From: an uncultured Comamonadaceae bacterium
Lineage (GTDB): Bacteria > Pseudomonadota > Gammaproteobacteria > Burkholderiales > Burkholderiaceae
NCBI GenBank assembly: GCA_946482595.1
Contig: CAMLSD010000081.1
Span: 1 to 23,401 of the forward strand
Direction of reading: 5' to 3'
Length of the DNA: 23,401 nt
Shown here piece after piece: positions 1 to 23,401 of the stretch (its first letter is position 1; the number at the start of each line of letters is the position of its first letter). The notes under the pieces were generated by a model. That model was not told where the DNA came from and did not search any database. It was given only the letters and a program-made list of their open reading frames with translations. The translations under genes and the position numbers were made by a program.

Positions 1-993
1 GTAGGGCAGGGCGGCGCCGGGCGACAGGTCCTGCAGTCGCTTGAGCGAGGCATTGACCCGCTGGGCCTGTTCGACGTCGGCCTCCAGCGTGTCATGGAAC
101 ACACTGGCCAGCGCATGGCTGGCAATCTGGGCCAGCGGCGGATAGTCCAGCGGTGCGGTTGCGGCCAGGTCCGGGCTGGGCTGCCCCAGGCCGGCGCGTT
201 GCGGCTGGCCCACACCGATGGCCAGCACGTGGGTTGCGCCCAGATGCATGGCCGGGCTCAGCGGCGAGACCTGCCGCATCGACCCGTCACCAAAAAACTC
301 GGCGCGTGGGCCCTCGGAGGCCGTGACCTGCAGCGACACCGCCGGAAAGATGAACGGAATCGCACTGGAGGCCAGCAGGTGGTCCACCGTGATCGCCTCG
401 TGCGAGGCGCGCCGCCCGGGGCGCTTCCAGGGCTTGCCAGGGTGCTGCCCCGCCAGGTGGCAGAAGGTCCAGTGCACGCCGGTGGTGTAGCTCGATGCAG
501 TCACGGCCAGCCCCTGCACATGGCCCAGTGCCAGCGCGCGGCCGATGGCGCCAGGCGGAATGCCCGCGCGCAGTGTCTGTACCAGCGGGGTGTTGTCGAG
601 CAGCGAGCGGGACTGTCCCTTGAGCTTCCAGCCGGCCGACAGCAGCGTGGCCCAGCGCGAGCCTGCGCCCCAGCGTGGCGCTTCGGTCTGGTAGACCTGG
701 TTCGAACGCAGTGCCTGCCAGAACTCGGCCAGCCGCTGGCAGACCTTGCCGCCGTCGCCTGCGTGGGCGGCCAGGAAGGCGGCATTCAGGGCGCCGGCCG
801 AGGTGCCGACCAGCACATTGAAAAACGGATGGGCGGTGGGCCCCAGGATCTGCTGGATACCCATCAGCACCCCGGCCTGGTAGGCCGTGCGCGCGCCGCC
901 CCCCATCAGCACCAGGGCCGTGCGCTGAGGCGGGGGCGCCTCAGGCGTGCCCGCCAGTGACAACACCGACGTGAAGATCGTGCCAAGCGACAT
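1..993 (-). CDS. Patatin-like phospholipase family protein (3' end beyond window)
   Basis: Reads on the minus strand from ATG at 993 to the window edge (331 codons, no stop reached). Residues 31-33 (GGG in LMGGGARTAYQAG) form the expected oxyanion-hole glycine motif, Ser65 lies in the nucleophile motif GTSAG (63-67), and Asp236 lies in a GDG motif (235-237). This is the Ser-Asp dyad of patatin phospholipases, which hydrolyse acyl esters of lipids. No signal peptide is evident, so a cytoplasmic or membrane-associated enzyme is likely. The start is preceded by a G-rich stretch (996-1003) close to the ATG. The gene is divergent from the AEC transporter. Family is well supported; substrate is unknown, and only the C-terminal tail is missing. 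Confidence 0.9.
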   Translation of the reverse strand, partial: MSLGTIFTSVLSLAGTPEAPPPQRTALVLMGGGARTAYQAGVLMGIQQILGPTAHPFFNVLVGTSAGALNAAFLAAHAGDGGKVCQRLAEFWQALRSNQVYQTEAPRWGAGSRWATLLSAGWKLKGQSRSLLDNTPLVQTLRAGIPPGAIGRALALGHVQGLAVTASSYTTGVHWTFCHLAGQHPGKPWKRPGRRASHEAITVDHLLASSAIPFIFPAVSLQVTASEGPRAEFFGDGSMRQVSPLSPAMHLGATHVLAIGVGQPQRAGLGQPSPDLAATAPLDYPPLAQIASHALASVFHDTLEADVEQAQRVNASLKRLQDLSPGAALPY

Positions 994-1016
994 GGCTCCC
1001 CCCGGGTCAGGGAGTC

Positions 1017-1022
1017 ATCGTA
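1017..1022 (-). promoter_or_regulatory. Possible -10 for the patatin gene
   Basis: On the minus strand the hexamer TACGAT stands 23 nt before the patatin ATG. No convincing -35 lies at 16-18 nt spacing, so this is a weak call in the 105 bp divergent region. Confidence 0.25.
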
Positions 1023-1084
1023 CAAGCCCCTCGGGGCCCGCGGGAGACAGGCAAGGGTGACCGACCCCCGGGTTTCCCCTGGGG

Positions 1085-1090
1085 TATGCT
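1085..1090 (+). promoter_or_regulatory. -10 hexamer next to the AEC transporter start (leaderless type)
   Basis: TATGCT is followed by 8 nt and then the ATG at 1099, with no Shine-Dalgarno between. Transcription starting about 7 nt after the hexamer would begin at or next to the start codon. The same arrangement occurs at proA, rsmB and the MocR gene in this window. Confidence 0.45.
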
Positions 1091-1098
1091 CGCCGCCC

Positions 1099-2070
1099 AT
1101 GTTGTCGGCCATCCTCTTGAAGCTGCTGGCGATCTTCACGGTGGTGGGGATGGGCTGGCTGGCGGGGCGCGCCCGCTTTTTTGGCGGGGGCGAGGCCGCG
1201 CGGGCCCTGTCCAACGCGGCGTTCTACCTGTTTGCGCCGGCGCTGCTGTTCCGCACCACCGCACGCATCGACTTCAGCGTGCTGCCGTGGTCCACCGTGG
1301 CGGCCTACTTCATCCCGGTGGTGGGCCTGCTGCTGGGGGTGTACCTGCTGCGCCGACGCACGCCGGTCTACCGCAACGAACCGGCCGAACCGGCGGTGCG
1401 GGCCATCTCGACGACCTTCAGCAATTCGGTGCAGCTGGGCATCCCGGTGGCGGCGTCGCTGTTCGGTGAGGCCGGGCTGTCCATCCACCTGGCCGTGGTG
1501 AGTGTGCACGCGCTCACGCTGCTGACCGTGCTGACCCTGCTGGTCGAAGTGGACCTGGCCCGCGCTGCCGCACGCACCCAGGCCGGCCGCCCCAGCCTGT
1601 GGAGCACGGTGCGCGTGACCGTGCGTAACACCCTGATCCACCCGGTCGTGCTGCCGGTGCTGCTGGGCATCGTGTGGAACCTGCTGGGCCTGCCGCTGCC
1701 CGGTGCGGTGGACGAGATCCTGCTGATGCTCGGTGCGGCCGTGGTGCCGGTGTGCCTGATCGCCATGGGCATGACCCTGGCGCACTACGGGATCCAGGGC
1801 GCGTGGCGCGCGGCGCTGTGGCTGTCGGCCGGCAAGCTGCTGCTGCAGCCGGCGCTGGTACTGGCTGTCGGCGCGCTGGTCTTCGGCCTGCGCGGGCTGC
1901 CGCTGACGGTGATCGTGCTGTGCGCAGCCCTGCCGGCAGGCACCAATGCGCTGATGTTCGCGCAGCGTTATGCCACGCGCGAGGTCGAGACCACCACGAC
2001 CACGGTGTTGTCCACGCTGCTTTTTGTCGTGACCGGCCCGCTGTGGCTGTGGCTGCTGAGCCGACTCTGA
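1099..2070 (+). CDS. AEC (auxin efflux carrier) family transporter
   Basis: A 323-residue, very hydrophobic protein with about ten predicted membrane segments beginning at residue 3 ([20 protein letters not shown]). Two family hallmarks are visible: [10 protein letters not shown] in the first half and [16 protein letters not shown] near the end, the broken-helix regions of the AEC/bile-acid-symporter fold. Bacterial AEC proteins export or exchange small carboxylates such as malate or malonate; the substrate here cannot be read from sequence. A GTG at 1057 in the same frame would add 14 polar residues, but the ATG at 1099 gives the normal family N-terminus and fits the adjacent -10 hexamer. 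It is followed 88 bp later by proA, which seems to have its own promoter. Confidence 0.88.
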
Positions 2071-2146
2071 TCCTGGCCCGCACCGCATCGGCGCTGCAGC
2101 CGGCCCGCGGATCACCCCTGGCCGTGCCGCGGCGCCGCGGCTTTGC

Positions 2147-2152
2147 GACAAT
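2147..2152 (+). promoter_or_regulatory. -10 hexamer next to the proA start (leaderless type)
   Basis: GACAAT (four of six match TATAAT) is followed by GCCGGC and then the proA ATG at 2159. No Shine-Dalgarno is present in the 6 nt gap. This suggests a leaderless proA mRNA; no good -35 was found. Confidence 0.4.
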
Positions 2153-2158
2153 GCCGGC

Positions 2159-3439
2159 ATGACTGCCACCGACATCCAGGCCTACATGGCCCACGTGGGC
2201 GCTGCCGCACGCGCGGCCGCCACGGCCATGGCGGCCGCTTCGACCGCCGCGCGCAACGACACCCTGCTGCGCCTGTCCACCCTGATCCTCGAGCAGCGCG
2301 AAGCACTGCAGGCTGCCAACGCCCTGGACGTGGCCGCCGCCGAGCGCAACGGGCTGGCCGCACCGATGGTCGACCGCCTGCGCATCACCGACAAGGTCGT
2401 GGAGCAGATGGCCGAGAACTGCGTGCAGGTCGCGGCACTGCCGGATCCGGTGGGCGAGATGATCAACCTGCGCCGCCGGCCCACGGGCATCACGGTGGGC
2501 CAGATGCGCGTGCCGCTCGGCGTGTTCGGCATGATCTACGAGAGCCGGCCCAATGTGACCATCGAGGCCGGCTCGCTCGGCATCAAGAGCGGCAATGCCT
2601 GCGTGCTGCGCGGCGGCTCGGAAGCGCTGCACTCGAACCTGGCCCTCTGGAAGCTGATCCAGCAGGCCCTGCGCGAGAACCACCTGCCGCCCGAGGCGGT
2701 GCAGCTGGTCGAGACCACCGACCGCGAGGCCGTGGGCCGCCTGATCGCGATGCCCGAGTACGTGGACGTGATCATCCCGCGCGGCGGCAAGTCGCTGATC
2801 GAGCGCATCAGCCGCGAGGCCACCGTGCCGGTCATCAAGCACCTTGACGGCAACTGCCATGTGTACGTCGACGCCACCGTCGACATGGACCTGGCCGTCA
2901 CCGTCACCGACAACGCCAAGACCCAGAAGTACAGCCCCTGCAATGCGGCCGAATCGCTGCTGGTGCACCGGGCCGCAGCGGCGCAGTTCCTGCCGCGCAT
3001 CGGGGCCATCTTTGCGGCCAAGGGGGTCGAGATGCGCTGCGATGCGGCGGCCCGTGCCCTGCTGGCCGACGTGCCCGGCGCCCAGCTGGCCGACGCCACC
3101 GAGCGGGACTGGGCCGAGGAATACCTGGCCCCCATCATCAGCATCAAGGTGGTGGACAGTCTTGACGAAGCCATCGCCCACATCAACCGCCATGGCTCGC
3201 ACCACACCGACGCGATCCTGACCGACCATCATCCGAATGCGATGCGCTTCCTGCGCGAGGTCGACTCGGCCAGTGTGATGATCAACGCCAGCACCCGCTT
3301 TGCCGACGGGTTCGAGTACGGCCTGGGCGCCGAGATCGGCATCTCGACCGACAAGTTCCACGCCCGCGGCCCGGTGGGCCTGGAGGGCCTGACCTCGCTG
3401 AAGTACGTTGTGCTCGGCCAGGGCGAAGTGCGCCGCTGA
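2159..3439 (+). CDS. proA: Gamma-glutamyl phosphate reductase (glutamate-5-semialdehyde dehydrogenase)
   Basis: A 426-residue protein of full ProA length. It reduces gamma-glutamyl phosphate with NADPH to glutamate-5-semialdehyde, the second step of proline synthesis from glutamate, in the cytoplasm. Family motifs include [11 protein letters not shown] followed by [12 protein letters not shown] (nucleotide-binding half), the catalytic cysteine Cys261 in [14 protein letters not shown], and the C-terminal block [20 protein letters not shown]. The last block [20 protein letters not shown] matches the usual ProA ending. queC follows 32 bp downstream on the same strand, so the two are probably co-transcribed although the pathways are unrelated. 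No proB is in the window. Confidence 0.97.
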
Positions 3440-3471
3440 GGCCCGCCGCCAGCATCCCGCCGAGCCAAGCC

Positions 3472-4206
3472 ATGACCGACCCGCGTACCGCCCTGGTCCT
3501 GTTCTCCGGCGGGCAGGACTCCACCGTCTGCCTGGCCTGGGCCCTGTCGCGCCATGCCCGCGTCGAAACCCTCGGGTTCGACTACGGCCAGCGCCATCGC
3601 ATCGAACTCGACTGCCGCCAGCAGGTGCTGCATGAACTGCGCCGCCAGTTCCCCGACTGGGCGACGCGCCTGGGCGACGACCACCTGCTCGACCTGTCAC
3701 TGCTGGGGCAGGTGTCGGACACCGCACTGACCCAGGAGCGGGCCATCGAGATGAGCGCCAGCGGCCTGCCCAACACCTTCGTGCCCGGTCGGAACCTGCT
3801 GTTCCTCGGTTTTGCCGCCACCATCGCCTACCGGCGTGGCGCCAGCGTGCTGGTGGGCGGCATGTGCGAGACCGACTACTCCGGTTACCCCGACTGCCGC
3901 GACAACACCCTCAAGGCCCTGCAGGTGGCCCTGAGCCTGGGGCTGGACGCGCCCATGACCATCGAGACACCGCTGATGTGGCTGGACAAGGCGCAGACCT
4001 GGGCGCTTGCCCAGGCCCTGGGCGGCGATCGCCTTGAGGCGCTGGTGGTCGAGCACACCCACACCTGTTACCTGGGTGAACGCGGCACGCTGCACCCCTG
4101 GGGCCATGGCTGCGGCCAGTGTCCCGCGTGCGAACTGCGCCGGCGCGGCCATGAGGCCTATGTGGCCGCTGGTCTGGCAGCCCGTCCCCCCGTCTCGCCA
4201 GCCTGA
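3472..4206 (+). CDS. queC: 7-cyano-7-deazaguanine synthase
   Basis: A 244-residue QueC. It makes preQ0 from 7-carboxy-7-deazaguanine and ammonia using ATP, the last step before reduction to preQ1 for the tRNA base queuosine. The PP-loop ATP site is SGGQDS at residues 12-17. Four zinc ligands are visible at Cys199, Cys214, Cys217 and Cys220 (CGQCPACE). The family signature [12 protein letters not shown], with [11 protein letters not shown] upstream, is intact. The gap between the first and second zinc cysteines (14 residues) is longer than in the enterobacterial form. It starts 32 bp after proA with a poor Shine-Dalgarno, so translation may depend on being in the proA transcript. Confidence 0.97.
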
Positions 4207-4264
4207 TCCTGCGCTGATTCAGGGCTGATCCGGGCAAAAGCGGCACAAGCAGCCGGATGCCGGC

Positions 4265-4293
4265 TTGGTGTGTGCGCCGGGCTGTCGTAGAGT
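4265..4293 (+). promoter_or_regulatory. Sigma70-type promoter for the lemA-M48-fccAB operon
   Basis: A -35 TTGGTG (4265-4270) and a -10 TAGAGT (4288-4293) are separated by exactly 17 nt. Expected start about 4300, giving a leader of about 30 nt that contains the GAGGAGG ribosome site at 4316-4322. It lies in the 165 bp between queC and lemA and is one of the best-formed promoters in the window. Confidence 0.6.
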
Positions 4294-4330
4294 CGCGGTG
4301 CATGTCTCACGGCCCGAGGAGGCTCCGTTC

Positions 4331-4375
4331 ATGATCCCCGTCGATTCAATCCGGCCCGGCCGGCGCCGCCCATGA
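4331..4375 (+). CDS. 14-codon leader ORF overlapping the lemA start
   Basis: ATG at 4331 is preceded, at 8 nt spacing, by a near-perfect Shine-Dalgarno GAGGAGG (4316-4322). The ORF encodes MIPVDSIRPGRRRP and its TGA (4373-4375) overlaps the lemA ATG (4372-4374) as ATGA. lemA itself has no Shine-Dalgarno, so this short ORF looks like a device to deliver ribosomes to lemA by stop-start coupling. The peptide itself is proline/arginine-rich and need not be functional. The geometry is seen directly; the coupling is inferred. Confidence 0.55.
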   Translation: MIPVDSIRPGRRRP

Positions 4376-4965
4376 GCACCACCCAGATCGTCAGCTGGGT
4401 CGTGCTGGCCGTGCTCGTGTTCTGGATGGTCGGTGCGTACAACCGCCTCGTGCGGCTGCGCAACGCCATTGCCAACGCCTACGCGCAGATCGACGTCCAG
4501 CTCAAGCGGCGCTACGACCTCATTCCCAACCTGGTCGAGGCGGCACGCAAGTACATCTCGCACGAACGTGAGACCCTCGAAGCCGTGATTGCGGCACGCA
4601 ACCAGGCCAGCACCGCGGCCGACCACGTGCGCTCGCGTCCCACCCATGCCGGCTCGGTCGGTGCACTGGTGGTCGCCGAACAGGCGCTCGACGGCAGCCT
4701 GGCGCGGCTGATGGCTGTTGTCGAGAACTACCCCGAGCTCAAGGCCGACCAGACCCTGCGTGAACTGTCCGAGGAGCTCACCAGCACCGAGAACAAGGTG
4801 GCCTTTGCGCGCCAGGCCTTCAACGACAGCGTGCTCGACTACAACAACGCGGCGCAGCAGTTCCCCACCAACCTGCTGTCCGGCGTGTTCGGCTTCAAGG
4901 AGGCCGGCATGCTGCAGTCCACGACCAGTGACGAGGAGCGCCGGCCCGTGCGCGTTCAGTTCTGA
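4372..4965 (+). CDS. lemA: LemA family protein
   Basis: A 197-residue protein with one N-terminal membrane helix (about residues 5-22) and a helical domain facing the periplasm or outside. The family block is clear: YNRLVRLRNAIANAYAQIDV, then QLKRRYDLIPNLVEAARKY and HERETLEAVIAARNQAS, and near the end ENKVAFARQAFNDSVLDYNN. LemA proteins have no defined biochemical role. They are frequently encoded next to M48 or TPM-domain membrane proteins, as here, where the M48 gene starts 20 bp downstream. Translation likely depends on the upstream 14-codon ORF because the region just before its ATG is GC-rich and lacks a ribosome site. Confidence 0.93.
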   Translation: MSTTQIVSWVVLAVLVFWMVGAYNRLVRLRNAIANAYAQIDVQLKRRYDLIPNLVEAARKYISHERETLEAVIAARNQASTAADHVRSRPTHAGSVGALVVAEQALDGSLARLMAVVENYPELKADQTLRELSEELTSTENKVAFARQAFNDSVLDYNNAAQQFPTNLLSGVFGFKEAGMLQSTTSDEERRPVRVQF

Positions 4966-4985
4966 ACACGGGCCCTGCCATCACG

Positions 4986-6983
4986 ATGCGTTTTCGACAG
5001 CACCAGGACGCCGCCCACGCCGCATCACGGCGCCTGCTGCTGCTGTTCGTCCTGATGCTGGTGCTGCTGGTGCTGGCCGTCAATGGCGTGCTGGCGCTGA
5101 TCTACCGCATCAGCCTGCCCTGGACCGACGGTTTCCCCAACCTGTTCTTCGAGACCAACACCGCGCTGGTGCTGCTGTTCGTGCTGGGGGGCTGCTGGTT
5201 CGAGATGCTGCGCCTGCGTGCGGGCGGGCCCCATGTCGCCCGGCTGGCCGGCGGGTCGTCGATCGACGCACCCGAAGGCCAGCCGAAAGACCTCTACGAA
5301 AAGCGCCTGCGCAATGTCGTCGACGAAGTGGCCATTGCCGCGGGCATGGCGCCGCCGCGGGTCTATGTGCTGCGCCGCGAGGACGCGATCAACGCCTTTG
5401 CTGCCGGCTGGCACCCCGACGATGCCGTGGTGGTCGTCACGCGCGGGGCCCTCGAACGCCTCACACGCGATGAACTGCAGGGTGTTGTCGCCCATGAGTT
5501 CAGCCACATCCTGCACGGCGACATGCGCCTGAACATGCGCCTGGTCGGGCTGGTGTGGGGCCTGCAGATGGTCTACAACTTCGGGCGTTCACTGGCCGAG
5601 CCCGACGAACTCGGTCGCCGGGGCATGGGGGTGCTGTTCGGCTTCGGGCTGATGGCCGTCGGCTCGCTGGGCTGGGTGGCTGGGCGGCTTCTGAAGGCAG
5701 CGGTGTCGCGCCAGCGCGAGTACCTGGCCGATGCCTCGGCCGTGAAGTTCACCCGCAGCGTCGAGGGCATCGGTGGTGCATTGCGCAAGATCGCCGACCA
5801 GGCCTGGCGCCGGCAGGACCATCTTCACAATGCCCAGGCTGAAAGCCTGTCGCACCTGCTGTTCGTGTCGAACCTGAACTGGGCCTCGTTTGCCACCCAC
5901 CCGCCACTGGGTGAGCGCATCCGGCGCATCTACGGCTTCGAGGTCGTGCCGCTGGCCGCCAAGGTGCTGCCGCCCGAAGACGACGACCAGCCGGTGACTC
6001 AGCCCTTCGGCGAGATGCCGGTCCATGCGCTGGTCGACTTCACCCAGCAGGACACCGCCCCCGGCGACTTCGGCCCCGCCACCGACGCCCACCCCGTCTC
6101 GGTGATCCCCGCCACGGCACCGGCCCGCCCCCGTGTGGTGCCGACCCTGCTCGACCCGGTGCAGGTGGCCAGCGCCGACAGTCCTCTGCAACGCGAGCGC
6201 GATGCGCTCGAACGCATCCGTCACTGGCACGGCCCTGGCGAGCGTCGCACCGCGCTGCTCGCGCTGCTGCTCACCCCGGGCAGCGACAAGGAGTTGCAGG
6301 CCTGGCGCCGCGAATGCAGCGGCTTCACGCGGGCCCAGGCCGTGCTGGACGACGTCGGTGCGCTCACCAGTGCTGCGCGCCTGCCGGTGTTCGAGCGGCT
6401 GCTGCGCCACACGGCCCGGGCACCGATGGTCGAGCGGCGTGAACTGGTGCGTGCCGCCCGGCGTGTCATGGGCGCCGACGGCCAGGTGCGCCCGCTGGAC
6501 CGGCTCAAATGGCTGGCCATGCGCCACCTGCTGGCCGGCCAGGTGACGGCACCCGTGGTGCCGGCCGCAGATAACGATATGGCGCATCTGTCTGAGCACG
6601 TGGCCGCCGTGACCGCGTTTCTCGCCAGAATCGTGGATGCCGGCGATGCCGGCAGCGCAGCCGGCCTCAGCGAGTCGGTCTGGTACCGCGCCGTGATCAG
6701 GGTGGTGCTGGCTGATGCGGGCATTCCGCTGTGGCGCTCGCCCGATGCCCATGCATTGGCCCAGGCCTGGACCGGCCTGCAGCGACTGCACGCGATGCAG
6801 CGGCCCGTGCTGCTGCGCGCCTGGGTCGACGCCGCCGTGCAACTGGTGCCCGGGCAGCGCCTGGCCGAGGACGCTGCCGATGCCCTGCGGCTGGCGGCGG
6901 TCTTGCTGGATACCCCTAGCCCCAAGGCGCTGGCAGATCAATACATTGAGATTCCAGACGACAAGAAGGAGAACACACGATGA
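4986..6983 (+). CDS. Membrane M48 family zinc metallopeptidase with long C-terminal extension
   Basis: A 665-residue protein. Two N-terminal membrane helices (about 17-40 and 58-77) precede an M48 catalytic domain with the zinc site HEFSH at 170-174 and the third ligand Glu245 in REYLADASA. A further hydrophobic segment lies at about 208-232. Typical HtpX proteins have about 290 residues and act as membrane quality-control proteases; here about 340 extra residues follow the peptidase domain. The extension has a Pro/Ala-rich linker (about 335-400) and then a helical region with a stretch resembling TerB-like domains (REELVRAARRVMGADGQVRP-type; read ELVRAARRVMGADGQVRP). It pairs with lemA upstream, and its stop overlaps the start of the cytochrome gene as ATGA. 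Peptidase identity is firm; the role of the extension is unknown. Confidence 0.9.
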   Translation: MRFRQHQDAAHAASRRLLLLFVLMLVLLVLAVNGVLALIYRISLPWTDGFPNLFFETNTALVLLFVLGGCWFEMLRLRAGGPHVARLAGGSSIDAPEGQPKDLYEKRLRNVVDEVAIAAGMAPPRVYVLRREDAINAFAAGWHPDDAVVVVTRGALERLTRDELQGVVAHEFSHILHGDMRLNMRLVGLVWGLQMVYNFGRSLAEPDELGRRGMGVLFGFGLMAVGSLGWVAGRLLKAAVSRQREYLADASAVKFTRSVEGIGGALRKIADQAWRRQDHLHNAQAESLSHLLFVSNLNWASFATHPPLGERIRRIYGFEVVPLAAKVLPPEDDDQPVTQPFGEMPVHALVDFTQQDTAPGDFGPATDAHPVSVIPATAPARPRVVPTLLDPVQVASADSPLQRERDALERIRHWHGPGERRTALLALLLTPGSDKELQAWRRECSGFTRAQAVLDDVGALTSAARLPVFERLLRHTARAPMVERRELVRAARRVMGADGQVRPLDRLKWLAMRHLLAGQVTAPVVPAADNDMAHLSEHVAAVTAFLARIVDAGDAGSAAGLSESVWYRAVIRVVLADAGIPLWRSPDAHALAQAWTGLQRLHAMQRPVLLRAWVDAAVQLVPGQRLAEDAADALRLAAVLLDTPSPKALADQYIEIPDDKKENTR

Positions 6984-7294
6984 GGACTTACCTCGCCGCG
7001 GCCCTGGTGGCCCTGGTGGGCGCCAGTGCCGGCGCCCAGGCCCAGGACGCCCAGGCGCTCTACGTCAAGAGCCTGGCTGCCACCTGCGCCAACTGCCACG
7101 GCACCAACGGCCGCACCGTCGACGGCTCGGCCGTGCCTGCGCTGGCCGGCATGCCCGCCGCCTATCTCGTCGAGCAGATGAAGGCCTTCAAGTCCGGCGC
7201 ACGCACGGCCACCGTGATGCACCAGCTGGCCAAGGGCTACAACGACACCCAGATCCAGCAGATCGCCGCCTACTTCGCGGCGCAGAAGAAGTGA
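6980..7294 (+). CDS. fccA: Periplasmic single-haem cytochrome c, FccA-like
   Basis: A 104-residue precursor with a signal peptide (cleavage expected after AGAQA, about residue 21). The haem site is CANCH (Cys36, Cys39, His40); Met80 in TATVMHQLAKGY is the likely sixth ligand. This is the size and motif order of the small cytochrome subunit of flavocytochrome c sulfide dehydrogenase, which passes electrons from the flavin subunit to the respiratory chain in the periplasm. The flavin subunit gene follows 11 bp downstream. AAGGAG at 6966-6971 (8 nt spacing) lies inside the end of the protease gene, and the ATG overlaps the protease TGA. The subunit name rests on the neighbour; a general class I c-type cytochrome is the fallback. 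Confidence 0.85.
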   Translation: MRTYLAAALVALVGASAGAQAQDAQALYVKSLAATCANCHGTNGRTVDGSAVPALAGMPAAYLVEQMKAFKSGARTATVMHQLAKGYNDTQIQQIAAYFAAQKK

Positions 7295-7305
7295 AGGGGG
7301 CCACG

Positions 7306-8577
7306 ATGTTGAAGCGACGTTCCTTCCTGCAGGGCTCGGCTGCGATGAGCCTGCTGGGTCTCACGGCCTGCGCCACGCCGGTGCCGAGCAAGGCCCGCGT
7401 GCTCGTGGTGGGTGGCGGCTATGGCGGTGCCACCGTGGCCAAGTATGTGCGCCTGCTGTCCGACTACAAGATCGAGGTGGTGCTGGTCGAGCCCGCCGAG
7501 GCCTTCGTCTCCTGCCCGATCTCGAACCTCGTGCTCGGCGGCAGCAAGACCATGGCCGACATCACCACGCCCTACGACAACCTGCGCTCGCGCCACGGCG
7601 TGCGTGTGGTCAAGGACATGGTGGCCAGCATCGACACCGGCAAGAAGGTCGCCGTGCTCGCCTCGGGCCCGACGATCGCCTACGACAAGCTCGTGCTGTC
7701 GCCCGGCATCGAGCTGATGTTCGACGGCGTGCAGGGCTTGAAGGCCGCCAATGCCGACGGCAGCATCCTGCAGGCCTGGAAGGCCGGCCCCGAAACCGCG
7801 GCACTGCGCCGCCAGCTCGAGGCCATGCCCGACGGGGGCGTGTTCGCGATGACGGTGCCCGAGGCGCCGTACCGCTGCCCGCCGGGGCCGTACGAACGGG
7901 TGTGCCAGGTCGCCTCCTACTTCAAGGCCGCCAAGCCGCGCTCCAAGGTGCTGCTGCTCGACGCCAACCAGGACGTCACCTCCAAGGGCCCGCTGTTCAA
8001 GAAGGTGTGGGCCGAGCAGTACAAGGGCATCATCGAATACCGGCCGCAGCACAAGGCCGTGGCCGTCGATGCGCGCACCCGCACCATCAAGTTCGACCTG
8101 CAGGACGATGTCAAGGCCGACGTGCTCAACGTGCTGCCCCCGATGCGTGCCGGTGCCATCGCCGTGCAGACCGGGCTGGCCAATGCCAACGGCCGCTGGT
8201 GCCACGTGAACTTCCTGAACTTCGAGTCCACCGCGGCGCGCGACGTGCACATCCTGGGCGATTCCATCCAGATCGCCCCGGGCATGCCCAAGAGCGGCCA
8301 CATGGCCAACTCACATGCCAAGGTGGCGGCCGCGGCGATCGTCGCCCAGCTCAACGGCTGGGAGATCAACGCCGCGCCGATGCTCACCAACACCTGCTAC
8401 AGCTTCACCGACGCGAAAAACGTGATCCACGTGGCCAGCGTGCACGAGTACGTCGCGGCCGAAAAGACCTTCAAGACCGTGGCCGGCTCGGGCGGCGTGT
8501 CGCCCGGCCCGACCGAACTCGAGGGCATCTACGCCTGGAACTGGGCGCAGAACATCTGGTCCGATTCGCTCGCGTGA
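7306..8577 (+). CDS. fccB: Flavocytochrome c sulfide dehydrogenase, FAD subunit
   Basis: A 423-residue precursor. The N-terminus is a Tat-type signal (KRRSFLQ, then a hydrophobic stretch) that also ends in a lipobox, LTAC with Cys22. The FAD-binding motif VLVVGGGYGGATVAK starts at residue 32. Cys70 in AFVSCPISNL fits the residue that holds FAD covalently in this family, and Cys191 (APYRCPPGPYER) with Cys364 (NTCYSFTDA) fit the redox disulfide. The enzyme oxidises sulfide to sulfur or polysulfide in the periplasm and hands electrons to the cytochrome encoded just upstream. A purine-rich GAAGGGGG (7293-7300) precedes the ATG. After the stop comes an array of hairpin repeats and a terminator. 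Family is firm; sulfide as the true substrate is inferred. Confidence 0.92.
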   Translation: MLKRRSFLQGSAAMSLLGLTACATPVPSKARVLVVGGGYGGATVAKYVRLLSDYKIEVVLVEPAEAFVSCPISNLVLGGSKTMADITTPYDNLRSRHGVRVVKDMVASIDTGKKVAVLASGPTIAYDKLVLSPGIELMFDGVQGLKAANADGSILQAWKAGPETAALRRQLEAMPDGGVFAMTVPEAPYRCPPGPYERVCQVASYFKAAKPRSKVLLLDANQDVTSKGPLFKKVWAEQYKGIIEYRPQHKAVAVDARTRTIKFDLQDDVKADVLNVLPPMRAGAIAVQTGLANANGRWCHVNFLNFESTAARDVHILGDSIQIAPGMPKSGHMANSHAKVAAAAIVAQLNGWEINAAPMLTNTCYSFTDAKNVIHVASVHEYVAAEKTFKTVAGSGGVSPGPTELEGIYAWNWAQNIWSDSLA

Positions 8578-8612
8578 CCTGCGGCGTGCGCCCCACCCGC
8601 GCCGGGCCACAC

Positions 8613-8856
8613 ACAAGGAAACGCCGGGCCGCCCCAAGTTTCCTTGACCCCCGCGGGGGGCGGGCTGGGCGCAGCCCGGCCCTGGGGGTGCTCACAAGGA
8701 AACGCCGGGCCGCCCCAAGTTTCCTTGACCCCCGCGGGGGGGCGGGCTGGGCGCAGCCCGGACCTGGGGGCGCTCACAAGGAAACGCCGGGCCGCCCCAA
8801 GTTTCCTTGACCCCCGTGGGGGGCGGGCTGGGCGCAGCCCGGCCCTGGGGGTGCAC
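8613..8856 (+). repeat. Three tandem 81-82 bp hairpin-forming repeats
   Basis: Copies lie at 8613-8693, 8694-8775 and 8776-8856 and are nearly identical, differing by a few substitutions and one G in a G-run. Each unit holds a 9-bp perfect inverted repeat (CAAGGAAAC and GTTTCCTTG, 15 nt apart; copy 1 at 8614-8646) with GGGccgCCC inside its loop, then a G/C-run, then a second stem-loop CGGGCTG-GGCG-CAGCCCG (copy 1 at 8661-8678). There are no spacers. The array sits between fccB and rsmB, genes on the same strand, directly before a terminator. It looks like a palindromic intergenic repeat family expanded in tandem; I do not recognise it by name. Confidence 0.9.
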
Positions 8857-8858
8857 AC

Positions 8859-8888
8859 AAAGGCCGCTGTCCCCAGCGGCCTTTTCTT
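8859..8888 (+). terminator. Rho-independent terminator after the fccB operon
   Basis: An 8-bp perfect stem GGCCGCTG / CAGCGGCC (8862-8869 and 8874-8881) with loop TCCC, preceded by AAA and followed by TTTTCTT. It closes the lemA-M48-fccAB transcript just before the rsmB promoter. Confidence 0.85.
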
Positions 8889-8920
8889 CGTGGTGACGCG
8901 GTGGAGCCGCGGCCAGCCCG

Positions 8921-8926
8921 TAGACT
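8921..8926 (+). promoter_or_regulatory. -10 hexamer next to the rsmB start (leaderless type)
   Basis: TAGACT is followed by 7 nt (GCCGGCC) and the GTG start at 8934. No Shine-Dalgarno fits in the gap. It lies 33 bp after the terminator stem, as expected for a fresh promoter opening the rsmB operon. Confidence 0.45.
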
Positions 8927-8933
8927 GCCGGCC

Positions 8934-10259
8934 GTGAACACCCTCTCGCTGCCCCTGTCGCGCCTGCTGGCGCATGTTGCCGATGCCGTGCGGGCAGTGC
9001 GCAGCGGCCAGTCGCTCAACGATGCGCTGGCCGCCTGCCCCGATGCCGCCCGCCCGGGCACCCAGGCCCTGAGCTTCCAGGTGCTGCGCTCGCTCGGCCG
9101 CGCCGAAGCCCTGCGCCGCCAGCTCGTGCCCAAGGCCCCGCCACCCTGGGTCGACGCCTTGGTGCTGTCGGCGCTGGCCCTGGCCTGGCGGGCCGATGAG
9201 GCCCCGTACCCTGAACACACCCTGGTCGATCAGGCTGTGGAAGCGGCCAAGCAGCGCGAACGTGCCCGCGCGGCCTTTGTCAATGCCGTGCTGCGCCGCT
9301 TCCTGCGGGAGCGTGACGCCCTCGTGGCCGCGACCGATACCGACCCGGTGGCGCGCTGGAATCACCCCCGCTGGTGGATCGACCGCCTGCGCCGGGACTG
9401 GCCCGATGACTGGCAGCAAGTGCTGCTGGCAGCCAATCAGCGCCCGCCAATGACCCTGCGCGTCAATGCTCGTCATGCCACACCGCAGGCCTGTGTCGAG
9501 CGACTGCAGGCCGAGGGCGTGGCCGCCCGTGGGGTCGGGCCGTATGGCGTGCAACTGGCCGAGCCGCGGCCGGTGCAGGCGATTCCCGGGTTTTCGGCAG
9601 GGGTGGTGTCGGTCCAGGACCTGGCCGCCCAATGGGCCGCCCCGCTGCTGCTGGGCACGGGCCTGCCACCTGGCGCGCGGGTGCTCGACGCCTGTGCCGC
9701 ACCCGGCGGCAAGACCGCCCACCTGCTGGAGCTGGCCGACCTGGATGTGCTGGCGCTCGACAGCGACCCGGCCCGTCTGGCCCGCATCGGCGACACGCTG
9801 GGCCGGCTGCACCTCACGGCGCGCTGCGTGGCGGCTGACGCCCGCCAGCCGCAGGCCTACTGGGACGGTCGCCCGTTCGACGCCATCCTGATGGACGCGC
9901 CGTGCAGCGCCTCGGGCATCGTCAGCCGCCACCCGGATGTGCGCTGGCTGCGCCGCGACAGCGACATCGGCCGGCTTGCGACCATCCAGCGCGAGATGCT
10001 CGACGCACTGTGGGCCCTGCTCAAGCCGGGCGGGCGGCTGGTGTACTGCACCTGTTCGGTGTTCAAGGCCGAAGGTCAGCAACAGATCGACGCATTTTTG
10101 CAACGGCAAAGCGACGCACGGTCGCTGCCGGCCCCTGGTCATGCGCTGCCTGTGCCCGACAATCAAACGGCAGCCCGTGACGAAGGCGTCGGCACAGCAG
10201 CGCCACCGCCTGCGCACGATGGCTTCTTCTACGCGCTGCTCGAAAAGACACTGACCTGA
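8934..10259 (+). CDS. rsmB: 16S rRNA (cytosine-967-C5)-methyltransferase
   Basis: A 441-residue RsmB. It methylates C967 of 16S rRNA with S-adenosylmethionine. An N-terminal NusB-like RNA-binding domain (about 1-140, with PEHTLVDQAVEAAK and RAAFVNAVLRRFL) is followed by the methyltransferase domain: SAM motif DACAAPGGKTAHLLEL, the motif IV cysteine Cys324 in DAPCSASGIVSRHPD, and the motif VI nucleophile Cys374 in YCTCSVF. I prefer the GTG at 8934 (MNTLSLPLSRLLAH) over the in-frame GTG at 8901, because it gives the usual N-terminus and fits the nearby -10. The DUF4390 gene starts 6 bp after the stop, so this opens a four-gene operon. Confidence 0.95.
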   Translation: MNTLSLPLSRLLAHVADAVRAVRSGQSLNDALAACPDAARPGTQALSFQVLRSLGRAEALRRQLVPKAPPPWVDALVLSALALAWRADEAPYPEHTLVDQAVEAAKQRERARAAFVNAVLRRFLRERDALVAATDTDPVARWNHPRWWIDRLRRDWPDDWQQVLLAANQRPPMTLRVNARHATPQACVERLQAEGVAARGVGPYGVQLAEPRPVQAIPGFSAGVVSVQDLAAQWAAPLLLGTGLPPGARVLDACAAPGGKTAHLLELADLDVLALDSDPARLARIGDTLGRLHLTARCVAADARQPQAYWDGRPFDAILMDAPCSASGIVSRHPDVRWLRRDSDIGRLATIQREMLDALWALLKPGGRLVYCTCSVFKAEGQQQIDAFLQRQSDARSLPAPGHALPVPDNQTAARDEGVGTAAPPPAHDGFFYALLEKTLT

Positions 10260-10265
10260 CCTGCC

Positions 10266-10871
10266 GTGACCTGCCTGCCCTGCCTTCACCGCCGCTGCGC
10301 TGCCTGGGCCGCCGCACTGCCGGCATGGCTGCTCGCGCTGGGGCTGGCCGTGGTGCTGGCAGCCTGGGCACCGTCGGCGCAGTCGGCCAGCCTGGAATTG
10401 CGTGACGTCGAGGTGCAGCGGGGCGAAGACGGCCTGGTGCTGGGCTTCGGTGCCCGCTTCGAGCTGCCGCGCAGCGTCGAAGACGCCCTGCTCAAGGGCG
10501 TGCCGCTGCACTTCATGGCCGAGGCCAAGACCTACCGTTCGCGCTGGTACTGGCGCGACCAGCGTGTGGCCAAGGCCACGCGGACCTGGCGCCTGGCCTA
10601 CCAGCCGCTGACGCGACGCTACCGGGTCACTTTCGGCAGCCTGAACCAGAACTTCGAATCCCTGGCCGATGCGCTGTCGGCCATCCAGCGGGTGTCGCGC
10701 TGGAAGGTCGCGGACGCCTCGCAGCTCGAGCCTGGCGAGCGCCACTACGTCGAGCTGAGCTACCGGCTCGACACCACCGAACTGCCGCGCCCGTTCCAGA
10801 TCGGCATCGGCGGCCAGGCCGACTGGGAGCTGTCCGCCGAAAGCGTGCTCGTGCTGCAGGACCCGACGTGA
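10266..10871 (+). CDS. DUF4390 domain-containing exported protein
   Basis: A 201-residue protein with an N-terminal signal or anchor segment (about 16-38, rich in Ala/Leu) ending near AQSAS. The rest fits DUF4390: an SLELRDVEVQRGEDGLVLGF start, a WYWRDQRVAKATRTWRLAY core and an ELPRPFQIGIGGQADWELSA end. The domain has no known function. In Burkholderiales it typically lies between rsmB and ntrY, as here. The start is GTG at 10266, 6 bp after rsmB. Its TGA overlaps the next gene's GTG start as GTGA, so translation of the kinase is probably coupled to it; a role in periplasmic sensing together with the kinase is a guess from position only. Confidence 0.85.
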   Translation: MTCLPCLHRRCAAWAAALPAWLLALGLAVVLAAWAPSAQSASLELRDVEVQRGEDGLVLGFGARFELPRSVEDALLKGVPLHFMAEAKTYRSRWYWRDQRVAKATRTWRLAYQPLTRRYRVTFGSLNQNFESLADALSAIQRVSRWKVADASQLEPGERHYVELSYRLDTTELPRPFQIGIGGQADWELSAESVLVLQDPT

Positions 10872-13153
10872 CCAAGGCCACCCGCTGGGCGTGGATCATC
10901 TCCATGGTGGCCGTCTCCGGCGCCGGCCTGGTCGTGATGTTCCTTCTGGCGCTGTCGACCAACAATCGGCGCCTGTACGAACAGCACTTCGGCTGGCTGC
11001 TCGGCCTGAACGTGGCAATCGCCGCGGTGCTGGCCCTGGTGATCGGCATTGCCGCGGTGCGGCTGGTGGTGCGCATGCGCCGCGGCAAGTTCGGCAGCAA
11101 GCTCTTGCTCAAGCTGGCCGGGATCTTCGGGCTGGTGGGTGTGGTGCCGGGCCTCTTGATCTACACCGTGTCGTACCAGTTCGTGGCCAACAGCATCGAA
11201 AGCTGGTTCGACGTCGAGGTCGAGAGTGCGCTGGACGCCGGCCTGAACCTGGGCCGGTCCACGCTGGACACCCTGGTCAACGACTTTGCCGCCAAGACGC
11301 GCCTGGCCGCCGACCGCCTGAGCGACAGCCGGGGGGCGGCCCAGGCCCTCACGCTCGAACGCATCCGCGACCAGCTCGCCGCCGAGGATGCCGCCCTGCT
11401 CGGCCAGAACGGCCAGGTGCTGGTGGGCGCGGGCATTGCCCGCGAGTCGCTTGCACCCGAGCGCCCCTCGGCCACGCTGCTGCGCCAGGTGCGCAGCCAG
11501 CGTGTGGTGGCCCAGCTCGAAGGCCTGGACGACGACGCCGGCACACCGCGCATCCGTGCGCTGGCCTACATCCCGTCCAACACCATCAACCTGGCCAGCG
11601 AAGACCGCTACCTGCAGCTCACTCAGCTGGTACCGGCCTCGCTGGCGGCCAATGCCCTGGCCGTGCAGACCGCCTACCGCGAGTACCAGCAGCGCGCACT
11701 GGCCCGCGAAGGCCTGCGCCGCATGTACATCGGCACGCTCACGCTGGCGCTGTTCCTGGCGGTGTTCGGTGCCGTGCTGCTGGCCGTCACGCTGGGCAAT
11801 CAGCTGGCCCGCCCGCTGCTGCTGCTGGCCGAAGGCGTGCGCCAGGTGGCGCAGGGCGACCTCACCCGCAAGCAGGTGTTCGCCTCGCGCGACGAGCTCG
11901 GCGGCCTGACCCGCTCGTTTGCCGACATGACCCAGCAACTGTCCGACGCGCGCAATCTGGCCCAGCACAGCCTGAGCGAGCTCGAAGAGGCCAAGACCCA
12001 CCTGCAGACCATCCTCGACAACATGACCGCCGGCGTGATCGTCTTCACGCCGCAGGGCCTGGTCGACACCGTCAACCCCGGCGCCACGCGCATCCTGCGG
12101 CTGCCGCTGGGCGCCTACCGCGGCCGCTCGCTGGCCGACGTGCCGGGCCTTGAAAGTTTTGCCCAGGCCGTGGCACGGCAGTTCGAGCTGCATGCCGCGG
12201 GCAACGAAACCGGCGAGCGCGATCACTGGCAGCAGTCCGTCGAACTGCCCGGGGCCCCGGTGGCCGGCGAAAGCGCGCGTGAGCCCACCACCTTGCTCGT
12301 GCGTGGCGCGTGGCTGCCGCAGCAGGCCCAGCTCATCGTGTTCGACGACATCACCGAGGTCATGTCGGCCCAGCGCTCCATCGCCTGGGGCGAGGTCGCT
12401 CGGCGGCTGGCGCACGAGATCAAGAACCCGCTCACGCCCATCCAGCTGTCGGCCGAGCGGCTGCAGCACAAGCTCGAAGCCAAGCTCGAAGGCACCGACC
12501 AGCAGATGCTGATCCGCTCGGTCGGCACCATCGTGGCGCAGGTCACCGCGATGAAGCAGCTCGTCAACGAGTTCCGCGACTACGCCCGTCTGCCGTCGGC
12601 CCAGCTGCAGCCGCTGGACCTCAACGGGCTGGTCACCGACGTGCTGGCGCTGTACGGGTCGGCCCAGGAAGCCGGGCGGCTGCGCAGTGAACTGGCCCGC
12701 ATGCCACCACCCATCCTGGGCGACGCCACCCAGCTGCGTCAGGTCATCCACAACCTGATCCAGAACGCGCTGGACGCCATCGCCGAGCGCGAAGGCGGCC
12801 AGGTGCTGGTGCGCACCGAGGTCGCCCGCACCGAACAGGGCACGCCGCGCGGGGTGCGTCTGCATGTGGTGGACAATGGGCCCGGGTTTTCGGACAAGGT
12901 GCTCAAGCGCGCCTTCGAGCCCTACGTGACCACCAAGTCCAAGGGCACCGGCCTGGGCCTGGCGGTCGTCAAGAAGATCGTCGACGAACACGAAGCACGC
13001 ATCCGCCTGGTCAACCTCGAAGCCGAAGCGGGCGACACCCCGGCCCACGGGCCGAAGGGCGCACAAGTTTCGATATCATTTTCAAAGATTGCATCCACGC
13101 CCCCCACCTCTCTTGCAGGCACCACGCCCGATCCCACAAGACCGGGGAGCTGA
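10868..13153 (+). CDS. ntrY: NtrY-like membrane sensor histidine kinase
   Basis: A 761-residue kinase. Three membrane helices lie at about 9-29, 44-66 and 83-105, then an extracytoplasmic sensor region to about 285, a fourth helix (about 287-310), a HAMP domain (GDLTRKQVFASRDELGGL), a PAS region (about 375-490), the phospho-acceptor His516 in RRLAHEIKNPLTPIQLSAER, and an ATPase domain with N-box NLIQNALDA, DNGPGF and KGTGLGLAVVKKIV. This is the order of NtrY kinases, linked to nitrogen or redox control. The start is GTG, overlapping the DUF4390 stop. The C-terminus carries about 19 extra residues (TPP...RPGS) past the usual end. The partner regulator starts 7 bp downstream. Signal sensed is not known. 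Confidence 0.92.
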   Translation: MTKATRWAWIISMVAVSGAGLVVMFLLALSTNNRRLYEQHFGWLLGLNVAIAAVLALVIGIAAVRLVVRMRRGKFGSKLLLKLAGIFGLVGVVPGLLIYTVSYQFVANSIESWFDVEVESALDAGLNLGRSTLDTLVNDFAAKTRLAADRLSDSRGAAQALTLERIRDQLAAEDAALLGQNGQVLVGAGIARESLAPERPSATLLRQVRSQRVVAQLEGLDDDAGTPRIRALAYIPSNTINLASEDRYLQLTQLVPASLAANALAVQTAYREYQQRALAREGLRRMYIGTLTLALFLAVFGAVLLAVTLGNQLARPLLLLAEGVRQVAQGDLTRKQVFASRDELGGLTRSFADMTQQLSDARNLAQHSLSELEEAKTHLQTILDNMTAGVIVFTPQGLVDTVNPGATRILRLPLGAYRGRSLADVPGLESFAQAVARQFELHAAGNETGERDHWQQSVELPGAPVAGESAREPTTLLVRGAWLPQQAQLIVFDDITEVMSAQRSIAWGEVARRLAHEIKNPLTPIQLSAERLQHKLEAKLEGTDQQMLIRSVGTIVAQVTAMKQLVNEFRDYARLPSAQLQPLDLNGLVTDVLALYGSAQEAGRLRSELARMPPPILGDATQLRQVIHNLIQNALDAIAEREGGQVLVRTEVARTEQGTPRGVRLHVVDNGPGFSDKVLKRAFEPYVTTKSKGTGLGLAVVKKIVDEHEARIRLVNLEAEAGDTPAHGPKGAQVSISFSKIASTPPTSLAGTTPDPTRPGS

Positions 13154-13160
13154 CTAACGC

Positions 13161-13856
13161 ATGGCCACCATCCTTGTTGTAGACGACGAACTCGGCATCC
13201 GCGCGCTGCTGTCGGAAATCCTGACCGACGAAGGCCACACCATCGAGCTCGCGGAAAACGCCGCCCAGGCGCGCGCGAGCCGCGAACGCAATCGCCCCGA
13301 TCTGGTCCTGCTCGACATCTGGATGCCCGATGTCGACGGCATCACGCTGCTCAAGGAGTGGGGCAGCTCGGGCCAGCTCACCATGCCGGTGATCATGATG
13401 TCGGGACACGGCACCATCGACACCGCGGTCGAGGCGACCAAGTACGGTGCGATGGCCTTCCTCGAAAAGCCCATCACGCTGCAGAAGCTGCTGCGTGCGG
13501 TGGAGCAGGGCCTGGCCCGCCAGCAGCCACGACCCGCCGCGCCCAGCAGCCCGCTCACCGGCACCCCCGGCATGATGCTGCGCGACACCCCCCTCGAGGC
13601 CACCGTGGTGGCGGCCACCCAGATGGTCAGCCTCGGTCTCGGCCCGCAGGCCGAGCAGAGCTTCGGCCTCGACCGCCCGCTGCGCGAGGCCCGTGACGCC
13701 TTCGAGAAGGCCTACTTCGAATTCCACCTCGCCAAGGAAAACGGCAGCATGACCCGCGTGGCCGAAAAGACCGGCCTCGAGCGCACCCACCTCTACCGCA
13801 AGCTCAAGCAGCTGGGCGTCGACCTCAGCCGCAACAAGCGCAGCGGCGGAAATTGA
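13161..13856 (+). CDS. Short NtrX-like response regulator (receiver + Fis-type HTH, no AAA+ domain)
   Basis: A 231-residue regulator. The receiver domain (1-118) has phospho-acceptor Asp52 in LVLLDIWMPD and the switch Lys in AFLEKPI. A linker of about 65 residues leads to a Fis-type helix-turn-helix (about 186-228: AEKTGLERTHLYRKLKQLGV). Canonical NtrX has about 450 residues with a central sigma54-activating ATPase; that domain is absent here, so direct sigma54 activation is not possible. The layout resembles ActR/PrrA/RoxR redox regulators. It follows the kinase by 7 bp; a GGGGAG lies rather far (11 nt) from the ATG. Its stop lies just before the promoter of the tRNA cluster. Confidence 0.9.
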   Translation: MATILVVDDELGIRALLSEILTDEGHTIELAENAAQARASRERNRPDLVLLDIWMPDVDGITLLKEWGSSGQLTMPVIMMSGHGTIDTAVEATKYGAMAFLEKPITLQKLLRAVEQGLARQQPRPAAPSSPLTGTPGMMLRDTPLEATVVAATQMVSLGLGPQAEQSFGLDRPLREARDAFEKAYFEFHLAKENGSMTRVAEKTGLERTHLYRKLKQLGVDLSRNKRSGGN

Positions 13857-13865
13857 TGCTATACT
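13857..13865 (+). promoter_or_regulatory. Extended -10 promoter of the tRNA cluster
   Basis: TGC-TATACT is an extended -10 element (TGN followed by a hexamer with five of six consensus bases). It begins directly after the TGA of the response regulator gene (13854-13856). Expected start about 13872, only about 6 nt before tRNA-Phe. No clear -35 is present, which is common with extended -10 elements. Confidence 0.6.
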
Positions 13866-13877
13866 CTCGCTTCTGTC

Positions 13878-13953
13878 GGCCTGGTAGCTCAGTTGGTAGA
13901 GCAGCGGATTGAAAATCCGCGTGTCGGTGGTTCGATTCCGCCCCAGGCCACCA
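13878..13953 (+). tRNA. tRNA-Phe (GAA)
   Basis: 76 nt including an encoded CCA. Acceptor GGCCTGG pairs fully with CCAGGCC, discriminator A. Anticodon GAA at 13911-13913 in loop TTGAAAA; T-arm GGTTCGATTCC is intact. Confidence 0.98.
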
Positions 13954-13967
13954 AGATCTCTGCAAGA

Positions 13968-13990
13968 GGCCATCCACGTGATGGCCTTTT
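13968..13990 (+). terminator. Rho-independent terminator inside the tRNA cluster
   Basis: A 7-bp perfect stem GGCCATC / GATGGCC (13968-13974, 13980-13986) with loop CACGT and a TTTT tail. It stands between tRNA-Phe and tRNA-Asn, so part of the transcripts from the upstream promoter may end after tRNA-Phe. Confidence 0.65.
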
Positions 13991-14008
13991 GCTTGAAGGT
14001 CAGGCAGG

Positions 14009-14084
14009 TCCCCGATAGCTCAGTCGGTAGAGCGCCGGACTGTTAATCCGTAGGTCCCTGGTTCGAGCCCAGGTCGGGGAGCCA
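14009..14084 (+). tRNA. tRNA-Asn (GTT)
   Basis: 76 nt including CCA. Acceptor TCCCCGA pairs with TCGGGGA, discriminator G. Anticodon GTT at 14042-14044 in loop CTGTTAA; T-arm GGTTCGAGCCC is intact. Confidence 0.98.
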
Positions 14085-14096
14085 CCAAGCACACGC

Positions 14097-14172
14097 GCGG
14101 GAATAGCTCAGTTGGTAGAGCGCAACCTTGCCAAGGTTGAGGTCGCGAGTTCGAGCCTCGTTTCCCGCTCCA
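14097..14172 (+). tRNA. tRNA-Gly (GCC)
   Basis: 76 nt including CCA. Acceptor GCGGGAA pairs with TTCCCGC, discriminator T. Anticodon GCC at 14130-14132 in loop TTGCCAA. Confidence 0.98.
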
Positions 14173-14185
14173 AGCACGCTGCGTG

Positions 14186-14260
14186 GCCCATGTGGCTCAG
14201 TGGTAGAGCACCCCCTTGGTAAGGGGGAGGTCGGCAGTTCGATCCTGCCCATGGGCACCA
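14186..14260 (+). tRNA. tRNA-Thr (GGT)
   Basis: 75 nt including CCA. Acceptor GCCCATG pairs with CATGGGC, discriminator A. Anticodon GGT at 14218-14220, flanked by a CCCCC/GGGGG anticodon stem. Last gene of the cluster; no clear terminator follows it. Confidence 0.98.
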
Positions 14261-14513
14261 TCAGAGGGTGCCTCGACCCAAGGCTCGCCCGCACACTCCT
14301 TTGTATCCTTCTCGATGGCTGCTGCGATGAAGTCGCGGTGGCCGTTGTTGCATGTGCGCCATCGGTGAAGCGCGCTTGTTGACCTCGCGGCCATCGCGGC
14401 GAACGAAGTACCGGCGCAGCAGCCCGCGTTCCACGCGCAGCGCATCACGCCGGATCTGCCCGCCGCGATCATCTCGCCGCACAATGCCGGCAACACCACG
14501 ATCCCGCCCCATC
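14261..14513. other. Gap after tRNA-Thr with coding-like debris
   Basis: No complete gene here. Two stretches have codon-like composition without an intact start: a minus-strand stretch of about 33 codons reading toward tRNA-Thr (about 14360 down to 14261, containing GHRDFIAAAIEKDTK), and a plus-strand stretch 14369-14536 with strongly GC-biased third positions (contains DLAAIAANEVPAQQPAFHAQ) whose end overlaps the next gene. I cannot name either. They may be remnants of genes deposited beside the tRNA, or chance open frames. Confidence 0.35.
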
Positions 14514-14873
14514 ATGACGCCCCGGCAACTCGTTGAACACTGGGTGCAAGCCTTCAACCGCGCCGACGCGGACGCCCTGGCGGCGTTTTATGCCGACGAT
14601 GCCGTCAACCACCAGGTGGCGGAGTCGCCGGTGCAGGGCAGGGCGGCCATCCGTCACATGTTTGCCGAGGGGTTTGCCGCGGCCACCATGGTGTGCATCG
14701 TCGAGCAGATCCTCGAGGACGGCGAGTGGGCCATCCTGGAATGGCGCGACCCGCTGGGCTTGCGGGGCTGCGGCTTCTTTCGCGTGGTGGGCGGGCGCAT
14801 CGTGTTTCAGCGTGGCTACTGGGACAAGCTGAGCTTCCTGCGCCAGCATGGGCTGCCGTTGCCTCGTGAGTAA
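14514..14873 (+). CDS. SnoaL / NTF2-like small protein
   Basis: A 119-residue protein with the cone-like SnoaL/NTF2 fold pattern: LVEHWVQAFNRADADALAAF with YADDAVNHQV (first helices and strand), QGRAAIRHMFAEGF, and a closing strand region EWAILEWRDPLGLRGCGFF then GGRIVFQRGYWDKLSFL. This is the polyketide-cyclase-like or limonene-epoxide-hydrolase-like superfamily, where members may be enzymes or simple binding proteins; no catalytic residues can be assigned with certainty. The ATG at 14514 gives the normal family start; the frame is open further upstream but that part is basic and low-complexity. No Shine-Dalgarno is seen. It sits between debris and a broken sigma-factor gene, suggesting a rearranged region. 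Confidence 0.75.
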   Translation: MTPRQLVEHWVQAFNRADADALAAFYADDAVNHQVAESPVQGRAAIRHMFAEGFAAATMVCIVEQILEDGEWAILEWRDPLGLRGCGFFRVVGGRIVFQRGYWDKLSFLRQHGLPLPRE

Positions 14874-15016
14874 AAAACGTCGTGCACTGCGGCGACTTCG
14901 AGGAGCTCACCATTGCCGAGATGGCGCAACGGCTGGGCGAGCCGGCGGGGGCGGTCAAGAGCCGCCTGCACCGCGCTCGCGCCCTGGTGCGCGAGTGCCT
15001 GGTGAAGGGGCAGTGA
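14870..15016 (+). pseudogene. Remnant of an ECF sigma factor (region 4 only)
   Basis: From a GTG at 14882 to TGA at 15014-15016 this frame encodes 44 residues that match the C-terminal DNA-binding region 4 of ECF sigma factors: DFEELTIAEMAQRLGEP, then AGAVKSRLHRARALVRECL. The core promoter-binding region 2 and the linker are missing; the frame is closed by a stop at 14867-14869 inside the end of the SnoaL-like gene. It therefore looks like the 3' end of a sigma-factor gene cut off by deletion or insertion. A free region-4 peptide is possible but unlikely, since the GTG has no ribosome site. Confidence 0.7.
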
Positions 15017-15180
15017 CCAGGGTCTGTTCGGCGCGTCCCTGCAATCTGCTGCGGCTGTTTTTCGTCTGGATTCAGCAACGAACTCCCACTCACGTCACCA
15101 GGGCACCGGCCTTACCATGCCGGCAAGGTGGCCGCTTGCGCGCGGCCGCACCCCTGTCCTGGACCCGATCCGTTGCCGAC

Positions 15181-15663
15181 ATGAACATCCGCCCCGCCAC
15201 CCCCGCCGACGCCGCTGCGATCTGGGCCATCCTTGCGCCCACCATCCGCGCAGGCGAAACCTACACGCTGGAGCGTGACATGAGCGAGGCGCAGGCCCTG
15301 GCCTACTGGCTGGGGCCGGACAAGGAAACCTTCGTCGCCGAGGAGGAGGGTGCCATCGTGGGCACCTACTACCAGCGGCCCAATCAGGCGGGCGGTGGCC
15401 GCCACGTCTGCAACTGCGGCTACATGACGGCCATCGGCGCGACCGGGCGCGGGGTGGCGCGGCGCATGTGCGAGCACTCGTTGGGTAGGGCACGCGCCCG
15501 CGGTTACCGGGCCATGCAATTCAACTTTGTGGTCAGCACCAACGAGCGGGCCGTGCGGCTGTGGCAATCCCTGGGGTTCGAGGTGGTGGGACGGTTGCCG
15601 CGGGCTTTCCAGCACCCGGTGCATGGCGAGGTGGATGCGCTGGTGATGTTCCAGGCGCTGTGA
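15181..15663 (+). CDS. GNAT family N-acetyltransferase
   Basis: A 160-residue acetyltransferase. The N-terminus MNIRPATPADAAAIWAIL is typical of GNAT. Acetyl-CoA pyrophosphate-binding motif A is visible as GATGRGVARRMCEHSL, with strand FVAEEEGAIVGTYY before it and the C-terminal NERAVRLWQSLGFEVVGRLP block. Substrate unknown; close relatives are often annotated as L-amino acid or toxin N-acetyltransferases. The frame is open far upstream, but ATG at 15181 gives the standard start. A TTACCAT element about 60 nt upstream could be a -10. No ribosome site is seen. Confidence 0.88.
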   Translation: MNIRPATPADAAAIWAILAPTIRAGETYTLERDMSEAQALAYWLGPDKETFVAEEEGAIVGTYYQRPNQAGGGRHVCNCGYMTAIGATGRGVARRMCEHSLGRARARGYRAMQFNFVVSTNERAVRLWQSLGFEVVGRLPRAFQHPVHGEVDALVMFQAL

Positions 15664-15710
15664 GCAGGGCGGGGCGCCCGTGGTCTCCGTGCCGAGGGCG
15701 CTGGTAAAAC

Positions 15711-15716
15711 TATAAT
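15711..15716 (+). promoter_or_regulatory. Consensus -10 hexamer overlapping an operator
   Basis: TATAAT matches the sigma70 -10 consensus exactly and runs into the 24-bp palindrome that starts at 15713. The -35 position (about 15688-15693) is poor. A second possible promoter has TTGACA at 15724-15729 inside the palindrome with CAAACT 17 nt later. Either start would be covered by a protein bound to the palindrome. Confidence 0.5.
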
Positions 15717-15736
15717 TTCTGTATTGACAGAAATTA
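15713..15736. promoter_or_regulatory. 24-bp perfect palindrome, probable operator site 1
   Basis: Half-sites TAATTTCTGT and ACAGAAATTA are perfect inverted repeats separated by ATTG. No U-run follows, so it is not a terminator. Its core (15716-15734) matches the second palindrome at 15848-15866 in 15 of 19 positions. Overlap with a consensus -10 suggests repression by a dimeric regulator; the binding protein is unknown. Confidence 0.65.
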
Positions 15737-15848
15737 CTGCCGGCAACAAACTTGCGCCGTGAGCAACGTCCACTGCAGTACTACCCAGGGAAGCCCTCTC
15801 GTCGTGCGGGTCGGACGCTGTTGGGAAGCCTTCGTTTTGCGCGGTGAA

Positions 15849-15864
15849 TTCAGTAATGACTGAA
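15849..15864. promoter_or_regulatory. Second related palindrome, probable operator site 2
   Basis: TTCAGT and ACTGAA are perfect 6-bp inverted repeats separated by AATG, the same 4-nt spacing as site 1. Centre-to-centre distance to site 1 is 132 bp, so looping or independent binding are both possible. It lies just before a ribosome-site-like AAAGGA (15871-15876). Confidence 0.55.
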
Positions 15865-16008
15865 ATGTCGAAAGGAATCTGCATGCGTTCCGATCTGCTG
15901 AATCTGCCCCGTGAGGGTCGGCTTGCTCACTCGGGTGCGCAAATCGACCGGTCCACCCATCGCGCCTCGGTGCGAGCACGGCACGTAGCGTACCCACCTC
16001 ATTCTTGA
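15856..16008 (+). CDS. Possible small ORF (50 codons) in the control region
   Basis: From ATG at 15856 (or 15865, or 15883, the last with AAAGGA 6 nt upstream) to TGA at 16006-16008. The 41-50 residue product starts MTEMSKGICMRSDLLNLPRE and is basic, with no motif I recognise. It ends 21 bp before the first membrane-protein gene. The ribosome site speaks for translation, possibly as a leader peptide; the lack of any recognisable family and ordinary composition speak against it. Confidence 0.3.
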   Translation: MTEMSKGICMRSDLLNLPREGRLAHSGAQIDRSTHRASVRARHVAYPPHS

Positions 16009-16029
16009 AACCCAACCCAGGAGCCTGTC

Positions 16030-16380
16030 ATGACGCTCGAACTCTTTTTCATGTCCCTGGCGCTGACGCTGGCGGTTGTCGGCGCGGCATTGCTGTATCT
16101 GCGCGGCATCACCCGGCGCGTGCTGCGCGAACTGTGCCAGACCGATGCTGGCGCGGAGTTCTGGTTGCGCACGGCCGACGTACTGGCCCTGGCGGGGTCG
16201 CTGATCCTGGTGCTCGTGTTCGGTGGTGCGGCCGGCAGCACGGCCGATGCGGTGGTGCAGTTGCGGCTGACGCTCGGCCTGGCGCTGGGGGGCGTATTCA
16301 TTGCCGTGGTGCTCGTGTCGAGCAACGTCTGGCGCAACACCGGCTCGGGCCAGGCGAGCGCCACCGAGGAGGTCATGTGA
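16030..16380 (+). CDS. Small membrane protein, unknown function (first of a three-gene set)
   Basis: A 116-residue protein with three likely membrane helices: about 5-25 (FFMSLALTLAVVGAALLYL), about 55-75 (DVLALAGSLILVLVFGGAAG) and about 83-104 (RLTLGLALGGVFIAVVLVSS). Charged residues (RGITRRVLRELCQTD) lie between the first two. I do not recognise the family. A good Shine-Dalgarno AGGAG (16019-16023) is 6 nt before the ATG. Its TGA overlaps the GTG start of the next gene as GTGA, so the two are almost certainly translated together and may form one complex. Confidence 0.75.
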   Translation: MTLELFFMSLALTLAVVGAALLYLRGITRRVLRELCQTDAGAEFWLRTADVLALAGSLILVLVFGGAAGSTADAVVQLRLTLGLALGGVFIAVVLVSSNVWRNTGSGQASATEEVM

Positions 16381-16883
16381 ACTCGGCCCTCGCACCGTGG
16401 CGGGCATGGCGGCTCAAGGGTCCGAACCTGGGCTGGTTGCCCAAGGCGCTGCGGACACGGTCCTACTGGGCCCTGGTGGCACGCTTTGCCCTGTACGGGC
16501 CGTTCATCGGGGGGCTGCCCTATGTCTGGATGGTCATCTCGCTGCCGTTCATGTTCGCGATCGGTGTGGTGCCGGCCCTCGTGACGGGCATGTTGTACGC
16601 GGCGTGGTGGGTGACGCCTGGGGCCAGGCGCCCGACGCCCGTGTGGCGCGCAGCCGTGGGGGCGATCTGTGGCGTCCTGGCCTGCGCGGCGGTGGCCGCT
16701 GTCTTCTCGCCTGCCAGCCCCGGCATGCCCTTTCTGGTGCTGGCAACGCACGGGGTGCCAGCGGCTGTGATTCTTGCGCTTGTGACGGGGTCCGGCAGGC
16801 GCCAACGCACGCTCGGCGCCACATCGGCGACCACACCCGTTCCCGCTGCGGCGCAGGCGGCATCAACCGCACGAAGGACCTGA
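16377..16883 (+). CDS. Membrane protein, unknown function (second of the set)
   Basis: A 168-residue protein starting at GTG 16377 (VNSALAPWRAWRL), with GAGGAGG at 16366-16372 just upstream. A cytoplasmic basic segment is followed by about four membrane helices: near 33-53 (LVARFALYGPFIGGLPYVWM), 56-78 (LPFMFAIGVVPALVTGMLYA), 92-110 (AAVGAICGVLACAAVAAVF) and 118-136 (FLVLATHGVPAAVILALV). The tail is basic and Thr/Ala-rich. I do not recognise the family. It overlaps the preceding gene by 4 nt, and the methyltransferase ATG follows its stop after 2 nt. Confidence 0.75.
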   Translation: MNSALAPWRAWRLKGPNLGWLPKALRTRSYWALVARFALYGPFIGGLPYVWMVISLPFMFAIGVVPALVTGMLYAAWWVTPGARRPTPVWRAAVGAICGVLACAAVAAVFSPASPGMPFLVLATHGVPAAVILALVTGSGRRQRTLGATSATTPVPAAAQAASTARRT

Positions 16884-16885
16884 TC

Positions 16886-17953
16886 ATGTTCGGCGACTCC
16901 GTCTTCGAGGATGTCCATGACCGCCACACCCGCCGGGGCGAGAGCCCGCCTGCCGTCCTCACTTCCTGCGAGCAACTGCTGGCCTACTACACCGAGGCCG
17001 CCCTCGACTACGGCGCCTGGAGCCGGGGCTTCAACATGCACTTCGGCTTCTGGCGTCCCGGCCTGAACCCTTTGCGTCGGGAGTCCATGCTCGAGGAGCT
17101 GAATGCCCAGGTGCTCTCGCGTCTGCAGCTTCCGCCCACGGGCCCGGCGCGCCTGGCGGATCTGGGCGGCGGCACCGGTGCCACGGCTCGCGCGGCGGTG
17201 GCCCGGTGTGCGCAGCTCACCGTGGATGTGGTCACCATCGTTCCGCGCCAGGTGGAGATCGGCGCCAGGTTGAACATCGAGGCACCCCGCGGCGATGCCG
17301 TCACGATGCACTGTGCCGACTACACCGCCACCGGGCTGCAGACGGGGGTCTACGATGCCGTGTGCCTGGTCGAAAGCGCGTGTCACGCGCAGGGGCCGAC
17401 CAAGTCCGGCGTCGTGGCCGAGGCGTATCGCCTGCTGAAGCCGGGCGGTCGCCTGGTGATGATCGATGCCATGCTGCTGCGGCCGCTGCCGACCGATGGA
17501 CTTCTGTCCAGCGTCATGAACCGCGTCTACCGCCGCTGGTGCATGTCGTGGTCGGTCCCGGAGCTGTGCCGGCTCGACCTGCTGCCGCACGCCATGCGCC
17601 AGATCGGGTTCGAGGGCACGCGCTTCGAAAACTGGTCATGGAACGTTGCGCCGTCCGTGGCGCATGTCCCGCTGTTCGCATCGGCTTTCGCGATCGGCGA
17701 GATCCTCAAGGCCGGAGGAAAGCTGCCGCTGTGGAGATGGCGCCACATCGTGGCCTCACTCCTCACGCCGCTGCTGGGCCTGCGGCTGGGCACCTTCGTC
17801 TACGGGGCGGTCACGGCGACCAAGCCGGTGGTGCCCTGCGCCAGCCCCCCGACCGACGCCCCGGGTGCTGACGCGTTGAAGGCGGCCGCCCGCACCACGA
17901 CCCGCTCGCCCGGATCCGTTCACGCAAACGGCGCGCCCGAATCCGGCAGGTAG
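16886..17953 (+). CDS. SAM-dependent methyltransferase (sterol/tocopherol/cyclopropane-like group)
   Basis: A 355-residue protein. The SAM motif I is LADLGGGTGATA with Asp92. Before it lies NMHFGFW (50-56), like the H-x-G-[YF]-W element of cyclopropane-fatty-acid and gamma-tocopherol/sterol methyltransferases, which act on lipids or quinone-like rings. Motif regions YDAVCLVESACHAQGPTK and LKPGGRLVMIDAML follow. The C-terminal third is hydrophobic in parts (VAHVPLFASAFAIGEIL), consistent with membrane contact. GAAGGA about 8 nt upstream is a good ribosome site, and the gene begins 2 nt after the second membrane protein. A lipid or isoprenoid substrate is inferred, not shown. Its 3' end overlaps the convergent DJ-1/PfpI gene by 34 bp. 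Confidence 0.85.
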   Translation: MFGDSVFEDVHDRHTRRGESPPAVLTSCEQLLAYYTEAALDYGAWSRGFNMHFGFWRPGLNPLRRESMLEELNAQVLSRLQLPPTGPARLADLGGGTGATARAAVARCAQLTVDVVTIVPRQVEIGARLNIEAPRGDAVTMHCADYTATGLQTGVYDAVCLVESACHAQGPTKSGVVAEAYRLLKPGGRLVMIDAMLLRPLPTDGLLSSVMNRVYRRWCMSWSVPELCRLDLLPHAMRQIGFEGTRFENWSWNVAPSVAHVPLFASAFAIGEILKAGGKLPLWRWRHIVASLLTPLLGLRLGTFVYGAVTATKPVVPCASPPTDAPGADALKAAARTTTRSPGSVHANGAPESGR

Positions 17954-18540
17954 GCCGCCACGTTCCCGATTGCACGTGCAACGTGATCGTCCTTTTCGCC
18001 CACCGGGGCCACGTAGTGGATGGCACTGCGGGCTGCCTCGATGCCTTCAGTGCGGGCGATGATCCAGGCGGCCAGGTACTGCGAGGCGAGGCAGCCGCCG
18101 GCGGTGGCGACGTTGCCGCGCGCGAAGAACGGTTGATCCAGCACGCCCACGCCTGCGGCCTGCACCCAGGGTCGGGTGGTGAGGTCGGTGCAGGCCGGCA
18201 CGCCTTCGAGCAACCCCAGCCGGGCCAGCACCAGGGTGCCGGAGCACTGCGCACCGATCAGCTGGCGTGCGGGATCGAGCCGCAATTGAGCCATGAGCCG
18301 GGCGTCGGCCACGACCTCGCGCGTGAGCATGCCGCTGCCCACGATCACGGCGTCGGCCGCGCTGGCATCGTCAAGCGTGCATTGCCGCTCGATCACGACG
18401 CCGTTCATCGACCGCACACGGGGTGCGGGGCTTGCGATCGACACCCGCCAGTCCGACCGCCGGATACGGTTCAGGATGCCCAGTGCAATCAGGGAGTCGA
18501 GTTCGTTGAAGCCTTCGAAGGTGAGGATGGCGATGTGCAT
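17920..18540 (-). CDS. DJ-1/PfpI family protein (GlxA-like glutamine-amidotransferase fold)
   Basis: A 206-residue protein with the DJ-1/PfpI fold: MHIAILTFEGFNELDSLIAL at the N-terminus, the Glu18-area acid of that motif, and nucleophile Cys99 in IGAQCSGTLVLARLGLLEG (the strand-Cys-helix elbow). There is no fused AraC DNA-binding domain, so this is the stand-alone type; members include isonitrile hydratases and stress proteins. ATG at 18540 is the family start. A well-formed promoter lies upstream, and the MocR regulator gene is divergent at 89 bp. The 3' end overlaps the methyltransferase gene on the other strand by 34 bp. Reaction not predictable. Confidence 0.9.
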   Translation of the reverse strand: MHIAILTFEGFNELDSLIALGILNRIRRSDWRVSIASPAPRVRSMNGVVIERQCTLDDASAADAVIVGSGMLTREVVADARLMAQLRLDPARQLIGAQCSGTLVLARLGLLEGVPACTDLTTRPWVQAAGVGVLDQPFFARGNVATAGGCLASQYLAAWIIARTEGIEAARSAIHYVAPVGEKDDHVARAIGNVAAYLPDSGAPFA

Positions 18541-18574
18541 GGGGCTGGGTGAGGGTGGGCCTGAGGGTGCACCG

Positions 18575-18603
18575 ATGCTATGGCGGACATGCAATACATT
18601 CAA
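18575..18603 (-). promoter_or_regulatory. Sigma70 promoter of the DJ-1/PfpI gene
   Basis: Read on the minus strand: -35 TTGAAT (18603-18598), 17 nt, -10 TAGCAT (18580-18575). Expected start about 18568, leader about 28 nt. The -35 overlaps the first ATACATT repeat of the presumed MocR operator. Confidence 0.6.
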
Positions 18604-18623
18604 ATGATCGTCATGGATACATT
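18594..18623 (+). promoter_or_regulatory. Direct repeat ATACATT x2, probable MocR-type operator; second copy contains the regulator's -10
   Basis: ATACATT occurs at 18594-18600 and 18617-18623, 23 bp apart (about two helical turns), in the 88 bp between the divergent genes. MocR/GabR/PdxR regulators bind direct repeats of this kind. The second copy includes TACATT (18618-18623), 5 nt before the regulator ATG, which would act as a -10 for a leaderless mRNA and allow autorepression. A small palindrome ATGA-TCG-TCAT lies between the copies. Confidence 0.5.
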
Positions 18624-18628
18624 GCCGC

Positions 18629-20005
18629 ATGCCGACTGCCCGATACAAGCCACTGGTCGACCGTTACGCGCAGGAGATCCGCTCAGGCCGCCTCGCCCCG
18701 GGAACGCGCCTGCCGACGCACCGTCAACTCGCGGCCCGCGAGGGCCTGGCGCTGGTGACGGCCACGCGTGTCTATGCGGAGCTGGAAGCCATGGGGCTGG
18801 TCAGCGGCGAGCCCGGTCGCGGCACCTTCGTGCGCGAGGTGGCGCTGGCCCGCACCCTGGGCATCGACCAGCAGGCCGCCGCGGCGGGGGTGGTCGACCT
18901 GAACTTCAACTATCCCGCGCTTGAAGGGCAGGCCGATCTGCTTCGCACCGCGCTGCGCCAGCTCGCAGCCTCGGGGGATCTGGACTCGCTGCTGCGTTAT
19001 CAGCCCCATGGCGGGCGCCCTCACGAGCGCGCCGCCGTGGCAGCGCACCTTGCTGCACGCGGGCTGAGCGTTTCAGGCGAGCAGGTGCTCATCGTCGACG
19101 GGGCGCAGCACGGTCTGGCGACAACGGTCATGGCGCTGCTGAAACCCGGGGATGTGGTGGCCGTCGATGCCTTGACCTACCCCGGCTTCAAGGTGCTGGC
19201 CGAGCAGCATCGCCTGGAACTGCTGCCGGTGCCCGCCACCGGCCACGGGCCAGACCTGGACGCGCTGGCCGATGCCTGCCGCCGCCGCCGGGTGCGTGCC
19301 GTGTATGCCATGCCGACGCTGCACAACCCGCTGGGCTGGGTGATGAGCGCCTCGCGCCGCCGCCAGCTGGTCGCACTGGTGCGCCGCCATGGTCTGCTGT
19401 TGATCGAGGACGCGGCCTACGCCTTTCTTGCCACCGATCCGCCCGAGCCGCTGGCAGCACTGGCGCCGGAATCGACGGTGTACGTGTCGGGTTTTTCCAA
19501 GAGTGTGGCCACCGGGTTGCGGGTCGGTTTCGTGGCCGCGCCCCTGGCCTGGGTTGCGCGCATCGAAAGGGCGATCCGCGCAACCACCTGGAACACGCCG
19601 GGCGTGATGACCGCGCTGGTGCTGGGCTGGCTGGCCGACGGCACGGTGGCGCGGCTCGAAGCGCACAAGCGCACCGATGCCGAGATGCGCCAGGCGATCG
19701 CAGCCGAGGTGTTGCACGGCCTTCGCATGCTGCGCCACCCGTCGTCGTATTTCGTCTGGCTGCCGCTGCCCCCGGACGCGCGCGCGGACCGCGTTGCGAT
19801 GGCGCTGATGCAGGCAGGCATTTCGGTATCGACAGCCGAGCCGTTTGCCACGAACGATCATGCCCCGCATGCCTTGCGGCTGGCGCTGGGTTCGGTGTCG
19901 CCGGCGTCGCTCGTGACGGCGCTCCAGCGGGTCCGCACGGAGGTCGAGGTGGCGGCGCTGTGGCCGGCCGCGGCGGCCCGCCGCGTCGGGGCCGCACGGT
20001 CGTGA
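18629..20005 (+). CDS. MocR/PdxR-type regulator: GntR winged helix + PLP aminotransferase domain
   Basis: A 458-residue fusion. Residues about 8-75 form a GntR winged helix (YAQEIRSGRLAPGTRLPTHR, then LAAREGLALVTATRVYAELE and GRGTFVRE). Residues about 90-450 form a fold-type I aminotransferase domain with LHNPLGWVMS, IEDAAYAFLA and the PLP-binding Lys291 in VSGFSKSVATGLRVGF. Such proteins usually do not act as enzymes: they sense PLP or an amino compound and activate a neighbouring gene while repressing themselves. The divergent DJ-1/PfpI gene is the natural target. The ATG at 18629 has no Shine-Dalgarno but has TACATT 5 nt upstream. Confidence 0.92.
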   Translation: MPTARYKPLVDRYAQEIRSGRLAPGTRLPTHRQLAAREGLALVTATRVYAELEAMGLVSGEPGRGTFVREVALARTLGIDQQAAAAGVVDLNFNYPALEGQADLLRTALRQLAASGDLDSLLRYQPHGGRPHERAAVAAHLAARGLSVSGEQVLIVDGAQHGLATTVMALLKPGDVVAVDALTYPGFKVLAEQHRLELLPVPATGHGPDLDALADACRRRRVRAVYAMPTLHNPLGWVMSASRRRQLVALVRRHGLLLIEDAAYAFLATDPPEPLAALAPESTVYVSGFSKSVATGLRVGFVAAPLAWVARIERAIRATTWNTPGVMTALVLGWLADGTVARLEAHKRTDAEMRQAIAAEVLHGLRMLRHPSSYFVWLPLPPDARADRVAMALMQAGISVSTAEPFATNDHAPHALRLALGSVSPASLVTALQRVRTEVEVAALWPAAAARRVGAARS

Positions 20006-20124
20006 AATCCGAGCTTGTCGGGGCGAGCACCCGCTCCCCCGGGTCCGGGCGACTGGGAACATGCCGCCGCGGCCGCCCCGCCTGAATCCGAGTAGCCAAC
20101 CTCACCCCCGCGCCCGACACTCCT

Positions 20125-20134
20125 TGTGATCACA
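20125..20134. promoter_or_regulatory. Palindrome TGTGATCACA before the serine hydrolase gene
   Basis: A perfect 10-bp palindrome 16 nt before the TTG start, flanked by CCTTG (20122-20126) and CAAGG (20136-20140), which are inverted copies of each other. It may bind a regulator or fold in the mRNA next to the ribosome site; function unproven. Confidence 0.3.
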
Positions 20135-20150
20135 GCAAGGGAGATCGACG

Positions 20151-21323
20151 TTGAGGGTCAGCACACTGCGCGTGGGGCTGCCGCTGTTGGTGGCGGCATG
20201 GCTGGGCTGCGCCACGGCCACCGAGAGGGGCCGGATGGTGGTCTCGCCCTGTGCCGCGGCACCGGCCTCCACGGCTGACGGAGCCGATGCCCCCCTGCAG
20301 GCCGACCTGTGCAGCATCGTGGCCGGCTTTCGGGCCCACCGCGCCAACCTGCACAGCCTGATCGTGATGCGTGAGGGACACATGCTGGTCGAGGTGTATC
20401 GCGACGGCGCCGACAAGGGGCTCTACAGCCTGTGGGCGACGCACCGCGCCTTTGGCCCGGACGACCTGCACGACATGCGGTCGATCACCAAGAGCGTGAT
20501 CGCGCTGGCCTACGGCGTGCTCGCACAGCGTGGCGAAGTGCCGGGGCTCGACGTGCCGCTGGCCAGCCTGTATCCGGCGCAGGCGGCGCTGTTCGAGGGC
20601 GGGCGAGGCAACATCCGCATTCGGGACCTGCTCACCATGAGTGCCGGCCTGGACTGGAACGAGCCGTCGCCGGTGCGGCGCACCCACCAGGATGACCAGC
20701 CGGGGCTCATGCTGCGCGACCGCCTGTGGCTCGTGTTCAGCCGCGAGCCGTTGGCCGCACCGGGTGTGCAGTTCACCTACAGCGGCGGCTTGACCTCGGT
20801 GCTGGCCGACGTGATGGAGCGGGCCACGGGCCGGCCGGTGTCGGAGCTGGTCGATGTCACCCTGTTCCAGCCGCTGGGCATCACCGAGTGGGCCTGGGAG
20901 CGCGACCTGCGCGGGCGGCCGGTGGCATTCGCCGGCTTGCGGCTGAAGCCACGTGACCTGGCCAGGCTGGGCGAACTGGTGCGCCGTCGAGGTACCTGGG
21001 CCGGGGTGCAGCTCGTGCCGGCGGCCTGGATAGACACGATGACCGCCCCCCACATCGTCGCCGACGCTCGCTATGGCTACGGCCTGCAGTGGTGGGTGAG
21101 GACCTACCCGATCGGAGGGACGCCGGTGCGGGTGGCCGAAGCCATCGGCAACGGCGGGCAGCGGGTGTTCGTCGCGCCCACGCTGAGCCTGGTGGTTGCA
21201 CTGACGGGCGGCGACTATGGCAGCCCGGAGATCCTGGCCGTTGAAGATGGGCTGTTTGTCGCTATCGCGCAGGCCGTTGCGGCGGCAGATCAGCGCGCCT
21301 GGGAGGCCAGCCCGGCCAGATAG
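20151..21323 (+). CDS. Exported beta-lactamase-fold serine hydrolase
   Basis: A 390-residue protein of the class C beta-lactamase/esterase family. The nucleophile motif is SITK (Ser111, Lys114), the second motif is Tyr210-Ser-Gly in FTYSGGLTSVL (most relatives have YxN), and GNGGQRVFV fits the third motif. IRIRDLLTMSAGLDWNE is a family block. Residues 1-20 (RVSTLRVGLPLLVAAWLGCA) look like a signal peptide; a cysteine follows the hydrophobic run, but the preceding residues (WLG) do not make a standard lipobox. The start is TTG at 20151, supported by AAGGGAG with 7 nt spacing. Substrate unknown: esterase, amidase or peptidase activity are all seen in the family. The 3' end overlaps the convergent TetR gene by 34 bp. 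Confidence 0.88.
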   Translation: MRVSTLRVGLPLLVAAWLGCATATERGRMVVSPCAAAPASTADGADAPLQADLCSIVAGFRAHRANLHSLIVMREGHMLVEVYRDGADKGLYSLWATHRAFGPDDLHDMRSITKSVIALAYGVLAQRGEVPGLDVPLASLYPAQAALFEGGRGNIRIRDLLTMSAGLDWNEPSPVRRTHQDDQPGLMLRDRLWLVFSREPLAAPGVQFTYSGGLTSVLADVMERATGRPVSELVDVTLFQPLGITEWAWERDLRGRPVAFAGLRLKPRDLARLGELVRRRGTWAGVQLVPAAWIDTMTAPHIVADARYGYGLQWWVRTYPIGGTPVRVAEAIGNGGQRVFVAPTLSLVVALTGGDYGSPEILAVEDGLFVAIAQAVAAADQRAWEASPAR

Positions 21324-21943
21324 GCCTCGACCAGCCGCCGGGTGTCGGCCTGGAGTCGGGCCAGGTCACCCGGCAGGCGGGTGGTGTGCTCGGTGATGGC
21401 GCGCGCCACGCCGAGCACCGCCTGGGCCAGCACGAACAGCTGCGTCGCGTCGATCGGATGGCCGGTGGTCGGGCTGTTCGGGTGGCGAGCGATCTCGGTG
21501 ATCAGCGCATGGATCTGCTGGCTGTCGTCGGCGCCCAGGCCGGCGCCGAGGTAGGTGCTGAGCACCGTGCGCCGGTAGGCCGGGTCGGTGGCGTGACGTT
21601 CGAACAGCGCGGCCAGCACGGCGCCCAACGCATCCTGCCCGCCGGCGTGATCGAGCGCCCGGCGCACGTGATCCCGGTCGGCCTGCAGCAGCTCGCGGGC
21701 CAGGGCGATCAGGATGGTCTGCTTGTTGGCGAAGTAGCCATACAGCGTGCCGATGCTCACGCCGGCCCGTTCGGCGATGCGGTTGGTGTTGAACCCGTCC
21801 GGGCCGTGGGCCCGCAGGATCTCGGCCGCAGCCTGCAGGATCACGGCCACCGTCTCGCGCGAGCGGCGCTGGTTGGGGCTGCGGCGCGCGGCTCTCGCGG
21901 GTTTGGGCCGGGCGCGCGTGGAGGACGGGGGCTGGGCGGGCAT
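21290..21943 (-). CDS. TetR/AcrR family transcriptional regulator
   Basis: A 217-residue regulator. A basic N-terminal arm (1-27, rich in Ala/Arg/Pro) is followed by the TetR helix-turn-helix: VILQAAAEILRAHGPDGFNT, then RIAERAGVSIGTLYGYFANK and QTILIALARELL. The C-terminal two thirds form the usual ligand-binding and dimerisation helices; the ligand is unknown. It is convergent with the serine hydrolase gene (34 bp overlap) and divergent from the unknown small gene 380 bp away. Its target is not evident from sequence; no clear palindrome next to its own start was found. Confidence 0.92.
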   Translation of the reverse strand: MPAQPPSSTRARPKPARAARRSPNQRRSRETVAVILQAAAEILRAHGPDGFNTNRIAERAGVSIGTLYGYFANKQTILIALARELLQADRDHVRRALDHAGGQDALGAVLAALFERHATDPAYRRTVLSTYLGAGLGADDSQQIHALITEIARHPNSPTTGHPIDATQLFVLAQAVLGVARAITEHTTRLPGDLARLQADTRRLVEAYLAGLASQAR

Positions 21944-22322
21944 GTGCGCATGGTGCCACCCCGGGCGACCCTTGGGCGCCCGTCAGTGGGTCACCCGGTG
22001 CGGCGGCCATGGGCCCGGCCGAGCTGGGGAAAAGCCAGTCGGCTATCATCGGGGGCCTGGTTTGGGGTCGGGCAGGGTGTGTCATCTGCCGTCAGCGCCT
22101 GTGCATCGCCGCGCAGCGTTGAGCCCATGCGAGGCCGCCCCGTCGAGCCTTGCCGCTCGCCCTCAACCCGTCCACACGCAACGCGCCGCCCTCGTCCTGC
22201 ACGGGGGTTCGTGGTCAGCGCCACGCTCGAGGCCACCGTTGCATCGCCCGTCTGCCCGTCCGCCCATGGACGTGCAACCACAAGACGTCTCGTGGGTTGC
22301 TCCATTCCCCGAAGGATTCTCC
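21944..22322. other. 379 bp intergenic region, no gene supported
   Basis: Divergent gap between the TetR gene and the small unknown gene. A TATCAT hexamer at 22044-22049 could be a -10 for the plus-strand gene, with no good -35. Open frames crossing it are basic and low-complexity and look like chance GC-rich frames. GAAGGA at 22311-22316 is the ribosome site of the following gene. Confidence 0.5.
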
Positions 22323-22721
22323 ATGCCCGCAACGGACACCCTGCAACAGCATGCCGCGCACCTGGCGCGATTTGTCAACGAAACCTGCAGCCGCACGCTC
22401 AACCACTTTGCCCAGGAAGCCCGGCTCGACGGCGAAACCCTGCAACAGGCGGTGGAGCGTTATGAGATCGACTACGCCTGGCATGTGCTGGGCGCGCCCG
22501 TGACCCGGGAGCGATCGGTGTCGCTGCTGGAAACCCGCCTGGCGCAGCCCGCCACCGACACGCAGAAGGCCTATGTGGCCAAGGTGCTGCAGTCGGCTGC
22601 TGCCGGCATGGCGCCCGAGGCCCTGATGAGCTTCGACAACGACGTGCCCGAACTGCTGGCCGACATCCTGTATGTCTGGCTCAAGACGCAGCCCGAAGTG
22701 CCCGCCGAAGCCCTCAGCTGA
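22323..22721 (+). CDS. Hypothetical protein, 132 residues
   Basis: I do not recognise this gene. It encodes an acidic, soluble, mostly helical protein without cysteine pairs, membrane segments or a signal peptide (starts MPATDTLQQHAAHLARFVNE; ends EVPAEALS). A middle part, SVSLLETRLAQPATDTQKAY, and the tail FDNDVPELLADILYVWLKTQ look like amphipathic helices. ATG at 22323 has GAAGGA 6 nt upstream. An in-frame ATG at 22266 would add 19 residues but has no ribosome site. Codon use is normal for the window, so it is likely real. The next gene is a chemoreceptor 168 bp downstream. Confidence 0.7.
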   Translation: MPATDTLQQHAAHLARFVNETCSRTLNHFAQEARLDGETLQQAVERYEIDYAWHVLGAPVTRERSVSLLETRLAQPATDTQKAYVAKVLQSAAAGMAPEALMSFDNDVPELLADILYVWLKTQPEVPAEALS

Positions 22722-22889
22722 ACACTGGCTGAAGGTCGGCAAGCAGCGGGCCGCCAGGCTATCGCTGCAGTAGATTCAATTCATCGGACGAATCATCAAC
22801 TTTGCCGCACCGGTGACGAAATGCTCCCGGGGCCCGAGCGCCAGCAGTCCTGGACGCAGGCCCCATGTCCACACCCAGGAGCAGTCAAG

Positions 22890-23401
22890 ATGGTGTTCGG
22901 TTCAGTGACGGTGCGCTCACGGCTTGCCGTGGGCTTTGGTTCGCTGTTGGCGGTGCTGGTGGCCGTGACGGCGATGGCCGTGGTCAAGGTGCAGTCGATC
23001 AAGACGGCACTGGTGGCCAACAGCACGGAACACGCGCTCATCCAGCGCTATGCGATCAATTTTCGCGGGTCGGCGCATGACCGGGCGATTGCCGTGCGCG
23101 ATGTGACCCTGAGCGATGCCGAGGCGGATCGAGCCAGGGAACTGGCCACGATCGAGCGGCTGGCCCGGTTCTATGCCGAGTCGGCCGCGCCGCTGGAACA
23201 ACTGATGCAGACCTCGGCCGATGCGGCCGACATCCGGCCGCTGTATGCCGCGATCCAGTCCATCGAGGCCCGCGCGGTGGCGTCGACTCAGGATGTGATA
23301 GGTCGAGTGGCGGGTGGCGATGCCGATGGCGCCAAGCAGGTGCTCTGGCGTGACACCAAGCCGCTCTACGAGCAGTGGCTGGCCGCGATCAACAAGCTCA
23401 T
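22890..23401 (+). CDS. Methyl-accepting chemotaxis protein, N-terminal part (cut by window end)
   Basis: 170 codons are present with no stop. The start MVFGSVTVRSRLAVGFGSLL leads into a membrane helix (about 10-33), and the following residues form a four-helix-bundle ligand-binding domain of the 4HB_MCP type (about 34 onward: STEHALIQRYAINFRGSAHD, then RAIAVRDVTLSDAEADRARE). The conserved signalling tip would be beyond the window, so the chemoreceptor call rests on the N-terminal pattern; a 4HB sensor kinase is the alternative. AGGAG (22877-22881) stands 8 nt before the ATG. Confidence 0.8.
   Translation, partial: MVFGSVTVRSRLAVGFGSLLAVLVAVTAMAVVKVQSIKTALVANSTEHALIQRYAINFRGSAHDRAIAVRDVTLSDAEADRARELATIERLARFYAESAAPLEQLMQTSADAADIRPLYAAIQSIEARAVASTQDVIGRVAGGDADGAKQVLWRDTKPLYEQWLAAINKL

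Follow-up and report, generated by a model that had tools for sequence, protein, structure and literature searches.

The closest described system is that of CydE from Alishewanella sp. WH16-1, a GbsR-type repressor of the MarR family for which a DNase footprint on TATTTCAGAAATTTCTGAAAGTTCA was reported (Xia et al. 2018, PMC6096048). CydE has a site in its own promoter region, the regulator gene is located beside this site, and the operon is that of cytochrome bd; a second footprint, GGGATGCGCATATGCAAAT, seems to bear no resemblance to it in sequence. CioR of Chromobacterium violaceum directly represses cioRAB (PMC11837568). GbsR and OpuAR belong to the same protein subfamily as the regulators considered here, with osmoprotectant operons instead, and a heterogeneous group of members among them and their relatives has neighbours of unknown function (PMC6207618). 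In these three papers, binding experiments were found for CydE and CioR only, and choline, sulfate, zinc, iron and cyanide stress are reported in connection with related regulators.

The window, i.e., the whole stretch of 23,401 nucleotides analysed here (contig CAMLSD010000081.1 of an uncultured Comamonadaceae bacterium), contains two related palindromes, sites 1 and 2. The initial annotation, made from the sequence alone, had left their half-site without a match to any known regulator. This view had to be revised, since the half-site matches those of GbsR-type MarR proteins. The CydE footprint (PMC6096048) likewise contains an 18-bp palindrome, TTTCAGA-AATT-TCTGAAA, with outer TTTC..GAAA, and this palindrome differs from site 1 (TTTCTGT) at positions 5 and 7. 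The operon of CioR, cioAB, is unlike the window operon. The action of CydE and CioR as repressors supports a repressor reading of the window sites. The best explanation, to which we assign a probability of about 0.8, is that both sites are operators of a GbsR-type protein and that the genes behind them, P1, P2 and P3, are repressed in trans by such a protein encoded elsewhere. This reading draws on the motif, its conservation, its genomic association, the geometry of the sites and the absence of a GbsR-type regulator gene (gbsR) from the window.

A literature search with the exact site returned PMC6096048 only. No paper was found on GbsR with DUF2269 or DoxX, nor on GbsR, DUF393 and the DCC family taken in pairs, and among papers on MarR with DCC, judged by title and abstract, none dealt with a DCC-linked GbsR operon. 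The operator class as such has been described before; the literature searches turned up nothing on the DCC-linked subfamily, and the repressor-less arrangement of the window is an unusual variant.

Sites and Genes in the Window

The features of the locus are listed in Table 1. Site 1 proved to be, as annotated initially, a perfect 10+10 bp palindrome with a 4-nt centre, and the palindrome overlaps TATAAT. For site 2, the perfect 6+6 arms were found again (TTCAGT-AATG-ACTGAA, 15849-15864); the 4-nt centre, said to be the same as in site 1, is equal in length and differs in its letters (AATG vs ATTG). The 18-bp cores start at 15716 and 15848, and coordinates and a hand count bore out the spacing of 132 bp and the agreement at 15 of 19 positions. 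Compared with the 18-bp palindrome TTTCWGW-N4-WCWGAAA, site 1 has no mismatch and site 2 has one, site 2 being a degenerate, weaker relative of site 1. Only these two places in the window lie within three mismatches of TTTCWGWNNNNWCWGAAA. The exact core of site 1 occurs in eight relatives (loci L001, L003, L072, L074, L077, L078, L107 and L113).

Table 1. Positions of the sites and genes in the window.
Feature	Position	Strand	Description
GNAT acetyltransferase gene	15181-15663		upstream of site 1
TATAAT	15711-15716	+	extends into site 1 from the left; alternative -10 candidate
Candidate operator site 1	15713-15736	none	perfect 10+4+10 palindrome, TAATTTCTGT-ATTG-ACAGAAATTA
18-bp core of site 1	15716-15733		TTTCTGTATTGACAGAAA
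-35 hexamer TTGACA	15724-15729	+	perfect, inside site 1; missed in the initial annotation
Candidate operator site 2	15848-15865	none	ATTCAGTAATGACTGAAA; 1 mismatch to TTTCWGWNNNNWCWGAAA
AAAGGA	15871-15876	+	Shine-Dalgarno-like, downstream of site 2
41-aa open frame	15883-16008	+	where relatives start the DCC gene; starts 17 bases after site 2
P1	16030-16380	+	116-aa membrane protein, three predicted helices
P2	16377-16883	+	168-aa membrane protein
P3	16886-17953	+	class I SAM-dependent methyltransferase, 355 aa

As had been noted, the related sites precede two membrane-protein genes and a methyltransferase gene, and P1, P2 and P3 are closely packed on the plus strand behind both of them. Neither P1 nor P2 was assigned to a Pfam or NCBIfam family. 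P1 has many homologues, and all those with a named source belong to Burkholderiales; close ones include P0006, P0008, P0011 and P0015, with 95, 91, 89 and 86% identity and contigs of 5 to 91 kb; its predicted structure consists of three helices (mean pLDDT 79), and this fold found no match in the PDB at E ≤0.001. P2 homologues come after P1 in L001-L003, L068 and L069. The plasmid collection contained no P1 match and no DNA match to window positions 15600-16400.

Site 1 lies 49 bp behind the stop codon of the GNAT gene, and its perfect 10-bp arms might be read as an RNA hairpin or terminator of that gene rather than a protein-binding site. This is very improbable: the arms are AT-rich and no T run follows, a terminator scan found nothing on this strand, and in relatives the motif precedes gbsR-type genes whose upstream neighbours vary.

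Comparison with Chance Expectation

The palindrome alone is weak evidence, because dinucleotide shuffling of the whole window also produced palindromes with arms of at least 10 and loops of 0-8 in 25 of 60 cases; for the lower-GC intergenic stretch, only 16 of 3000 shuffles gave one of this class. As a better, external test, a weight matrix was trained on nine related betaproteobacterial loci with the window held out. Site 1 scored 36.1 bits and site 2 scored 21.6 bits, followed by 4.2 bits for the next window position, and 60 first-order random windows reached 9.3 bits at most. With the simple consensus, the mean number of places per window in 200 shuffled windows was 0.0 when 0 or 1 mismatch was counted, 0.04 with 2 mismatches and 0.7 with 3. 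This consensus was fixed after the first 12 loci had been inspected, and the later loci therefore represent an independent test. A site with at most one mismatch was found in 7 of 9 later plasmid loci, in 13 of 14 further P1 genomes and in all 8 further P3 genomes.

In four whole genomes (21.4 Mb), TTTCTGTNNNNACAGAAA at ≤1 mismatch occurred at this locus only, and the reversed-pattern control gave 0 places. The core is thus not found at random frequency; the genome scan proposed earlier for finding a regulon revealed no large genome-wide regulon in these four genomes. A looser W pattern added one place, in genome G002, where the control gave two; the added place lies upstream of a second GbsR-type gene next to a Cyt_bd_oxida_I gene. 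At one mismatch, the looser pattern matched 21, 12 and 14 places genome-wide in G130, G204 and G117, with 8, 5 and 6 in the reversed-pattern controls, and these places are probably largely background.

Conservation of the Locus in Relatives

In the four loci found via P1 homologues (L001-L004), a regulator homologue is followed by a DCC homologue and then by P1 (4/4, tblastn). Pfam assigned DCC1-like and MarR_2 in L002, and close homologues of the regulator are labelled 'GbsR (MarR family)' in many database entries. All four have the palindrome ahead of the regulator gene, and a second copy lies between regulator and DCC gene, with at most one mismatch in L002-L004 and two in L001. The usual order in relatives is site-gbsR-site-DCC-P1, and in 17 of the 18 genomes that have a P1 match, a gbsR-type gene is flanked by the motif on its upstream side and by another copy downstream. 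The palindrome is thus kept in genomes with the downstream genes, as the initial annotation would have it; it stands there before gbsR and DCC, and none of the P1 loci examined has a site directly before P1. The Burkholderiales gbsR-DCC operons (L001-L004, L068-L073, L075-L080 and L108-L114) share the operators and at least one of P1, P2 and P3 with the window, but they still have gbsR between the sites and DCC downstream of both, whereas the window has neither gene. In L003, the P1 homologue (around position 6001) aligns from residue 12 only, and its start may be frameshifted.

A regulator homologue was present in 169 plasmid records, of which 17 were picked for taxonomic spread and joined with L001-L004 to give 21 loci. 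The motif was found with at most one mismatch upstream of the regulator in 19 of these (some gene starts being approximate); the loci without it, L031 and L032, encode remote MarR proteins with 26-30% identity. The regulator segment RSNVS, which we take to be the DNA-reading helix, proves little, because L031 carries it as well and yet has no site. A second copy behind the regulator was found in all nine betaproteobacterial loci (eight at ≤1 mismatch, L001 at 2) and in none of the other 12, where the best places had 3-6 mismatches. In seven alphaproteobacterial loci the regulator precedes annotated cydDC or cydAB genes.

Two plasmid loci showed further arrangements. On the megaplasmid of Cupriavidus metallidurans CH34 (L016), a GbsR-type gene with paired sites precedes genes for an epimerase-DoxX protein, DUF2269 and DCC; no paper was found on this operon (GbsR with DUF2269/DoxX; GbsR/DUF393/DCC). 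On a Methylobacterium plasmid (L021), DUF4166 and SDR genes are preceded by the operator at 3963-3980, a 15+4+15 palindrome overlapping with the annotated start of the regulator.

Genome Survey and a Detached P3 Gene

A survey of 399 genomes from the family of G002 detected P1 in at least 15, the scoring having taken in only some of the preliminary candidates of each genome (e.g., 11 of 55). Among 14 new P1 genomes, 13 contained the site-gbsR-site unit, followed by DCC and then P1 in 12 of these 13. The second site of L073 lies some 500 bp behind the regulator, and in G130 the unit is located about 4 kb upstream of P1. G393, with a marginal P1 match (E 5e-4), had neither site nor regulator at the locus, and no GbsR-type gene was found in its genome. 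The order in G103 is site-gbsR-site-DCC-P1-P3; therefore, the window's P1 and P3 are genes of a single operon type.

P3 was found in at least 9 of 399 genomes at E 1e-40. Seven of the eight new P3 genomes have the order site-gbsR-site-DCC-P3, and the eighth, G117, differs. There, P3 stands alone behind a perfect site with no gbsR within 5 kb on either side, and the P3 promoter, at this site, shares a run of 27 contiguous identical bases with the window at site 1. The DCC-type gbsR of G117 is located on another contig, C2, flanked by two sites of its own. Judged from this gene arrangement, G117 is a precedent for control in trans.

Absence of the Regulator Gene from the Window

The initial annotation saw no regulator gene beside the sites and considered control from elsewhere, which is probably correct: tblastn of the window with the L002 regulator gave no credible match (best E 4.9). 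A DCC (DCC1-like) gene is also absent from the window, including the position after site 2 (tblastn). Eight local alignments to L001-L004 revealed no gbsR or DCC remnants between or behind the window sites; for each of them, 17 to 190 of 200 shuffles scored as high or higher. Most relatives have both genes at this place, which favours a loss of gbsR and DCC from an ancestor of the window locus.

If the loss was recent and no cognate repressor is left, the sites could be decaying relics in front of a constitutive operon. The degenerate site 2, the weak -10 of the window and the missing gbsR agree with this view, which we nevertheless regard as improbable: site 1 is still a perfect 10+10 palindrome while the neighbouring DNA has no detectable homology to relatives, and GbsR-type genes are common in kin, with one in 25 of 26 P1 or P3 genomes searched and a second in 16 of 26 (two as split hits only).

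Promoter Elements and Leader

The -35 hexamer TTGACA inside site 1 is followed in the window by a weak -10, CAAACT, at 17 bp spacing. In 9 of 10 relatives tested, TTGACA lies at the same operator position with a better -10 at 16-17 bp, L021 being the exception; a bound dimer would therefore cover the -35 box. TATAAT has no good -35 upstream, and a promoter scan found no promoter-like site for it. From these patterns, the conserved promoter element is probably TTGACA inside the operator and not TATAAT.

The distance from site to start codon in the window equals that of the DCC leader of L070 and is one base shorter than in L072. The 41-aa frame that opens there may be a leader peptide or a leftover. 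Local alignment with three DCC proteins detected no homology: 129, 141 and 494 of 500 shuffles scored at least as high.

Proposed Regulation

Binding, repression, release by a ligand and a trans repressor in this organism are the steps that we infer for the preferred reading, repression of P1-P2-P3 by a GbsR-type protein encoded elsewhere. A dimeric winged-helix factor of this type would bind the 18-bp palindrome TTTCWGW-N4-WCWGAAA. On site 1 the dimer would cover the -35 box and exclude RNA polymerase, and the P1-P2-P3 operon would remain silent as long as no ligand frees the repressor. Site 2 lies immediately upstream of the first ribosome-binding site; it would correspond to the second copy usual in relatives and probably strengthens the repression. 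Where the regulator is encoded between two sites, as in relatives, it presumably represses itself together with DCC, membrane-protein and methyltransferase genes. In the window lineage, with gbsR and DCC missing here and both operators retained, the GbsR-type repressor would be supplied from elsewhere in the genome.

As a special case of this explanation, the operators, or at least site 2, may have been captured by the paralogue CydE, the repressor of the bd oxidase. A site at ≤1 mismatch lies right upstream of the CydE-like paralogue in G002 and, as a TTTCAG-type site, in five of eight other genomes of the family (G103, G147, G204, G237 and G399); the paralogues of G095, G025 and G306 had no site at ≤1 mismatch right upstream. 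In G075, G259 and G382, a CydA homologue is preceded at about 3.5 kb by ATTCAGTAATTACTGAAA, from which site 2 departs at one spacer base; the gene right behind ATTCAGTAATTACTGAAA in G075 (L116) encodes an ABC exporter that is CydD-like by position. However, site 1 is of the type present at DCC-linked gbsR and not at cyd, and second sites of relatives also mix both half-site types (e.g., TTTCTGTCATTACTGAAA in L016), so that we consider such a capture rather unlikely. The ATTCAGTAATTACTGAAA loci of G075, G259 and G382 are L116, L117 and L118, respectively, and a second GbsR-type gene is located 6-7 kb away in G075 and G259.

In a further reading, which we also hold to be rather unlikely, an autorepressed operon may have shed its repressor and DCC genes and kept both operators under selection, with control passing to a GbsR-type protein elsewhere, possibly CydE of cytochrome bd oxidase. 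If CydE-type control were true, membrane or quinone methylation would be tied to terminal oxidase choice.

TTTCWGW-N4-WCWGAAA is proposed as an operator code for the widespread, little studied GbsR-type MarR regulators. It reaches well beyond the single palindromic CydE footprint found in print and predicts DCC oxidoreductases, small membrane proteins and a methyltransferase as targets. Together, the repressor-less window locus and the detached P3 gene of G117 suggest a route from a local autorepressor to a multi-target trans regulator.

Other Features of the Window

Rfam at gathering thresholds detected only tRNAs in the window. A cluster of four tRNA genes (Phe, Asn, Gly and Thr) lies at 13878-14260, and ARAGORN added a tRNA-Lys at 1143-1229 that was not in the Rfam output. 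An isolated 45-aa sigma-70 region 4 fragment (Sigma70_r4_2, E 9e-9) at 14879-15016, located immediately behind a SnoaL-like gene at 14352-14873, is probably what remains of a gene for an ECF sigma factor.
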